Source of the DNA: Flavobacteriaceae bacterium
GTDB taxonomy: Bacteria; Bacteroidota; Bacteroidia; Flavobacteriales; Flavobacteriaceae
Direction of reading: 5' to 3'
Assembly (NCBI GenBank): GCA_021647885.1
Contig: JAKITV010000003.1
Coordinates: 1-64,000, forward strand
Length of the DNA: 64,000 nt
A program made the position numbers and the translations under genes. The notes below the pieces were generated by a model that saw nothing but the letters and a program-made list of their open reading frames with translations, searched no databases and had not been told where the DNA came from. Positions 1 through 64,000 of the stretch are shown here, one piece after another; position 1 is the first letter of the stretch; each line of letters begins with the position of its first letter.

Positions 1-133
1 GCATTGCCTTGTTGATTTTTGCCTTATCTGCAATTTCTTGCATTCGTGCACCACTCATTCCTTTTATTTGAAAAACTTTTTTTGCAGCAGCAAGTATTTG
101 CATTTCTGTATTTATATCTTTTGTTTTCGCCAT
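1..133 (-). CDS. TetR-family transcriptional regulator (N-terminal part)
   Basis: This is the first 44 codons of a gene that runs off the left edge on the minus strand. The translation starts MAKTKDINTE and continues with an ILAAAKKVFQIKGMSGARMQ-like stretch followed by EIADKAKINKA. That is the usual start of a TetR helix-turn-helix domain: helix 1 with AAxxVF, then the ExIAxxAxI recognition unit. The ligand-binding domain lies outside the window, so the regulated pathway cannot be told. An inverted repeat just upstream (149-164) may be its own operator. The family call is fairly secure from the HTH pattern; anything further would be guesswork. Confidence 0.75.
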   Translation of the reverse strand, partial: MAKTKDINTEMQILAAAKKVFQIKGMSGARMQEIADKAKINKAM

Positions 134-148
134 TTTTAACTAAACGAT

Positions 149-164
149 TTAACTATTTGGTTAA
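149..164. promoter_or_regulatory. Inverted repeat upstream of TetR gene, candidate operator
   Basis: TTAAC-N6-GTTAA is a perfect 5-bp inverted repeat ending 16 bp before the start codon of the TetR-family gene. TetR regulators usually repress their own promoter through such palindromes, so autoregulation is a reasonable inference. No binding data can be read from sequence. Confidence 0.4.
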
Positions 165-570
165 CAAATGTACAAAATAATATTCATTGATAGATATTTG
201 AGAGGTTTTTATGAAAAATTTAGCATTAGACTCTACCTGTAAAAGTTGGGAGTTTAATGAGCAAAGTGCAAAATATCGTAATGGTTTTAAAAGGTTCCAG
301 GGATATTTTACATAGTATAGAACTGCGAAGCATTAACACGAACTCCAAAATGTAGAACATTAGAAAGCGTGAGTAATTATAGCAATCAAATAAACCTAGA
401 AGTTTAATAAGCCGTAATTTCTTTTAACATAATTTTTGACGATATAGACCTAAAGGCACTATATCTACAATTATGTGTAAATAGCCTGAAATACGGCTAT
501 ACAGAAATTACTATATTTGTACTATAATTTATATTATGTCAAATAGAATATTTTACAATCAAAAACTATT
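165..570. other. Intergenic stretch without a convincing gene
   Basis: Between the TetR gene and the 3' end of the helicase gene I see no supported gene. A 34-codon ORF (211-315, plus) begins after an AGAGG-like site, but it has no recognisable domain. GATATAG (441-447) and CTATATC (459-465) form a 7-bp stem. A TATATTTG box near 512-519 on the plus strand resembles a -7 element, but no gene follows it in that orientation. Confidence 0.4.
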
Positions 571-2082
571 CTACTCCATTAAAGCAAATAGCTGACTTAT
601 TTTACTACGAAGTTTCCGCATATAGTCTTCCTCCAACCATTCTTTATAGTTAACTGTATTATTCATGATACAATACGAATACACACGAACACGATACGAA
701 ATATCATCTTTTAACTCTTTGGCTAAAAGTCTTGCATCAAAAATATCTTCAGCATTTTCGACACACATCTGTGCATGTTGATCGACCGAAAGATCTAAAG
801 TCTTTTTAGATTTAAATCCTTGTGAAACAACTTCTTTATATACAGCTTTAATATCGAAATCTGTAGTTTTGGATTTTGAAAATAAAATAGACAATTCATT
901 AGGCATTTCGTAAACAAAATTGCGCTCTATCTCTTCGTCACTAATTAAATTATCGTAATAATAATTAGGGAATTTAAAAGCTTTTTCCCAATCTACAGGA
1001 TCGTTCCACATTCCAAATCTGGATACATTATTTCCTAAATCAATAACAGTAAACTCATTCTTATCTGGAAGAACCCTGGAGCCTCTTCCAATCATTTGAA
1101 AATATAGTGTTAACGATTTAGTCGCCCTGTTAAGAATAATCGATTCAACCGTAGGTTCATCAAAACCTGTGGTAAGGATACTAACCGAAGTTAAAATAGC
1201 ATTTGGTGTTTCCTTAAACCATTCCAATACTTCTCTCCTTTCGGTTTTATTTAAAGTATTATCTAAGTGTTTTATATTGTATCCAGCATTGCTAAATAAT
1301 GCATGCACATATTTTGAAGTATTTATGCCATTATTAAATATAAGCGTCTTTTTTCCGAGGGACAATTCTTCGTATGCTCCTAGTAATTTACCTTGCATTA
1401 ATGTATTTGTAAATAACTCTTCTGAAGATTTTACAGTATAATCGCCACTTATACCTACTTTAAGAGATTTCAAACCTACATCATAAGAAAAAATATTTGC
1501 GTTAGATAAAAACTTCTTTTTAATGAGTGAAGGAATCGTTTCTCCTACTATAAGCTCTTCATAATTATCATTCATAGGTAATTTAATATTAGAACTTAAA
1601 GGTGTTGCAGTTACTCCTAGAATAAAAGAATCTTCAAAGTACTTAAAGAGTTTTCTAAACGAATTGTAGTGTGCTTCATCTACAATGACCAACCCAATGT
1701 TTTTAATATCTAATTTATCCTCTTCCAGTCTATTATTAAGTGTTTCTACCATAGCGACAAAACACATATACTCATCTTGATCTTTAAGCTCTTTTACATC
1801 GCTATTTATCACTTTATTAACCACATTAAACTCGGTTAACATTCTGGAAGTTTGTTTGCTCAACTCAATTCTATGTGTTAAAACCACAACTTTCTTTTTG
1901 GTTTCAGTAATGTATCGTCTCACAATTTCTGAAAAAATTACGGTCTTCCCTCCTCCTGTTGGTAGTTGATATAAGAGGTTGTAATTGGATGATTTTTCAT
2001 GAAAATAATCAAAAATCTTTTTTAAATCTTTTTCTTGATAGTCGTATAAGGTTTTTAAAATGGTGGGTTCTTTGTTAGTCAA
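571..2082 (-). CDS. DEAD/DEAH-box superfamily II helicase
   Basis: A 503-residue SF2 helicase-like ATPase. Walker A is PTGGGKT (about residues 41-47), motif II is DEAH in VIVDEAH (about 135-138), motif III-like is GVTATP (156-161), and motif VI is QMIGRGSR (329-336). An adenine-sensing YDYQEKDL stretch lies at the N-terminus. The layout matches the stand-alone helicases related to type III restriction R subunits and RadD/SSL2. There is no nuclease domain and no adjacent methyltransferase, so I do not call a restriction system. The last 130 residues lack a domain I recognise. It probably acts on nucleic acids in repair or RNA metabolism; substrate unknown. Confidence 0.85.
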   Translation of the reverse strand: MTNKEPTILKTLYDYQEKDLKKIFDYFHEKSSNYNLLYQLPTGGGKTVIFSEIVRRYITETKKKVVVLTHRIELSKQTSRMLTEFNVVNKVINSDVKELKDQDEYMCFVAMVETLNNRLEEDKLDIKNIGLVIVDEAHYNSFRKLFKYFEDSFILGVTATPLSSNIKLPMNDNYEELIVGETIPSLIKKKFLSNANIFSYDVGLKSLKVGISGDYTVKSSEELFTNTLMQGKLLGAYEELSLGKKTLIFNNGINTSKYVHALFSNAGYNIKHLDNTLNKTERREVLEWFKETPNAILTSVSILTTGFDEPTVESIILNRATKSLTLYFQMIGRGSRVLPDKNEFTVIDLGNNVSRFGMWNDPVDWEKAFKFPNYYYDNLISDEEIERNFVYEMPNELSILFSKSKTTDFDIKAVYKEVVSQGFKSKKTLDLSVDQHAQMCVENAEDIFDARLLAKELKDDISYRVRVYSYCIMNNTVNYKEWLEEDYMRKLRSKISQLFALME

Positions 2083-2240
2083 ATTTAATTGTTATAAGAT
2101 GAAAAATTAATTTATAGCTTCTGTAAAAATTAATCTTGCAATTTATGACATTGTTTCCGTTTAAAAAAAAATCCCACTTCAAATTATAAAGAATTATATT
2201 AAAAAAGTCATAAAAAACTAATATATCATTACAGGTATGT

Positions 2241-2248
2241 TATTTTTG
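2241..2248 (+). promoter_or_regulatory. Candidate -7 box for the DUF3817/MscS pair
   Basis: TATTTTTG matches the Bacteroidota housekeeping -7 consensus TAnnTTTG and lies 20 bp before the ATG at 2269. No clear TTG -33 element is visible at the usual spacing, so confidence is modest. Confidence 0.4.
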
Positions 2249-2268
2249 TACTCTTATAAAAATAGCAT

Positions 2269-2556
2269 ATGTTTTCACTATTAAGTTCATTTAGAATTAT
2301 TGCCTTTCTTGAGGGTTTATCATACATATTGCTCTTAGGCATAGCAACTCCTGTTAAGTATTTTTTAGACGATCCAACTTATGTTAAACTGTTAGGAATG
2401 CCACATGGTCTCTTATTTATTTTGTATGTCGCTATAGCATTCATGCTAAAAAAAGAGTTTGATTGGGATAGAAAGAATTTTGGCTATGTGCTATTGGCTT
2501 CAATAATTCCTTTTGGCACATTTTATATAGATAGGAAATATTTAAAAACTAGCTAA
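2269..2556 (+). CDS. DUF3817 small integral membrane protein
   Basis: A 95-residue membrane protein with three hydrophobic segments (about residues 8-30, 42-60 and 72-88). The FRIIAFLEGLSYILLLGIA-type start and the PHGLLFILYV motif are hallmarks of the DUF3817 family. Its biochemical role is unknown. It ends 3 bp before the mechanosensitive channel gene, so the two are probably cotranscribed from the box at 2241-2248. The short length is normal for the family. Confidence 0.75.
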   Translation: MFSLLSSFRIIAFLEGLSYILLLGIATPVKYFLDDPTYVKLLGMPHGLLFILYVAIAFMLKKEFDWDRKNFGYVLLASIIPFGTFYIDRKYLKTS

Positions 2557-2559
2557 ATT

Positions 2560-3807
2560 ATGGATAGCTTAAAACATTTATTATACGATTATTTAGTTTC
2601 AGTTGGAACAACAGAGACAATGGCAAAGTATCTTAATATGCTTGCTCTTTTTTTAGTATTAATAATAATTGCCTTACTTATAGACTTTATTACAAGAAAA
2701 ATTTTATTAAATATTTTCTCAAGATTTGCCAATAAAACCAAATCTAATTTTGATGATATACTAATCTCGAACAAAGCACCTAGAAATATTGCACATATAA
2801 TACCATTACTCATTGCTTTAGAGTTTATTCCAGTGGTTTTTTCAGATTTTGATTATGCCGAAAATATAGTAGAAAAAGGGCTGCAGGTATTTGCAATAAT
2901 ACTTACTCTTTGGATTGTTAGAAGTTTTTTAAATACTCTTAAGGATTATTTTAAAACATTACCACGCTTAAAAGACAAACCCATAGATAGTTTCATACAA
3001 GTATTCATGATTTTTGCTTGGGTAGTTGGTGCGTTTTCTGCCTTTGCAATTGTTACTGATACTGAGATTTGGGCATATTTCACAGCTTTAGGCGCAGCTT
3101 CTGCTGTAATCATATTAGTCTTTAAAGACACCATTCTTGGTTTTGTTGCTAGTATTCAAGTGTCAATAAACGACATGGTAAGGATTGGCGATTGGATCAC
3201 TTTTGAAAAATATGGAGCAGATGGTGATGTTATTGAAATTAATCTTGCAACTGTAAAAGTGCAGAACTTCGATAAAACAATAACCACTATTCCTACTTAC
3301 GCACTTATCTCTGATTCGTTTAAGAACTGGAGAGGCATGGAAGATTCAGACGGAAGGCGAATTAAAAGAGCTTTAAATATTAAGTTAGATAGCATAAGGT
3401 ATATATCTAAAAATGAAATAGATAAGCTGAAAAAAATTGAATTGATTTCTTCATATTTAGAAACTCGACAAAAAGATATTGAAGATTATAACATTCAAAA
3501 TAATATCAATAAAGATTTATTGTTAAACGGAAGAAATCTAACCAATATTGGAGTGTTCAGAAAATATTTAGAAACTTATGTCGAACAACATTCTGCAATT
3601 AATAAGGACATGATGATAATGGTACGTCAATTGTCACCTACAACTCAAGGAATTCCTTTAGAGATTTATGCCTTTAGTAGTGATAAGCGTTGGAAAAATT
3701 ACGAATATATCATGTCGGATATTTTCGATCATCTTATTGCAGCAGTGCCTTATTTTAATTTGGAGATTTTTGAGCTTCCAAATAATTCCAGCTTTTTAGA
3801 GAAATAA
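2560..3807 (+). CDS. MscS-family mechanosensitive ion channel
   Basis: A 415-residue inner-membrane protein. Hydrophobic segments lie around residues 27-45, 75-92, 105-122, 145-165 and 175-200. The last is glycine/alanine-rich (ALGAASAVIILVFKD), like the pore-lining TM3 of MscS. The beta domain follows (GDWITFEKYGADGDVIEINL), then YALISDSFKNWRG, as seen in the YbdG/MscM-like branch. Such channels release solutes under hypo-osmotic shock. The C-terminal 150 residues form a cytoplasmic domain. The gene converges on leuB with only 9 bp between stop codons, leaving no room for a separate terminator. Confidence 0.88.
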   Translation: MDSLKHLLYDYLVSVGTTETMAKYLNMLALFLVLIIIALLIDFITRKILLNIFSRFANKTKSNFDDILISNKAPRNIAHIIPLLIALEFIPVVFSDFDYAENIVEKGLQVFAIILTLWIVRSFLNTLKDYFKTLPRLKDKPIDSFIQVFMIFAWVVGAFSAFAIVTDTEIWAYFTALGAASAVIILVFKDTILGFVASIQVSINDMVRIGDWITFEKYGADGDVIEINLATVKVQNFDKTITTIPTYALISDSFKNWRGMEDSDGRRIKRALNIKLDSIRYISKNEIDKLKKIELISSYLETRQKDIEDYNIQNNINKDLLLNGRNLTNIGVFRKYLETYVEQHSAINKDMMIMVRQLSPTTQGIPLEIYAFSSDKRWKNYEYIMSDIFDHLIAAVPYFNLEIFELPNNSSFLEK

Positions 3808-3816
3808 TAAATAAGG

Positions 3817-4875
3817 TTAAAGATTGTTAGCTAACCAATCTCCTACTTCACTGGTTTTATACGATTTATTATTACCTGATAAATCTTCAGTTATTATCCC
3901 TTCAACCAGCGATTTATTTACAACTGCACGAATTGCTTCTGCTTCATCCTTTAATCCGAAGGCGTCTTCAAACATCATTGCTGCCGATAGTACTGCTGCT
4001 AATGGATTTGCAATATCTAGTCCTGCTGCCTGCGGATAAGATCCATGAATAGGCTCGAACAAAGACGTATGTTCTCCTATTGATGCTGAAGGCATTAATC
4101 CCATTGAGCCTGAAATCACAGATGCTTCATCAGTTAAAATATCGCCAAATAAATTTTCGGTAATCAATACATCGTAAGAATTTGGCCATTGTACCAATCG
4201 CATAGCAACTGCATCAACAAATTCATAACTCACTTCTACTTCAGGATAGTCTTTTTCCATTTCTTGAACAGTTTCTCTCCATAAACGTGATGTTTCCAAT
4301 ACATTTGCTTTGTCCACACAACATAATCTTTTAGAGCGTGACATTGCTAGTTTAAATCCTTTTTCAGCTAATCTTTTTACTTCATGTTTTGTATAAACGC
4401 AATTGTCGAATGCTGTTTCCCCTTCATCTCTTCTGCCCTTTTCTCCAAAGTAAATTCCTCCTGTTAATTCTCTTATAAACACCAAATCTGTTCCTTCGAT
4501 ACGTTCTCTTTTTAAAGGTGAATTATCAATTAATGAAGGAAATGTAAATGTTGGTCTTACATTTGCAAACAAGCCTAATTTTTTTCGCATTTTTAACAAC
4601 CCTTGTTCTGGACGTACTTTTGCACTTGGATCATTATCATATTTTGGATCACCTATAGCTCCAAATAATACAGCATCCGCATTCATGCAAACATCATGAG
4701 TTTCATCTGGATATGGATCACCAACGGCATCAATTGCTGCAGCTCCTGTAATTCCAGTTGTCCATACAATTTCGTGGTTGAATTTTTTTGCAATCGCTTC
4801 ACTTACCTTTACTGCTTGATCAATAACTTCAGGACCTATTCCATCACCTGCTAAAAGTGCAATATTTAATTTCAT
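3817..4875 (-). CDS. leuB: 3-isopropylmalate dehydrogenase
   Basis: 352 residues, normal for LeuB. It oxidises and decarboxylates 3-isopropylmalate with NAD to 2-oxoisocaproate, the third step of leucine synthesis. The N-terminus MKLNIALLAGDGIGPEV is typical. The RELTGGIYFGEKGRR and VDKANVLETSRLWRE stretches hold substrate-contacting Arg, Tyr and Lys. NLFGDILTDEAS carries the metal-binding Asp, and EPIHGSYPQAAGLDIANP is the NAD-site signature. It is the last gene of the leuC-D-A-B operon, 6 bp after leuA. Confidence 0.96.
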   Translation of the reverse strand: MKLNIALLAGDGIGPEVIDQAVKVSEAIAKKFNHEIVWTTGITGAAAIDAVGDPYPDETHDVCMNADAVLFGAIGDPKYDNDPSAKVRPEQGLLKMRKKLGLFANVRPTFTFPSLIDNSPLKRERIEGTDLVFIRELTGGIYFGEKGRRDEGETAFDNCVYTKHEVKRLAEKGFKLAMSRSKRLCCVDKANVLETSRLWRETVQEMEKDYPEVEVSYEFVDAVAMRLVQWPNSYDVLITENLFGDILTDEASVISGSMGLMPSASIGEHTSLFEPIHGSYPQAAGLDIANPLAAVLSAAMMFEDAFGLKDEAEAIRAVVNKSLVEGIITEDLSGNNKSYKTSEVGDWLANNL

Positions 4876-4881
4876 ATTTTC

Positions 4882-6405
4882 TTAATTAGTTATAATATTG
4901 AGCATTTTTTCTGTGGCTTTAATTGCAGATACGGTTTGATCTGAATCCAAACCACGTGTTTTAAACTCTTTTTCAATGTCTTTCCATGTAATAATAGTTT
5001 CGCATAAAGCATCCGAATGGCTTCCTGGTGGAATACGAACCGCATAATCCACTAAATCTGGCAAAAGCAAGTTCTTCTTTTTAAATACACTTCTAATTGC
5101 ATTCATAAAAGCGTCAAACTGACCATCTCCTTGTGCATGTTCTTCAAAGGTTTCTCCTTTAATGGTAAGCGAAACTGTTGTTGAAGGACGCAATCCTTTA
5201 GAATGTGTTAAAACATAAGAATCTACACTTACTTTTTTTTCATTAGAATAGTTATCTAAAACTTCTGCAATAATATATGGCAAATCCTCTTTTGTAACAA
5301 CTTGCTTTTTATCGCCTAAATCAATAATACGCTGAGTAACTTTTTTTAAATCGTCTTCATTTAATTGTAGCCCAAGCTCTTGCAAATTCTTTTGGATGTT
5401 AGCTTTTCCAGATGATTTACCTAGTGCATATTCACGCTTTCTGCCAAAGCGTTCAGGTAATAAATCATTGAAATAAAGATTTTTTTTGTTGTCTCCATCA
5501 GCATGTATGCCCGCAGTTTGAGTAAATACATTTGCACCAATAACTGGCTTATTGGCAGGAATCATAAAACCAGAAAAAGTTTCAACTAATTTACTAACTG
5601 TATATAAAGCTTTTTCATTTATAGTAGCTTGAATATTTGGCATAAAATCGTTCATAACTGCAACAACACTTGCAAAAGGAGCATTCCCAGCTCGTTCTCC
5701 CATACCATTTACTGTTAAATGAAGTCCGTCTGCTCCTGCTTTTAATGCTTCCATAACGTTGGAAACACTTAAATCATAATCATTATGCGCATGAAAATCG
5801 AAATGCAAATAAGGATATTTCTCTCTTATTTCTGATACAAACTCGAAAGTTTCTGAAGGAGTTAGGATACCCAAAGTATCTGGAAGCATAATTCGCTTTA
5901 TTGCTTGTTGTGATAGAAACTCTAAAAACTCAAAAACATATGCTTTGGAATTACGCATACCATTGCTCCAATCTTCCAGATAAATATTTGTTTCGATACC
6001 ATTTTCTCTAGCAAGAGAAATTATATCTAAAATTTCTTTAAAATGCTGATTAGGTGTTTTTTTAAGTTGATGAGTTAAATGGTTAAGTGATCCTTTTGCA
6101 AGCAGGTTTTGAACCACTGCTCCTGCTTTTTTCATCCAATCAATTGAAATACCATTATCAACAAATGTCAACACTTCAATAGCATCTAAATAACCTTTTT
6201 CTGAAGCCCAATTTGTTACACTCTTTACTGCTTTAAACTCACCTTCAGATACTCTTGCAGATGCAATTTCAATTCTGTCAACTTTTAATTCTTCCAACAA
6301 AAGTTTTGCAATAGTAAGTTTTTCTGATGCAGAAAACGATACACCAGATGTTTGTTCACCATCACGTAAAGTGGTATCCATTATTTCTATTCTCTTGACA
6401 CTCAT
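4882..6405 (-). CDS. leuA: 2-isopropylmalate synthase-type enzyme with regulatory domain
   Basis: 507 residues. The N-terminal HMGL-like TIM barrel carries the DTTLRDGEQ signature (about residues 10-18) and the metal-binding HAHND motif (about 204-208). The C-terminal 120 residues match the LeuA dimer/allosteric domain. Within the operon the expected job is condensing acetyl-CoA with 2-oxoisovalerate. The related citramalate synthases (CimA) share this architecture and use pyruvate instead, so substrate is not proven by sequence. The leu context favours LeuA. It lies 3 bp after leuD and 6 bp before leuB. Leucine feedback inhibition is expected from the C-terminal domain. Confidence 0.82.
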   Translation of the reverse strand: MSVKRIEIMDTTLRDGEQTSGVSFSASEKLTIAKLLLEELKVDRIEIASARVSEGEFKAVKSVTNWASEKGYLDAIEVLTFVDNGISIDWMKKAGAVVQNLLAKGSLNHLTHQLKKTPNQHFKEILDIISLARENGIETNIYLEDWSNGMRNSKAYVFEFLEFLSQQAIKRIMLPDTLGILTPSETFEFVSEIREKYPYLHFDFHAHNDYDLSVSNVMEALKAGADGLHLTVNGMGERAGNAPFASVVAVMNDFMPNIQATINEKALYTVSKLVETFSGFMIPANKPVIGANVFTQTAGIHADGDNKKNLYFNDLLPERFGRKREYALGKSSGKANIQKNLQELGLQLNEDDLKKVTQRIIDLGDKKQVVTKEDLPYIIAEVLDNYSNEKKVSVDSYVLTHSKGLRPSTTVSLTIKGETFEEHAQGDGQFDAFMNAIRSVFKKKNLLLPDLVDYAVRIPPGSHSDALCETIITWKDIEKEFKTRGLDSDQTVSAIKATEKMLNIITN

Positions 6406-6408
6406 ATT

Positions 6409-7005
6409 TTAGAAAGGACGGGAATCTGAAAACGTTTCAATATCACTTTTTATATTTTGTAAATAGTCGATGTCATCAAAACCATTCAGCATATTTTTTT
6501 TCTTGTATCCATTAATAACAAAGGATTCTTTTGATCCAGATGAAAGCAAAGTGATAGTTTGTGCTTCCAAATTTATTTCTAACTCCGTAGTTGGATTGTC
6601 ATAAACTGAATTAAAAATTTGTTCTAAAAATTCTGCACTCACTTGTACAGGTAGCACACCAATATTCAAACAATTATTCCTAAAAATATCGGCAAAAAAG
6701 CTTGATACCACACAGCGAAAACCATAATCGTAAATTGCCCAAGCCGCATGCTCTCTTGATGAACCTGATCCAAAATTCTTCCCTCCAACCAGAATTCTTC
6801 CACTATAAATAGGATTGTTTAAAATAAAACTCTCTTTGGGTGTATTGTCGTTATTATATCTCCAATCACGAAATAGATTCTCTCCAAATCCTTTGCGTTC
6901 TGTCGCTTTAAGGAAACGAGCTGGAATGATTTGATCTGTATCTACGTTTTCAATTGGTAAAGGAACTGCACTACTTATTAAGGTTGTAAATTTATCGTAT
7001 GCCAT
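6409..7005 (-). CDS. leuD: 3-isopropylmalate dehydratase small subunit
   Basis: 198 residues, the usual LeuD size. It pairs with LeuC to isomerise 2-isopropylmalate to 3-isopropylmalate. The NVDTDQIIPARFLK motif near the N-terminus and GKNFGSGSSREHAAWA (about residues 70-85) are the swivelling-domain signatures. The FFADIFRNNCLNIGVLPV stretch is also typical. It sits 39 bp downstream of leuC and 3 bp upstream of leuA, consistent with a single transcript. Confidence 0.96.
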   Translation of the reverse strand: MAYDKFTTLISSAVPLPIENVDTDQIIPARFLKATERKGFGENLFRDWRYNNDNTPKESFILNNPIYSGRILVGGKNFGSGSSREHAAWAIYDYGFRCVVSSFFADIFRNNCLNIGVLPVQVSAEFLEQIFNSVYDNPTTELEINLEAQTITLLSSGSKESFVINGYKKKNMLNGFDDIDYLQNIKSDIETFSDSRPF

Positions 7006-7044
7006 ATTTTTTATTTAATAATTTACATTGAAAAATTATAATTT

Positions 7045-8439
<1,395 letters not shown>

Positions 8440-8765
8440 GAATAGCTTGATTTTTTAATCTGCTGTAAGTCTCAATTAACAAATTAAATTGTAAGCCGAC
8501 AAATTTATAAAAAGCTTCCTTTTTGCATTAGTATTGATAGTTTAAGATACGATATCCACATTTTAAAAAAATGATTAGCAATAGTGCTCAAAATCGATTT
8601 ATTACAATGAAATCAAGGTGTTACCAATAATGTATAAATGATGAATTTTACGAAAGCCAAGTGTTTTTAATTAAAATGAATTCCTAGAAGTTATCATCTG
8701 AAATTGTCATTCTTAAATCTCGAAAGCTATTAGGAGTGAGAATCTAAGTAAGAAATATTGTTAAA
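8440..8765. other. Intergenic region upstream of the leu operon
   Basis: About 326 bp between the leuC start and the stop of the thioesterase gene. Apart from the -7-like box at 8500-8507 I see no gene, T-box or Leu-codon-rich leader ORF. The only short ORFs are under ten codons. No clear terminator hairpin was found for the upstream thioesterase gene. Confidence 0.4.
8500..8507 (-). promoter_or_regulatory. Candidate -7 box for the leu operon
   Basis: On the minus strand this reads TAAATTTG, matching the TAnnTTTG Bacteroidota -7 consensus, about 60 bp upstream of leuC. A matching TTG -33 box is not evident. Confidence 0.35.
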
Positions 8766-9152
8766 CTACTTTAACCTGTCTTTTACATATTCCACACTTG
8801 TTTTACCATGAGGAGTAGGATTTCCTTCAGAATCCAAGTTAACCATCACTATTTTTTCAATGGTTATAATTGTAGTTTTTGTCATCATATTACGCACTTC
8901 AACACGTAAGGTTATTGAAGCTTTACCAAATTTGGCTACTTCAATTCCAATTTCAATAATATCACCTTTCCTTGCCGAAGATTTAAAATCAATTTCAGTA
9001 ATAAATTTTGTTACGACTTGAGAGTTTTCTAACTGCACTACTGTATATAATGCAGCCTCTTCGTCGATCCAAGCTAAAAGTCGTCCCCCAAATAAAGTTC
9101 CATTAGGATTTAAATCTTCTGGTTTTACCCATTTACGTGTGTGAAATCTCAT
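8766..9152 (-). CDS. Hotdog-fold acyl-CoA thioesterase
   Basis: 128 residues with the NPNGTLFGGRLLAWIDEEAA motif (about residues 16-35) of the YciA/ACOT hotdog thioesterases. This motif carries the catalytic Asp in the long helix. These enzymes hydrolyse acyl-CoA thioesters; chain-length preference cannot be read here. The start lies 5 bp after the ftcD stop, so the two are likely cotranscribed, although no metabolic link is obvious. Length is typical of a single-hotdog member. Confidence 0.85.
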   Translation of the reverse strand: MRFHTRKWVKPEDLNPNGTLFGGRLLAWIDEEAALYTVVQLENSQVVTKFITEIDFKSSARKGDIIEIGIEVAKFGKASITLRVEVRNMMTKTTIITIEKIVMVNLDSEGNPTPHGKTSVEYVKDRLK

Positions 9153-9157
9153 TAATA

Positions 9158-10849
9158 CTATATAGTTTCGTTTATATGTTCTATAATCTCATTTTCTAAA
9201 GCAACAGTATTGTCAAAAACAGCTTTTGCTCTGCTTAAAATATCATCAGCAAATGTTCTGTCTTTGATGTCTTTTGCATTTATTCGCACATTAAAATAAG
9301 CACCATAAACTGCTGTTCGTGCACATAAGGCTCCTACTCCAGCATCAGACAAAGAATTTTGTAAACCAATTTTAGTCATGGTTTGCATCACTTCCATTGA
9401 TTGATAAGCCGTTTCCATAACTTGAAAAGGTACTTCAGTTGCATATTTTGTTGCTTCTTCAATTGCTATGGCTCTTTCCTCCTTCTCTTTATCATTAGAT
9501 TTTGGCATTCTAAAACCATCTATAATTTTATTAAAAGCGTTAGTATCTTCATCTACCAAAGCCAATAATTTGTTTTTATAAGCTTGTCCTTTTTCTGCCC
9601 ATTGTGAGAATTCTTCCCAACGATTGTCCCAACCTGCTTTGTGAGCCGATAAATTAGCAACCATAGTACCTAATGAAACGCCCAAAACACCAACATAAGC
9701 AGCAATAGAGCCACCTCCAGGAGCCATAGATTCACCAGCAGTTTCTTCAGCAAATTCGGTTAAGGTCAAATCAATTAACTGCTTTGTTTTAGATTTCAAT
9801 ACATGTTCAATTATTTTTTCATCTGGATTAAATGGTTTTAAATCATCCAATCCTAAAGACTTCACAGCAATTTTAATTTTTTCAGCTTCAGAAATACCCA
9901 AAGAACGCTGTTGTTTTTTTAAATAAAAATCTCCAGCATCAAGCATGGCTTTTAACGGAATTAATCCAATAAGCTCTGAACCTGTAACTCGTAATCCACG
10001 TCTTTCAGCCGATTTACAAGTCTCATCAAAAGCAACATGCATTGATGTAATACTAATGTTTGTAAGATTATACGATATTTGAGCAATTCCATATTCTTCA
10101 ATAAACCAACCAATACCCTTTACAGCCTTTAGCTTTCCAGGAATTCTTACAGGTTCACCATTTGCATCTAAAACTTTTTTTCCTGTTATAGGATTGCCTT
10201 CACGTTTTACTCTTCCACCTTCACGTATATCGAAGGCAATTGCGTTAGCTCTACGCGTTGATGTCGTATTTAAATTAACATTATAAGCCACTAAAAAATC
10301 ACGTGCCGAAATTGCTGTTGCTCCTGTTTTTGAAATTTTATCGTTAAACTTGGCTGGACCAAAATCCGGTTTCCAGTCAGCATCAGATAATTTTTTCTTT
10401 AAGCCTTCATATTCACCAGCTCTACAATTGGCAAGGTTAATACGCTTTTCTTCTTGTGCTGCATTTTCATATAAATACACAGGAATCTCAAGCTCTTCTC
10501 CTACTCTTTTTCCTAGTGTTTTTGCATATTTTGCTGTTTCTTCTAAAGTAATTCCTGAAATAGGAACCAATGGACAAACATCAGTTGCACCAAAACGTGG
10601 ATGCTCACCAGTATGCTTGCTCATATCTATAAGCTGTGATGCTTTTTGAATAAGTAAAAAAGCAGCTTCTATAACTTGATTTGGTTCTCCAACAAAGGTG
10701 ATAACTGTTCGGTTTGTGGCTGCTCCAGCATCAATATCTAATAGTTTAACACCGTCAACAGTTTCAACAATATTTGCGATTTCGTTTATTTTGCCAATAT
10801 CACGCCCTTCGCTAATATTTGGTACGCATTCTATGAGTTGTTTTTGCAT
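9158..10849 (-). CDS. ftcD: Bifunctional glutamate formimidoyltransferase / formimidoyl-THF cyclodeaminase
   Basis: 563 residues in the fused arrangement known from animals and some bacteria. The formiminotransferase part (about residues 1-325) starts IECVPNISEGRD, with DIDAGAATNRTVITFVGEP and HTGEHPRFGATDVCPLVP containing the active-site His. The cyclodeaminase part (about 360-563) contains the MAPGGGSIAAYVGVLG turn. It moves a formimino group from formiminoglutamate to tetrahydrofolate and then releases ammonia, so it belongs to histidine degradation. No hut genes are adjacent in this window. It lies 5 bp upstream of a thioesterase gene. Confidence 0.93.
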   Translation of the reverse strand: MQKQLIECVPNISEGRDIGKINEIANIVETVDGVKLLDIDAGAATNRTVITFVGEPNQVIEAAFLLIQKASQLIDMSKHTGEHPRFGATDVCPLVPISGITLEETAKYAKTLGKRVGEELEIPVYLYENAAQEEKRINLANCRAGEYEGLKKKLSDADWKPDFGPAKFNDKISKTGATAISARDFLVAYNVNLNTTSTRRANAIAFDIREGGRVKREGNPITGKKVLDANGEPVRIPGKLKAVKGIGWFIEEYGIAQISYNLTNISITSMHVAFDETCKSAERRGLRVTGSELIGLIPLKAMLDAGDFYLKKQQRSLGISEAEKIKIAVKSLGLDDLKPFNPDEKIIEHVLKSKTKQLIDLTLTEFAEETAGESMAPGGGSIAAYVGVLGVSLGTMVANLSAHKAGWDNRWEEFSQWAEKGQAYKNKLLALVDEDTNAFNKIIDGFRMPKSNDKEKEERAIAIEEATKYATEVPFQVMETAYQSMEVMQTMTKIGLQNSLSDAGVGALCARTAVYGAYFNVRINAKDIKDRTFADDILSRAKAVFDNTVALENEIIEHINETI

Positions 10850-10923
10850 TTTTTTAGCTTAAATTTTTATCAAAGATACGTATTCAAACCTTTGAACTGT
10901 TATAGTTAAAAAAATAAATTGCA

Positions 10924-10949
10924 TGTAACTTTTTTGTAATTTGTTAGTC
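10924..10949 (+). promoter_or_regulatory. ECF-sigma-like promoter motif, first copy
   Basis: TGTAAC, 16 bp, then AGTC, located 36 bp before the ATG at 10985. A TGTAAC/CGTC-like pair is a common ECF sigma-factor promoter type. The spacer contains GTAATTTGT, which also occurs at the same place in the second copy upstream of the paralog (11811-11835). Functional assignment is inference. Confidence 0.4.
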
Positions 10950-10984
10950 AAACAAAATATCAATCAAAATTAAAACTATAAATT

Positions 10985-11758
10985 ATGAAAACTTTAAAAT
11001 TTACAGCTCTTGGACTAATATTATGTTTTGCAGTTACCCTTGAAGCTCAAAGTGTAGAAGATATTATTGAAAATTACATCGAAAACATTGGAGGTCAAGA
11101 AGCATGGTCTAAAATTACATCGATGAAAGTTACTGGAGTTGGAAAACAACAAGGTGTTGACTATCCATTTGTTGCTACTTATATGAAAGACGGCAGAGCC
11201 ATTATTGATGTTAATTTACAAGGGAACTCTTTTATAGTTGAAGCTTTTGATGGAGAAAATGCTTGGAATATGAATTTCAATACTCAAAAGGCAGAAGCTT
11301 TAGACTCTGAGTCATCAATTAATTATAAAAATGAAGCTAAAGATAACTTAACAGGAGCATTTTTTAATTATAAAGCTAAGGGCTACTCTGTAGAATTACT
11401 TGGCAAGGAAGATTGGGAAGGTACAGAGTGCTTCAAAATTAAACTCACAAAAACTCCTGTTTTAGTAGATGGCAAAGAAGAAGAAAATATTGACATGTAT
11501 TTTTTTGACACTGAAAACTATATACCTATTGCAATAGAAACAGTTATAAAATCTGGACCTGCAAAAGGAGCTACTTCTCAAACTATTATTAGTGATTATC
11601 AAGAAGTAGAAGGAGTTTATGTTGCGTTTTCGGTGATAGAAAAATTTAATGGTCAAATAGGAATTGAACCCTCTTTTAATATGGTTGAGTTTAATACAGA
11701 TGTTGATGAAGGCGTCTTTAATATGCCTGAAGAAGTGATAGAAACGAAAAAGAATTAG
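10985..11758 (+). CDS. Secreted LolA/LolB-fold protein, paralog 1
   Basis: 257 residues with a signal peptide (MKTLKFTALGLILCFAVTLEAQ) cleaved after the AQ region. The rest resembles the outer-membrane lipoprotein-sorting (LolA/LolB-like) fold. Visible features are the ENYIENIGGQEAWSKITSMKV start, FDGENAWNMN, the KGYSVELLGKED strand and a SDYQEVEGVYV segment. Such proteins bind lipid or lipoprotein acyl chains in the periplasm, or are of unknown use in Bacteroidota. The next gene is a clear paralog, with shared IENIGG, GYxVELLG, TEtFKIKLTK and SDYQEVEG. The two have near-identical promoter spacing. Confidence 0.72.
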   Translation: MKTLKFTALGLILCFAVTLEAQSVEDIIENYIENIGGQEAWSKITSMKVTGVGKQQGVDYPFVATYMKDGRAIIDVNLQGNSFIVEAFDGENAWNMNFNTQKAEALDSESSINYKNEAKDNLTGAFFNYKAKGYSVELLGKEDWEGTECFKIKLTKTPVLVDGKEEENIDMYFFDTENYIPIAIETVIKSGPAKGATSQTIISDYQEVEGVYVAFSVIEKFNGQIGIEPSFNMVEFNTDVDEGVFNMPEEVIETKKN

Positions 11759-11810
11759 TTGCTATTATTTAATTTAATTGTTAATGTTAATAAAAAATCA
11801 ATTTTGAACA

Positions 11811-11835
11811 GTAACATTTTCGTAATTTGTAAGAC
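11811..11835 (+). promoter_or_regulatory. ECF-sigma-like promoter motif, second copy
   Basis: GTAAC, 16 bp including CGTAATTTGT, then AGAC, located 33 bp before the ATG at 11869. Spacing and core match the motif in front of the preceding paralog, suggesting common control or a duplication that included the promoter. Confidence 0.4.
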
Positions 11836-11868
11836 ATACAAAAAACATTTAAACACGTTAAAAAAATC

Positions 11869-12651
11869 ATGAAGACATTAAAATTAGTATTAGTTGCTTT
11901 AGTATTTAGTTTTACTACACATATTAACGCACAAACAGCAGATGAAATTATCAACACCTATTTCGAAAACATTGGAGGTCTTGAAAATTTAAAAAAAATT
12001 GAAGGCATGAAAATGACTGCAAAGGTCAATAATGGAGGTATGGAAATTCCTCTTGAGATTTACCAGTTTAAAGATGGAAAACAGTTGACTATTATTAACT
12101 TTCAAGGAAAAGAGTTAAAACAAGGTGTTTTTGATGGTGAAACGCTTTGGGGTCATAATTTCATGACTATGAAAGCTGAAAAAAATGATGCAGAAACTAC
12201 TGCAAATATGAAGTTAAATAGTAATGACTTCCCTGATCCTTTTATTGATTATAAAGAAAAAGGATATAATGTAGAATTACTAGGTAATGAAACCATTGAT
12301 GGTACAGAGACTTTTAAAATTAAATTAACAAAAGAACCAATTACAGTTGATGGTGTTGAAGAAGCAGATGTTAGTTTCTACTTTTTTGATGTTGATAATT
12401 TTGTTCCTATTGCAGTTCAAACTGAAATAAAATCTGGTCAAGGAAAAGGAATGACTTTGGAAATCACGTTTAGCGATTACCAAGAAGTGGAAGGTTTATA
12501 TTTTCCATTTTCTATGACACGAGGAGTTAAAGGGCAACCTAGATCTCCAATCACTATGACATCTATTGAGCTTAATCCTGTAGTAGATGATGCAGAATTT
12601 GAGTTTCCTGAAGAAACTGAAACTGTACCTACAGACGATAATAAAAATTAA
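11869..12651 (+). CDS. Secreted LolA/LolB-fold protein, paralog 2
   Basis: 260 residues with a signal peptide (MKTLKLVLVALVFSFTTHINAQ) and a mature part paralogous to the preceding gene (TYFENIGGLENLKKIEGMKM, KGYNVELLGNETIDGTETFK, SDYQEVEGLYFPFSM). The C-terminal tail is acidic (EFPEETETVPTDD). Predicted periplasmic or outer-membrane lipid-binding-like fold, function unknown. It has its own promoter-like motif, and a terminator follows at 12661-12694. Confidence 0.72.
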   Translation: MKTLKLVLVALVFSFTTHINAQTADEIINTYFENIGGLENLKKIEGMKMTAKVNNGGMEIPLEIYQFKDGKQLTIINFQGKELKQGVFDGETLWGHNFMTMKAEKNDAETTANMKLNSNDFPDPFIDYKEKGYNVELLGNETIDGTETFKIKLTKEPITVDGVEEADVSFYFFDVDNFVPIAVQTEIKSGQGKGMTLEITFSDYQEVEGLYFPFSMTRGVKGQPRSPITMTSIELNPVVDDAEFEFPEETETVPTDDNKN

Positions 12652-12660
12652 AAATCTTTA

Positions 12661-12694
12661 AATCCTCAATGTTTCAATATTGGGGATTTTTTTT
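12661..12694 (+). terminator. Rho-independent terminator after the LolA-like pair
   Basis: AATCCTCAAT pairs with ATTGGGGATT (one T-G wobble) around an 8-nt loop, followed by a run of T. It lies 10 bp after the stop codon. The hairpin covers an in-frame ATG at 12680 of the next reading frame, which argues against that ATG as a real start. Confidence 0.8.
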
Positions 12695-12721
12695 ATTCAT
12701 ATTCAACTAATTCAATCAAAA

Positions 12722-15700
12722 ATGAAACACTTATTATTCATAATGGCAATGTGTATTGGGCTACTTCCCATATACACTAATGCTCAAGATTCAAAACCTA
12801 TTATTGCTAAAGATTTATTTGGTGACCTAAGTGCACGACATATAGGCCCAGCCTTAATGAGTGGAAGAATTAACGACATGGAAGTTCACCCTACAAATCC
12901 TAGAATTATTTATGCAGGAACAGCTGGAGGCGGTGTATGGAAATCTAATAATGCTGGTACAACCTTCAATCCTATTTTTGACGATTATTGCCAATCTATT
13001 GGTGCTGTAGAAATAGACCCGAATAACCCAGATAAAGTTATATATGTTGGTACAGGTGAAACCTGGACACGTAATAGTGTGTCTGTTGGAGATGGCTTAT
13101 ATAAATCAACCGATGGTGGTACCAATTGGAAGAAATTAGGTTTTGATAAGTCCGAGCGTATTGCAAACATTATTGTAAACCCTAATAATTCAGACGAAGT
13201 TTATGTAGCTGTTTTAGGAGCACTTTGGTCTGATAGTGACGAACGTGGTGTTTACAAATCTTTGGATGCTGGAGCAACTTGGTCTAAAGTGTTGTATGTT
13301 GACGAATCTACAGGATGTGCAGATTTGGCAATGGATCCTAATAATCCTGATATATTATATGCATCAATGTGGGAATTTAGAAGAACAGGATGGTCTTTTA
13401 ATTCTGGAGGTGATAAAAGTGCGCTTTACAAATCAATTGATGGCGGAAAAAGCTGGAATAAAATTCATAATGGTTTTCCTGAAGGTAAATTAGGAAGATT
13501 AGCAATTGCTGTAGCACCTTCCGATTCTAATATTTTATATACCGTTATTGAAGCTGAAAAGGATAGTAAAAAAGGTCTTTATAGAAGTGATGATGCAGGT
13601 AAAAGTTGGAAACAACTTAATAACGATTTTGGACTTACGGTAAGACCTTTCTATTTTTCAAGAATTGTAGTCGATCCCAGAAATCCGGATGTTGTTGTAA
13701 AAGGCGGATTAAGTGGTTCTATTTCAAGAGATGGTGGGAAAACCTTTAAAGGATTAGGAAGAATGCATGCAGATATTCATGATATAGTTTTTGATATTAA
13801 TGATTCTGATCGTATGTATGTAGGGACAGATGGTGGCGTATATCGCTCATGGAATGGAGGTACAACAATGGAAATTGTAGAAAACCTTCCGTTATCACAA
13901 TTTTATCATATTAGTGTAGATAATGAAGAACCTTACAATATTTATGGAGGACTTCAGGATAATGGATCTTGGTATGGACCTTCAACTTCAAGCGGAGGTA
14001 TTAATGCCAGAGATTGGAACTCTATTGGTGGTGGTGATGGTTTTAGAGTATTAAGACATCCCACTAAAAAAATAATATATTCCGAAATGCAAGGTGCAGC
14101 AAACGTGTGGCGTTATGATGTTGAAAACAAACTCATAAAAACGGTACAGCCATTACCAAAAAAAGGACATGCAAAGTTACGTTTTAACTGGAATCCTCCT
14201 ATGGCAGTAAGTGAACACCAGCCAGATCGTTTTTATATGGGAAGTCAATTTCTTCATAAATCAGAAGATATGGGAGACACATGGACTATTATCTCTCCAG
14301 ACTTAACCACAAACGATAAGAGCAAACAAAATCAAGAGGGTTCAGGAGGATTATCGATGGATAATTCTGGTGCAGAAAATCATACCACAATATTTACTAT
14401 TGCTGAATCACCATTTGATGAAAATGTGATTTGGGTAGGAACTGATGATGGTAATGTACAAGTGACTACCAATGGTGGTAAAACTTGGACAAACACTATT
14501 GCTAATGTTTCTGGTGTACCTGCAAATACTTGGGTATATCATATAGAAGCGAGCGTACATGATAAAGCTACTGCCTATGCTGTGTTTGAAGGTCACACTA
14601 CTGGAGACATGACACCTTATACATATAAAACAACCGATTATGGTAAAACTTGGACTAATATAATTTCAGACGATGTAGTTGGTTTTGTTAGAAACATTCA
14701 GGAAGATTATGTAAATCCTGATTTACTGTATTTAGGAACAGAATTTGGGTTGTACATTACTCTAAATGGTGGGAAAAGCTGGAGTAAGTTTACTAAAAAC
14801 ATGCCTTCGGTTGCAGTACATTTTATTGATTTGCAAAAGCGAACCAACGACTTGGTTATGGGGACTCATGGTCGTGGTATAATTATTATTGACGACATTT
14901 CACCACTTCGCGAAATTTCTCCAGAGATTATGTCAAAAAAAGTACATTTCTTTACTTCTAAACCAACGGTTATGAAAGATCAAAGCGGTTTTTCAGGAAA
15001 CTTTGGAGCCGAAACACAGTTTGTAGGACGTAATCCATCCAAAGCGGCACAAATAAAGTATTTGCTTCCTAAGCGTCATACCTTTGGGAAAATGACTTTA
15101 GAGATTCAGGATATGGACGGTAAAAAGATTGCTTCTCTTGGCCCTGGAAAATCTAAAGGAATTAACATTGTAAACTGGAATTATACCATTAAGCAACCAA
15201 AAGTTGCCAAAGGAAAAACCTTTAGTTTTGGCGGGTTTACCTCTCCAAGAGTTAAAGCTGGAATATACAAAGCTGTGTTAACCAAAGGCAAAGAAACTTT
15301 TGAACATAATTTTGAGCTGGTTTATGATGAGCACTCGGGTTTATCAAGCCAAGATAGAGAGCTTAAGTATGACACAACAATGAAAATGTACAATATGACT
15401 CAAGATTTAGCATATTTGGTCTATGAGCTGGATGCTGTTTTAGATGTTGTTACAAATAAAAACAAAAAAATAGTAGCTTCTCTAAATGACTTAAAGGAAA
15501 CATTAGTTATCACTACTGGCGATAACTATGTAGGTTCAGCCGAACCACAATTAAGAGAGAAAATGGCAGATTTATACAGTAAAATTGCAAACAGTTATGA
15601 TAAGCCCTCAAATGCAGAACTTGACAATTTAAGCATTATAGAAGAGCGCTTTAACAAGGCAAAAACAGATTTTGCAAAACTTAAAAAGAAAGCACGATTA

Positions 15701-15745
15701 AAAGACTTCAAAATCAAAACTTTTGAAGAATTCTTAAAGGATTGA
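12722..15745 (+). CDS. Secreted Asp-box (BNR/VPS10-type) beta-propeller protein
   Basis: About 1007 residues. I start at the ATG at 12722 because MKHLLFIMAMCIGLLPIYTNAQ is a good signal peptide; the in-frame ATG 42 bp upstream lies inside a terminator. At least seven Asp-box repeats are visible (STDGGTNWKK, SLDAGATWSK, SIDGGKSWNK, SDDAGKSWKQ, TTNGGKTWTN, TTDYGKTWTN, TLNGGKSWSK). These mark two stacked propellers of the sortilin/xyloglucanase-like type. The last 250 residues form a beta domain plus a helical tail. No T9SS C-terminal domain is visible. It is probably periplasmic or exported, and its ligand or substrate is unknown. Confidence 0.85.
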   Translation: MKHLLFIMAMCIGLLPIYTNAQDSKPIIAKDLFGDLSARHIGPALMSGRINDMEVHPTNPRIIYAGTAGGGVWKSNNAGTTFNPIFDDYCQSIGAVEIDPNNPDKVIYVGTGETWTRNSVSVGDGLYKSTDGGTNWKKLGFDKSERIANIIVNPNNSDEVYVAVLGALWSDSDERGVYKSLDAGATWSKVLYVDESTGCADLAMDPNNPDILYASMWEFRRTGWSFNSGGDKSALYKSIDGGKSWNKIHNGFPEGKLGRLAIAVAPSDSNILYTVIEAEKDSKKGLYRSDDAGKSWKQLNNDFGLTVRPFYFSRIVVDPRNPDVVVKGGLSGSISRDGGKTFKGLGRMHADIHDIVFDINDSDRMYVGTDGGVYRSWNGGTTMEIVENLPLSQFYHISVDNEEPYNIYGGLQDNGSWYGPSTSSGGINARDWNSIGGGDGFRVLRHPTKKIIYSEMQGAANVWRYDVENKLIKTVQPLPKKGHAKLRFNWNPPMAVSEHQPDRFYMGSQFLHKSEDMGDTWTIISPDLTTNDKSKQNQEGSGGLSMDNSGAENHTTIFTIAESPFDENVIWVGTDDGNVQVTTNGGKTWTNTIANVSGVPANTWVYHIEASVHDKATAYAVFEGHTTGDMTPYTYKTTDYGKTWTNIISDDVVGFVRNIQEDYVNPDLLYLGTEFGLYITLNGGKSWSKFTKNMPSVAVHFIDLQKRTNDLVMGTHGRGIIIIDDISPLREISPEIMSKKVHFFTSKPTVMKDQSGFSGNFGAETQFVGRNPSKAAQIKYLLPKRHTFGKMTLEIQDMDGKKIASLGPGKSKGINIVNWNYTIKQPKVAKGKTFSFGGFTSPRVKAGIYKAVLTKGKETFEHNFELVYDEHSGLSSQDRELKYDTTMKMYNMTQDLAYLVYELDAVLDVVTNKNKKIVASLNDLKETLVITTGDNYVGSAEPQLREKMADLYSKIANSYDKPSNAELDNLSIIEERFNKAKTDFAKLKKKARLKDFKIKTFEEFLKD

Positions 15746-15754
15746 TTCTGAAAG

Positions 15755-15785
15755 AAAAGCCAGTTAATATTGACTGGCTTTTTTA
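15755..15785 (+). terminator. Rho-independent terminator after the propeller gene
   Basis: AAAAGCCAGT pairs perfectly with ACTGGCTTTT across an 8-nt loop and runs into T residues, 9 bp after the stop codon. Confidence 0.85.
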
Positions 15786-15870
15786 TTGTTAATAACACGG
15801 TTAACAAAATTGACACTTCTAACATATATCACTTCAAAGATTCTCTATTTTTAATAAAAATCTTTGCATC

Positions 15871-16290
15871 ATGAAAACAAGAAACCTTGATTTAAAACGT
15901 ATTCGTCCAGATTTCATGACCACTACCATTAATAATGGAATGAGCATCGAAGAGCGCTTTCAAAATTTAGTTTTGAGACCAATAATTAAGTTGCAAAATG
16001 ATTTATTTATTGAAGTATTTAAAAACTATACTATTAAACATAAAAATGTATTTTATGGTCTATCGCTAGAAAAGCGGATAGATTATATAGGAAATGCCAT
16101 TCATAAAGATATGAAGTTTAGAAATGGTATAAAGGGAATGGTTATTGGATTATTTACAATTGAAGAATACAAACTCTATATTCAAAATTCATCAGCATTA
16201 AACAAGCGCATGATGAATATTGTAAAAGAATGCATTATTGATAATGTTCAAGTTTTTTATTCTGAGTCTAAAACATTAGCTGCGGTTTAA
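15871..16290 (+). CDS. Conserved flavobacterial protein of unknown function
   Basis: 139 residues, soluble, no signal peptide. Key stretches are the start MKTRNLDLKRIRPDF, LRPIIKLQNDLFIEVFKNY, YIGNAIHKDMKFRNGIKGMV and SSALNKRMMN. Relatives in this family are, from memory, sometimes labelled glyoxalase. I see no metal-binding vicinal-oxygen-chelate motif to support that, so I leave the function open. The gene follows a strong terminator and so has its own promoter. Its last 4 bp overlap the end of the convergent DUF2461 gene. Confidence 0.65.
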   Translation: MKTRNLDLKRIRPDFMTTTINNGMSIEERFQNLVLRPIIKLQNDLFIEVFKNYTIKHKNVFYGLSLEKRIDYIGNAIHKDMKFRNGIKGMVIGLFTIEEYKLYIQNSSALNKRMMNIVKECIIDNVQVFYSESKTLAAV

Positions 16291-16964
16291 AACAAAGACT
16301 CTCCATTTAAATTTGTAGTAAGCACATCGCTCATATAATCAAAATATGGGCGAATTGCTTTAAAAGAATTATCGACTTCTTTTATAAATCCTTCTGAAAT
16401 CACTTCTTTATCAGTAAATTTTTTGGTAAAAATGAATTGTTTTTTCCGTATTAAATCAATGGCTTTGTGTTCTTTATCAAAATCTCTTGGAGCAGATTTT
16501 AGTTCGTCTCCTAAAAGATTTCCCCAAACAGATTTAAACCTTTTATTAGATAGAATATTTCTAATTTCTTGGTCATCCATTTCGAATTCTTTTCTAATTC
16601 TAAATAGATCGTCTTTATTAGGTTCCCAAAATCCAGTTGCTAAAAAGGATTGATTATTTGGAGTAAGGTGTAAATAATATCCTCCTCTTAATTTTGGCTT
16701 TGCTCTGTGAAAAGAACAACCAAAATGTGTTTTATAAGGTGTCTTGTCTTTTGAAAATCTTACATCGCGATAAATACGAAACATTTTGAGTTTGTCTACA
16801 TCATCGTGCGATTTAATGTTTTCAAAAATGGTGCTATAAACTCCCTTTACTTCAGCTTCAATCACTTTGAATTCTTTTTTATGGTCATTAAACCAATCGC
16901 GATTATTGTTCTTTTCAAGCTTTTTTAAAAATTCAAAAGCAGATTTTGGTATTATAACATTCAT
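16287..16964 (-). CDS. DUF2461 (TIGR02453) family protein
   Basis: 225 residues. The ALxFLxxLxxNNxRDWFxxHK-like start (FEFLKKLEKNNNRDWFNDHK), FRIYRDVRFSKDKTPYKTHF and YLHLTPNNQSFLATGFWEP are diagnostic of DUF2461, a conserved cytosolic family of unknown biochemical role. Length is normal. A palindromic repeat lies immediately upstream (16981-17004). It converges on the preceding gene with a 4-bp overlap. Confidence 0.88.
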   Translation of the reverse strand: MNVIIPKSAFEFLKKLEKNNNRDWFNDHKKEFKVIEAEVKGVYSTIFENIKSHDDVDKLKMFRIYRDVRFSKDKTPYKTHFGCSFHRAKPKLRGGYYLHLTPNNQSFLATGFWEPNKDDLFRIRKEFEMDDQEIRNILSNKRFKSVWGNLLGDELKSAPRDFDKEHKAIDLIRKKQFIFTKKFTDKEVISEGFIKEVDNSFKAIRPYFDYMSDVLTTNLNGESLF

Positions 16965-16980
16965 AGCTATTTATTTTATG

Positions 16981-17004
16981 GATTCCTGCCTACGCAGGAA
17001 TGAC
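16981..17004. repeat. Dispersed palindrome, family 1 (ATTCCTGC/GCAGGAAT)
   Basis: An 8-bp perfect stem ATTCCTGC/GCAGGAAT with a 4-nt loop, followed by GAC. Sister copies are at 20001-20022, 20692-20715 and 25157-25177, with a diverged form at 28259-28283. Confidence 0.8.
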
Positions 17005-17069
17005 AAGATTATTTATTGCTTTGATGAAAGCATTAAGGAAATATTCTGAAAATTACAAAAACAGCTTTA

Positions 17070-17855
17070 CTATTCAAATTCTACATTGTTAAGAATTAAA
17101 CCTGAAGCTGGTGCGATATAATCCATAACTTCATTACTTTGTGGCTTTAAGCTGTCTTCAATGTATTTTAAAGTTATTTCTCCTTTTCCAAGTTTTATGA
17201 GTGCTCCCATCATTAATCGTATTTGATTTCGCCCAAAACCTTTTCCTTTTACACATAATAAATATGTCTGCTTCGGAAAGAAATTAGCAGTAAGTGTTTT
17301 GTTTTCTACAAGCTCACAAGCCATTATTTCTCTATTATAAATACCTTTTTCGGTAGTTCTAAAGCAGTAGGATTTAAAATTGTGTTTGCCTTGAAACAGT
17401 TTTGCACCTTGCTTCATTATTGAAATATCCAACTCATCAAGAATAGTAGTTAGAATTGGTGCACAAAACGGATGATTCTTTTGTCCTTGTGCAAATAGAT
17501 ACAAGTATTCTTTAACTTTTGAATGCTGTATGATATTGAACTTATCATCAACTTGTTTAATGGATAAAGCTCGTATATCTTGAGGTAGATTAAGGTTGAA
17601 AATCGCAAAAAATTCTTCTAAATTCTCAAGAGGTTTATCTTCTAAAAAGAGTTCAAAAGCAGCATCTTGTGCAGAAACCATAGCATCTGTTCTTCCTGCA
17701 CCAAGTGTTTTAAAAGGCTGTTCTTCTAAAATATACTTCAATGTTCTATCAATCATTAATTGCACCGTTTTCAATTTTGGCTGTTTTTGCCAACCATGAA
17801 AACGATAACCTAAATATTGAATCCTGATAAGGTAATAGTAGCGTTTGTTAAACAT
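17070..17855 (-). CDS. truA: TruA-like tRNA pseudouridine synthase
   Basis: 261 residues with TruA architecture: RIQYLGYRFHGWQKQP near the N-terminus, GAGRTDAMVSAQD (residues 53-64) with the catalytic Asp at 57, and KGFGRNQIRLMMGALIKLGKGE near residue 210. TruA converts U38-40 in tRNA anticodon arms. The usual signature is GRTDxGVHA; here Gly and His are replaced (AMVSA). That suggests a divergent paralog rather than the main housekeeping enzyme, which would lie elsewhere. It follows the his operon by 38 bp and may be read through from it. Confidence 0.75.
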   Translation of the reverse strand: MFNKRYYYLIRIQYLGYRFHGWQKQPKLKTVQLMIDRTLKYILEEQPFKTLGAGRTDAMVSAQDAAFELFLEDKPLENLEEFFAIFNLNLPQDIRALSIKQVDDKFNIIQHSKVKEYLYLFAQGQKNHPFCAPILTTILDELDISIMKQGAKLFQGKHNFKSYCFRTTEKGIYNREIMACELVENKTLTANFFPKQTYLLCVKGKGFGRNQIRLMMGALIKLGKGEITLKYIEDSLKPQSNEVMDYIAPASGLILNNVEFE

Positions 17856-17893
17856 CTTTACAAGTACGATAATTTACAATGCACTTCAAAATT

Positions 17894-18484
17894 TTAATGT
17901 CTTGATTTTAGAACTTCAACAATATCATTGAGTTTATAACCTTTTGCTTGCAGCAAAATTAAATAGTGAAATAATAAATCGGCACTTTCATTTAAAAACA
18001 AGTTGTTGTTATTATCTTTTGCTTCAATTACCATTTCAATGGCCTCCTCTCCTACTTTTTGAGCTATTTTGTTGATGCCTTTTTTAAACAACGATGCTAC
18101 GTATGATGTGTCTTCTGTGGCATTTTCCTTTCTATCTTCTATAACATTCTCTAATCGAGATAAAAACCCAAATTCCTGCATATTAGCTTCTTTCCAGCAC
18201 GTATCTGTTCCAGTATGACACGTTGGGCCTTCTGGATTTACTTTAATTAGTAAAGTATCGTTATCACAGTCATTTTTAATAGAGACAAGGTTTAAGAAAT
18301 TACCACTCTCTTCTCCTTTTGTCCATAAACGTTGTTTACTTCTACTAAAAAATGTTACCTGTTTTGTAGCTATGGTTTTTCTCAAAGCATCTGCATTCAT
18401 ATAACCCAGCATCAATACTGTTTTTGTATTAGCATCTTGAATAATTGCTGGGATTAATCCGTCACTATTGTATTTTATCTCCAT
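17894..18484 (-). CDS. hisIE: Phosphoribosyl-AMP cyclohydrolase / phosphoribosyl-ATP pyrophosphatase
   Basis: 196 residues, the normal fused HisIE form, catalysing steps 2 and 3 of histidine synthesis. The HisI half (1-105) has MLGYMNADALRKT, SRSKQRLWTKGEESGN and the metal-binding DCDNDTLL plus GPTCHTGTDTC. The HisE half (about 108-196) has the EEAIEMVIEAKD helix, where the Mg-binding acids sit, and SADLLFHYLILL. Its start codon shares one base with the hisF stop. Last gene of the his operon. Confidence 0.96.
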   Translation of the reverse strand: MEIKYNSDGLIPAIIQDANTKTVLMLGYMNADALRKTIATKQVTFFSRSKQRLWTKGEESGNFLNLVSIKNDCDNDTLLIKVNPEGPTCHTGTDTCWKEANMQEFGFLSRLENVIEDRKENATEDTSYVASLFKKGINKIAQKVGEEAIEMVIEAKDNNNNLFLNESADLLFHYLILLQAKGYKLNDIVEVLKSRH

Positions 18485-19239
18485 TATAATCTTACTTCTA
18501 TATTATTATTTCTTAATTCTTTTTTTAATTCTGAAATTGGAATTTCCCCAAAGTGAAACACACTAGCAGCTAAAGCTGCATCTGCTTTTCCTAATGCAAA
18601 GGTTTCAACAAAGTGCTGGATAGTTCCTGCTCCTCCAGATGCTATTATTGGTATGTTTAGCGATGCTGATAATTTAGCAAGTGCATCATTTGCAAAACCA
18701 TTTTTGGTGCCATCATTGTTCATAGACGTGAATAAAATTTCTCCTGCGCCTCGCTGTTCTACTTCTTTTGCCCAATCAAACAGCTTCAGTTTGGTTGGTA
18801 TTGTTCCTCCTGCCATATGTACAATCCATTTACCTTCAATCTGTTTTGCATCAATTGCCACAACAATACACTGATTTCCAAATTTATTTGATAATTCATT
18901 TATTAATTCTGGTCGTTGTATTGCCGAAGAATTGATAGAAATTTTATCTGCACCGCATTTTAAGAGCGCATCTACATCAGCAATAGACGAAATTCCGCCA
19001 CCAACAGTAAATGGGATATTAACTTGTTCGGCAACATGAAGCACCATATTCAATGTTGTGCTTCTATTTTCTAAAGTTGCTGAAATATCTAGAAACACTA
19101 ACTCATCTGCTCCAGCTAAAGCGTATTGTTTAGCCAATTCAACAGGGTTGCCTGCATCAATTAAATTAACAAAGTTAACGCCTTTTACAGTGCGTCCATT
19201 TTTAATATCCAAGCATGGTATAATCCGTTTTGCTAGCAT
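18484..19239 (-). CDS. hisF: Imidazole glycerol phosphate synthase cyclase subunit
   Basis: 251 residues, a (beta-alpha)8 barrel that pairs with HisH to make imidazole glycerol phosphate and AICAR from PRFAR. Catalytic Asp residues are in the PCLDIKNGR start (Asp11) and VVAIDAKQ (Asp about 130). TVGGGISS and [11 protein letters not shown] are the phosphate loops. It lies 2 bp after hisA and overlaps hisIE by one base. Confidence 0.97.
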
Positions 19240-19241
19240 AA

Positions 19242-19997
19242 TTACTGGTTTAGTATATAGTTTTCTAGTTGTTTTAAACTAATTCTATGTTCATAAATCG
19301 CTTTACCAATAATAACGCCTTCGCAACCCAATTCTGCCAGTTTTGGCAAGTCTTCAAAAGTTGAAATACCTCCAGAGGCTATCAATTTTAATTTATTAGT
19401 TCTCGACTGCGCTCGAACTGACATACAGCATTTTTCTAATATTCTTTTGTATAAATTAAACGAAGGCCCTTCAAGCATTCCATCTTTTGAAATATCTGTA
19501 CAGATTACATACTCAATACCTTTAGCCTTATAATCTTGAATAAAAGGAATTACTTTTAGATTACTTTGCTCTTGCCAACCACTAACAGCAATTGTTTCAT
19601 TATAACAATCTGCACCTAGAATAATTTTTTTTGAACCATACTTAGAAATCCAAGATTCAAAAACATCAGGATCTTTTACTGCAATGCTACCACCTGTTAC
19701 CTGATTTGCTCCGGAGTTAAATGCAATATGCAAGTCTTCATTTGTTTTTAGACCACCACCAAAATCAATCTTTAAACTGGTTTTGGATGCTATTTGTTCT
19801 AATACATTGTAATTTATTATATGACTTGCTTTTGCGCCATCCAAATCAACAACATGCAAATATTGCATACCAGATGCTTCAAAAGCCTTGGCTACTTCTA
19901 AAGGGTTCTCATTATATACTTTTTTAGTACTAAAATCACCTTTAGTGAGTCGTACACATTTACCGTCTATAATATCTATTGCTGGTATAATTCTCAT
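19242..19997 (-). CDS. hisA: ProFAR isomerase (HisA) carrying an in-frame palindromic insertion
   Basis: 251 residues, about ten longer than most HisA. The barrel isomerises ProFAR to PRFAR. Catalytic Asp8 is in [10 protein letters not shown] and the second is Asp130 in LGADCYN. Phosphate loops DFGGGLKT and ASGGIST are intact. The insertion is [12 protein letters not shown] at residues 190-201, just before the LKLIASGG strand. It is encoded by a copy of a palindromic repeat that elsewhere lies between genes. The reading frame stays open through it. The loop position (between helix 6 and strand 7) suggests the enzyme can tolerate it; activity is inferred, not shown. Confidence 0.95.
19395..19430 (-). 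repeat. Palindromic element inside hisA (family 2)
   Basis: AGTTC (19398-19402) pairs with GAACT (19415-19419), with TCGACTGCGCTC between them, followed by GACA. This is the same family as the intergenic copy at 20052-20077 (TCGACTGCGCTC core, then TGACA). Read on the minus strand it encodes about ten in-frame residues of His[11 protein letters not shown], without a stop. Confidence 0.85.
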
Positions 19998-20000
19998 AAT

Positions 20001-20022
20001 ATTTCCTGCGCAGGCAGGAATC
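20001..20022. repeat. Dispersed palindrome, family 1
   Basis: TTCCTGC (20003-20009) pairs with GCAGGAA (20014-20020) around a 4-nt GCAG loop. It lies in the hisH-hisA gap, 4 bp upstream of the hisA start codon. Confidence 0.75.
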
Positions 20023-20051
20023 TTTTTAATTATTAATTATTTTCAATTTAA

Positions 20052-20077
20052 ACACTTCGACTGCGCTCAGTGTGACA
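20052..20077. repeat. Dispersed palindrome, family 2 (TCGACTGCGCTC core)
   Basis: ACACT and AGTGT flank the core TCGACTGCGCTC, followed by GACA. It directly abuts the hisH stop codon in the hisH-hisA gap. This is the intergenic counterpart of the copy inside hisA. Confidence 0.75.
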
Positions 20078-20659
20078 CTAAAGCGTTAAAAAGTTCTTCA
20101 ATATTTTCTCACCTGCAATGCTACTTTTCTCAGGGTGGAACTGTACGCCATAGAAATTTTCATGTTGTAAAGCTGACGCATAATTGGTTTCGTAATTTGT
20201 TGTAGCAATAGTTTCTTTACATTGTTCAGCATAATAACTATGCACTAAATACATATATTCATTGTTTTTTATTCCTGAAAATAAATCTGATTTCAAATCC
20301 CTAATGGTATTCCAGCCCATTTGTGGCACTTTAACTTTATTTGAAAAGCGCTTAATATTTACATTAAAAACACCTAATCCGGAAGTATCCCCTTCTTCTG
20401 TATGCTTACAGAGTAATTGCATGCCAAGACAGATACCTAAAACTGGCTGTTTTAACTTCGGAATAAGTTTATCCAACTGTGACTCTTTAAGCATCATCAT
20501 AGCATTACTGGCTTCACCTACTCCTGGAAAAATAACTTTATCGGCATTTAAAATTTCCTCAGGATTATTGGTAAGCATCGCATCAATACCTAAGCGCTTA
20601 AAAGCAAATTGAATGCTTTTTATATTTCCTGCACCATAATCTATTATTACTAGTTTCAA
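20078..20659 (-). CDS. hisH: Imidazole glycerol phosphate synthase glutaminase subunit
   Basis: 193 residues from a TTG start at 20659 (MKLVIIDYGAGNIKS). It supplies ammonia from glutamine to HisF. The Cys nucleophile is in VLGICLGMQLL and the His-Glu pair is in GVQFHPEKS. An ATG at 20722 is in frame, but the added 21 residues (MLCHSCESRNPF...) are simply translation of the palindromic repeat at 20692-20715. I therefore reject that longer form. The TTG choice rests on family alignment from memory. Confidence 0.93.
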   Translation of the reverse strand: MKLVIIDYGAGNIKSIQFAFKRLGIDAMLTNNPEEILNADKVIFPGVGEASNAMMMLKESQLDKLIPKLKQPVLGICLGMQLLCKHTEEGDTSGLGVFNVNIKRFSNKVKVPQMGWNTIRDLKSDLFSGIKNNEYMYLVHSYYAEQCKETIATTNYETNYASALQHENFYGVQFHPEKSSIAGEKILKNFLTL

Positions 20660-20691
20660 AATAATTTTTTTATTAATTAAACTCTTAAATG

Positions 20692-20715
20692 GATTCCTGC
20701 TTTCGCAGGAATGAC
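20692..20715. repeat. Dispersed palindrome, family 1
   Basis: GATTCCTGC, TTTC loop, GCAGGAATGAC: same stem as at 16981-17004. It lies in the hisB-hisH gap and creates a misleading in-frame N-terminal extension of hisH. Confidence 0.8.
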
Positions 20716-20722
20716 AAAGCAT

Positions 20723-21856
20723 CTACAGAACTCCTTTTGTTGATGGCAAAATCATTTTTTCCACATCACGTTTTACTGCCATTTTTATAGACTTAGCAAA
20801 GGCCTTAAAAATAGCTTCAATTTTATGGTGTTCATTTCCACCTTCTGCCTTAATATTTAAATTACACTTAGCACCATCTGTAAAGGATTTAAAAAAATGC
20901 AAAAACATTTCTGTTGGCATTTTCCCTATCATTTCACGATTAAATTCTGCTTCCCAAACCAGCCAATTCCTCCCTCCAAAATCCATAGCGACTTGTGCCA
21001 AACAGTCATCCATTGGTAAACAGAAACCATAACGTTCAATACCTAGTTTATTTCCTAGAACAGTATTAATTAGTTTGCCTAAAGCAATGGCTGTATCTTC
21101 GATGGTGTGGTGCTCATCAACTTCTAAATCGCCCACAACATTGATATTTAAATCTAACTGACCATGACGTGCAATTTGGTCTAGCATATGATCAAAAAAA
21201 ACTATGCCTGTACTAATATTGCTTTTTCCAGTTCCGTCTAGATTTAATTCTATTTTAATCTTAGTTTCGTTAGTGTTTCTTGTGATACTTCCTGTACGCT
21301 CTTTAGCTTTTAAAAACTTGTAAATTTCTTCCCAATCATTGCTTTCTAAAGCGATAAAACTGTCTAACACATCACGTTTTACTGTAACTTCATTTTCCCC
21401 TAAATTGGTATTGTTATTTATAAAGATGCCTTTGCTACCAAGGTTTTTTGCTAATTCAACATCAGTTAAGCGGTCACCTATAACATATGAGTTTTCTAAA
21501 TCGTATTCTTTAGAAAAATATTGGGTTAATAATCCTGTATGTGGTTTTCTTGTTGGTGCATTATCTTCAGGAAAAGTTCTATCTATGAATTGCGCTGCAA
21601 ATTCAACCCCTTCATTTTTAAAGGTTTGAATTACAAAATTATGAATCGACCAAAAGCTTTCTTCTGGGTTTGCAGTAGTCCCTAAACCATCTTGATTGGT
21701 AACCATAACAATTTCATACTCTAACTCCTTACAAATTTTACTTAAATATTGAAATACCTTTGGATAGAACACTAGTTTCTCCAACGAATCTACTTGTTCG
21801 TCTGCTGGCTCTTTTATGAGTGTGCCGTCTCTATCTATAAATAATACGCGTTTCAT
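20723..21856 (-). CDS. hisB: Histidinol-phosphatase / imidazoleglycerol-phosphate dehydratase
   Basis: 377 residues in the fused HisB form. The HAD phosphatase part (about 1-165) has the [10 protein letters not shown] nucleophile motif, MVTNQDG and [12 protein letters not shown]. The dehydratase part (about 180-377) has [30 protein letters not shown] and [13 protein letters not shown], the repeated Mn-binding HHxxE motifs. It catalyses steps 6 and 8 of the pathway. Its start overlaps the hisC stop by 4 bp, which suggests translational coupling. Confidence 0.96.
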
Positions 21857-22905
21857 GTTAGTATTTTTAATATGTTTATTAATTCTTGATTATCTTGCGG
21901 TGTACCAACTGTTACCCGAATACAATTTTCGCATAGGCGTTGTGTACTACGGTTTCTTATTACAATTCCTTTTTCTAACAACTGATTATATCGCTTACTA
22001 GCATTGTCAACTTTTATCAATAAAAAGTTTGCATCTGACGGATAAATAGTCTCAATAAAATCAATGTTTTCTAATTCAATCCTAAGTAATTCTCGTTGTG
22101 TTTTGAGTAACTCTACTTGTGTTTCAATAATTTTACTATCTGATAATTGCTCAATGGCTTTTTGTTGTGTTAGAGTATTGACATTATAAGGTGGTTTAAT
22201 TTTATTTAGTACCGCAGTTATTTCTACTGAAGCATAGCATATCCCAAGTCTTATTCCTGCCATTCCATATGCTTTAGATAAGGTTTGCGTTACAATTAAA
22301 TTTGGAAATTCATTCAACCTACATAACCAGCTCTCTTCTTCAGAAAAATCAATATAAGCCTCGTCAATAACAACAATGCCATTAAAATTGTTAATTAAAG
22401 TTTCTATTTTGTCTTTGTCAAAGCTATTAGCCGTTGGATTATTTGGTGAACAAATAAATAGTAACTTACTGTTATTGTTCTGTTTATTTAACACGTTTTT
22501 AACCAATGGTTGAAATATACTTGATAAAGAAACTTCTAATACATCAACAGCATTTATATTAGCCAATACCTCATACATACCATAAGTTGGTGGAAGCGTG
22601 ATTATATTATCTTGGTTTGGTTCGCAGAAAGCTCTAAAAATTAAATCTAAAACTTCATCGCTACCATTACCTATAAGAATATTATCAATAGATACATTCC
22701 TTTGTGTTGCCAAGATAGACTTCAAACGAGTTTGCTGAGGGTCTGGATAACGATTTACACCATTCTCAATTGGGTTTTCGTTAGCGTCTAGAAAAATCAT
22801 ATTTTTAACTGTTCCCATATATTCATCTCTTGCGGATGCATATGGTTTCATTCGTTTGACATTTGGTCTTACCAGATTTTTAATATTTGTCTTTGTAGTA
22901 TTCAT
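21853..22905 (-). CDS. hisC: Histidinol-phosphate aminotransferase
   Basis: 350 residues, class II PLP aminotransferase, normal length. [15 protein letters not shown] binds the cofactor phosphate, CSPNNPTAN and IDEAYIDFS are PLP-contacting motifs, and [16 protein letters not shown] contains the Schiff-base Lys. It makes histidinol phosphate from imidazole acetol phosphate and glutamate. A palindromic repeat lies in the gap to hisD upstream; downstream it overlaps hisB by 4 bp. Confidence 0.96.
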
Positions 22906-22923
22906 TTAATCTTTAATGATGAG

Positions 22924-22945
22924 ACCTCTCGACTGCTCTCGAGGT
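22924..22945. repeat. Dispersed palindrome, family 2 variant
   Basis: ACCTC and GAGGT flank a TCGACTGCTCTC core, a one-base variant of the TCGACTGCGCTC core of family 2. It lies in the hisD-hisC gap. Confidence 0.65.
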
Positions 22946-22956
22946 GATGGTTATTT

Positions 22957-24240
22957 CTATTTTAAATCATTCAACCTTATAGTAACTGCATTCTTGTGCG
23001 CTTGAAGTCCTTCTGCTTCAGCCATTAGTTCTATAGTATTTCCAATATTTAGTAAACCTGCTTTTGAAATCTTTTGGAACGTTATACTTTTAGTGAAACT
23101 ATCTAAATTCACTCCAGAATAGGCTTTGCTATATCCATTCGTTGGTAGCGTATGATTGGTTCCTGATGCATAATCTCCTGCGCTTTCTGGTGTGTAATTA
23201 CCAATAAATACAGAGCCTGCATTTATAATACCATTCACATAAAACATACTATTCTCAGTACAGATAATAAAATGTTCTGATCCATATTCATTTATTAAAT
23301 CGAGAGCAATTTCATTAGTCTTTACATAAATTAACTTAGAATTAGCAATGGCTTTTTCGGCAATAGCTTTTCGTGGTAAAACCTGTATTTGTTTGTCTAT
23401 TTCTTGTGTAACATTCTTAATTAATTCTTTTGAAGTTGACACTAAAATAACCTGACTATCTGTACCGTGTTCAGCTTGACTTAATAAATCGGATGCTACA
23501 TAAGCTGCATTAGCCGAATCATCTGCAACGACAAGCAATTCACTAGGTCCTGCAGGCATATCTATTGCCACTCCGTATTTTGTTGCGAGTTGTTTTGCAA
23601 CCGTTACAAATTGATTTCCTGGGCCAAATATTTTATAAACTTTTGGAATAGTTGCTGTACCAAACGTTAATGCAGCGATAGCTTGTATGCCTCCAACTTT
23701 AATTATTTTGGTTACACCACAAAGCTGTGCTGCATATAAGATTTCACTGGCAATTTTACCCTCTATATTTGGAGGTGTACATAGTATAATTTCTTTACAG
23801 CCTGCAATTTTCGCAGGAATGGCTAACATTAAAACCGTTGAGAACAAAGGCGCAGTTCCTCCTGGAATATATAATCCAATTTTTTCTATTGGTCGTTTTT
23901 CTTGCCAACACTGCACACCCTTAGAAGTTTCTAATTCCACTCTAGCTGTTTTTTGGGCATTATGAAAGACCTCAATGTTTTGTTTTGCAATATTGATAGC
24001 ATCTTTTAGCTCTTGAGAAATATCTTTTGAAGCCTCTTGCACTTCAGTTTTTGTGACAAGATTATTTTTCAATACTACACCATCAAATATTGATGTGTAT
24101 TTTGAAATGGCAACATCACCATGTTGCTCCACATCTTTAAATATTTGATTGACTGTACTTTCAATATCTTCAACTGATTGTGTTGGACGTTGTAATAAAA
24201 CAGACCATATTTCCTTCTTTGGATTTATAATTGTTTTCAT
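22957..24240 (-). CDS. hisD: Histidinol dehydrogenase
   Basis: 427 residues, the usual size. A zinc enzyme performing the last two steps, histidinol to histidine with two NAD. IGLYIPGGTAPLFSTVLM, KIFGPGNQFVTVAK, DMPAGPSELLVVAD and LLSQAEHGTDSQVILVS (Zn and catalytic region) are all present. YTPESAGDYASGTNHTLPT is the C-terminal signature. It starts 1 bp after the hisG stop. Confidence 0.97.
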   Translation of the reverse strand: MKTIINPKKEIWSVLLQRPTQSVEDIESTVNQIFKDVEQHGDVAISKYTSIFDGVVLKNNLVTKTEVQEASKDISQELKDAINIAKQNIEVFHNAQKTARVELETSKGVQCWQEKRPIEKIGLYIPGGTAPLFSTVLMLAIPAKIAGCKEIILCTPPNIEGKIASEILYAAQLCGVTKIIKVGGIQAIAALTFGTATIPKVYKIFGPGNQFVTVAKQLATKYGVAIDMPAGPSELLVVADDSANAAYVASDLLSQAEHGTDSQVILVSTSKELIKNVTQEIDKQIQVLPRKAIAEKAIANSKLIYVKTNEIALDLINEYGSEHFIICTENSMFYVNGIINAGSVFIGNYTPESAGDYASGTNHTLPTNGYSKAYSGVNLDSFTKSITFQKISKAGLLNIGNTIELMAEAEGLQAHKNAVTIRLNDLK

Positions 24241-24241
24241 A

Positions 24242-25099
24242 CTAAATAACCATTTTTTCTATTGGACAAACCAAAATGCCTTGTGCTCCTTTTAATTTTA
24301 ATTCATCAATAATTTCCCAAAATTGATTTTTGTTTATTACAGAATGTACAGAGCTCCATCCCTTTTCAGCTAGTGGTAGAACGGTTGGACTTCTCATCCC
24401 TGGAAGCACATTAATAATTGCTTCTAATTTATCGTTAGGTGCATTCAATAAAATATACTTTGAATTTCTACCCTTTAAAACCGATTTAATCCGGAATTGA
24501 ATTTTGCTTAGAACTTCCTGATTATCTCTTGATATTTTAGGAGACACCGCCAAAACGGCTTCGGATTTAAGAATAATATCTTCTTCTTTCAAATTGTTTT
24601 TAAATAATGTGCTTCCACTAGATACAATATCAACAATGGCATCGGCAAGCCCAATATTAGGAGCGATTTCTACCGAACCATTGATGATGTGAAGATTTGC
24701 ATTAACACTATTGTCTTCTAGAAATTTGCAAACTGTGTTTGGGTAGGAGGTTGCAATTTGTTTACCCTCTAAATCTTTAATGCTGTTATATGACATTGAT
24801 TTGGGTACAGCAACAGAAACTCTACACTTTGAAAAGCCTAGGTTTTCAATTTTTGAAATATCCTGACCTTTTTCAATCAACACATTTTCACCAATAATTG
24901 CAGCATCAACAACGCCATCTCTTAAATATTGTGGAATATCTCCATTTCTTAAATAGAGGACTTCTAAAGGGAAGTTCTTGGCAGATGCTTTAAGTTGGTC
25001 TTTCCCATTATCTATCGATATTCCTATATCTCGTAGAAGCTTCATAGAATCGTCGTGCAAACGACCCGATTTCTGAACTGCAATTTTTAATTTACTCAT
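24242..25099 (-). CDS. hisG: ATP phosphoribosyltransferase (long form)
   Basis: 285 residues from the ATG at 25099 (MSKLKIAVQKSGRLHDDS). This enzyme commits ATP and PRPP to histidine synthesis. The PRPP site is ADAIVDIVSSGST, and the C-terminal ACT-like domain (about 205-285, with LNAPNDKLEAIINVLPGMRSPTV) marks the histidine-feedback-regulated long form. An upstream in-frame ATG at 25201 would add 34 residues, but that extension translates the attenuator hairpin and a palindromic repeat, so I reject it. First structural gene of the his operon. Confidence 0.95.
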   Translation of the reverse strand: MSKLKIAVQKSGRLHDDSMKLLRDIGISIDNGKDQLKASAKNFPLEVLYLRNGDIPQYLRDGVVDAAIIGENVLIEKGQDISKIENLGFSKCRVSVAVPKSMSYNSIKDLEGKQIATSYPNTVCKFLEDNSVNANLHIINGSVEIAPNIGLADAIVDIVSSGSTLFKNNLKEEDIILKSEAVLAVSPKISRDNQEVLSKIQFRIKSVLKGRNSKYILLNAPNDKLEAIINVLPGMRSPTVLPLAEKGWSSVHSVINKNQFWEIIDELKLKGAQGILVCPIEKMVI

Positions 25100-25156
25100 A
25101 TTGTGCCCGAGAAAGCGGGTATCTTTAATTGTGTTTGAGTAAATCTTGTTGGGGAA

Positions 25157-25177
25157 GATTCCTGCCTGCGCAGGAAT
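25157..25177. repeat. Dispersed palindrome, family 1
   Basis: ATTCCTGC, CTGC loop, GCAGGAAT-type stem between the his attenuator and the hisG start. It touches the T-run side of the attenuator hairpin. Confidence 0.75.
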
Positions 25178-25179
25178 AA

Positions 25180-25210
25180 AAAACCCGTTTGATTTGCTCA
25201 AACGGGTTTT
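25180..25210 (-). terminator. his attenuator terminator hairpin
   Basis: On the minus strand AAAACCCGTTTGA pairs with TCAAACGGGTTTT (13 bp) around a GCAAA loop and is followed by T residues. It lies between the His-rich leader peptide and hisG. The 5' arm, CCCGTTTGAG (25197-25206), can alternatively pair with CTCAAGTAGG at the end of the leader ORF (25245-25254). That pairing has nine of ten positions including two wobbles. This gives an antiterminator when ribosomes stall on His codons. Confidence 0.88.
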
Positions 25211-25240
25211 AAAATATATTAGTTTTTATTCAATACATCT

Positions 25241-25297
25241 TCAGCCTACTTGAGTGCAAGTATGAAAATGATGATGATGTAATTGAATAAAATTCAT
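25241..25297 (-). CDS. hisL: his operon leader peptide
   Basis: An 18-codon ORF reading MNFIQLHHHHFHTCTQVG, with five His codons (four in a row). It ends 31 bp before the attenuator hairpin and 141 bp before hisG. The arrangement follows the classical amino-acid attenuation logic known from enteric hisL: low charged tRNA-His stalls the ribosome, exposing CTCAAGTAGG to pair with the terminator arm. With enough histidine the ribosome reaches the stop, covers that segment and lets the terminator form. The symbol is used by analogy. The ORF is too short to have been found by standard gene calling. Confidence 0.88.
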   Translation of the reverse strand: MNFIQLHHHHFHTCTQVG

Positions 25298-25363
25298 TTT
25301 GTTTTTTTATCTGTACAAATGTTCAGAATTAAAAATTACAATTCCTAATATTTTCAAATAAAT

Positions 25364-26179
25364 TTAGTTATCTCCTAGAATTATTGGCATTCCATTTTTA
25401 CCAGAACCAATAATAACTACTTTGCTATTGTTTGATTCAGCAAGTTTAAGGGTTGCTTCTATCCCTTTATCTTGAAGAATCTTATCTGTAAGTGATGCAC
25501 TTAAAATACGGTTTGCATCAGCTTTACCTTGAGCTTCAATAACTTGTTTTTGCGCTTCTTTATCGGCAGTAATTAATCTGAATTCATACTCCAAACTTTC
25601 TTGCTCTTGCTTTAATTTACGCTCAATGGCATCTTTAATTGTATTTGGCAGAGTAACATCTCTAACTAAAATCTCGTTTAATTGTACAAATTGACCTTCT
25701 ACAATTTTTTTAGTTTCAATATAAATTTCTTCTTGTATTGCATCACGTTTGCTAGAATATAACTGTTCTGGTGTATAACGTCCAACAACACTTCTTGCAG
25801 CACTTCTAATAGCTGGTTGCAAAACTCTAGACACATAACTTTGTCCTTTTTCTTGATGCAACCTTCCTAAATTTGAGTAGTCTGGTGTAAACCAAGCAGA
25901 TGCTTCTAATTTAATCTCAAGTCCGTTAGAAGATAATACTTGCATGTTCTCAAAAATTTCTTGCTGTCTAACTTCATAAATATACACTTTATTCCAAGGT
26001 GCAACTATGTGAAATCCTTCTCCCATTGCTGGTTCGTCAGTAACAACTCCACCTCCAAAGGTTTTGTATAATACTCCTGCTTGTCCTGAATCTACTGTAA
26101 TTGCAGATTTAGAAATTAATACGATTACTACAATAAAAAATATTATTACAGGCAATGCAATTTTAGGTAATTTTTCCAT
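25364..26179 (-). CDS. SPFH/prohibitin-family membrane protein
   Basis: 271 residues. One N-terminal transmembrane helix (about 8-25) is followed by the band-7 domain (SGQAGVLYKTFGGGV through about 190). A coiled coil rich in E, Q and K follows (KLKQEQESLEYEFRLITADKEAQKQVIEAQGKAD). The TLPNTIKDAIERKLKQEQE motif matches prohibitins. Such proteins form ring-like membrane scaffolds and often influence membrane proteases such as FtsH. It starts 20 bp after the VWA-like gene. Its stop lies 66 bp upstream of the his leader. Confidence 0.88.
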   Translation of the reverse strand: MEKLPKIALPVIIFFIVVIVLISKSAITVDSGQAGVLYKTFGGGVVTDEPAMGEGFHIVAPWNKVYIYEVRQQEIFENMQVLSSNGLEIKLEASAWFTPDYSNLGRLHQEKGQSYVSRVLQPAIRSAARSVVGRYTPEQLYSSKRDAIQEEIYIETKKIVEGQFVQLNEILVRDVTLPNTIKDAIERKLKQEQESLEYEFRLITADKEAQKQVIEAQGKADANRILSASLTDKILQDKGIEATLKLAESNNSKVVIIGSGKNGMPIILGDN

Positions 26180-26199
26180 TATTTTTTTATTTATTTTGG

Positions 26200-28248
26200 T
26201 TAAATGAGTCCATTATATTTTCTTAAAAACCACTCTAATGCTAGACTCAAAGCGATAAGTGCTAATAGATATTTAAAATCGATCAAAGGTACGATATTTT
26301 TACTACTTTTTTGTATAGTTTTAAACCTAACATCATTAATCATATCAGTTATAAGCGACTTGTAATTATCGATAAAATAACTTGTTCCTTTACTGTTAGT
26401 AGCCACTTGTTGCAACTTTGTTACATTGGCATTTAAAAATTGTTGTTCTACATTGTAGTCTAAAATTTTTAAATGTCCAGATTGTTTCATTTCTCCATTG
26501 TTTGCACTTACAATAAAGTCATAATCGGATGGCGAAAAATCACTTAAATTAACTTCGTAAGAATTGTTTTTTAAAATAAATGGTAAGATAGTTATGCTGC
26601 CAGAATCAATGTTCTTTAATGTGATTTTCAAGTTGGCTTTAGCATCAAATACATAATTTTTATTAAAAAATTGAGCAGATATTTTTATCTCTCCAACACC
26701 ATTATAAAATGACTCATAAGCTAAACTTAAACGACTTCTTTTTTTATTTGAAGCTAAATACTGCACAAGTTTACCAATAAAGCTATCAAATTCCTGAAAC
26801 GATTTTTTATTCAAGAAACTTTGAGCTCTCCATTTCCAGATATTTTCACCAAGAAGAATAGCTTCTCTCCTACTATTGTTTTCAAAAGTTACTAATAATG
26901 GTTGTTGTTCTATTGAGTCGTTAAAAACGCGTTTATACAATAGTGTTTCTATTGGTGTTTTAAAGGTTAGGTTACCAAATTCTGATTGTAATGGTGGAAA
27001 TGAATTAAAATCCAAATCATCTATTATAAATGTAGAATAATTAGAATTTAAAGTTGGTTGAAAGTCTTCGGTTAGCAATGTAATCTCTTGAGAGTAATTA
27101 GTCTGTATTCCATTTAAAAATGACCATTGTGTTTTGGTGCCAGTTATTACAAACTTATTGCCTTCAGCTTTTTCAATAGCATTAAAAACCGCTTTAAATT
27201 TAGTGTTTGGCTGGTATAAAATTGAAAGTTGAAAATCATCTTGTCTATCTAAAAACCCATTTGGTTTTAATATAGAAACGCTGCGTTGTTCGTTGCTTTC
27301 AATTGCTTTCTTAAGTGCTCCCAAATCTGGATGAATTATATCACTTACAATGGCAATATTTGTCTTTTCATCTATAATTTCTACAGCAAATGGTTTAACA
27401 TTATTAACTTTATTTTGCTCTGATTCTAAAGGAACAATGACAGCGCTATACGTGTTAACTCCTACTCTATTTGCAGGAAGTGATAAGTTTACGACGTGAG
27501 AGTTTTGTGATTTAGAAAAGCTTAAATTTTTCTTGAAAACCGTAGAATTCCCAGAGGTTATTATTAATTGTGTGCTTACATTTTGTGAGCCATTATAGAT
27601 TGCAATAATTTCGACTGGAAATTTATTCTTTAAATAGGAATATTTATTCACATTTAATTGCTGAATTTTTAAATCGGAATATGTAATTGTATCACCAAGA
27701 ATTATAGGAAATATTGGCTGTTTATATTTTAGTGATTCGAATTCATAATCTTTACCATAGGTTTGATTGCCATCAGTTATCAATACAATTGGAGCAACTG
27801 TGTTTTTATATATTTGGGATAGGTTTCCAAAAATGTTCGCAATATCACTTTGTGTTTCATCAAAATTTAATGAATCTAACTGTTTAAAATCTTTTCCAAA
27901 TTTGTAATACTCTACATTAAAGTTTTCATTTAATGATTTGTCTTGTTTTAAATTATCAATTAATTGCTCAACATTTTCAGTTTTTTTTAAATGTTTTATA
28001 GATTCTGAATTATCAATAGCAACTATAAGATTGGGTTTTTCGTTATAGAATTTGGTTTGCTCAAATTTTGGGTTTATAAGTAATAACAATACTGAAAACA
28101 GCGTAACGAATCTTAAAAAAGCAAAAACTTTATTTAAACTATTTTTTTTAGCTTTATATAAATACTGAAACAGCGCTAATAAAAGCGCTGCTATTCCAGC
28201 TAGGATTATATATATTAAAGTATGTGTTTCCATAAGAAACTTTTGCAT
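26200..28248 (-). CDS. VWA-domain-like membrane protein
   Basis: About 682 residues; METHTLIYI 15 bp downstream is an equally good start. There are two N-terminal transmembrane helices (about 10-30 and 43-60) and one near the C-terminus (IDFKYLLALIALSLALEWFL). After the second helix comes LIVAIDNSESI, a MIDAS-like DxSxS variant. PIVLITDGNQTYGKDY then gives the second VWA motif. The middle is a predicted beta-rich extracytoplasmic part. Similar proteins sit beside aerotolerance-type operons in Bacteroidota; the role here is unknown. A diverged palindrome precedes it. Confidence 0.7.
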   Translation of the reverse strand: MQKFLMETHTLIYIILAGIAALLLALFQYLYKAKKNSLNKVFAFLRFVTLFSVLLLLINPKFEQTKFYNEKPNLIVAIDNSESIKHLKKTENVEQLIDNLKQDKSLNENFNVEYYKFGKDFKQLDSLNFDETQSDIANIFGNLSQIYKNTVAPIVLITDGNQTYGKDYEFESLKYKQPIFPIILGDTITYSDLKIQQLNVNKYSYLKNKFPVEIIAIYNGSQNVSTQLIITSGNSTVFKKNLSFSKSQNSHVVNLSLPANRVGVNTYSAVIVPLESEQNKVNNVKPFAVEIIDEKTNIAIVSDIIHPDLGALKKAIESNEQRSVSILKPNGFLDRQDDFQLSILYQPNTKFKAVFNAIEKAEGNKFVITGTKTQWSFLNGIQTNYSQEITLLTEDFQPTLNSNYSTFIIDDLDFNSFPPLQSEFGNLTFKTPIETLLYKRVFNDSIEQQPLLVTFENNSRREAILLGENIWKWRAQSFLNKKSFQEFDSFIGKLVQYLASNKKRSRLSLAYESFYNGVGEIKISAQFFNKNYVFDAKANLKITLKNIDSGSITILPFILKNNSYEVNLSDFSPSDYDFIVSANNGEMKQSGHLKILDYNVEQQFLNANVTKLQQVATNSKGTSYFIDNYKSLITDMINDVRFKTIQKSSKNIVPLIDFKYLLALIALSLALEWFLRKYNGLI

Positions 28249-28258
28249 TTCAGCAAAA

Positions 28259-28283
28259 GATTCCCTCCTTCGAGGGAATGATA
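28259..28283. repeat. Dispersed palindrome, diverged family 1
   Basis: ATTCCCTC, CTTC loop, GAGGGAAT, then GAT: same stem-loop geometry as family 1, but with compensatory changes in the stem (CTGC to CCTC paired with GAGG). Compensatory change suggests the hairpin, not the primary sequence, is conserved. It lies between fabG and the VWA-like gene. Confidence 0.7.
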
Positions 28284-28290
28284 ATAATTA

Positions 28291-29037
28291 TTAAGTCAGC
28301 ATTCCTCCATCAACATTTATGGTTTGACCTGTAATATATGCCGACATATCACTTGCTAAAAACACGCAAGCATTTGCAACATCTTCTGGAGTTCCTCCAC
28401 GTTTTAAAGGAATTGCTTTACGCCAACCATCTACTGTAGCTTCATCTAATTTTGCAGTCATTTCGGTTTCAATAAATCCTGGAGCTATGACATTGCTTCT
28501 AATATTACGAGAACCTAATTCTAATGCAACAGATTTAGAAAAACCAATAATTCCAGCTTTAGAAGCCGCATAATTTGTTTGTCCTGCATTTCCTTTTACA
28601 CCAACAACAGAACTCATATTAATGATAGAGCCTTTGCGTTGTTTCATCATTGGTCTAATTACTGCTTTGGTAAGGTTAAATACCGATTTTAAATTCACTT
28701 CTATAACCTTATCAAAATCTTCTTCACTAATACGCATTAAGAGGTTGTCTTTTGTAATTCCAGCATTATTAATGAGTATATCTATACTGCCAAATTCTTT
28801 TAAAACTTCAGCTGCTAATTCTTGCGCTTGATCAAAATCGGCTGCATTACTTTGGTAACCTTTAGCTTTTACACCTAAAGAACTTAATTCTTTTTCTAAT
28901 TCTTGAGCTGCTTCAACAGATGAGCTATATGTAAATGCCACATTAGCACCTTGTTCTGCAAAAACTTTAGCTATACCTCTACCAATGCCACGACTAGCTC
29001 CAGTAATTATGGCAGTTTTACCTTCTAATAATTTCAT
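28291..29037 (-). CDS. fabG: 3-oxoacyl-[ACP] reductase
   Basis: 248 residues, a classical short-chain dehydrogenase. TGASRGIGRGIA binds NADP, NNAGITKDNLLMR is typical of FabG, and the catalytic Ser-Tyr-Lys are in INMSSVVG and YAASKAG. VIAPGFIETEM and ITGQTINVDGGM complete the signature. It reduces 3-oxoacyl-ACP in fatty acid elongation. It is separated from sucD upstream by a terminator, so it likely has its own promoter. Confidence 0.93.
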   Translation of the reverse strand: MKLLEGKTAIITGASRGIGRGIAKVFAEQGANVAFTYSSSVEAAQELEKELSSLGVKAKGYQSNAADFDQAQELAAEVLKEFGSIDILINNAGITKDNLLMRISEEDFDKVIEVNLKSVFNLTKAVIRPMMKQRKGSIINMSSVVGVKGNAGQTNYAASKAGIIGFSKSVALELGSRNIRSNVIAPGFIETEMTAKLDEATVDGWRKAIPLKRGGTPEDVANACVFLASDMSAYITGQTINVDGGMLT

Positions 29038-29059
29038 TTAAATAGTTTTTTTGCCACGA

Positions 29060-29087
29060 TCCCGATAGCTCCCGATAGCTATCGGGA
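29060..29087. repeat. Dispersed palindrome, family 3 (TCCCGATAGCTATCGGGA)
   Basis: A perfect 18-bp palindrome TCCCGATAGCTATCGGGA (29070-29087) preceded by an extra half copy CCCGATAGCT (29061-29070). Other copies are at 34997-35014, 38785-38802 and 42441-42458. Confidence 0.85.
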
Positions 29088-29180
29088 CGAGACACGAATA
29101 CTTTTATTTTAACTCGTCTATTACTACTGGCTATTAATTATCTTTTCAAAGATAGCAAATACAAGTTTCATGAAATAAAA

Positions 29181-29228
29181 AAACCTCACAAAATCACTGA
29201 ACTAAATTCAGTTTAAACTTGTGAGGTC
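29181..29228 (-). terminator. Terminator after sucD
   Basis: ACCTCACAA (29183-29191) pairs with TTGTGAGGT (29219-29227), with an inner CTGAA/TTCAG stem. On the minus strand a run of seven T follows. It lies 22 bp after the sucD stop. Confidence 0.85.
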
Positions 29229-29249
29229 TTTAACAATTTATAAAATTTT

Positions 29250-30122
29250 TTATGCCATTACTTCAGCAACTTTTTTTCCAATTTCTGCAGGAGAATCTAC
29301 TACATGTATTCCACATTCTCTTAAAATGCGCTTTTTTGCTTGAGCAGTATCATCGCTTCCTCCTACAATTGCTCCTGCATGTCCCATTGTACGACCAGCA
29401 GGTGCTGTCTCTCCAGCAATAAAACCTACAATTGGTTTTTTACTTCCGCTTGCTTTATACCATTGTGCAGCATCTCCTTCTAATTGTCCACCAATTTCAC
29501 CAATCATTACTACGCATTCGGTTTCGGGATCGTTAATCAGCATTTCTACAGCTTCTTTTGTTGTTGTTCCAATAATTGGATCTCCTCCTATACCTATTGC
29601 TGTTGTAATTCCAAGTCCTTGTTTTACTACTTGGTCAGCAGCTTCATAAGTTAAGGTTCCAGATTTTGAAACAACTCCAACACTTCCTTTTTTGAAAACA
29701 AAACCTGGCATAATACCAACTTTCGCTTCTCCAGGAGTAATAACTCCCGGACAATTAGGTCCAACAAGACGGCAATCTTTATCTTTTATATAATCTGCCA
29801 CTTTAATCATATCTGCAATTGGAATACCTTCAGTAATTGCAATAATTACTTTAATACCAGCATTTGCAGCTTCCATTATTGCATCTGCTGCAAAGGCAGG
29901 TGGAACAAAAATTATAGCTGTATCTGCACCAACAGCATTAACAGCATCTTCTACTGTATTAAAAACAGGTTTATCTAAATGTGTTTGCCCACCTTTTCCT
30001 GGAGTGACACCACCAACAATATTAGTGCCATACTCAATCATTTGTGTAGCATGAAAAGTACCTTCACTTCCTGTGAATCCTTGAACAATTATTTTTGAAT
30101 CTTTATTTACTAAAACGCTCAT
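29250..30122 (-). CDS. sucD: Succinyl-CoA ligase (ADP-forming) alpha subunit
   Basis: 290 residues, the usual SucD length. It makes succinate and ATP or GTP from succinyl-CoA in the TCA cycle together with SucC, which is not in this window. The CoA-binding Rossmann start (IIVQGFTGSEGTFHATQMI), GPNCPGVITPGE and the phosphohistidine loop GRTMGHAGAIVGG are intact. A TACTTTTG box upstream (30147-30154 on the minus strand) and the strong terminator downstream suggest a transcript ending here. Confidence 0.96.
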   Translation of the reverse strand: MSVLVNKDSKIIVQGFTGSEGTFHATQMIEYGTNIVGGVTPGKGGQTHLDKPVFNTVEDAVNAVGADTAIIFVPPAFAADAIMEAANAGIKVIIAITEGIPIADMIKVADYIKDKDCRLVGPNCPGVITPGEAKVGIMPGFVFKKGSVGVVSKSGTLTYEAADQVVKQGLGITTAIGIGGDPIIGTTTKEAVEMLINDPETECVVMIGEIGGQLEGDAAQWYKASGSKKPIVGFIAGETAPAGRTMGHAGAIVGGSDDTAQAKKRILRECGIHVVDSPAEIGKKVAEVMA

Positions 30123-30146
30123 TTAATTATTTATTTTATATCATGA

Positions 30147-30154
30147 CAAAAGTA
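30147..30154 (-). promoter_or_regulatory. Candidate -7 box for sucD
   Basis: On the minus strand this reads TACTTTTG, matching TAnnTTTG, 24 bp upstream of the sucD ATG. No obvious -33 TTG. Confidence 0.4.
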
Positions 30155-30186
30155 ATTTTTTAACTTAATTTAAAGTTACTTTATTA

Positions 30187-31122
30187 CTATTTATTCTTTA
30201 ATTTTTCTAATATTTCTGGAATTTTTCTGATGTAAGCCATTTCTTTAAACCTTTCTCTAGCTTCAGATGCAGGAGAACCAAAATAGGTTTTATTCTCTTT
30301 TGTAGAATGCCCTAAGCCAGATTGGGCATAAATTTCTGTGCCTTTAGCAATTGTAATACCACTTTTTACACCAACCTGTCCCCAAATAGTCACTTCGTCT
30401 TCAATTATTACACAACCAGCGATGCCTGTTTGAGACGCTATTAAACAATTTTCGCCAACAACTGTATCATGCCCAATTTGTACTTGATTATCAATTTTAG
30501 TTCCTTCTTTTATAATTGTATCGTTAGTAACTCCTCTATCTATAGTACATAAAGCTCCTAAATCTACATTATCTTTTATAACAACTCTTCCTCCGGATAA
30601 CAATCTATCATGTCCTTTTGGTCTTTTTTTATAATAAAAAGCGTTGGCTCCTAAAACTGTTCCAGCATGGATTGTAACATTGTTGCCTATAATACTATCA
30701 TCGTAGATACTAACATTTGAATGAATTAAACAATTATCTCCAATAACTACATTATTCCCAATAAAGCAATTAGGCTGAATGATAGTGTTCTTTCCAATTT
30801 TTGCTGAACTTGATATATTTTGATTAGAAGAATTAAATGGTTTAAAGTGTTTGGCCAGTTTATTGAAATCTCTAAAAGGGTCGTCAGATATTAATAAGGC
30901 TTTACCTTCTGGACATTCTACTTCTATATTTATTAATACTACTGTTGCTGCAGATTGCAAGGCTTTATCATAATATTTTGGATGGTCAACAAATACAATA
31001 TCTCCAGAAGACACAACATGAATTTCATTCATTCCTAAAACAGGGAAATCATCTTTACCAACGTATTTAGTGTTAATAATTTTTGATATTTGACTTAGTG
31101 TGTATGGTTTATGGAATTTCAA
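30187..31122 (-). CDS. LpxD-like UDP-3-O-acyl-glucosamine N-acyltransferase paralog
   Basis: 311 residues. An N-terminal LpxD-type nucleotide-binding part (about 1-100) is followed by a left-handed beta-helix of hexapeptide repeats (IGKNTI, IGNNVV, IGDNCL, IGNNVT). QIGHDTVVGENCLIASQTGIAGC is the equivalent of the catalytic-His segment in LpxD. A full lpxD lies 2.8 kb upstream in the same gene cluster, so this is a second copy of unknown acyl or substrate preference. It lies 6 bp after efp. Confidence 0.82.
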   Translation of the reverse strand: MKFHKPYTLSQISKIINTKYVGKDDFPVLGMNEIHVVSSGDIVFVDHPKYYDKALQSAATVVLINIEVECPEGKALLISDDPFRDFNKLAKHFKPFNSSNQNISSSAKIGKNTIIQPNCFIGNNVVIGDNCLIHSNVSIYDDSIIGNNVTIHAGTVLGANAFYYKKRPKGHDRLLSGGRVVIKDNVDLGALCTIDRGVTNDTIIKEGTKIDNQVQIGHDTVVGENCLIASQTGIAGCVIIEDEVTIWGQVGVKSGITIAKGTEIYAQSGLGHSTKENKTYFGSPASEARERFKEMAYIRKIPEILEKLKNK

Positions 31123-31128
31123 ATTAAG

Positions 31129-31695
31129 TTATTCTTTAACACGTTCTTTGTATGTTCCTTTCTCGGTTTCTACTTTAATTTTGTCACCTTCATTAATAAA
31201 CAATGGTACATTTACAGTTGCTCCAGTTTCTACAGTAGCTGGTTTTGTAGCGTTAGTAGCTGTGTTGCCTTTAATTCCAGGTTCGGTTGCAGTAACTTCT
31301 AAAATTACACTTGCTGGCATTTCGACAGAAAGTGGCATATTATCTTCGGAGTTAATAATAATAGTTACAATTTCTCCCTCTTTCATTAATCCTGGATTAT
31401 CTATGGTATTTTTGTTTATTATAATTTGATTATAATCATCAACATTCATAAAATGGAAAAGATCACCTTCTGGATATAAATATTGAAAACGATGTGTTTC
31501 TACTCTCACGTCTTCAATTTTATGTCCAGCAGAAAATGTATTATCTATAACTTTTCCTGTAGTTACACTTTTAAGTTTTGTTCTTACAAATGCTGGACCT
31601 TTTCCAGGTTTTACATGTAAAAACTCAATAATTTTAAAAATATCATGATTGTATTTTATACACAATCCGTTACGAATATCCGAAGTACTTGCCAT
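31129..31695 (-). CDS. efp: Elongation factor P
   Basis: 188 residues, normal for EF-P, three OB-like beta-barrel domains. It relieves ribosome stalling at consecutive prolines. The loop KPGKGPA carries the functional Lys at residue 32. The C-terminal signature is diverged but alignable (VNVPLFINEGDKIKVETEKG). It sits inside the lpx gene run: lpxA 12 bp upstream, the LpxD paralog 6 bp downstream. Confidence 0.95.
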   Translation of the reverse strand: MASTSDIRNGLCIKYNHDIFKIIEFLHVKPGKGPAFVRTKLKSVTTGKVIDNTFSAGHKIEDVRVETHRFQYLYPEGDLFHFMNVDDYNQIIINKNTIDNPGLMKEGEIVTIIINSEDNMPLSVEMPASVILEVTATEPGIKGNTATNATKPATVETGATVNVPLFINEGDKIKVETEKGTYKERVKE

Positions 31696-31707
31696 TGTTG
31701 TTATGTA

Positions 31708-32493
31708 TTAATTTGATTTAACGTATCCTTTCATTATACCACGATGGGAATTTTTAATAAACTGAAGTATCTCGTCACGTTCTGGAGTTGCTTCCATTTC
31801 GGCTTCAATAATTTCTGAAGCTTGAGTGTTATTATAATTTTTTTGATAAAGTAGTCTGTAAATATTCTGTATCTCTCTAATCTTTTCAGAAGTAAACCCT
31901 CTTCTACGCAATCCGACAGAATTAATTCCAACATAAGATAAAGGTTCTCGTCCTGCTTTTACATAAGGAGGAACATCTTTTCTTACCAAAGTACCACCAG
32001 TTACAAATGCATGATTACCAATAGAACAGAATTGGTGTACTGCTGTCATTCCTGCAAGAATTACATAATCTCCAACTGTAATATGACCTGCTAATGTACT
32101 GTTATTAGAAAAAATGCAATTATTTCCAACAACGCAATCATGAGCAATATGGCAATATGCCATAATTAAGCAATCATTACCAATTACAGTCTTCATTTTA
32201 TCTGCAGTTCCTTTATTTATTGTAACACATTCTCGAATAGTGACATTATTACCAATTATTACAGTTGAATCTTCGTCATTATATTTTAAATCCTGCGGAA
32301 TAGCAGAAATTACAGAGCCAGGAAAAATGTTACAGTTTTTTCCAATACGAGCACCTTCCATTATAGTAACATTAGAACCTATCCATGTGCCTTGACCAAT
32401 TTTAACATTGTTATGGATAGTTGTAAAAGGTTCTATTACAACATTTTTCGCGATTTTTGCTCCAGGATGAACATAGGCAAGTGGTTGGTTCAT
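31708..32493 (-). CDS. lpxA: UDP-N-acetylglucosamine acyltransferase
   Basis: 261 residues, the standard LpxA size, first enzyme of lipid A synthesis. The hexapeptide-repeat beta-helix starts YVHPGAKIAKNVVIEPFTTI. The catalytic His is in YCHIAHDCVVGNN (about residue 125), followed by HQFCSIGNHAFVTGGTLV and the helical C-terminal domain (INSVGLRRRGFTSEKIREI). It lies 51 bp after lpxC-fabZ. Confidence 0.96.
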   Translation of the reverse strand: MNQPLAYVHPGAKIAKNVVIEPFTTIHNNVKIGQGTWIGSNVTIMEGARIGKNCNIFPGSVISAIPQDLKYNDEDSTVIIGNNVTIRECVTINKGTADKMKTVIGNDCLIMAYCHIAHDCVVGNNCIFSNNSTLAGHITVGDYVILAGMTAVHQFCSIGNHAFVTGGTLVRKDVPPYVKAGREPLSYVGINSVGLRRRGFTSEKIREIQNIYRLLYQKNYNNTQASEIIEAEMEATPERDEILQFIKNSHRGIMKGYVKSN

Positions 32494-32544
32494 TTCTTAG
32501 TTTTTATTGTTTTTAAAGCACAAAATGTGTACACTAATCATATA

Positions 32545-33945
32545 TTATTTAACTTTTGATATTTGTGCCATGAGTTCAGCTTCGGCACAAAGCTTTCCAT
32601 TAGCATAGGCATAACCTTGCATATGGCAAATCCCTCTTCTAATTGGAGTTATTAAAGAGCACTTAAAAATTAAGGTGTCTCCAGGCATAACTTTTAGTTT
32701 AAACTTCACTTTATCTATTTTCATAAAGAATGTAAGGTAATTTTCTGGGTCTGGAACAGTACTTAACACAAGAATTCCTCCGGTTTGTGCCATAGCTTCA
32801 ACAATTAAAACTCCTGGCATTACTGGTGCTCCAGGAAAATGGCCTAAGAAAAAAGGTTCGTTAATAGTTACATTTTTTGAGCCGACAACATGAGATTTAG
32901 ATAATTCGAAAATTTTATCAATTAATAGAAAAGGTGGTCTATGAGGCAACATATCCATAATCTGATTTACATCCATGAGTGGTGTTTGATGCAAATCTAC
33001 AGACGGAACATTATTCCTCATTTCCAGCTTTATTATTTTAGACATTTTTTTTGCAAATTGTGTGTTTACATAATGTCCTGGTTTATTGGCGATAACTTTT
33101 CCTCTTATTCTGGTCCCTATTAATGACAAATCTCCTAAAACATCAAGTAATTTATGTCTTGCAGCTTCATTGGGATGATGTAATGTTAAATTATCTAAAA
33201 TTCCATTTGGTTTAACAGCAATATCATCTTTTTTGAAAGCTATTTTTAAGCGTTCCATAGTTTCAGTTGATAATTCTTTGTCAACATAAACAATAGCGTT
33301 ATTTAAATCTCCACCTTTTATTAGACCTTTTTCCAATAGCATTTCAATTTCATGTAAAAAGCTAAATGTTCTGGAATTAGAAATTTCTTTCTTAAAATCT
33401 GAAATATGCTGAAGCGTTGCATTTTGAGTTCCTAAAACTTTAGTGCCAAAATCGACCATTGTTGTTACCTGATATTCATCAGAAGGAATAATTGTAATTT
33501 CACTTCCAGATTCTACATCAATATAAGATATGACATCTTTAACTACGTATTCTTTTCTATTACTATCTTGTTCAACTAATCCAGCTTTTTCTAATACTTC
33601 AACAAAATATTTTGCCGAGCCATCCATGATTGGAGGTTCGGATGTATTAAGCTCTATAATAACATTATCAATTTCTAATCCAACCAGAGCTGCTAAAACA
33701 TGTTCGCAAGTTTGAATAGTTACTCCATTTTTTTCTAAACAAGTACCGCGTTGTGTATTGCTTACATAATTTGCATCAGCTTCAATAACTGGGCTGCCTT
33801 CAAGATCTATTCTCTTAAATGAATACCCATTATTAACTTCGGCAGGTTTAAAAGTTAATGTCACTTCTTTTCCTGTATGAAGTCCTACTCCTGTTAAAGA
33901 AACTTCTTTAGCAATTGTTGTTTGTTTAGACTCGGTATTAACCAT
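32545..33945 (-). CDS. lpxC/fabZ: LpxC deacetylase fused to FabZ dehydratase
   Basis: 466 residues. The LpxC part (about 1-305) deacetylates UDP-3-O-acyl-GlcNAc. Zn-binding residues are His82 in [11 protein letters not shown] plus the His and Asp of [18 protein letters not shown]. The FabZ part (about 320-466) has [12 protein letters not shown] and [20 protein letters not shown] with the catalytic His and Glu, dehydrating 3-hydroxyacyl-ACP. The two activities compete for the same acyl-ACP pool, and the fusion is characteristic of Bacteroidota. It overlaps lpxD by 8 bp. Confidence 0.97.
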
Positions 33946-34966
33946 TGTTTTTTACTTTTTTTTCTAAATCGGCTATGTTTTTTATAATCTTTGGCAGATT
34001 TTTAAAATATACATACGATTTGTTATAATCTCCATAAGAGAATGCTGGTGATCCTTGTAACACTTCATCATCTTTTACATTTCTCCCAATACCTGATTGC
34101 GCTTGAATTTTAACATTATTTCCAATACTCAAATGTCCTGCAATTCCAACTTGTCCACCAATTTGACAATTCTCTCCTATTTTAGTAGATCCAGCAATTC
34201 CTGTTTGGGCTGCAATTACTGTATTCTTGCCAATCTCAACATTATGTGCTATTTGAATTTGATTGTCAAGTTTTGCACCTCTACGAATTATTGTTGAACC
34301 CAATGTTGCTCTATCTATAGTTGTTGCTGCTCCAATATCTACATAGTCTTCAAGAATAACGTTCCCAGTTTGTGGCACTTTGTTATACTCCCCTTTTTCA
34401 TTTGGCGTAAAACCAAAACCATCTGCACCAATAATTGCACCAGAATTTATGATACAGTTATTACCTATAATACATTCAGAATATATTTTCGCTCCAGAAA
34501 ACACTACAACACCATTACCAATAGTTACATTATCACCAATATAGCTATTAGGATAAATTTTTACCTTATTGCCAATCTTTACATTATCTCCAATATAAGA
34601 AAATGCTCCAATATATATATGTTCTCCATAAGTTGAAGAATCTGAAATAAAACAAGGTTGTTCTATTCCAGTTTTATTCATTTTAATCTCATTGTAATAT
34701 TCCAACAACTTTGAAAATGCTTTATATGCATCTTCAACTTTAATTAAAGTGGTGCTTAATTCATTTTCAGGGCTAAAATCTTTATTAACAATTGTGATTG
34801 AAGCCTTTGTGCTATATATATATTGAGTGTATTTTGGATTGGCTAAAAAGGTAAGTGTCCCTTTGGTTCCTTCTTCAATTTTTGCAAGTTTAGAGACTTC
34901 AACATCTGGACATCCAACAATGTCTCCTTCTAAAATTCCTGCTATTTGTGTTGCTGTAAATTTCAA
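33938..34966 (-). CDS. lpxD: UDP-3-O-(3-hydroxymyristoyl)glucosamine N-acyltransferase
   Basis: 342 residues, standard LpxD. The N-terminal domain [18 protein letters not shown] binds the uridine part. Hexapeptide repeats follow ([23 protein letters not shown]). The catalytic His is in [25 protein letters not shown], and [21 protein letters not shown] is the C-terminal helix. It adds the N-linked acyl chain in lipid A. First gene of the lpxD-lpxC/fabZ-lpxA-efp run. Confidence 0.96.
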
Positions 34967-34996
34967 GTGTTTCTATTTATTTTTTTTCAATGGTCA

Positions 34997-35014
34997 TCCC
35001 GATAGCTATCGGGA
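34997..35014. repeat. Dispersed palindrome, family 3
   Basis: A perfect 18-bp TCCCGATAGCTATCGGGA palindrome between lpxD and the HD-domain gene. Confidence 0.85.
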
Positions 35015-35095
35015 CTGTTCGCTATTAATCATTCCCTTGAGTGATAAAACTTTTAGCATGCTCGTTTCATTTGACGCAAAAATATAAAAAATGTT

Positions 35096-36325
35096 CTAAA
35101 GTTTGTCTTTTGGATAGCATATATAATATTTGGTAACTGGTTTTGAAAGCACTTTTAAATTTAGATGATCTGAAGCCTTTACAATATCTGTTACTTTTCC
35201 AGTTTTAAACAAGATATTAATTTTTTGATTTTTTAATTGATACGCTTGATTTGTTACTTCTCCCTTAAATACAAAATACGCAGCTTCATCTTTTGTAATC
35301 TTATAATCAGTCATCAAATTAGTAATATGCGTCTTTAATTTCTCTTTTTTAATTTGATGGTTTTTTATCTCAATTTTTAAAAGGTCTCTGTTAATAATCA
35401 TTTTACTAAGGTTGCTTAACACAAAATCATTATGAGATTGCCAATCTTTCATTGCTGAAATTATATCAATATCATCCAGACTGGCAAAAGTCTCAAGAGC
35501 TTCATCATTAAACTCATCTTTAGCTATTTTATTTTCCAGAAAGTATAACAACGCTTTACTTGCTATAAGCGATTCGCCTTTAAGAGTTAATTCTTTTGCA
35601 CGTTGTAATGTTCTAATCATTAACTGTTCGGCAACCAAACTGGTTTTATGCAAATATACTTGCCAATACATTAATCGTCTTGCTGTTAAAAATCGCTCAA
35701 CCGAATAAATTCCTTTTTCTTCTACAACGAGTTCTTCATTAACAACATTTAGCATAGTTAATAAATGTGCACTGTTTATATTACCTTCAGAAACTCCTGT
35801 GTAAAAACTATCGCGTTTTAAGTAATCGGCACGATCCATATCCATTTGGCTGGAAATTAACTGACACATGAACTTACGATGATATTCTCCTTTAAATAAT
35901 TTAATAGCAAGCGTTAAATTTGAGTTAAATTCAGTATTCAGTTTTTGCATAAATAATAACGAAATTTCTTCATGCGAAACATCTTTTACAATACTATGCT
36001 CCATCGAATGACTAAACGGACCATGACCAATATCGTGCAACAAGATTGCAATTAACAATGCGTTTTCTTCATCTTCAGAAATTGTAACTCCCTTAAAACG
36101 AAGTATCCTAACAGCATTTTGCATTAAATGCATACTTCCTAATGCATGATGAAATCTTGTATGGTGCGCTCCGGGATACACTAAATAAGACAATCCCATT
36201 TGAGTGATTCGACGTAGCCTCTGAAAGTACTTATGCTCTATCAAATCAAAAATTAAAGAATTCGGAATCGTAATAAATCCGTAAATTGGATCGTTAAATA
36301 TTTTAAGTTTGTTTTTAGTATGCAA
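35096..36325 (-). CDS. HD-domain phosphohydrolase (dNTPase-like)
   Basis: 409 residues. The HD metal site is laid out as in SAMHD1/Dgt-like phosphohydrolases: RRITQMGLSYLVYPGAHHTRFHHALG holds the first His, LLHDIGHGPFSHSMEH the HD pair, and a later Asp in QMDMDRADYLKRDSF. Substrate may be dNTPs or another nucleotide; sequence cannot decide. It is divergent from porX with only 38 bp between starts. A TATATTTG box for this gene overlaps that gap (36351-36358). Confidence 0.88.
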   Translation of the reverse strand: MHTKNKLKIFNDPIYGFITIPNSLIFDLIEHKYFQRLRRITQMGLSYLVYPGAHHTRFHHALGSMHLMQNAVRILRFKGVTISEDEENALLIAILLHDIGHGPFSHSMEHSIVKDVSHEEISLLFMQKLNTEFNSNLTLAIKLFKGEYHRKFMCQLISSQMDMDRADYLKRDSFYTGVSEGNINSAHLLTMLNVVNEELVVEEKGIYSVERFLTARRLMYWQVYLHKTSLVAEQLMIRTLQRAKELTLKGESLIASKALLYFLENKIAKDEFNDEALETFASLDDIDIISAMKDWQSHNDFVLSNLSKMIINRDLLKIEIKNHQIKKEKLKTHITNLMTDYKITKDEAAYFVFKGEVTNQAYQLKNQKINILFKTGKVTDIVKASDHLNLKVLSKPVTKYYICYPKDKL

Positions 36326-36350
36326 ACGCTAATTGAGTTAAAAATTTATG

Positions 36351-36358
36351 CAAATATA
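36351..36358 (-). promoter_or_regulatory. Candidate -7 box for the HD-domain gene
   Basis: On the minus strand it reads TATATTTG, a match to TAnnTTTG, 25 bp upstream of the HD-protein ATG and 5 bp before the porX ATG. Divergent promoters must therefore overlap here. Confidence 0.4.
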
Positions 36359-36363
36359 AATAT

Positions 36364-37917
36364 ATGAACAATATAAACATTCTTTGGGTTGATGATGAGA
36401 TAGATTTATTAAAACCACACATTTTATTTTTAGAAAAAAAAGACTACACTGTTACAACATGTAAAAGTGGTACAGAAGCCATTGAGATTATTGAAGATCA
36501 AAACTTCGATATTGTTTTCTTAGATGAAAACATGCCAGGTTTAACAGGGTTGGAAACCTTAGCCGAAATTAAGGAGAAACAGAGCAATCTTCCAGTTGTA
36601 ATGATTACCAAAAGTGAAGAAGAATATATCATGGAAGAAGCCATTGGAAGCAAAATTGCAGATTACCTTATTAAACCGGTAAATCCACATCAAATTTTAT
36701 TGAGTTTAAAAAAGAATTTAGATCATACGCGATTGGTTTCAGAGAAAACCACATCAAGTTATCAGCAAGAATTTAGAAAAATAGCTATGGATTTATCTAT
36801 GGTAAACAGTTATGAAGAATGGGTAGAATTATATCAAAAGCTCATCTATTGGGAAATTGAACTTGAAGATATTGAAGATCCTGCCATGTTCGAGATTTTA
36901 GAATCTCAAAAAAATGAGGCAAATCTCCAGTTTGGTAAATTTATCGATAATAGTTACGAGGATTGGTTTCAACCAAATACAGATGCTCCAATACTGTCTC
37001 ACACTTTGTTTAAAGAAAAGATTGTACCAGAATTAAGTAAAAAACAGCCAACTCTTTTAGTAGTTATAGATAATTTAAGATACGACCAATGGAAAGCATT
37101 TGAGCCTATTGTAAATAGTTATTTTAAAAAAGAAAGCGAAACACCATATTATAGTATTTTACCAACTGCTACACAATATGCAAGAAATGCGATTTTTTCT
37201 GGATTAATGCCAAGTGATATGGAACGCTTACATCCAAACTACTGGAAAAACGACAATGATGAAGGAGGCAAAAATTTGTATGAAAACGAATTTCTGACAG
37301 CTCAATTAAAACGATTAGGACTTAATCATATTAAACATGAGTACTTTAAGATCACAAATTTAAAATCAGGAAAAAAATTAGCTAACAATTTTAAGTCTAA
37401 AAAAGACAACGACCTTACTGTAGTTGTTTACAACTTTGTAGATATGCTTTCTCACGCAAAAACCGAAATGGATGTTGTAAAAGAACTTGCTTCTAACGAC
37501 AAAGCTTATAGATCGCTTACTGTAAGCTGGTTTAAAAATTCTCCTTTATTAGAAATAATACAACAAGCACAGCAATTAGGATTTAAACTTATTATCACTA
37601 CAGATCATGGAACTATTAATGTAAAAAATCCATCCAAAGTTATTGGAGATAGAGATACAAGTCTAAACTTACGCTATAAAACAGGACGAAGCTTAACTTT
37701 CGAGGAGAAAGATGTTTTGGCAGCAAGAGACCCAAAAAATATTTTTTTGCCATCAATAACAATGAACAGTTCTTTTATTTTTGCCAAAAGCGATTTGTTT
37801 TTCGCGTACCCAAATAATTATAACCATTATGTAAGTTATTATCGTAATACCTACCAACATGGAGGAGTCTCTTTAGAAGAAGTTATTATTCCGTTTGTGG
37901 TCTTAAATCCAAGGTAG
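36364..37917 (+). CDS. porX: T9SS response regulator with PglZ domain
   Basis: 517 residues. The CheY-like receiver (about 1-120) starts ILWVDDEIDLLKPHILFLEK, with acidic Asp10-Asp11, phospho-acceptor Asp54 in VFLDENMPGL, and a conserved Lys-Pro in YLIKPVNP. The C-terminal part (about 230-515) is an alkaline-phosphatase-superfamily PglZ domain (LLVVIDNLRYDQWKAF, YNFVDMLSHAKTE, ITTDHGTINVKNP). PorX with its kinase PorY and the sigma factor SigP controls type IX secretion genes in Bacteroidota. The last 8 codons and stop are repeated 960 bp downstream. Confidence 0.95.
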   Translation: MNNINILWVDDEIDLLKPHILFLEKKDYTVTTCKSGTEAIEIIEDQNFDIVFLDENMPGLTGLETLAEIKEKQSNLPVVMITKSEEEYIMEEAIGSKIADYLIKPVNPHQILLSLKKNLDHTRLVSEKTTSSYQQEFRKIAMDLSMVNSYEEWVELYQKLIYWEIELEDIEDPAMFEILESQKNEANLQFGKFIDNSYEDWFQPNTDAPILSHTLFKEKIVPELSKKQPTLLVVIDNLRYDQWKAFEPIVNSYFKKESETPYYSILPTATQYARNAIFSGLMPSDMERLHPNYWKNDNDEGGKNLYENEFLTAQLKRLGLNHIKHEYFKITNLKSGKKLANNFKSKKDNDLTVVVYNFVDMLSHAKTEMDVVKELASNDKAYRSLTVSWFKNSPLLEIIQQAQQLGFKLIITTDHGTINVKNPSKVIGDRDTSLNLRYKTGRSLTFEEKDVLAARDPKNIFLPSITMNSSFIFAKSDLFFAYPNNYNHYVSYYRNTYQHGGVSLEEVIIPFVVLNPR

Positions 37918-37918
37918 A
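37892..37918 (+). repeat. 27-bp direct repeat, left copy (porX 3' end)
   Basis: It covers the last eight codons of porX, its TAG stop and one further base. The identical 27 bp recur at 38852-38878. Flanking bases on both sides differ, so the match ends are sharp. Confidence 0.9.
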
Positions 37919-38031
37919 AGCTGGATGTTTGCCAGATGATAAAAAGACGTTACAATGTCATGCTGAACTCGTCTAAACATTACCATATTTATTGATATAA
38001 AAAGAGTTGTCAGCAATCAGAAAAATACCGA

Positions 38032-38053
38032 TAATTGAAATGAATTTCAATTA
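38032..38053. promoter_or_regulatory. Inverted repeat upstream of the toxin-antitoxin pair
   Basis: TAATTGAAAT-GA-ATTTCAATTA is a perfect 10-bp inverted repeat 30 bp before the antitoxin ATG. A second one, ATCTAA-AA-TTAGAT, lies at 38067-38080. Palindromes in this position commonly serve as operators for autoregulation by toxin-antitoxin complexes. Confidence 0.5.
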
Positions 38054-38083
38054 AATTAGTATTTTTATCTAAAATTAGATGAA

Positions 38084-38305
38084 ATGGACATACAAACAAG
38101 AAAATTAACATTGATTCAAGAATTTTTAAAACTTCAAAGCGAAGGAGCAATATCACGTATAGAAAAATTTATTAAATTGGAAAGGGAATTATCTTTAGAC
38201 CCAATGACAACTGAAGAACTTAACAAACGAATAGATGAGTCAGAATCTGACTTTGAAAATAATAGATATAAAAGTAACTCTGAATTAATTACCAAATACC
38301 AATAA
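38084..38305 (+). CDS. Antitoxin of a ParDE/RelBE-type pair
   Basis: 73 residues, charged, mostly helical (MDIQTRKLTLIQEFLKL, ISRIEKFIKLERELS, MTTEELNKRIDESESDF). It has no recognisable Cys or His motif. Its identity as antitoxin rests on size and on the overlap of its TAA stop with the ATG of a RelE/ParE-like toxin (TAATG). Proteins of this look precede such toxins throughout Bacteroidota. Expected to bind and neutralise the toxin and to bind the palindromes upstream. Confidence 0.75.
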   Translation: MDIQTRKLTLIQEFLKLQSEGAISRIEKFIKLERELSLDPMTTEELNKRIDESESDFENNRYKSNSELITKYQ

Positions 38306-38622
38306 TGATCTTAAAAGTAATTTGGTCTGACTTTGCAGAAAAACAACTTGATGAAATTTTTGAATATTACTTTAAAAACATTAGCAATCGAACGGCTAAA
38401 AAAATAGCTGGAAATATTCTTCTTGAAACCAAAAAACTTGGAAAAACTCCATTTATTGGACAAATGGAAGACTTACTAATTGATAGAAACACAGAATATA
38501 GATATTTGATTTATACCAACTATAAAATTATCTACTCTGTTGATGAACCAAATGGGTTTGTGAAAATCGCTGATATTTTTGATTCAAGACAAAACCCAGT
38601 AAAGGTTAAGCGTAAAAAATAA
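38305..38622 (+). CDS. RelE/ParE-family toxin
   Basis: 105 residues matching the RelE/ParE fold: a beta strand start (ILKVIWSDFAEKQLDEIFEYY), two helices, then the NTEYRYLIYTNYKIIYSVDE beta sheet and VKIADIFDSRQNP at the end. Members either cut ribosome-bound mRNA (RelE) or poison gyrase (ParE); sequence alone does not settle which. It overlaps the antitoxin by one base. The pair lies between the two 27-bp direct repeats. Confidence 0.85.
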   Translation: MILKVIWSDFAEKQLDEIFEYYFKNISNRTAKKIAGNILLETKKLGKTPFIGQMEDLLIDRNTEYRYLIYTNYKIIYSVDEPNGFVKIADIFDSRQNPVKVKRKK

Positions 38623-38694
38623 ACCACTATGGACTAAAGTACCATAGGTTTGACAACGAATGAAATTCGTTTTAGTATGAAACTTATTTGGTTT

Positions 38695-38743
38695 GAAGAC
38701 AGAAGTTGGGATGTAATCTTCGGTCTTCTGTCTCCCAACTTCC
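38695..38743. repeat. Imperfect inverted repeat
   Basis: GAAGTTGGGA (38702-38711) pairs with TCCCAACTTC, and AGACAGAAG with CTTCTGTCT, giving two alternative stem pairings within 49 bp. Looks like a dispersed intergenic repeat rather than a terminator because no T-run follows the stem. Confidence 0.45.
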
Positions 38744-38784
38744 AACCCTAAAATATTTTTAGAAGCTAAAGCGAAATGCACTAA

Positions 38785-38802
38785 TACCGATAGCTATCGG
38801 TA
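38785..38802. repeat. Dispersed palindrome, family 3 variant
   Basis: TACCGATAGCTATCGGTA, with outer bases changed in a compensatory way compared with TCCCGATAGCTATCGGGA. It lies inside the segment bounded by the 27-bp direct repeats. Confidence 0.8.
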
Positions 38803-38851
38803 GCATAGTTTTAACTATTTTTGAGACCAATAAAATGCATTGACAACATCT

Positions 38852-38878
38852 CGTTTGTGGTCTTAAATCCAAGGTAGA
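38852..38878 (+). repeat. 27-bp direct repeat, right copy
   Basis: Identical to the porX 3' end at 37892-37918, 960 bp away, in the same orientation. It is a fragment only: the preceding bases do not continue porX homology. Confidence 0.9.
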
Positions 38879-39171
38879 TAACTTCTTTTTTGAAAGTTAT
38901 ATCAATTCAAATAAAACTTTTTGCAATGTAAAGAAGAAAAGAAACTAGAACATAGATGAAAGATTCCTTTATAATAAGCTGTCTTTGTTCTTGACTCTAT
39001 TATCTTTTTTCTTTTAACTCAACTTGTTTAAATACCTCATTTTCAGATAATGATTATCCTTTAAAAAGAAAGATTTATACATAAATTATCCACAAATTGC
39101 ACAAAACATCGATGAAATACACATTTTTCTTGTTTATTTGTAAAATAATTACTAACATTGCTTAACAATTG

Positions 39172-39609
39172 ATGAATAAAACAGAACATTTTGGTTTAGA
39201 ATCTATAGATGATGTAGCAAGTAAGCTACTAAAAAGCTTTAAAACGAAAACAATTTTGTTTTATGGCGAAATGGGAGTTGGCAAAACAACGCTAATAAGT
39301 GCTTTAGTAAAAGCATTAGGAGGCAAAGTTAAAGCGACAAGCCCAACTTTTTCGATTGTGAATGAATATAAAGTAAAAGATGATATTGTTTATCATTTTG
39401 ACTTTTATAGAATTGAAAATGCAAATGAAGCTTTAGACATAGGAATAGAAGATTATTTGTATTCTGGACATTGGATTTTTATAGAATGGCCAGAAAAAAT
39501 TAGAGCTTTTATACCAAATGAAGCCGATGTTTTGCAATTAAAACTGAATAAAAACGGTTCTAGAGCACTTAAATTGAGTGTTTATAACGAAATAAGTAAA
39601 ATAAATTAA
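39172..39609 (+). CDS. tsaE: tRNA threonylcarbamoyladenosine biosynthesis ATPase
   Basis: 145 residues from the ATG at 39172 (MNKTEHFGLES); a TTG one codon earlier is in frame but unnecessary. TsaE drives turnover of the TsaB-TsaD complex that makes t6A37 in ANN-decoding tRNAs. Walker A is YGEMGVGKTTLISAL; ATSPTFSIVNEY and HFDFYRIE are switch-like family motifs, and IFIEWPEK follows. The downstream order tsaE then ald is common in Flavobacteriia. Confidence 0.94.
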   Translation: MNKTEHFGLESIDDVASKLLKSFKTKTILFYGEMGVGKTTLISALVKALGGKVKATSPTFSIVNEYKVKDDIVYHFDFYRIENANEALDIGIEDYLYSGHWIFIEWPEKIRAFIPNEADVLQLKLNKNGSRALKLSVYNEISKIN

Positions 39610-39654
39610 AAATAATTAGTAAAAATAAGTAAACACAGCCCAAATCAAAATCAT

Positions 39655-39679
39655 AATAGTACGGTAAAACCGTACTATT
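39655..39679. terminator. Perfect hairpin downstream of tsaE
   Basis: AATAGTACGGT, AAA loop, ACCGTACTATT: an 11-bp perfect stem 46 bp past the tsaE stop. No T-run follows, so it may be a factor-dependent terminator, an mRNA-stabilising hairpin or a protein-binding palindrome. Confidence 0.45.
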
Positions 39680-39739
39680 CAAGAGGTTTGATAAATTGAT
39701 TTTAACAAAATATTAACACTTTTAGGAAAGCCCAAAAGT

Positions 39740-39747
39740 TATCTTTG
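39740..39747 (+). promoter_or_regulatory. Candidate -7 box for the small secreted peptide gene
   Basis: TATCTTTG followed by TTAC, a full match to TAnnTTTG, 33 bp before the ATG at 39781. The presence of this promoter supports the small ORF as a real gene. Confidence 0.55.
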
Positions 39748-39780
39748 TTACAATAATTAATTAATTAAATCCCTTGAATT

Positions 39781-39921
39781 ATGAAAACTAAAAAAGTTTT
39801 AATCGCTATTGCGATATTTGGAGGTGTTTTGTTTACAGCACAAGCTACTAATCTAATAGATTTAGATGGACAAACAAAAACCGAAGTTAGGAAATCAAGT
39901 ATCAGAATTCCAGGTCAGTAA
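39781..39921 (+). CDS. Tiny secreted or membrane-anchored peptide
   Basis: 46 residues: a signal peptide (MKTKKVLIAIAIFGGVLFT, cleavage likely after AQA), then a 24-residue mature tail ending KSSIRIPGQ with several basic residues. It has its own -7 box. Function unknown. Small proteins with this build occur in other flavobacteria as far as I recall. Its last 56 bp overlap, in a different frame, the start of the downstream membrane-protein gene, so both sequences are constrained at once or one start is mis-set. Confidence 0.65.
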   Translation: MKTKKVLIAIAIFGGVLFTAQATNLIDLDGQTKTEVRKSSIRIPGQ

Positions 39922-40393
39922 AAAAGAACTGATTGTAGGAAGTATTATAGCTACTTATATAGCTATTACTCCCTATTTATTTACATTATGGGAAGGTGTT
40001 CCAGCTCAAAAGACCTGGGACACTTTTTTATTTACTTATACTACCATTTATTATTTCGACGTACAAACTTTAGTTTGGACCATATTAGGTAAACTTATTC
40101 CTCTTTTCTTATTAATAATTTGGATGTTTACAAATCGTAATTGGTGGTATCATGTATTATTAGTGCCAATAGCGATGTATGTTTATCAAATACTTACTGT
40201 CTTAAATGATGAACTAGAATTTGCAGATGAAAATCAAATTTTATATTTGTTACCAGTCATGGCAGTTATAATACCTTCTATTTATTTATTAAGGGCTAAA
40301 ATGTTTAATAAATTAAATGATGCCGGAAAGACTATGGAAGAACTCGAAGAGGAATTAAAAAAGAAACCAAGCTCCTTTACAGATTATTTTTAG
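39866..40393 (+). CDS. Conserved membrane protein of unknown function
   Basis: 175 residues with four hydrophobic segments (about 25-45, 72-90, 97-115, 128-148) and a conserved-looking WWYH motif (NRNWWYHVLLVPIAMY). The tail is charged (KTMEELEEELKKKP). The ATG at 39866 is the only plausible start; there is no other ATG before the second transmembrane segment, and the EFQVSKKELIVGS segment looks like the true cytosolic N-terminus. The gene therefore overlaps the small secreted peptide by 56 bp. No function assigned. Confidence 0.7.
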   Translation: MDKQKPKLGNQVSEFQVSKKELIVGSIIATYIAITPYLFTLWEGVPAQKTWDTFLFTYTTIYYFDVQTLVWTILGKLIPLFLLIIWMFTNRNWWYHVLLVPIAMYVYQILTVLNDELEFADENQILYLLPVMAVIIPSIYLLRAKMFNKLNDAGKTMEELEEELKKKPSSFTDYF

Positions 40394-40441
40394 ATTTTAT
40401 TTCAAATTTATTTGTAATTTGGGTTTTCAATTAACCTAACT

Positions 40442-41641
40442 ATGAGTAAATCTCTCTCTCCTTTTACAAAAGAACAACTGCTTCCTCAAGAAGAAATGTT
40501 GGAAGTGCTTAAACGCAAAGGTAATTTATATATTGGTATTCCTAAAGAAACCTCCTTTCAAGAAAGACGTGTTTGCCTTACACCTGATGCTGTTTCGGCA
40601 TTGGTAAACAATGGTCATAAAGTCCTTTTAGAAACTGGAGCTGGAGATGGCGCAAATTATAATGATAAAGATTATAGTGAGGCAGGAGCAAAAATCACAA
40701 AGGTGAAATCTAAAGTATTTTCCTGCCCTATTATTTTAAAAGTCGAACCGCCTTCTTTTGATGAGATTAAACTTCTCAATCCTCAAACCATCCTTATTTC
40801 GGCATTGCAACTCAAAACACAAAGCAAAGCTTATTTTGAAGCTTTAGCAAAAAAAAGAGCTACAGCATTAGCATTTGAGTTTATTAGAGATGAAGATGGT
40901 GCATATCCTGCAGTAATGCAATTAAGTGAAATAGCTGGTACAGCTTCAGTATTAATTGCTGCCGAGTTACTCTCTAATGTGAATGATGGAAATGGCTTAT
41001 TGTTTGGCAATATTAGTGGTGTTCCTCCAATCGAGGTGGTTATTCTAGGCGCTGGAACCGTTGGAGAATTTGCTGCACGTTCTGCAATTGGACTTGGAGC
41101 AAACATAAAAGTTTTTGATAATTCGATTACAAAATTGCGTTCTCTTCAAACAAATTTAGGAAGAACCATTTACACATCTACCATGCAACCCAAAAATATA
41201 CTTAAGGCTCTAAAACGTTGTGATGTTGCCATTGGCGCAGTAAGAGGCAAAAATAGAGCTCCAATTTTGGTAAGTGAAACTATGGTTGAAAGCATGAAAA
41301 ATGGTGCACTTATTATAGATGTTAGTATAGATATGGGTGGCTGTTTCGAAACTAGTGATATTACCACACACGATAATCCAACTTTTATAAAACATGGCGT
41401 TACTCATTATTGTGTGCCAAATATTCCTGCGCGTTACTCCAGATCTGCTTCAGTTTCAATAAGTAATATTTTTACACCATATCTATTAAAAATTGCCGAA
41501 GATGGTGGCATAGAAAATGCACTGCGTTTTGATCGTGGTTTAAAAAATGGTTTGTATTTTTACCACGGAATTTTAACCAACAAATCTGTAGCAGATTGGT
41601 TTGATCTGGATTACAGTGATGTTAATCTTCTAATTTTTTAA
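40442..41641 (+). CDS. ald: Alanine dehydrogenase
   Basis: 399 residues of the AlaDH/PNT family. YIGIPKETSFQERRVCLTPDAV is the N-terminal signature, VVILGAGTVGEFAARSAIGLGANIKVFDN the NAD fold, and VIDVSIDMGGCFETS follows. It oxidises L-alanine to pyruvate and ammonia or the reverse. About 30 residues longer than the classical Ald, with an N-terminal extension usual in Bacteroidota. Distinguished from transhydrogenase alpha by lack of the membrane part. It follows the conserved membrane-protein gene. Confidence 0.88.
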   Translation: MSKSLSPFTKEQLLPQEEMLEVLKRKGNLYIGIPKETSFQERRVCLTPDAVSALVNNGHKVLLETGAGDGANYNDKDYSEAGAKITKVKSKVFSCPIILKVEPPSFDEIKLLNPQTILISALQLKTQSKAYFEALAKKRATALAFEFIRDEDGAYPAVMQLSEIAGTASVLIAAELLSNVNDGNGLLFGNISGVPPIEVVILGAGTVGEFAARSAIGLGANIKVFDNSITKLRSLQTNLGRTIYTSTMQPKNILKALKRCDVAIGAVRGKNRAPILVSETMVESMKNGALIIDVSIDMGGCFETSDITTHDNPTFIKHGVTHYCVPNIPARYSRSASVSISNIFTPYLLKIAEDGGIENALRFDRGLKNGLYFYHGILTNKSVADWFDLDYSDVNLLIF

Positions 41642-41736
41642 GTGCTTTAAAAGCACTAATTTATAATCACATATGAAACATCCATAACAAAATCATTTGA
41701 TATACAAGGTAATCAGAAATTTTATCTTGAAAATCA

Positions 41737-41793
41737 TACCTACAAGGAATTCCTGCAAGGTTTTACAAACCTTGTAGGTATAAACCTTGCAGG
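41737..41793. repeat. Interleaved inverted repeats (CCTACAAGG / CCTGCAAGG)
   Basis: Arm A TACCTACAAGG (41737-41747) pairs with CCTTGTAGGTA (41770-41780). Arm B CCTGCAAGG (41752-41760) pairs with CCTTGCAGG (41785-41793). The order A-B-A'-B' means both stems cannot form as simple nested hairpins. It lies after ald and looks like two staggered copies of a dispersed palindrome. Confidence 0.6.
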
Positions 41794-41900
41794 ATTAATC
41801 TGTTTTTGATATTTTTTACTAAAATAAATCATCAAATAATTAATTATCACATAATTAAATTTTAATTTTATATCGAACTCACGTTAACTTACGATTATAT

Positions 41901-42272
41901 ATGAAATTTACACATCGCTTAGGTTATTATCTTGGAGGATTCTCTATTGGACTTATTTTTTTAGCTTTTTTTTTAAGTGGTAAAAGGGCCTCTTGTAGTT
42001 ATGGTCCAGATGCTAGAGTGCTAAAAAATATTAGCACAAAACAACTTGTCTATTCTCCAAATGTTATTGAATTAATCACAAACAAATCCATCGACTCATT
42101 AACAATTTCTAAAGTATTAAAATCGGGAGATATAGATTTTTCTGAAGTAAATAGAGATCTCGATTCTTGTAAAATTTATATTATTGAACAAGAGATCAAT
42201 GATAAAAATATTGCCTTAACTGTTGAAAACTGTGAAGCGATAGCAACAATAAAAACAATTAGAATAAAATAA
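41901..42272 (+). CDS. Small conserved membrane-anchored protein (DUF4258-like)
   Basis: 123 residues. One N-terminal transmembrane segment (LGYYLGGFSIGLIFLAFFLSG), then SGKRASCSYGPDARVLKNIS, and a small alpha-beta domain of about 85 residues (LITNKSIDSLTISKVLKSGDIDFSEVNRD, CKIYIIEQEINDKNIALTVENC). The soluble part resembles DUF4258 in pattern; I give that from memory. Two Cys near the end (CKIYI, ENCEA) could matter. Function unknown. Confidence 0.62.
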   Translation: MKFTHRLGYYLGGFSIGLIFLAFFLSGKRASCSYGPDARVLKNISTKQLVYSPNVIELITNKSIDSLTISKVLKSGDIDFSEVNRDLDSCKIYIIEQEINDKNIALTVENCEAIATIKTIRIK

Positions 42273-42288
42273 AATTTTCTATTTTTTT

Positions 42289-42530
42289 TCACTGCTGTCC
42301 GATTAAAATTTACACTAACGTTTAAAAGCTTATATATAGCAATAGATTGAACGTTTTTAACAAAGACACACCTTGCTTTTTACTTTTTTTTTAATTTTAT
42401 ATTTTAACTAAAACTACTATTGTTTAAAAATATGTCTGTCTCCCGATAGCAATCGGGATAGTTACAATCAAGTCTTTGTTCTTTGCTCTTACAGCGGAGC
42501 GGTCTTACATCTTTTATCGGACAACAATGA
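42289..42530. mobile_element. MITE-like element with 19-bp terminal inverted repeats
   Basis: The left end TCACTGCTGTCCGATTAAA (42289-42307) and the reverse complement of the right end, TCATTGTTGTCCGATAAAA (42512-42530), match at 16 of 19 positions. The 242-bp body has no ORF and includes a family 3 palindrome. Eight or so T residues flank each end, so a target-site duplication cannot be judged. The size and terminal repeats suggest a non-autonomous transposon derived from a DDE-type IS. The parent IS is not in this window. Confidence 0.6.
42441..42458. repeat. Dispersed palindrome, family 3 variant
   Basis: TCCCGATAGCAATCGGGA, one base off the perfect palindrome, inside the MITE-like element. 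Confidence 0.8.
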
Positions 42531-42886
42531 TTTTTTTTATCAAATAACCTTCTACTTCTTTTTATTTTAAAAATCATCTTGATTCTCTCAATCTCTTAAT
42601 CCAAACAAACTTTTAAATAACAGTAGCTTCATCCGCATTTGGAGTAACATTGATAAATTAATTAACACAATTACAACCACAATATGTCAATAAAGCATGG
42701 AATGACATTGTTCCCTGTCTAGTTTAAAGCCAATTATAAATAATTTCATTAGTTTATCGGCAATTTTATACAGATTCTCTGTGTAAGTGATGTTTGTCGT
42801 GAAAAACACTTACTTAATATAATAATAACTTAAGTTTAAATTATTTTTCACATATTTGCTTCAACTTAAAATTAAACCCAAATTTA

Positions 42887-43144
42887 ATGACTACTAACCA
42901 ATTAAATATTTTTGGCAACAATGTGACTAATTACGATACTTTAACGAGTCTAGAAGTAGTAAAATACAAATATAATTTAGAAACCATAAGAGAATTACCA
43001 TCAAAAAAATTTGATGCCGTTCTTTTAAAAGTAGAACATAGCGAATTCCTTGAAGAAGATTTACTATATTTATTAAATCCTAAAGTTATTTTATATAAGG
43101 TAAAGATGTTCTTAACCAAGAAAATATTAATGGAAGAATTATAA
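42887..43144 (+). pseudogene. Remnant of a nucleotide-sugar dehydrogenase C-terminus
   Basis: An 85-residue ORF. Its second half (KKFDAVLLKVEHSEF, then VILYKVKMFLTKKILMEEL) resembles the last 45 residues of UDP-sugar dehydrogenases of the WbpO/TviB/WecC type. Those end in a KYDAIxLAVxHxEF segment and a DxKGxL...DGRL tail. The Asp-Gly-Arg end and Gly of the DVKG motif are lost here, and nothing of the NAD and catalytic domains remains upstream. It is either a decaying fragment at the border of the locus or a small independent protein. Recognition is by eye only. Confidence 0.42.
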
Positions 43145-43184
43145 ACTCATTATAATCTTTTAATAATTACTAAAACCTACTATT

Positions 43185-44702
43185 TTGAGCCAATTAAAAA
43201 AAGGAGTTGTTTTAAACTATACAACCATCATTTTAACAAATGTTATTGGGTTATTACTAACACCTTTTATTCTTAATCATTTGGGTAAAGCAGAGTATGG
43301 TATTTATATAACTATTGGCGCACTAGTAGGTACAATCTCATTGTTGGATTTTGGTCTTAATAATACAATAGTGCGTTTTGTTGCCAAATATCGAGCAGAA
43401 AAAGACAGCATTGGACAAGAAAATTTTTTGGCAACAACAATGGCTCTCTATTCTATTATTTCCATAATGGTGGTTGTCTTCGGAGTTGTCTTTTTTGGTT
43501 TTATTGATACTTATTTTACAAAAATGACTATAGAAGAATTAGCTATAGCTAAAGTAATATTCTCAATTTTTATTTTTAATTTGGCCATTGGGCTTCCTGG
43601 TGCTGCCTTAACAGGTATATGCTATGGCTACGAAGAATTTGTATTTCCCAAATCTTTAAATATTATAAGGTACATATTAAGATCAATTACTGTTGTTGCT
43701 GTATTGCTCTTTGGTGGTAGAGCAATAGCATTAGTTATTATTGATTCGATATTTAATATCCTGATTATTTTAATAACGGGTTATTATGTTTTCAAAAAAT
43801 TAAAGATTAAAATAAAATTTCACGATTTTTCAATTCGGTTTGTTAAAGAGATCTTTGGGTATTCTACATGGATTTTTGTTTTTTCGTTGGTTGCAATGTT
43901 TCAGTGGAAAGCGGGACATTGGGTACTTGGCAGAATTAGCCTCCCCGAAGTGTTAACCATATATGGAATTGGAATTGTTTTGGGAACGTATTATGGTGCC
44001 TTCTCAACTGCAATATCCAGTGTTTTTTTACCAAGAGCCACAAAAATGTCTGTAGAAAATGCCTCTGGAGAAGAACTCACAGATATGATGATTAAAATAG
44101 GTAGATTGTCTTTTATTATATTAATGTTTGTTCTAAGTGCATTTATACTCTTTGGCAGACAGTTTGTGTTTTTATGGGTTGGTGGAGAATTAGGTGAAGA
44201 TGGTAGCTTTCAATCATGGGTTATTGCTCTTATGATTATGGTTGCTTATACATTACCTTTAGTACAAGGTTTTGGAAATTCTATTTTAGAAGCAAAAAGC
44301 AAATTAGCATTTAAAGCTATTTTGTATCTTTCGTTTATGATTTTAGGCACTATTCTAGGAGCTTTATTGGCAAATCGTTATGGACCAATTGGTATGATGA
44401 CTGGCTCAGTAATTGCTTGGATAATTGTTCAAAATGTGATGAATTTTTATTATCACATAAAAATTGGACTTAACATCATTAGGTTTTTTAAAGAACTGTT
44501 TAATAAAACAGTTTTGTCAATAGTCTTAGCAATAGGTATAGGTTTTATAATCAATTTAATACCTGGGATAGGCTGGATTAATTTCCTAGTGAAATCAATT
44601 ATTTACACTATTATATTTGGTGTTTTAGCTTATAATATTGGATTAATCGAGTTCGAAAAGCAACTATTTAGAAAAGCATTTTATAAAGTATTAAAAAGAT
44701 AA
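43185..44702 (+). CDS. Polysaccharide flippase (Wzx/MATE-like oligosaccharide transporter)
   Basis: 505 residues, TTG start (SQLKKGVVLNYTTIILTNVIGL); there is no suitable ATG nearby. About 12-14 transmembrane segments fill the length. The LLTPFILNHLGKAEYGIYIT start is typical of the polysaccharide biosynthesis protein family that flips lipid-linked repeat units across the inner membrane. First intact gene of the surface-polysaccharide cluster and 4 bp upstream of the PP-loop-like gene, so cotranscribed. Confidence 0.88.
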   Translation: MSQLKKGVVLNYTTIILTNVIGLLLTPFILNHLGKAEYGIYITIGALVGTISLLDFGLNNTIVRFVAKYRAEKDSIGQENFLATTMALYSIISIMVVVFGVVFFGFIDTYFTKMTIEELAIAKVIFSIFIFNLAIGLPGAALTGICYGYEEFVFPKSLNIIRYILRSITVVAVLLFGGRAIALVIIDSIFNILIILITGYYVFKKLKIKIKFHDFSIRFVKEIFGYSTWIFVFSLVAMFQWKAGHWVLGRISLPEVLTIYGIGIVLGTYYGAFSTAISSVFLPRATKMSVENASGEELTDMMIKIGRLSFIILMFVLSAFILFGRQFVFLWVGGELGEDGSFQSWVIALMIMVAYTLPLVQGFGNSILEAKSKLAFKAILYLSFMILGTILGALLANRYGPIGMMTGSVIAWIIVQNVMNFYYHIKIGLNIIRFFKELFNKTVLSIVLAIGIGFIINLIPGIGWINFLVKSIIYTIIFGVLAYNIGLIEFEKQLFRKAFYKVLKR

Positions 44703-44706
44703 AAAA

Positions 44707-45993
44707 ATGGATAACCTTTTAAAACTTAACAATATATCTTTTTCAGATAATGGTAGAAAAGTTAATTATGATTATTCTTTTGATAATAAATTAAAAAAAT
44801 ATTTTAATATAGACCAACCGTTTTATGTAAAATATGACTTAGATGTTAGTGAAGTTCCCAAAAGCATTTTAGTAATCCCATTCCTATCAAATATGCTTAC
44901 AATTTCTTGGTTTGCTGGTTTTGACATTGAAGTACAAGAAGTAGATGAGGATTTTTATGATGCTATGAAGCTTGTTAAAATTGAGTTTGAAAAGCAATTT
45001 TCAGAGTATGAATTAATAGGTAATTTAATTGCAAAACAACTAGTAAAAAATATAATAAATGGTAATAATAATGCAATGCTTTTTAGTGGAGGCATTGATG
45101 CTTATGCTACTTATATAAGAATTCATAACAAAATTCCCGATTTAGTAACCATTTTAGGTGCTGATATTGAAATAGATGACCAATCACAATGGAATGCATT
45201 CACCGATTTTATAGAAAACGAAAAACTTTTACAAGAAAACAAAAAACAATATATAGAAACTAATGTTAGAAATTTTTACACCTATCAAATAGAGCTATTG
45301 CTTAAAGATATTGGCTGGTGGGGAAAAGTACAACACGGTTTATCATTGATTGGGTCTCTTGCTCCTATTTCATATATAAACTCATATGCCAATATTTACA
45401 TTGCATCATCATATACAGAACATATTGATATTGCTTGGGGTTCTACACCACAAATTGATGAAAAAATATCTTGGGCTTCAATTAAAGTCTTTCATGACGG
45501 TTTTGAACTAAAAAGACAGGATAAAGTTGATTTAATAACAAAATTTTCAACTGACACAGATACAAATTTCAAACTTCGTGTATGCTATTCAGAGCTTAGA
45601 GAAGGCTTTAATTGTAGTAATTGTGAAAAATGTTTTAGAACTATCCTCGGAATTATTTTATCTGGGAGAAACCCGAACGCTTTTGGCTTTAAAGTGAAGA
45701 AGGAATTTTATCCAGAAATTTTCAAAATATTAAACTCGTCGTCATTTTCAAAAGGCACTCAATATTTTTGGTGGGAATTAATGGAGAAAGCGAAAACGAC
45801 AAATGAATACTTTATCCTTGAAGATAAAAAATATGAATCATCTTATTTAGAAAGAATTAAAAACGGTGAATTAGATTTAATGTTCAATAAAAACCTTAAT
45901 AAAGCTAAAAAAATTGACACAAATAAATACAAATTCATTCTTCGAAATAAATTTCCATTATTTTTCAAACTATATAAAAGAATCAGATATTAA
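44707..45993 (+). CDS. PP-loop-like ATP-utilising protein of a polysaccharide locus
   Basis: 428 residues, cytosolic. AMLFSGGIDAYATY (about residues 119-132) resembles the PP-loop (SGGxDS) of N-type ATP pyrophosphatases such as QueC and asparagine synthase. ELREGFNCSNCEKCFRTI (about 296-313) supplies a three-Cys cluster that could bind zinc. The first 100 residues form a separate domain with no match I know. Proteins of this pattern occur in capsule loci, and the chemistry may be an amidation or ligation of a sugar. Substrate unknown. The usual Ser after the Asp of the PP-loop is Ala here. Confidence 0.6.
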   Translation: MDNLLKLNNISFSDNGRKVNYDYSFDNKLKKYFNIDQPFYVKYDLDVSEVPKSILVIPFLSNMLTISWFAGFDIEVQEVDEDFYDAMKLVKIEFEKQFSEYELIGNLIAKQLVKNIINGNNNAMLFSGGIDAYATYIRIHNKIPDLVTILGADIEIDDQSQWNAFTDFIENEKLLQENKKQYIETNVRNFYTYQIELLLKDIGWWGKVQHGLSLIGSLAPISYINSYANIYIASSYTEHIDIAWGSTPQIDEKISWASIKVFHDGFELKRQDKVDLITKFSTDTDTNFKLRVCYSELREGFNCSNCEKCFRTILGIILSGRNPNAFGFKVKKEFYPEIFKILNSSSFSKGTQYFWWELMEKAKTTNEYFILEDKKYESSYLERIKNGELDLMFNKNLNKAKKIDTNKYKFILRNKFPLFFKLYKRIRY

Positions 45994-45999
45994 AAAATT

Positions 46000-46974
46000 A
46001 TGAAGTATGGACTATTAAAATATGATGAAAACAAGCGGTTTTTCAATGTTGGGGATAACATACAAAGTTTAGCGGCTAAACAATTTTTGCCCAAAGTTGA
46101 TGTGTTTTTGAATAGAGAAAGATTAGGAAAATACAAAGGCGAAAAAACTAAACTTATTGCAAATGGTTGGTTCACTCATAATATTCATAATTGGGTTCCC
46201 TCAGATGATATTGATCCTCTTTTTGTGTCTTTCCACATGAATAACACAGCAGCTCCTTTCATGTTGAGTAGCCAAGGTATTTCTTATTTAAAAAAGCATG
46301 AGCCCATTGGATGTAGAGATCAATTTACTGTAGATATACTAAAAGCAAAAGGAATCGATGCTTATTTTACTGGGTGTTTAACGCTTACATTGGATACTTA
46401 TAAAGTTGACGATTCTGAAAGGAATGAAACTATTTATATTGTAGATCCGCTTTATAATTATCCGAGAAAAGAGAAAGTTTTTTACAACTTTAAAGCTTTT
46501 ATAAGAAGCATATTAAACGGAAAAATTTTAAACTTAGGTAAAAAAGACAAGCATATTAAAAAATTTATAGATAAAGAGCTTATTAAATCTGCAATATTTA
46601 TAAATCAAGAACCTCCTTCAAATACATATACTGATGAAGAAAAATTTGAAATGGCAGAATCGCTTTTAAAAAAGTATGCAAGAGCAAAATTAGTGATTAC
46701 ATCAAGAATACATTGTGCATTACCATGCCTAGCCCTAGGCACTCCCGTTATATTTGTTAATGGGTTTGATAGCTTTGTTGATTCTTGTCGCTTTGATGGT
46801 ATATTAGACCTTTTTAACAGAATAGATGTTAATGCAAAAACAGGCGATTACAAAGCAAATTTTGATTTAAAAGGTAAAATTGATAAAAATACAATGGTCA
46901 AGAACTTTGAGAAACATCATAAGTTAGCCAGCCCTCTAAAGAAAAGATGCAGAGACTTTATTAATAATCTGTAA
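46000..46974 (+). CDS. Polysaccharide pyruvyl transferase family protein
   Basis: 324 residues of the WcaK/CsaB fold (GT-B-like). The start YGLLKYDENKRFFNVGDNIQS, GCRDQFTVDILKAKGIDAYFTGCLTLTL in the middle and VITSRIHCALPCLALGTPVIFVN near the end are typical. The family transfers a pyruvyl ketal from phosphoenolpyruvate to a sugar, giving an acidic group. It lies 6 bp after the PP-loop-like gene, so both may act on the same residue. Confidence 0.82.
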   Translation: MKYGLLKYDENKRFFNVGDNIQSLAAKQFLPKVDVFLNRERLGKYKGEKTKLIANGWFTHNIHNWVPSDDIDPLFVSFHMNNTAAPFMLSSQGISYLKKHEPIGCRDQFTVDILKAKGIDAYFTGCLTLTLDTYKVDDSERNETIYIVDPLYNYPRKEKVFYNFKAFIRSILNGKILNLGKKDKHIKKFIDKELIKSAIFINQEPPSNTYTDEEKFEMAESLLKKYARAKLVITSRIHCALPCLALGTPVIFVNGFDSFVDSCRFDGILDLFNRIDVNAKTGDYKANFDLKGKIDKNTMVKNFEKHHKLASPLKKRCRDFINNL

Positions 46975-47006
46975 AATTTGAATATACCATTAATTAAAGC
47001 GTATTA

Positions 47007-48113
47007 ATGAAACTACTTTATATTACAAATCAAATATGTGGTTCAGGTGGTTTAGAACGTGTTTTATCTATCAAAGCCAGTTACCTAGCTGATAAGTTAG
47101 GGTATAATGTTCATGTCGTTACTCTTAATCAAAATGATGCACCTCTTTTTTATAAATTTAGCGATAAATTAAAATACCACGATATTACAGTTAATGGGAA
47201 CTATCTTCAGTATTTTATTAAATATCGTAACTGCCTAAAATCAATAATTAATACCATACAGCCAGATATAATATCTGTTTGTGATGATGGTCTTAAAGGT
47301 TTTTTTGTTCCAAAAATAATTCATAAGCCATGTATTATGATTTATGAAAGACATGCTTCAAAAAATATTTTCAAGAAAACAGATACTCCTAATATTTTAC
47401 AAAAAATAAAATATAAAGTGATTGATATAATGATGCACTATGGTGCTAAAAATTATGATGCTTTTGTTGTATTAACAAATTATAATACGAATGAATGGAA
47501 GCTGGATAATCTAACAGTTATTGCCAACCCCCTTTCTTTTTATCCTAACACTTTATCTAATGGTAATAATAAAAAAGTGATTACTGTTGGAAACCATGGC
47601 TATCAGAAAGGATTGGATAGGTTGCTTCAAATATGGGAACGTGTTTCAGATAAGTTTCCCGAATGGAAACTTGATGTATATGGTAAGATTGATAAAAATG
47701 AAACTTATATAGCCTTAGCAAAAAAATTAAATATAGATAATAGTGTTAATTTTCACAATCCTGTAAAAAACATAGGAGATAAGTACCAAGAAGCTTCAAT
47801 TTACGCGATGACATCTAGATCTGAAGGTTTTGGCATGGTTTTAATTGAAGGAATGGCTTATGGACTCCCTTGTATTTCTTTTGATTGCCCAAGTGGACCA
47901 AGAGACATCATAACTGATAAAGAAAGTGGCTTTTTAATATTAAATGGAGATATTGAAACATATACTGACAAATTAATCTTGCTAATAGAAAATAATTTAT
48001 TACGATTACAAATGGGTAAAAAAGCAAGAGAAAAAGCAAAGAAATATTTACCTGAAAATATAGTACCACAATGGCACGATCTATTTTTAAGCCTAATTAA
48101 ACTAAAGCTATGA
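47007..48113 (+). CDS. Glycosyltransferase family 4
   Basis: 368 residues, GT-B fold. The N-terminal NQICGSGGLERVLSIKASYLADKLG loop and the C-terminal donor-site motif SRSEGFGMVLIEGMAYGLPCISFDC with its EX7E pair place it in GT4. GPRDIITDKESGFLI follows. It adds one sugar to the lipid-linked repeat unit; which sugar is unknown. The stop overlaps the next start by 4 bp. Confidence 0.9.
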   Translation: MKLLYITNQICGSGGLERVLSIKASYLADKLGYNVHVVTLNQNDAPLFYKFSDKLKYHDITVNGNYLQYFIKYRNCLKSIINTIQPDIISVCDDGLKGFFVPKIIHKPCIMIYERHASKNIFKKTDTPNILQKIKYKVIDIMMHYGAKNYDAFVVLTNYNTNEWKLDNLTVIANPLSFYPNTLSNGNNKKVITVGNHGYQKGLDRLLQIWERVSDKFPEWKLDVYGKIDKNETYIALAKKLNIDNSVNFHNPVKNIGDKYQEASIYAMTSRSEGFGMVLIEGMAYGLPCISFDCPSGPRDIITDKESGFLILNGDIETYTDKLILLIENNLLRLQMGKKAREKAKKYLPENIVPQWHDLFLSLIKLKL

Positions 48114-49318
48114 AAAAAATATTATTAATAATGCCATATGGTAGTGTTGGAGGAATGGAAAGATTAGCCTTATCATTTTACAAACATTATCTCAGTAAAG
48201 GATATAAAGTAAAGGCACTTAAATTTATAAAATTAAAAACTGATATAATAAATTTTGGAAAGAATGAACTCTACCTAAAATCATATGATTTCAGTTCAAT
48301 GTCGAAAATTGAACGAAGTCTTTTTTATATAACTACTCCATGGCTTATAAGAAAAATAATAAAAAAAGAAAAAATCACACATAGCATTTCATTTGGAGAT
48401 ATGGCAAATTTATTTAGTTCATTAACTTTAACTAAAGAATTTAAAATTGCCAGTATACATGCTCTAAAAAGTGTTGAATTTGTTAATCAGTCTTTATTTA
48501 ATTCTATTTTTAAAATAAGTTATAAAACATCGTACTATTTTCTTGATAAAGTTGTGTGTATAAGTAAAGATATCAAAGAAGATTTAATAAGAAAGTGTAA
48601 TTTTAAATTTGTTGATAAGCTAGAAATTATTTATAACCCTCACGATTTAGACGAAATCAATAAATTATCTAAATTACCTATTGAGAAAGACAAAGAAAAT
48701 AGTCTTTTTTCTAAAAAAACAATTCTATTTTTAGGTAGATTATCTATTCAAAAATCTCCATGGCATCTTATAAAAGCATTTTCTTTAGTGTTAAAAAATC
48801 ATCCAGATGTAAAACTTATATTTATTGGAGATGGTGACCCTAATGTAGAAAAATATTTAAATGGTTTAATTAAGGAATTAAAAATTTCAAACTATGTATT
48901 TTTCTTAGGAAGAAAGAGTAATCCTTATAAGTATTTAGCTAAAGCGAAAGTATTAGCTTTATCCTCTCATTACGAAGGTACACCAAATGTAATTGTAGAG
49001 TCTATTTGTGTCGATACACCCATAGTATCTTCATTTTGTACTAGAGGGATTACTGAATTAATGGGAGTAAAAGATTATAATGAGATACAAAAAAACACAC
49101 AATTGGAATCCGGAATTGTAACACCAAATCTTTTTAATGGAAAATTGGGAATTCCTAGTGATAATAATTTTATAGAGGAAGAAAAACAGTTAGCTAAAGC
49201 ACTTTCTACTGTACTTTCATCAGATATACATAAAGAAATATTAAAGAGTAACAAGAATGTTTTATTGTCTAAGTTTGATATAGAAAAAGTTACAAAAAAA
49301 TATCTAATTAAAAAATAA
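48110..49318 (+). CDS. Glycosyltransferase family 4
   Basis: 402 residues, GT-B. PYGSVGGMERLALSFYKHYLSKGYK at the start, FLGRLSIQKSPWHLIKAF in the hinge and SSHYEGTPNVIVESICVDTPIVSS (EX7E) at the donor site. Adds another sugar of the repeat unit. Overlaps the preceding glycosyltransferase by 4 bp. Confidence 0.9.
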   Translation: MKKILLIMPYGSVGGMERLALSFYKHYLSKGYKVKALKFIKLKTDIINFGKNELYLKSYDFSSMSKIERSLFYITTPWLIRKIIKKEKITHSISFGDMANLFSSLTLTKEFKIASIHALKSVEFVNQSLFNSIFKISYKTSYYFLDKVVCISKDIKEDLIRKCNFKFVDKLEIIYNPHDLDEINKLSKLPIEKDKENSLFSKKTILFLGRLSIQKSPWHLIKAFSLVLKNHPDVKLIFIGDGDPNVEKYLNGLIKELKISNYVFFLGRKSNPYKYLAKAKVLALSSHYEGTPNVIVESICVDTPIVSSFCTRGITELMGVKDYNEIQKNTQLESGIVTPNLFNGKLGIPSDNNFIEEEKQLAKALSTVLSSDIHKEILKSNKNVLLSKFDIEKVTKKYLIKK

Positions 49319-49341
49319 TAATTTAATTCACAAATTATACA

Positions 49342-50772
49342 ATGCTATTTAATTCATTTGAATTTTTAATTTTTTTGCCTACAGTATTTTTACTGTATTG
49401 GTTTGTTTTTAAGAAGAAATTAAGCTGGCAAAATTTATTGATATTAGTAGTCAGCTATGTTTTTTATGCTTGGTGGGATTGGCGATTTTTATCATTAATT
49501 ATTTTTAGTTCAATAATTGATTATACATGTGGATTGCAAATTGAAAAGGCACAACTTAAAAATAAACGGAAGCTTTGGCTAGCAATTAGTATGTTGGTTA
49601 ATTTAGGGTTTTTAGGAGTATTTAAATATTTTAATTTTTTTTCAGAATCTTTAGCCGAAGCCTTTTTAAAACTAGGGTATGAGTTTGATGCATTAACTTT
49701 AAATGTAATACTCCCTGTAGGTATAAGTTTTTATACCTTCCAAACTATGAGTTACACTATTGATGTTTATCGAAATAAATTAAAGCCTACAAAAGATATT
49801 ATTGCATTTTTTGCCTTTGTTAGTTTTTTCCCACAACTAGTAGCTGGACCAATAGAAAGAGCTACAAATTTATTACCACAGTTTTATAAAAAAAGAAAGT
49901 TTAATTATACTAATGCCGTCGATGGATTAAGACAAATTTTATGGGGTTTATTCAAGAAAATTGTTATAGCTGATAACTGTGCACTAATTGTAAATCAAGT
50001 ATTTGAAAATCAAGGCGAATACAATTCAAGTTCTTTAATAATTGCAGCAGTATTCTTTGCTTTTCAAATTTATGGTGATTTTTCAGGGTACTCCGATATA
50101 GCAATTGGTACTGCTAGGTTATTTGGGTTTAATTTAATGCAAAACTTTGCCTTCCCCTATTTTTCTAGAGACATTGCCGAGTTTTGGAGGCGTTGGCATA
50201 TATCATTATCGACTTGGTTTAGAGATTATTTATATATACCATTAGGTGGTAGCAAAGGTGGGACAAAAATGAAAATCCGTAATACATTTGCTATATTTTT
50301 AGTGAGTGGATTTTGGCATGGTGCTAATTGGACCTTTTTGGCTTGGGGATTTTTAAATGCATTATATTTTCTTCCCTTGCTCCTACTCAATAAAAACAGA
50401 ACCAATACCAATGTTGTGGCCGAAGGGAAAATATTTATCAATCTAAAAGAAATATTTCAAATAAGCATTACATTTATATTAACTCTTTTTGCTTGGATTT
50501 TCTTTAGAGCAGAATCAATTGGTAAAGCAATAGAATATATAAAAGCTATTTTTACGAAAACATTAATCAGTTTTCCGACTATTGATATAAAACCCTTTAT
50601 TTTTATATTCATTTTAGTATTTGTTGAATGGTTACAAAGAGAACAGCAACATGGGTTGGCAATTCATAATATAAAACAAGCCTCAATTCGCTGGAGCATT
50701 TATGCATTAATTTTCTGCATAATACTACTCTTTGGTGCACAATCGCAATCATTCATTTATTTTCAGTTTTGA
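49342..50772 (+). CDS. MBOAT-family O-acyltransferase
   Basis: 476 residues, about 11 transmembrane segments. The LLILVVSYVFYAWWDWRF start, GPIERATNLLPQF, FWRRWHISLSTWFRDYLYIPLGGS and the conserved His of FWHGANWTFLAWG are the AlgI/DltB-type signature. It carries an acyl group across the membrane for O-acylation of the sugar polymer. It is followed after 1 bp by an SGNH-like periplasmic partner, the usual two-part arrangement. Confidence 0.93.
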   Translation: MLFNSFEFLIFLPTVFLLYWFVFKKKLSWQNLLILVVSYVFYAWWDWRFLSLIIFSSIIDYTCGLQIEKAQLKNKRKLWLAISMLVNLGFLGVFKYFNFFSESLAEAFLKLGYEFDALTLNVILPVGISFYTFQTMSYTIDVYRNKLKPTKDIIAFFAFVSFFPQLVAGPIERATNLLPQFYKKRKFNYTNAVDGLRQILWGLFKKIVIADNCALIVNQVFENQGEYNSSSLIIAAVFFAFQIYGDFSGYSDIAIGTARLFGFNLMQNFAFPYFSRDIAEFWRRWHISLSTWFRDYLYIPLGGSKGGTKMKIRNTFAIFLVSGFWHGANWTFLAWGFLNALYFLPLLLLNKNRTNTNVVAEGKIFINLKEIFQISITFILTLFAWIFFRAESIGKAIEYIKAIFTKTLISFPTIDIKPFIFIFILVFVEWLQREQQHGLAIHNIKQASIRWSIYALIFCIILLFGAQSQSFIYFQF

Positions 50773-50773
50773 T

Positions 50774-51706
50774 ATGAAAAAGTTTTTAATCAAATCATTG
50801 TTGTTTTTTGTGCTAGTTGTTAGTATTGTTTCAATTATATTGATAACATCTGGAGGTTATGTGGATTACTTTTATGAAAAATTCACTACACCAAATGCCA
50901 GCTCAATGATAATTGGAGATTCAAGAAGTATGCAAGGTATTCAGCCATCAATAATAAACAACTATTTTGCAAATGGAGAATATGAAATCCCGATGTTGAA
51001 TTATAGTTTTACCATTGCTCAAATATCATATGGCCCTTTATATACCGAAAGTATAAAGAAGAAACTTGATAGTACAACAAAAAACGGATTATTTATTGTT
51101 ACTGTTAATCCATGGGTTTTATCTACAAGAGAAGAAGATGATGAAGAAAAGGGTGTGTTTTTTGAAAAAGGAATGCCTCCTCACAATATGGAGTTTGTTA
51201 ATCATAACCCAAATTTCGAATATTTCATTAAAAATTTCAATTACTTTCATTTTAAATCCATTATAAGAAGAACATCAAAAATGCATAAAGATGGTTGGCT
51301 AGAAGAATCTAATTTACCCAAGGATAGTACAATGTTAAATGAATGGAAAAAAAATCAGGTAATAATGTATAAAGATTTTGCTTCTAGATGGGTGAAATCT
51401 GAATTTAGATTACGAAGTTTAGAACAATTGGTTAAATATTTAGATTTGTATGGTGATATTATATTATTAAGGATGCCAATAGACCAAAAAATAATTGAGG
51501 TAGAAAAACAATACTGGGGAGATTTTGATAAGGATATCGAACATATATCTAAAAAAACCAATACAATTTATATTAATTTCTCACAGAGTTTTGAAATGTA
51601 TAAAACCTATGACGGAAATCATTTAGATAAATATGGAGGAGTAGATTTTACTAAACATCTTTGTGATTCAATCGTTTATAAACTAAATAATTCATTAATT
51701 CGATAA
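50774..51706 (+). CDS. SGNH-fold partner of the MBOAT acyltransferase
   Basis: 310 residues from the ATG at 50774 (MKKFLIKSLLFFVLVVS), 1 bp after the MBOAT stop. An in-frame ATG 42 bp earlier overlaps the MBOAT gene and adds no hydrophobic lead, so I reject it. One N-terminal transmembrane helix anchors a periplasmic domain. GDSRSMQGI (about residue 45) holds the Ser block and YDGNHLDKYGG (about 285-290) the DxxH block of an SGNH/AlgX-like hydrolase fold. It probably finishes transfer of the acyl group to the polymer. Confidence 0.75.
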   Translation: MKKFLIKSLLFFVLVVSIVSIILITSGGYVDYFYEKFTTPNASSMIIGDSRSMQGIQPSIINNYFANGEYEIPMLNYSFTIAQISYGPLYTESIKKKLDSTTKNGLFIVTVNPWVLSTREEDDEEKGVFFEKGMPPHNMEFVNHNPNFEYFIKNFNYFHFKSIIRRTSKMHKDGWLEESNLPKDSTMLNEWKKNQVIMYKDFASRWVKSEFRLRSLEQLVKYLDLYGDIILLRMPIDQKIIEVEKQYWGDFDKDIEHISKKTNTIYINFSQSFEMYKTYDGNHLDKYGGVDFTKHLCDSIVYKLNNSLIR

Positions 51707-52797
51707 TGATAGATTTTTTTCCAATAGAATATTACTACGCTATTTATATTAATCTATCATTGTTCATTATTTTATTCACAGTATTACATACACTAGCATT
51801 AAAGATCGATGATCCTAAAAATATTAGGTATCTTAATGCTATGGGAGCTTTTCTTCTTATTTTTATTGTTATTTATATGGGTTTACGCCCTATTAGTGGG
51901 GCTTTTACTGATATGGTTACCTATGCAGCTCATTTTAACAGATATGCCAATGGGTATCCTATTATTGTAGATACTGATATTGGGTTTCATCTCTTCATGA
52001 AATTTTCTTCTCAATTTATGTCTGCAAATATTTTCTTTTTATTGTGTTCATTTATGTATATCTACCCTATGTATTTTATATCAAAAAAGTTTTTTGATAA
52101 GTATTGGTTTTTCTCATTTATAATGCTTGTTGTGTCATTTTCATTTTGGCCTTATGGAGTTAATGGGATTAGAAATGGCATTGCAACTTCATTCTTTTTA
52201 CTAGCCTTTGCATTTCATGAAAAAAAAATATTAATGATTCTTTTTATGGTTTTAGCCTGCCTATCCCATAAAACACTATTACTGCCTACATTAGCTTATA
52301 TTATAACTCTCATACATAATAACCCTAAAACATATTTAAAAACATGGCTTATTACAATTCCGTTGTCTTTGTTTCTCGGAAGTGTATGGATATCATTATT
52401 TTCAAGTCTGGGTTTTGCCGATGACAGATTAGGAGGTTATCTAACTGGTAAAGCTGATGCTCAATTTGAAGATTTAAGTTTTAGATGGGATTTTTTAATA
52501 TATAGTGGCTCAGCTGTTTTTACAGGTTGGTTTTTTATTTTCAAAAAGGGTTTTAAAGATGTATATTATAATAGATTGCTTAACATTTATTTAATCGCAA
52601 ATTCATTTTGGATATTAGTTATTCGGGCAAATTTTTCTAATCGATTTGCTTATATTTCTTGGTTTATGATAGGCATTATTATTATTTACCCATTTTTAAA
52701 ACAACAATTCTATAAAAATCAAAACCTAGTAATTGGTAGAGTATTAATGCTATATTTTTCCTTCACCTATTTTATGTACTATATTTATTATTCATAA
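51706..52797 (+). CDS. EpsG-like polysaccharide polymerase
   Basis: 363 residues with about ten transmembrane segments. The YMGLRPISGAFTDMVTYAAHFNRY stretch and the YGVNGIRNGIATSFFLLAFAF motif match EpsG/Wzy-type polymerases, which join repeat units on the periplasmic face. It is the only polymerase-like gene seen in the cluster. Its ATG shares a base with the TAA stop of the SGNH gene. Confidence 0.8.
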   Translation: MIDFFPIEYYYAIYINLSLFIILFTVLHTLALKIDDPKNIRYLNAMGAFLLIFIVIYMGLRPISGAFTDMVTYAAHFNRYANGYPIIVDTDIGFHLFMKFSSQFMSANIFFLLCSFMYIYPMYFISKKFFDKYWFFSFIMLVVSFSFWPYGVNGIRNGIATSFFLLAFAFHEKKILMILFMVLACLSHKTLLLPTLAYIITLIHNNPKTYLKTWLITIPLSLFLGSVWISLFSSLGFADDRLGGYLTGKADAQFEDLSFRWDFLIYSGSAVFTGWFFIFKKGFKDVYYNRLLNIYLIANSFWILVIRANFSNRFAYISWFMIGIIIIYPFLKQQFYKNQNLVIGRVLMLYFSFTYFMYYIYYS

Positions 52798-52813
52798 TAA
52801 ACATTTAGAATAA

Positions 52814-53713
52814 ATGAAAAAAATAACAGTTTTCACTCCAACTTTCAATCGAGCTTATTGTTTAGGACAGTGCTATAACAGTTTGACTCAACAAACCAAC
52901 AAAGATTTCACATGGCTTATTATAGATGATGGCTCTACTGATGACACGAAAAAGTTAGTAAATAATTGGATAACTGAACACAAAATTGACATCATTTATC
53001 ATTTTCAAGAAAATCAAGGAATGCACGGTGCTCACAATGCAGCTTACCGTCTTATTGAAACAGAATTAAATGTTTGTGTAGATTCGGATGATTTTATGCC
53101 AGACGATGCCATTGAAAAAATACTATCCTTATGGGAACAATATGGAAACGAAAAATATGCAGGTCTATTAGGATTAGATATTGATAGAAACAATAAAATT
53201 ATCGGCACCCCTTTTCCTGACGGACTTAAAAAATGTAAATACTATCAATTAAAAAGCAGGTATGGTGTAATTGGAGATAAGAAATTTGTTTACCGTACAG
53301 ATGTAATTAAAAAGTACCCAGAATATCCTATATTTAAAGAAGAACGATTTGTTCCTCTTGGATATAAATATATGCTAATAGATCAAGATTATTGGCTGTT
53401 ATGCTTCAATGAAGTTTTTTGTAATGTAGAGTATATGGAAGATGGTTCAAGCTTAAATATTATTAAACAATACAAGAGAAATCCCAGAGGGTTTGCACAC
53501 GAACGAAAAGAAAGAATGAAACATTCTTATACATTTAAAGAGAGATTTAAAAATGCAATTCATTATGTGTCAAGTAGTATTATGATAAAAAATTGGAAAT
53601 TTTTGTTTGAATCTCCTAAAAAATTATTAACATTTGTAGCTATTCCTTTTGGGATAGTTTTTTACTTCTATATAATGAATACCGCTAAAAAAGGTGTAAT
53701 GCAAAAAAGGTAA
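52814..53713 (+). CDS. Glycosyltransferase family 2
   Basis: 299 residues, GT-A fold. TVFTPTFNRAYCLGQCYNSL, DDGSTDDTKKLV and the metal-binding VDSDDFMPDDAI are present, then LLCFNEVFCNVEYMEDGSS. The C-terminus has a hydrophobic helix (LTFVAIPFGIVFYFYIM), suggesting membrane association. It transfers a sugar in repeat-unit assembly. Confidence 0.9.
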   Translation: MKKITVFTPTFNRAYCLGQCYNSLTQQTNKDFTWLIIDDGSTDDTKKLVNNWITEHKIDIIYHFQENQGMHGAHNAAYRLIETELNVCVDSDDFMPDDAIEKILSLWEQYGNEKYAGLLGLDIDRNNKIIGTPFPDGLKKCKYYQLKSRYGVIGDKKFVYRTDVIKKYPEYPIFKEERFVPLGYKYMLIDQDYWLLCFNEVFCNVEYMEDGSSLNIIKQYKRNPRGFAHERKERMKHSYTFKERFKNAIHYVSSSIMIKNWKFLFESPKKLLTFVAIPFGIVFYFYIMNTAKKGVMQKR

Positions 53714-53723
53714 TATTTTAACT

Positions 53724-54293
53724 ATGAGATCAGGTAGAGAAAAGATTCAGAAAATAAAATGGTTTATAAATATATTAGTCAAACTAAACAGTATTATTCC
53801 AAATTTTATCAATAAAAGACTGTTTCTTTATTCTAGAAATTTGCCTGGCAATTTAGGATTATTATTAAGGTATATAGCTTTTAAAAATTTAGCAAAACAA
53901 TGTGGAGAAAACGTATCCATTCAACAAGGGGTTTATTTAAAAGGTATTCACAAAATTTCTATAGGCTCTAATGTAAGTATTCATTCTATGTGCTATTTAG
54001 ATGGAACTGGTGGCCTTAAGATAGGAAATAATGTATCAATTGCACATGCAAGTACTATAATGACTACTAGCCATACTTGGAGAGATCTTAAAATCCCAAT
54101 AAAATATAATGAAGCTACAGAAGCTCCCGTAATTATTAAAGATGATGTTTGGATAGGTTGTGGATGTAGAATCTTGTCTGGCGTGACTATTAATACTCGC
54201 TCAATTATAGCCGCAGGTGCTGTAGTAACAAAAAATATAGAATCAAATTCCATTTCAGGAGGGGTTCCAGCCAAATTTCTAAAAGAAATATAA
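53724..54293 (+). CDS. Hexapeptide-repeat O-acetyltransferase
   Basis: 189 residues. The left-handed beta-helix starts about residue 65 (GENVSIQQGVYLKGI, IGSNVSIHSMCYL, IGNNVSIAHASTI). MTTSHTW contains the likely catalytic His, and DVWIGCGCRILSGVTIN, IIAAGAVVTKNI and GVPAKFLK are classical of the LbH acetyltransferases of the maltose/galactoside group. It probably acetylates a sugar of the repeat unit. Last gene of the first plus-strand block; a bidirectional hairpin follows. Confidence 0.88.
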   Translation: MRSGREKIQKIKWFINILVKLNSIIPNFINKRLFLYSRNLPGNLGLLLRYIAFKNLAKQCGENVSIQQGVYLKGIHKISIGSNVSIHSMCYLDGTGGLKIGNNVSIAHASTIMTTSHTWRDLKIPIKYNEATEAPVIIKDDVWIGCGCRILSGVTINTRSIIAAGAVVTKNIESNSISGGVPAKFLKEI

Positions 54294-54298
54294 ATTTA

Positions 54299-54329
54299 AA
54301 AGAGCTGTAATATACAATTACAACTCTTT
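54299..54329. terminator. Bidirectional terminator between convergent genes
   Basis: AAAGAG-TGTAAT pairs with ATTACA-CTCTTT around a 5-nt loop, with one mismatch; A-runs and T-runs on both sides. It serves the acetyltransferase gene and the beta-helix lipoprotein gene. Confidence 0.75.
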
Positions 54330-54353
54330 AAAATGCTCAATAACTTAAATCTA

Positions 54354-56306
54354 CTAATTACATATATTATTAGTATTTATTACTTCATTAATATTAGTAG
54401 TACTTTGTATTATAATACATTCATAATTTGAATCAACTTCAATGAAATTGCCATCTAAAGTGATATTCTCATTTATTTCCCTTAAATAAATACCATTATT
54501 ATTATTTGTTAGTATATCGTTTAAACTGAATGAAAGATCTTTGGAATTAAAAATTTGAATACCTGTTTCAATTTTATTACCAATTAAATTTAGTCCTTTT
54601 GAATTTGAAAACAATATTGGAGCGTTTGTACTAGAGTTAAAATCATTATTTAAAACTGTAGTTTCTATAATTCCCTCACCTATCCCTGTGTTTATATTAG
54701 AAGCAGTAAATGGATTGCTTACCACATTAATTGTATTGTCAGAAAAATTAACGTTTTCAAGGTTAGTTGAATTGAGAAAAATACCTCTACTATCTAATTT
54801 AGAACTGGTGAAAATATTATTTGATATTTCAATATTTTTAATATCAGAAACTAATATTCCAGTAATAAATTCTTTAAAAGTATTTTCAGTAATTATAGCA
54901 TCCCTATTATATACAAATATCCCAATTGAAAATCCATTTACAATATTGTTAGAAATTTCATTGTTATATATTGTTTCTCCACCATTTAATTTCCCAGCAC
55001 TTATTCCAATTATATTAGAAGATGAGATAGATGTTAATTCATTTCCAGTTATTGTTACATTATGCGCAAAGCTATAACCAATACTATTTTCTGTAACATT
55101 ATTCTCAATGGTAACATATTGCCCTATGGCAACAATGAAAGCACTATTTTTACTGCCCTTTTCTGAATTATTTCTAATTATAATATCCTTAGCAATTTGA
55201 TAAAATACTAACTCACCTAAATTATTTCTGTCTCTAACGGCTTCAATGTCTATTCCAGCTCCTGGATCAACTCCGGTTGAAAGATTAGTATCTATTCCAG
55301 CATTTAAAATTTCATTATTCTCAATTATGATATTACGACCATCTGTGACAGAAATATTATTTCGTCTATTAGTATCAAAAACATTATTTGTAATGGTAAT
55401 ATTAGAGGATGGATTGTAATTTGATTGAAAAGAAAAACCAACACTATTAATATCAATTCCATCACCAGACCCATAAGAAAAGTTTACATTTTTTATAGTA
55501 ATTCCATTACCTGATCTTATTTGTAAACAGTGCCCATGTTCATGAGGACCTCCCGATGAATAATCATGTCTATCTCTATCTCCAATTAAATTCCCTCCAT
55601 CAATAGTAACATTTTCAGATTCATAAATTGCCATTAATGCATAATTAGGAGAACTATTTGGGAAAACTCTTAAATAGGTTTCATCACCCATTTTTAAAAT
55701 AAAATCTGAAGGAATGCTAATTGCATGGTCTACAGAACGAAAAACGGATAGATTATTAATATTACCTACTTCAAAATATGCATTTAATCTATCTATTTGA
55801 AAGGTAGTTGCTCCCATTGTTTTAGTTTGTTCTAATAAATATTGCAAGATATTTTTATTGTTTAAAGCAATTTCTGAAGTTGTCTCACCTTCAACAATTT
55901 CCCATCTACTTGGAATAAAATTAAATACAGGATCTTCTAATTGAGGTGTAGAGCTTCCTACTAGGGCTAAACTAGAATTTAATAATTCCCCCGAAATGAT
56001 ATTGCCCTCAGAAAAGTTAAGTGTACCATTAATAATATCACCACCTTCATATATAATACTAACATTATCAGGCAAGTTTACGGTTTGCCCTTCTAAATCT
56101 AGAATACAGTCAATAATTACAGTAGCATTTGCTTCTACATTTGTTAAGGTAAAATCGCATGGCAAACTGGTATTAACAATAGGGTCTGTGTCTGTGTCAT
56201 CAACAATTTCGACTGTTGGCTCTATAAATACTTCTTCGTCACTACAAGATACCATCGATAGCATTATAAAAAATGTAAATAGCATGGGTTTAAAAATTGT
56301 TTTCAT
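54354..56306 (-). CDS. Surface lipoprotein with right-handed parallel beta-helix
   Basis: 650 residues. A type II signal peptide ends in MLSMVSC; after the lipid Cys comes SDEE, an acidic run like the lipoprotein export signal of Bacteroidota, so exposure on the cell surface is likely. An N-terminal beta domain (about 50-110) is followed from about 195 by many NosD/PbH1-type coils rich in asparagine ladders (IENNEI, ITNNVF, IRNNSE, ISNNIF, LIGNKI). Such proteins are often polysaccharide lyases or binders. No catalytic residues can be assigned. It is the only minus-strand gene in the cluster. Confidence 0.78.
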   Translation of the reverse strand: MKTIFKPMLFTFFIMLSMVSCSDEEVFIEPTVEIVDDTDTDPIVNTSLPCDFTLTNVEANATVIIDCILDLEGQTVNLPDNVSIIYEGGDIINGTLNFSEGNIISGELLNSSLALVGSSTPQLEDPVFNFIPSRWEIVEGETTSEIALNNKNILQYLLEQTKTMGATTFQIDRLNAYFEVGNINNLSVFRSVDHAISIPSDFILKMGDETYLRVFPNSSPNYALMAIYESENVTIDGGNLIGDRDRHDYSSGGPHEHGHCLQIRSGNGITIKNVNFSYGSGDGIDINSVGFSFQSNYNPSSNITITNNVFDTNRRNNISVTDGRNIIIENNEILNAGIDTNLSTGVDPGAGIDIEAVRDRNNLGELVFYQIAKDIIIRNNSEKGSKNSAFIVAIGQYVTIENNVTENSIGYSFAHNVTITGNELTSISSSNIIGISAGKLNGGETIYNNEISNNIVNGFSIGIFVYNRDAIITENTFKEFITGILVSDIKNIEISNNIFTSSKLDSRGIFLNSTNLENVNFSDNTINVVSNPFTASNINTGIGEGIIETTVLNNDFNSSTNAPILFSNSKGLNLIGNKIETGIQIFNSKDLSFSLNDILTNNNNGIYLREINENITLDGNFIEVDSNYECIIIQSTTNINEVINTNNICN

Positions 56307-57072
56307 TATTTTAAGATTTGGGAGGGGTTAATAAATTATCACAATAATAAAGTTAAAAATTTAAAAATTTGTTAAAATCATATATTTTTCGATGAAATAC
56401 ATTTTTATTTTCAAAATATAATCGTTAAAATGTAATTTTATTTCGATGAAATCACACTCCTCTAATGGATTTTATATATATACGCTGGTTGTTCATTTTT
56501 AGATGTTTTAAAAATAAAAATCAAAAATAACAGAAAACGAAGAATGGGTATATGTTTGTTAATAACTAATAACAACTCAGTAGTATGTGTTATTTCGCCT
56601 ACTACTTAAGTAGTAAATAACCATTTAAAGTAAATAAAATCAATCGATTAAGAAAGATAAATAGACAAAATTATGAAGAGAGCTATGATACCTAGGTGTA
56701 CAATAATAGTTCTAACTTCTTTAAGAACACATACTAGAAGTATACGTTTTATGAATAGCATTTACCATAAATAACAAAAGCTCTTTGGGCTAAACACCAA
56801 TAACTGGACATCAATCTGATTTGATGAAGTGTCAATTTCATGTTTGCTAGCCTATCTACAACAACCATTCGTCATAAATTAGCACTTTAAATAGACCTTA
56901 TCAAAAGAGAACAGATTCTTTTATATATTTGTTCATGAGATTATTATAGAGTAATATTATCTACAGGTAAAATATACCTCAAAATATCTGGATAAAACAA
57001 GGATGTTTGATGATGGATGATATCTGCCTAACAGTAGAGAGGTATAACAAAAGAACAGATTACAGAAGCCAT
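56307..57072. other. Long regulatory region upstream of the second polysaccharide block
   Basis: 766 bp between the divergent lipoprotein gene and the glycosyltransferase start. It holds two CGATGAAAT copies (56390-56398 and 56444-56452, the second as ATTTCGATGAAAT), and a CAGTAGTA half-site (56578-56585) followed by a perfect 16-bp palindrome at 56600-56615. An ATG at 57007 opens the downstream frame early, but that 22-residue extension looks non-coding. No gene is supported here. Confidence 0.5.
56600..56615. promoter_or_regulatory. Perfect 16-bp palindrome, candidate operator
   Basis: TACTACTTAAGTAGTA, with an extra TAGTA half-site 15 bp upstream. A dimeric regulator, for example a LuxR/HTH-type protein, could bind here and control the polysaccharide block starting at 57073. 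The protein is unknown. Confidence 0.5.
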
Positions 57073-58221
57073 ATGAGAGAAAAAATAATACGCATAACTA
57101 CAGTGCCAGCGTCGTTAAGAACACTACTTAAAGGACAATTACGGTTTATGAATCAGCACTATAACATTATTGGTGTTTCTAGTAAAGGCGAAGCGTTAGA
57201 GGAAACAAGACATAATGAAGGTATTGAAACTTACGCAATTGAAATGACAAGAACAATAACACCTTTAAAAGACTTAAAAGCTACTTATAGACTTTACAAA
57301 TTTTTTAAAAAAGAAAAACCATATATTGTTCACACTCATACACCAAAAGCTGGAACCGTTGGTATGCTAGCAGCAAGATTAGCAGGTGTGCCTCATAGGT
57401 TGCATACAATTGCAGGTTTACCTCTTTTGGAAGCAAAAGGGTTTAAACGAAAAGTTTTAGACCTTGTAGAAAAAATAACATATAACAATGCTACAAAAGT
57501 GTATCCAAATTCATTTGGGCTTTATGATATTGTAATACAAAATAAATATGCTAAAGCTTCCAAGTTAAAAGTTATAGGTAATGGAAGTTCTAATGGTATA
57601 GATACAAATCACTTCGATCCAAATATAGTAACAGATGAGGCTAAAAATGAATTAAGAAATGAGCTTGGATTCACAAAAGAGGATTTTGTTTTCGTTTTTA
57701 TTGGCAGAATTGTAACAGATAAAGGTGTAAACGAATTGGTAAATGTGTTCAATAAACTCAACAAAATAAAGGATAATTGTAGGCTACTTTTAGTTGGGCC
57801 CTACGAGAATAGTTTAGATCCAATCTTAGAACAAACGCAAACATTGATTGAAGAAAACGAACAGATTATTTCAGTTGGTTGGCAAAAAGATATTAGACCA
57901 TATGTTGCGATCTCTAATGTTTTAACTTTTCCAAGTTACAGAGAAGGATTTCCAAATGTTGTGCTTCAGGCTAGTGCAATGGGTTTACCATGTATAGTAA
58001 CCAACATTAATGGTTGTAATGAAATTATTAAAGACGGATTTAACGGCATTATTATTCCGCCTAAAGATGAAAATGCTTTATTTGAATCAATGATTAGATT
58101 GGCTGAAAACACAGAAGAAAGGCTTAAATTAGCAAAAAACTCTAGAGACAATATTATAAAAAAATTCCAACAAGAGTATATTTGGGAAGAGTTACTTAAA
58201 GAGTATAAAAGCTTAGGCTAA
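57073..58221 (+). CDS. Glycosyltransferase family 4 (PglA/WbpH-like)
   Basis: 382 residues from the ATG at 57073 (MREKIIRITTVPASLRTLLK). GT-B fold with HTHTPKAGTVGMLAARLAGVPHRLHTIAGLP in the acceptor domain and SYREGFPNVVLQASAMGLPCIVTNINGCNEII at the donor site. Such proteins add the second sugar onto a lipid-linked monosaccharide made by the following sugar transferase. A start at 57007 is possible but poorly supported. It is 1 bp from the next gene. Confidence 0.9.
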   Translation: MREKIIRITTVPASLRTLLKGQLRFMNQHYNIIGVSSKGEALEETRHNEGIETYAIEMTRTITPLKDLKATYRLYKFFKKEKPYIVHTHTPKAGTVGMLAARLAGVPHRLHTIAGLPLLEAKGFKRKVLDLVEKITYNNATKVYPNSFGLYDIVIQNKYAKASKLKVIGNGSSNGIDTNHFDPNIVTDEAKNELRNELGFTKEDFVFVFIGRIVTDKGVNELVNVFNKLNKIKDNCRLLLVGPYENSLDPILEQTQTLIEENEQIISVGWQKDIRPYVAISNVLTFPSYREGFPNVVLQASAMGLPCIVTNINGCNEIIKDGFNGIIIPPKDENALFESMIRLAENTEERLKLAKNSRDNIIKKFQQEYIWEELLKEYKSLG

Positions 58222-58222
58222 A

Positions 58223-58834
58223 ATGAAATTCTATCAATTATATACTAAACCTTTATTAGATTTTATTGGTGCAACTATAGGATTTATAGTGCTATTACCA
58301 CTATTTGTTATTGTTATAGTTATGTTATTTTTTCTAAATCAAGGAAAGCCTTTTTTTTTGCAACCAAGACCAGGGAAAAATGAAAAGATTTTTAACATCA
58401 TCAAATTTAAAACCATGAATGAAAAGAAGGATGCAAATGGAGACTTACTACCTGATTTTCAAAGACTAACAAAATATGGACAATTTATTAGAAAATATTC
58501 TTTAGATGAAATCCCACAATTGCTCAATGTTATTAAAGGAGATATGAGTTTAATTGGACCTAGACCACTTCGAATAAAATATTTACCTTTATATAACGAA
58601 ACACAGAAAAAACGCCACAATATTAAGCCAGGAATAACAGGTTGGGCACAAGTAAAAGGTAGAAATGCCATAACCTGGGAGCAAAAATTTGAATATGATG
58701 TTTGGTATGTGAAAAATTTATCTTTTCTAATAGATATGAAAATTCTATTTTTAACCTTTTATAAGGTGCTTAAAAAAGAAGGTGTTTATAGTATAGAAAA
58801 TGATATAGCAGCAGATTTTACTGGGACAAAATGA
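58223..58834 (+). CDS. Initiating phosphoglycosyl transferase (PglC/WcaJ type)
   Basis: 203 residues, the small monotopic form. An N-terminal reentrant hydrophobic helix (GATIGFIVLLPLFVIVIVMLFF) is followed by IIKFKTMN, then the catalytic Asp-Glu of YSLDEIPQLLNVIKGDMSLIGPRPL, and GITGWAQVKGRN. It moves a sugar-phosphate from a UDP-sugar to undecaprenyl phosphate, starting the repeat unit. Given the neighbouring dehydratase and aminotransferase the sugar may be a diacetamido-bacillosamine-like residue. Confidence 0.92.
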   Translation: MKFYQLYTKPLLDFIGATIGFIVLLPLFVIVIVMLFFLNQGKPFFLQPRPGKNEKIFNIIKFKTMNEKKDANGDLLPDFQRLTKYGQFIRKYSLDEIPQLLNVIKGDMSLIGPRPLRIKYLPLYNETQKKRHNIKPGITGWAQVKGRNAITWEQKFEYDVWYVKNLSFLIDMKILFLTFYKVLKKEGVYSIENDIAADFTGTK

Positions 58835-58847
58835 AAAATAAGGCAAT

Positions 58848-59879
58848 ATGGGTAAAAATATACTTTTTACATGTACAGGAAGACGTAATTATTTAATTAA
58901 CTATTTTAAAGATGCCTTAAATGGAAATGGAAAGATTTTTGCAGCAGACCAAGCCTTATTGGCTCCAGCTCTTGTTGATGCAGATGTTGCCATTATTTTA
59001 CCAAATATATATGACGAAAATTATATTTCAGCTTTAAAAGAGGCTATAATAAAGCATAAAATTGATGCTGTAATATCATTAAATGATTTAGAGCTACCTA
59101 TCCTTTCAAAGCATAAAACTGAATTGGAAAACACAGGAACTCAAGTAATTATATCTAATGAAGATGTAATTGATACAGCGTTTGATAAGATGGAAACCTT
59201 CAATTTTATTAAACAAATTGGTCTAAATACCCCAAAAACCTTCACAAACTTTAAAGAAACTAAAACTGCCATTGAAAACGGTACACTAAAATTTCCGTTA
59301 GTTGTGAAACCACGCTGGGGAAGCGCATCGATTGGTGTTGATTTTCTGGAAACAATGGAAGAATTAGAGTTGACTTTTACATTGCAACAATTAAAACTCA
59401 AAAAATCAACCCTTAGTGCTGTAGGCCAACATGATTTTGATAATGCCATTCTTATTCAGGAAAAATTAGATGGCAAAGAATATGGTATGGATATTCTTAA
59501 TGATTTTGAAGGCAATTATGTTGGTACATTTGTTAGGGAAAAATTAAGCATGCGTGCAGGCGAAACAGACATGGCATTGTCTGTTATTGATCCAAAATTT
59601 GAAAGCCTTGGAAGAACCATTGCGACACATTTAAAGCATATTGGTATTTTGGATTGCGATGTATTTGCTGTCAATAATAAGTTATATCTGCTTGAGTTAA
59701 ATCCGAGATTTGGAGGAGGCTATCCATTTTCGCATGAGGCAGGGATTAACATTGCTGCTATTTATATAGATTGGTTAAATAATATTGTTGATGTTACAGG
59801 GCATAATCAATATAAAGCGGGAATTTTGTTTTCAAAATATGATAGACTAATGAAAATCACTTCCAAAAAGTTAGTTTAA
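58848..59879 (+). CDS. ATP-grasp ligase of the polysaccharide locus
   Basis: 343 residues resembling CarB-type ATP-grasp enzymes. The N-terminal fold starts ILFTCTGRRNYLINYFKDAL. ATP-binding elements are FPLVVKPRWGSASIGV, ILIQEKLDGKEYGMDIL and LLELNPRFGGGYPFSHEAGIN with the metal-binding Glu and Asn. These join a carboxylate to an amine through an acyl phosphate. It sits between the sugar transferase and aminotransferase genes, where bacillosamine loci usually have an acetyltransferase, so it may add an amino acid or similar acid to the 4-amino sugar (inference). Confidence 0.82.
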   Translation: MGKNILFTCTGRRNYLINYFKDALNGNGKIFAADQALLAPALVDADVAIILPNIYDENYISALKEAIIKHKIDAVISLNDLELPILSKHKTELENTGTQVIISNEDVIDTAFDKMETFNFIKQIGLNTPKTFTNFKETKTAIENGTLKFPLVVKPRWGSASIGVDFLETMEELELTFTLQQLKLKKSTLSAVGQHDFDNAILIQEKLDGKEYGMDILNDFEGNYVGTFVREKLSMRAGETDMALSVIDPKFESLGRTIATHLKHIGILDCDVFAVNNKLYLLELNPRFGGGYPFSHEAGINIAAIYIDWLNNIVDVTGHNQYKAGILFSKYDRLMKITSKKLV

Positions 59880-60115
59880 TACCAATGAAACAAAAGGGTT
59901 TAGCTTAAATGTTCATTTTTAAGTAACATCGTAAAAATTTGCTTTTAGTCGTATTTATTTTGAATGTAAGACTTTATTGATAGATATTTAGCAATTATTA
60001 ATGCATTTGCATCTTATTTAACTTATAAATAATTTGCAAAAGTGCTATTTTTATGCTCCAAATCCCTCTATAGACATAAAAATTGTGGTAATTTAGTTAC
60101 TTAACAATTTTGCTT

Positions 60116-61243
60116 ATGAATTCTAAAATATGGTTATCTTCTCCACATATGAGTGGTAAGGAACAAGACTATATAAATAAAGCTTTTGAGACTAATTGGA
60201 TAGCTCCATTAGGTCCAAACGTAACTGGTTTTGAAAATGATATTCAAGAGTACCTTACGGATGATAGCCTTGTAGCTGCATTAAGTTCTGGTACAGCAGC
60301 AATACATCTGGCTCTTATCTTACTTGGTGTAAAACAAGGGGATGAAGTAATTTGCCAGAGTATGACATTTTCTGCATCGGTAAACCCTATTGTATATTTG
60401 GGTGCTACTCCTATTTTTATTGACAGCGAAAAAGAAACATGGAACATCTCTCCCGAACAATTAGAAATAGCAATTAAAGATCGTATTAATAAAGGGAAAA
60501 AACCAAAGGCTATTATAGCTGTCCACCTTTATGGAATGCCATATAAAGTAGAAGAAATAAATAATATTGCCAATGCATATAATATTCCTATTTTAGAAGA
60601 TAGTGCAGAAGCATTTGGAAGCACCTATAAAAATAAAAACTGTGGCACATTTGGTGAAATCTCTATTTTATCATTTAACGGAAATAAAATAATAACCACT
60701 TCAGGTGGTGGTGCTTTAGTAACAAAAGATAGTACTATTAAAGAAAAAGCTATTTTTCTTGCAACACAAGCAAGAGATAAATCTGCTGCATATTTGCATT
60801 CTCATATTGGTTATAATTATAGAATGTCTAATGTTCTTGCAGGAATTGGAAGAGGTCAAATGGAAGTATTAGATAAACGTGTAAAAGCCAGACGAGATAA
60901 TTATGATTTTTATTCTGATAATTTAAAAGAGATTAAGGCAATTACATTTGTAGATGAGCCTAAAGAACATTTTTCCAATAGATGGCTATCATGTTTTTTA
61001 ACAGAATCTGAATCCATGCGTGAAGAACTTAGGATAAAACTTGAAGAAAGCAATATAGAATCCAGACCACTATGGAAGCCAATGCACCAACAGCCAATTT
61101 TTAAGGATTACCCAAAATATCTGAATGGTGTTTCCGACGAATTGTTTAAAAAAGGCTTATGTTTACCTAGTGGATCTAACCTAACTGATAATGAATTAAA
61201 TAGAGTTTTATCGGTAATAAAAACATATTTTAACGTATGCTAA
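60116..61243 (+). CDS. DegT/DnrJ/EryC1-family sugar aminotransferase (PglE-like)
   Basis: 375 residues from the ATG at 60116 (MNSKIWLSSPHMSGKE); a TTG two codons earlier is unnecessary. KIWLSSPHMSGKEQDYINKAFETNWIAPLGP is typical of PglE-like enzymes. ALSSGTAAIHLAL binds PLP phosphate, LEDSAEAFGS holds the PLP-ring Asp, and SFNGNKIITTSGGG the Schiff-base Lys. It converts the 4-keto sugar from the following dehydratase to a 4-amino sugar with glutamate. It overlaps that gene by 7 bp. Confidence 0.92.
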   Translation: MNSKIWLSSPHMSGKEQDYINKAFETNWIAPLGPNVTGFENDIQEYLTDDSLVAALSSGTAAIHLALILLGVKQGDEVICQSMTFSASVNPIVYLGATPIFIDSEKETWNISPEQLEIAIKDRINKGKKPKAIIAVHLYGMPYKVEEINNIANAYNIPILEDSAEAFGSTYKNKNCGTFGEISILSFNGNKIITTSGGGALVTKDSTIKEKAIFLATQARDKSAAYLHSHIGYNYRMSNVLAGIGRGQMEVLDKRVKARRDNYDFYSDNLKEIKAITFVDEPKEHFSNRWLSCFLTESESMREELRIKLEESNIESRPLWKPMHQQPIFKDYPKYLNGVSDELFKKGLCLPSGSNLTDNELNRVLSVIKTYFNVC

Positions 61244-63120
61244 TAAAGCTATTACATAAAATATCTCAAAAATATGCCTCGAAATGGCTAGTGCTGTTAT
61301 TCGATCTAACTATGGTGCTATGTACTTTTTTCTTCGCATACCTTATTAGATTTAATTTTAAGCTAGATTTTGATTTCTCTATTTTTATACGTCAACTTCC
61401 TTTTATTGCTTTGGTAACCATTGTAAGTTTTCTTTTAGTTGGCTCCCACAAAGGTGTTGTAAGATTTACTGGATTTAAAGATGTGGTAAACATTGTTATT
61501 GGCTGTAATATCCTTGCAATTTTACTGATTATTTCAACCTATTTAAGCAGAAAATTTAATTTGGGTAATATATTAAATATTTCTGGCTCTATAATTTATA
61601 TCCATTTATTGTTAAACTTTTTATTTTTAATTGGAACTAAATTTTTAATTAAATTAATCTATAGAAATATTATTACCAATATAGCAGAGAAATCCAGGGT
61701 CTTAATTTATGGAGCAGGAAACTCTGGTATGCTTACCTATGATGCCATAACAAATGATTCTAAAAGCAACCTAGAAGTCATTGGTTTTATTGATGATAAT
61801 ATTAGTAAAGTAGGTAAAAAAATAAATCTTTTAAACGTATATAGCTTTGACCATATTAGTGAAAAATTTATAGAGAAAAATAAGGTTAATGAAGTTATTA
61901 TTTCCATACAAAATATTGATACTGTTCGCTTATTAGAAATAACCAATCAATTATTTTTAAGTAATTTAAAAGTAAAAATTGTTCCTTCTGTTCAACATTG
62001 GATAGATGGTGATTTAAGCGTAGGACAAATTAAGGATGTTAAGATTGAAGATTTATTGGGTAGAGATCAAATAGAGATTTCCAATCCTGTTTTAGAAGAT
62101 GAATATGAAAACCAAATTATTTTTATTACAGGAGCTGCTGGTTCTATTGGTAGTGAGATTGCACGTAAAATAACTAAATATAATTTTAAAAAATTAATTC
62201 TTATAGATATTGCCGAATCACCTCTTTATGACTTACAACAAGAATTTAAACAAAAAGGAATCCTAAATTTTATAGTTATAATTGCCGATGTTAGAGATAA
62301 AGAGAGAATGGATGCTATTTTTGAACAATACAAACCAAAAATAATCTTTCATGCTGCAGCCTACAAACATGTGCCATTAATGGAAACTTATCCATCTGAA
62401 GCTGTAAAAATTAATATATGTGGTACCATAAACCTAGCTCAACTTTCGGTAAAGTATAATGCTAATAAATTTGTATTGATTTCAACAGATAAAGCAGTCA
62501 ATCCTACCAATGTCATGGGTGCAACCAAACGCATAGCAGAGTTATATGTAAGTTGTTTAAAAGGTAAAGTTAAAACCAAATTTATAACTACACGCTTTGG
62601 AAATGTTTTAGGATCAAGCGGATCGGTAATCCCATTATTTAAAAAACAAATTGAAGCAGGAGGTCCACTAACTGTAACACATAGTGATATTACGCGTTAT
62701 TTTATGACAATTCCTGAAGCTTGTCAGTTAGTAATAGAAGCTGCAACTATGGGAAATGGCGGAGAAATTTTTGTGTTTGATATGGGTAAACCTATTAGAA
62801 TTCATGATTTGGCCAAAAACATGATTATCTTATCTGGTTTTAGGTATCCTGAAGATATTAAAATTAAAATTACAGGATTAAGACCTGGAGAAAAAATATA
62901 TGAAGAATTACTGGCAGATGGAGAAAATACCATTTTAACATATCATGAAAAGATTATGATTGCAAAAGTAAAATTCTTTAATGTTGAAGAAATAGAATCA
63001 AAAATTGAATATCTTTGTTCAATAAACGCTAACACTCAAAATTTAGAAATAGTTTCTATTATAAAAGATATTTTACCAGAGTATATTTCAAATAACTCAA
63101 AATATGAAGTTTTAGATTAA
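61237..63120 (+). CDS. Membrane-bound UDP-sugar 4,6-dehydratase (WbpM/PglF type)
   Basis: 627 residues. Four N-terminal transmembrane helices (about 15-130) are followed by a Rossmann-like middle domain (VLIYGAGNSGMLTYDAI) and the C-terminal dehydratase (about 290-600) with FITGAAGSIGSEIA. STDKAVNPTNVMGATKR has Met in place of the usual catalytic Tyr, as in the WbpM/FlaA1/PglF group. It makes UDP-4-keto-6-deoxy-GlcNAc. HDLAKNMIILSG and GLRPGEKIYEELL complete the signature. Overlaps the aminotransferase gene by 7 bp, consistent with acting in sequence. Confidence 0.94.
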   Translation: MLIKLLHKISQKYASKWLVLLFDLTMVLCTFFFAYLIRFNFKLDFDFSIFIRQLPFIALVTIVSFLLVGSHKGVVRFTGFKDVVNIVIGCNILAILLIISTYLSRKFNLGNILNISGSIIYIHLLLNFLFLIGTKFLIKLIYRNIITNIAEKSRVLIYGAGNSGMLTYDAITNDSKSNLEVIGFIDDNISKVGKKINLLNVYSFDHISEKFIEKNKVNEVIISIQNIDTVRLLEITNQLFLSNLKVKIVPSVQHWIDGDLSVGQIKDVKIEDLLGRDQIEISNPVLEDEYENQIIFITGAAGSIGSEIARKITKYNFKKLILIDIAESPLYDLQQEFKQKGILNFIVIIADVRDKERMDAIFEQYKPKIIFHAAAYKHVPLMETYPSEAVKINICGTINLAQLSVKYNANKFVLISTDKAVNPTNVMGATKRIAELYVSCLKGKVKTKFITTRFGNVLGSSGSVIPLFKKQIEAGGPLTVTHSDITRYFMTIPEACQLVIEAATMGNGGEIFVFDMGKPIRIHDLAKNMIILSGFRYPEDIKIKITGLRPGEKIYEELLADGENTILTYHEKIMIAKVKFFNVEEIESKIEYLCSINANTQNLEIVSIIKDILPEYISNNSKYEVLD

Positions 63121-63144
63121 CACTAATTAACAAAAACTATAATC

Positions 63145-63942
63145 ATGGTATTAAAAATAAAGACTTATCGATTTTCAAAAATAATAATTTTAATGGCAAT
63201 TGTTTTTTTAAGCTCATGTGCTTCAAGAAAAGATATTGTTTATTTTCAAGATGAACCAATCTCAAAAGCAATTGATAATAAAAATGCAGATTTTGAATTG
63301 ATTTTTAATACTAATGACTTATTAACAATAAATGTTTCGGCTTTAGATAGTGATGCTGCTAGGCCTTTTAATTTTTTATCTGTTGCATCAAATGGTTCTT
63401 CCGTAATTGATGCAAGCGGAGCTTCTTCAACAATGCAATCATATTTAATTGATGCAAAAGGAAACATTGAGTTTCCAGTCTTGGGCACTATAAAGCTGGG
63501 TGGTTTAACAAAAAGTGAAGCAATTATACTTTTGAAGCAAAAGTTAATAGAATACCTAAACAACCCAATTGTAAATATTAGGCTGGTAAACTTTACCATT
63601 ACAGTACTTGGTGAGGTTAACAGCCCTGGCACATACACTATTAATGGTGAAAAAATATCCTTAACTGAAGCGATAGGTTATGCAGGAGATTTAACTATTT
63701 ATGGAAACCGGAAATCAGTATTTTTAATTCGAGAATTAGATGGTGAAAAAAGATTTTCTAAATTTGATTTAACGTCAATAAATGTTGTAAATCATCCTAA
63801 TTATTATTTATTTCAAAATGATGTTATTTATGTAGCACCAAATAAAACAAGAATTAATCAAGCGTCAGACTCTCCAAACACTCGGTTAATTCTTTCAGCA
63901 GTTGGGCTTTTAGCGACAATTACAGCGATTTTAATTAGATAA
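63145..63942 (+). CDS. Wza-type polysaccharide export lipoprotein
   Basis: 265 residues. A type II signal peptide ends in FLSSC, with the mature start CASRKDIVYFQDEP. The polysaccharide-export domain (FNTNDLLTINVSAL, YLIDAKGNIEFPVLGTIKLGGLTKSEAI) and one SLBB-like unit (ITVLGEVNSPGTYTINGEKISLTEAIGYAGDL) follow. A C-terminal hydrophobic helix (LILSAVGLLATITAILI) could be the membrane-spanning element, as in Wza. It forms the outer-membrane exit for the polymer, together with a Wzc kinase expected just beyond the window. Confidence 0.93.
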   Translation: MVLKIKTYRFSKIIILMAIVFLSSCASRKDIVYFQDEPISKAIDNKNADFELIFNTNDLLTINVSALDSDAARPFNFLSVASNGSSVIDASGASSTMQSYLIDAKGNIEFPVLGTIKLGGLTKSEAIILLKQKLIEYLNNPIVNIRLVNFTITVLGEVNSPGTYTINGEKISLTEAIGYAGDLTIYGNRKSVFLIRELDGEKRFSKFDLTSINVVNHPNYYLFQNDVIYVAPNKTRINQASDSPNTRLILSAVGLLATITAILIR

Positions 63943-63986
63943 TTTATCTATCTCTAAATAACAAATATTTTAAGAAACAACAAAGC

Positions 63987-64000
63987 ATGTTAAATAATCA
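63987..64000 (+). CDS. Possible start of the next gene (Wzc-like expected)
   Basis: An ATG 44 bp after the wza-like stop opens a frame MLNN that runs off the right edge. A Wzc-type tyrosine kinase is the usual next gene after the export lipoprotein. Only four codons are visible, so this is a positional guess. Confidence 0.35.

Follow-up and report, generated by a model that had tools for sequence, protein, structure and literature searches.

The window, a stretch of 64,000 nucleotides of Flavobacteriaceae DNA that was analysed as a whole, carries a hisA gene with what looks like an in-frame copy of a repeat, and this raises the question of what the extra codons are and how an enzyme of the his operon came to bear them. 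An earlier note on this DNA had described the insertion and likened it to the palindromic elements of Rickettsia. The features needed to follow the argument are these:

18484 to 19239, reverse strand: hisF, the next gene of the his operon.
19242 to 19997, reverse strand: hisA, 251 aa, insert-bearing (assigned from the ORF list, TIGR00007 and its nearest solved relatives, which are HisA).
19395 to 19424, reverse strand: codons for the ten extra HisA residues (192-201).
19398 to 19423, reverse strand: REP unit in hisA, family A, a TGTC tag followed by AGTTC...GAACT, with its GTC in hisA reading phase 2.
20053 to 20077, reverse strand: second repeat unit (CTGAGC variant) in the 80-bp hisH-hisA spacer, identical in locus L002.
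20078 to 20722, reverse strand: hisH ORF with an inferred start, its listed ATG adjoining another palindrome.
20693 to 20715, reverse strand: family E palindrome, TGTC-tagged with an 8-bp stem and 4-nt loop, between hisB and hisH.
22929 to 22949, reverse strand: degenerate repeat copy (3 mismatches) between hisC and hisD.

The hisA product scores above the HisA equivalog cut-off of TIGR00007, and its residues 192-201 are the translation of one TGTC-tagged REP-like unit which, read from the tag, is TGTCAGTTCGAGCGCAGTCGAGAACT. The core TCGACTGCGCTC was found exactly both in hisA (19403-19414) and in the hisH-hisA spacer (20057-20068), as would be expected from the earlier claim that the insert is a copy of a repeat otherwise lying between genes. 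Among 80 relatives, HisA proteins without a REP-like loop were mostly 234-247 aa long (exceptions being L054 at 250 aa, and L043 at 261 and L073 at 259 aa with a long SGVED loop), and against the short-loop relatives, typically 241-243 aa, the window's protein is indeed about ten residues longer. Alignment with these relatives, which the note had proposed as a check, showed the extra residues to be missing from short-loop HisA, and the idea that the insert is a conserved HisA feature was rejected on that ground. The peptide SVRAQSR was present in 4 of 205 distinct HisA (window, L030, L180 and L194), with the nucleotide repeat present in all four; the same residues in distant HisA lacking the palindrome, which the note had named as the observation that would count against it, were not encountered among the 205 genes. 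As short-loop relatives lack the residues, and as copies of this repeat occur both in intergenic DNA and, in frame, within further genes of the same genome, where the note had suggested looking for further carriers, the description as an in-frame insertion was borne out.

When the whole genome of the window (2.59 Mb in 67 contigs, 87% complete) was searched with TCGACTGCGCTCNNNNTGACA, 41 matches were obtained at up to 3 mismatches, 15 of them exact, compared to 1 for the reversed control. With this count and with the exact core in both hisA and the spacer, the in-frame repeat insert in hisA is real and beyond chance. The family-A pattern GTCANTTCGAGCNNAGTCGAGAA was present in 37 of 46 genomes that we chose with and without hisA inserts, the reversed control giving a single match over all 46 (up to 3 mismatches), and the one-contig genome G131 held 77 repeat copies against 0 for the control. 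Two further families with the same tag and other stems, B and C, were found in 13/42 and 20/42 genomes respectively; family B is scarce, its sole match in the genome of L002 (G299) being, by position, hisA itself (up to 3 mismatches). A T preceded GTC in 30/30 aligned copies, the GTC itself being part of the search pattern. Among the matches listed, 19/30 in the window's genome (30 of 41) and 24/30 in G131 (30 of 77) lay outside genes, a class that includes L091, whose ORF has 105 aa, and L083, which lies seven codons inside its ORF, and copies often stood in opposite-facing (head-to-head) pairs approximately 50 bp apart. The repeat in the window's genome and G131 accordingly has the size and number of a REP (20-40 nt, many dispersed copies), and it shares the mostly extragenic placement and frequent inverted pairing of that class. 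Nesting of units was also seen: L070 has a second palindrome inside a unit that L062 and L075 carry without nesting, and L116 (approximately 2906-2960) has a family-D-like unit inside another unit, TGTCAGGTTGAGCG...CAGTCGAAACCT surrounding a TGTCACACTGAG..GTCGAAGTG unit.

Two stem positions covaried across 30 G131 copies (27 distinct), with 28 two-sided changed cells compared to 9.5 in shuffles and 0/500 shuffles as high, and slid-stem controls scored lower than the true stem. Two of the five covariation measures fell within the shuffles (2 pairs changed on both sides compared to 2.5, and 7 pair types compared to 6.5), the outermost family-A stem pair was broken in 10/27 copies, the second was G-C in 16/27, and only two pairs vary informatively. 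The G131 copies thereby show the conserved stem with compensatory changes that is a mark of REPs. The single hisA unit is a weak bulged palindrome (5+2 bp, 6-nt inner loop) which folded no better than shuffles (z = 0.16); folding was strong for the REP pair inside G131 hisA (L194; z -6.7) and weak for the composite unit of L006 (z -1.9). The palindromic nature of the insert rests on covariation across copies and not on the unit's own stability, so that the earlier word 'palindrome' holds for the repeat across its copies, while the single unit in hisA has no fold advantage.

The TGTC tag places the repeat beside a known group, as the 'CGTC-tagged' REP superfamily includes RPE-4 and RPE-6 of R. 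conorii, has a tag that is often TGTC, and has G. forsetii named among its positive genomes (PMC3733652, 2013). The earlier comparison with Rickettsia was in this respect apt. According to the passages available from that source, our repeat resembles the superfamily in its terminal tag (CGTC or TGTC), multiple copies, mostly intergenic placement, head-to-head pairs, in-gene in-frame copies and apparent lack of a flanking tyrosine transposase, but differs in its stem, which there is 8-9 bp, starting with A-T pairs, with a 4-5 nt loop, whereas the family-A unit of hisA has a bulged 5+2 bp stem and a 6-nt loop. Family E has the superfamily's stem and loop. Its layout is (T)GTC-ATTCCTGC-nnnn-GCAGGAAT, with copies at 16982-17004, 20693-20715, 25158-25177 and 20003-20022, of which the 20693-20715 copy fits the published CGTC layout with its 8-bp stem, 4-nt loop and CCA tail; another copy stands in frame in a TrpF-like gene of G131 (L284). 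The ATG listed for hisH would cause this palindrome to be translated (20655-20722, MLCHSCESRNPF...), and the true start of hisH probably lies downstream, near KLVIIDYG.

The hisA unit of the window is one of many found at the same place. At the loop between helix alpha6 and strand beta7, a REP unit was recognised in 17/205 distinct hisA at up to 2 mismatches and in 21/205 at up to 5 (families A, B, C and D), reversed patterns reaching 5 mismatches in 1/205 loops; outside the loop, 11 of 1,063,636 scored positions came within 5 mismatches, 2 of which are a REP pair just upstream of the start codon of L134. Collectively the loop units are read in all three phases and belong to four sequence families: phase 2 gives MSVRAQSRT (window, L030, L180, L194), phase 0 gives VISTEQSDEKS or VTSSAVEK, and phase 1 gives CHSERSEES or CHPELVEGP. 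Unit starts (up to 5 mismatches) scatter over approximately 21 nt of the loop, and all 21/21 units are TGTC-first on the coding strand. The 205 genes are the 216 with a parsed loop minus 11 duplicates, and the set of 80 HisA relatives is not neutral, as one of its six search peptides, RILEKCCM, touches the edge of the insert. In a broad draw, hisA was found in 248 of 299 family-level genomes, 230 of them placed (150 + 80) and 18 unplaced. Loops were read in 141/230 placed hisA (60 loci from searches, 80 fetched for a long or split match, and the window), the other 89 having been skipped as a match of 690-699 nt is too short to hold a unit, with the partial matches of G079 and G150 as the two exceptions. 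At least 10 of the 248 hisA-bearing genomes have a loop unit (window, L150, L172, L180, L181, L184, L194, L200, L201, L204); the loops of L138, L141, L189, L210 and L256, read by eye, had no recognisable unit. Within the hisA loci themselves (80 plus the window and L001), 50 REP matches were found at up to 2 mismatches; of these, 13 fall within ORFs of at least 150 aa, no closer than 15 aa to either end, and every one of the 13 belongs to the HisA loop, spread over 11 genes; the other 37 are outside such ORFs. The alpha6-beta7 loop is a recurrent REP site, which points to a spot in the protein that has repeatedly tolerated such DNA and extends the earlier reading of a single insertion to a loop struck repeatedly across the family by different REP families in different phases.

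Other loops of this region were less clear. An ECSNSSSGQS-like loop is present in 72/205 HisA and an SGVED loop in 15/205, and both groups failed the REP mismatch test despite similar length or motif; because of this failure, a reading of these loops as decayed REPs stays conjecture. The fifteen SGVED-like HisA (L043, L073 and 13 of L177-L197) have long loops whose motif resembles the phase-0 REP reading, possibly an old insert. A different HisA loop, near alignment column 135, has a 4-residue insertion of its own in L016, L029, L036 and L058.

HisA is also one of several genes struck. In the window's genome, 11 of 30 repeat copies (30 of the 41 matches being listed) stand in frame inside long ORFs, a twelfth, L091 in its 105-aa ORF, having been judged spurious. 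NCBIfam matched 10/11 as PabB, HisA, a GyrA/ParC-like protein, RNase R, a PGDH-like dehydrogenase, an FAD monooxygenase, MetG, PurL, TilS and MtaB, with PabB, GyrA/ParC, PGDH and the monooxygenase scoring below their own NCBIfam cut-offs; the remaining 226-aa ORF, L082, had no NCBIfam or Pfam match. These ten NCBIfam-matched genes are unrelated and presumably stay functional, a behaviour like that of RPEs. In G131, 6/30 copies (30 of 77 listed) are in genes, namely MetG, HisA, topoisomerase III, PurL, RibD and TrpF, of which topoisomerase III and TrpF fall below NCBIfam and above Pfam cut-offs. That topoisomerase (L270), taken by eye for TopA, was reassigned by NCBIfam, and at least two REP-like peptides, VTSSAVEKS and VPSSGVEKS, occur in its C-terminal part. 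MetG and PurL are struck at the same places in the window's genome and in G131, which belongs to another genus; the MetG insert of the window's genome has the context LKNIL|NVTLSGVET, and the PurL insert, KLSGRA..., lies ahead of the same domain in both. For MtaB, an insert was present in 7/29 rows, including the genome of L002 (L289) and in some rows without the tag, and the linker was empty in 22/29, including two genomes of the same genus. Three insert-bearing proteins of the window's genome were set against PDB homologues, which are distant; the alignments had gaps, or left a stretch unaligned, at the insert or close to it.

The position within HisA offers a reason why such an insert may persist. 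The predicted model (33 sequences, mean pLDDT 89.4) keeps the HisA fold, its best Foldseek match being S. enterica HisA (5a5w, TM 0.88), and places the insert between helix 180-191 and strand 204-208 (beta7), with residues 195-199 the only run of three or more below pLDDT 50; the predicted structure is consistent with the surface loop before strand 7 that the note had proposed. In TIM barrels the catalytic loops follow the strands, and loops that precede a strand are on the other side of the barrel. The alpha6-beta7 loop is consequently opposite the catalytic face, and the insert would be tolerated for this reason. Purifying selection acts on hisA outside the loop (dN/dS of 0.069 over 708 nt between the window and L002). 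The insert itself would be close to neutral for HisA. Reading frame may contribute, as the TGTC-first strand has no stop in any of the three frames in 29/30 G131 units (28% of shuffles); in the window's genome, whose commoner unit type gives no such protection, this is true of 8/30. Over both genomes, 16/17 in-gene copies are TGTC-first (L102 being the exception), giving P ~0.001 against the 0.569 expected if copies are independent, with HisA, MetG and PurL counted once per genome.

How far the loop units are inherited was examined through the closest relatives. L002 is the window's sister on a HisA tree built without the loop (96% identical over 234 columns), with a family-B loop read in phase 0 where the window has family A in phase 2. 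Identity of the two DNAs is 86-96% in 300-bp blocks of the his operon, lowest in the loop-containing block. The 80-bp hisH-hisA spacer and the REP in it are the same in both, and the hisA loop is different throughout. Beyond the his genes, at approximately 16240-17750 of the window, identity falls from 86-96% to 67-76%, the two MtaB proteins share 85% identity, and from these sequence comparisons an exchange of the his operon between species is possible. The window's genus, with hisA found in 3/5 genomes, showed three loop states: family A in the window, CTNSSASQS in G292, and CHTENVEAS in G328, which we would read as a decayed TGTC unit. On an 81-row tree of HisA (without the loop), HisF, HisH and HisI, 9 changes account for the 16 strict REP rows, or 12 when family and phase are treated as distinct states, compared to a minimum of 12 and mean of 15 over 200 sets of shuffled labels. 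For this purpose 29/205 loops were assigned to REP classes by eye, 6 with a question mark; 'strict' drops these 6 and keeps L006 and L070, which miss the 5-mismatch limit as another palindrome interrupts the unit. Since 9 changes are fewer than in any shuffled set, REP loops are partly clustered: the REP loop state is partly inherited and partly repeated.

We consider it highly probable that one TGTC-tagged REP unit inserted in the hisA alpha6-beta7 loop and that this loop has been struck repeatedly by different REP families in different phases. The partial clustering would also follow if one old HisA-loop REP had been inherited widely and rewritten by gene conversion, partial deletion of REP pairs and decay, giving turnover at one site. 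Such a history would suit the sisters, 96% identical outside the loop and different in REP family within it with the REP approximately 630 bp upstream identical, as well as the four family-B loops that share CNVISTE[QR]SDEK, the doublet layout and similar spacers shared by L005, L036 and L184, and the case of MtaB, where one insert type appears shared and decaying in 7/29 rows. It sits less well with the differing unit starts and phases, with the many near relatives whose short loops hold no remnant, and with the placement of L030 and L180 away from the window on the hisA tree (FastTree, many weak forks), and we regard it as unlikely, though with a sizeable chance of being right. That the hot spot is instead a DNA target, a mobilising enzyme preferring a short hisA sequence over a tolerant loop, appears improbable: many inserts do follow or begin with a TGT/TGC Cys codon and in-gene orientation is strongly biased, yet the unit start varies by approximately 21 nt, phases differ, MetG, PurL, MtaB and others are struck too, and the Cys codon may itself stem from an older insert.

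The repeats at several his-operon junctions of the window, and the identity in L002 of the 80-bp spacer against 86-96% in the surrounding 300-bp blocks, would agree with a hisA copy retained for a role in the operon at the RNA or DNA level, such as mRNA stability, attenuation, or binding of gyrase or polymerase. The hisA copy is, however, precisely the one not conserved between the window and L002, single units fold no better than shuffles and most relatives have no recognisable repeat in hisA, which leaves this role very improbable. An artefact of assembly or binning, or a chance likeness of a variable loop to the repeat, is scarcely credible: the window's genome is in 67 contigs and 87% complete, but the same was seen in the named isolate L005 (Pontimicrobium aquaticum) and in the one-contig G131, and the reversed-pattern control gave 1/205. 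Assembly artefact was rejected because other genomes show such inserts as well.

Under the preferred reading, repeated insertion into a tolerant loop, one REP unit (26 nt with a few flanking bases) would insert between helix alpha6 and strand beta7 of hisA, and a few extra disordered residues on the non-catalytic barrel face would be tolerated while the frame is kept. The repeat would insert many times in the genome, selection removing most in-gene insertions. The survivors would be those in permissive loops and linkers, with a preference for the orientation that puts TGTC first on the coding strand; in the TCGAGC-type unit this strand is almost always stop-free in all three phases. Because survivors would be limited to such places, the same HisA loop would have taken up units of different REP families, in different phases, time after time within the family, and these might later decay into ordinary-looking sequence or be replaced.

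Insertion was presumably by a mobile process, either a Y1/HuH transposase acting in trans or template switching. The window's genome (87% complete) has five Y1_Tnp matches, four over the cut-off, and no family A-C unit was found near any of them at up to 3 mismatches (loci of 3.2-3.4 kb), the loci giving only partial matches with 3 mismatches to a shortened A-C pattern. One, L114, has NHVH and YIHNNP, which are listed for the Bacteroidetes-rich RAYT subclass 2.6 (PMC6006769); the inverted repeats of L114 and L115 included none that was recognised as a repeat-like hairpin linked to either gene. L112 (G000:C43:23681-24001) is a Y1_Tnp match with one in-frame TGA that adjoins one TGTC..GTCGAA (family-D-like) unit. 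In terms of what PMC6006769 gives on RAYT/TnpAREP systems, the likeness lies in REP-like repeats in a genome with Y1_Tnp genes, one with subclass 2.6 motifs; unlike in those systems, no family A-C repeat was found near the Y1_Tnp genes and the tag is TGTC rather than GT[AG]G. CGTC repeats are likewise described as generally lacking associated transposase genes (PMC3733652).

Genes with in-frame REPs have been described in R. conorii, O. terrae, Xanthomonas and others, replication and repair genes being stressed, and recB of two Xanthomonas species is struck at about the same site (PMC3733652). As far as those passages go, the phenomenon is the same, but here one loop is struck across many genera by several repeat families, and most targets are enzymes of metabolism and translation; the passages describe neither in-gene copies in Flavobacteriaceae nor repeated strikes on one HisA loop. 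Rickettsia RPEs, as portrayed in the available part of PMC10969869, are likewise inserted in frame in metabolic genes that are unrelated to each other, at sites considered compatible with folding, but are elements of approximately 150 bp with a conserved peptide, whereas the units here are approximately 26 nt, encode 8-10 residues and are read in three phases. A search of open-licence literature, as far as its texts were available, returned no report of in-frame REPs in Flavobacteriaceae or of one loop struck this often, which is weak evidence. More surprising than the insertion itself is the repeated use of one loop across a family, together with strikes at the same places in other enzymes.

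These data carry a phenomenon best known from Rickettsia to other bacteria. They also provide a repeated natural experiment, in which the same enzyme loop can be compared in many species with and without inserts of differing type and phase, allowing one to ask whether selfish in-gene repeats are merely tolerated or become useful protein parts, and they map permissive insertion sites in housekeeping enzymes. As a speculation that we would sooner doubt than hold, the Flavobacteriaceae may share 'landing loops' (HisA alpha6-beta7, MetG, the PurL linker, MtaB, perhaps TrpF) in which REPs are repeatedly turned into protein, many ordinary loops, such as the ECSNSSSGQS-like and SGVED ones, being fossils of inserts. 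If so, this family would have in its palindromic repeats a lasting supply of new protein segments.
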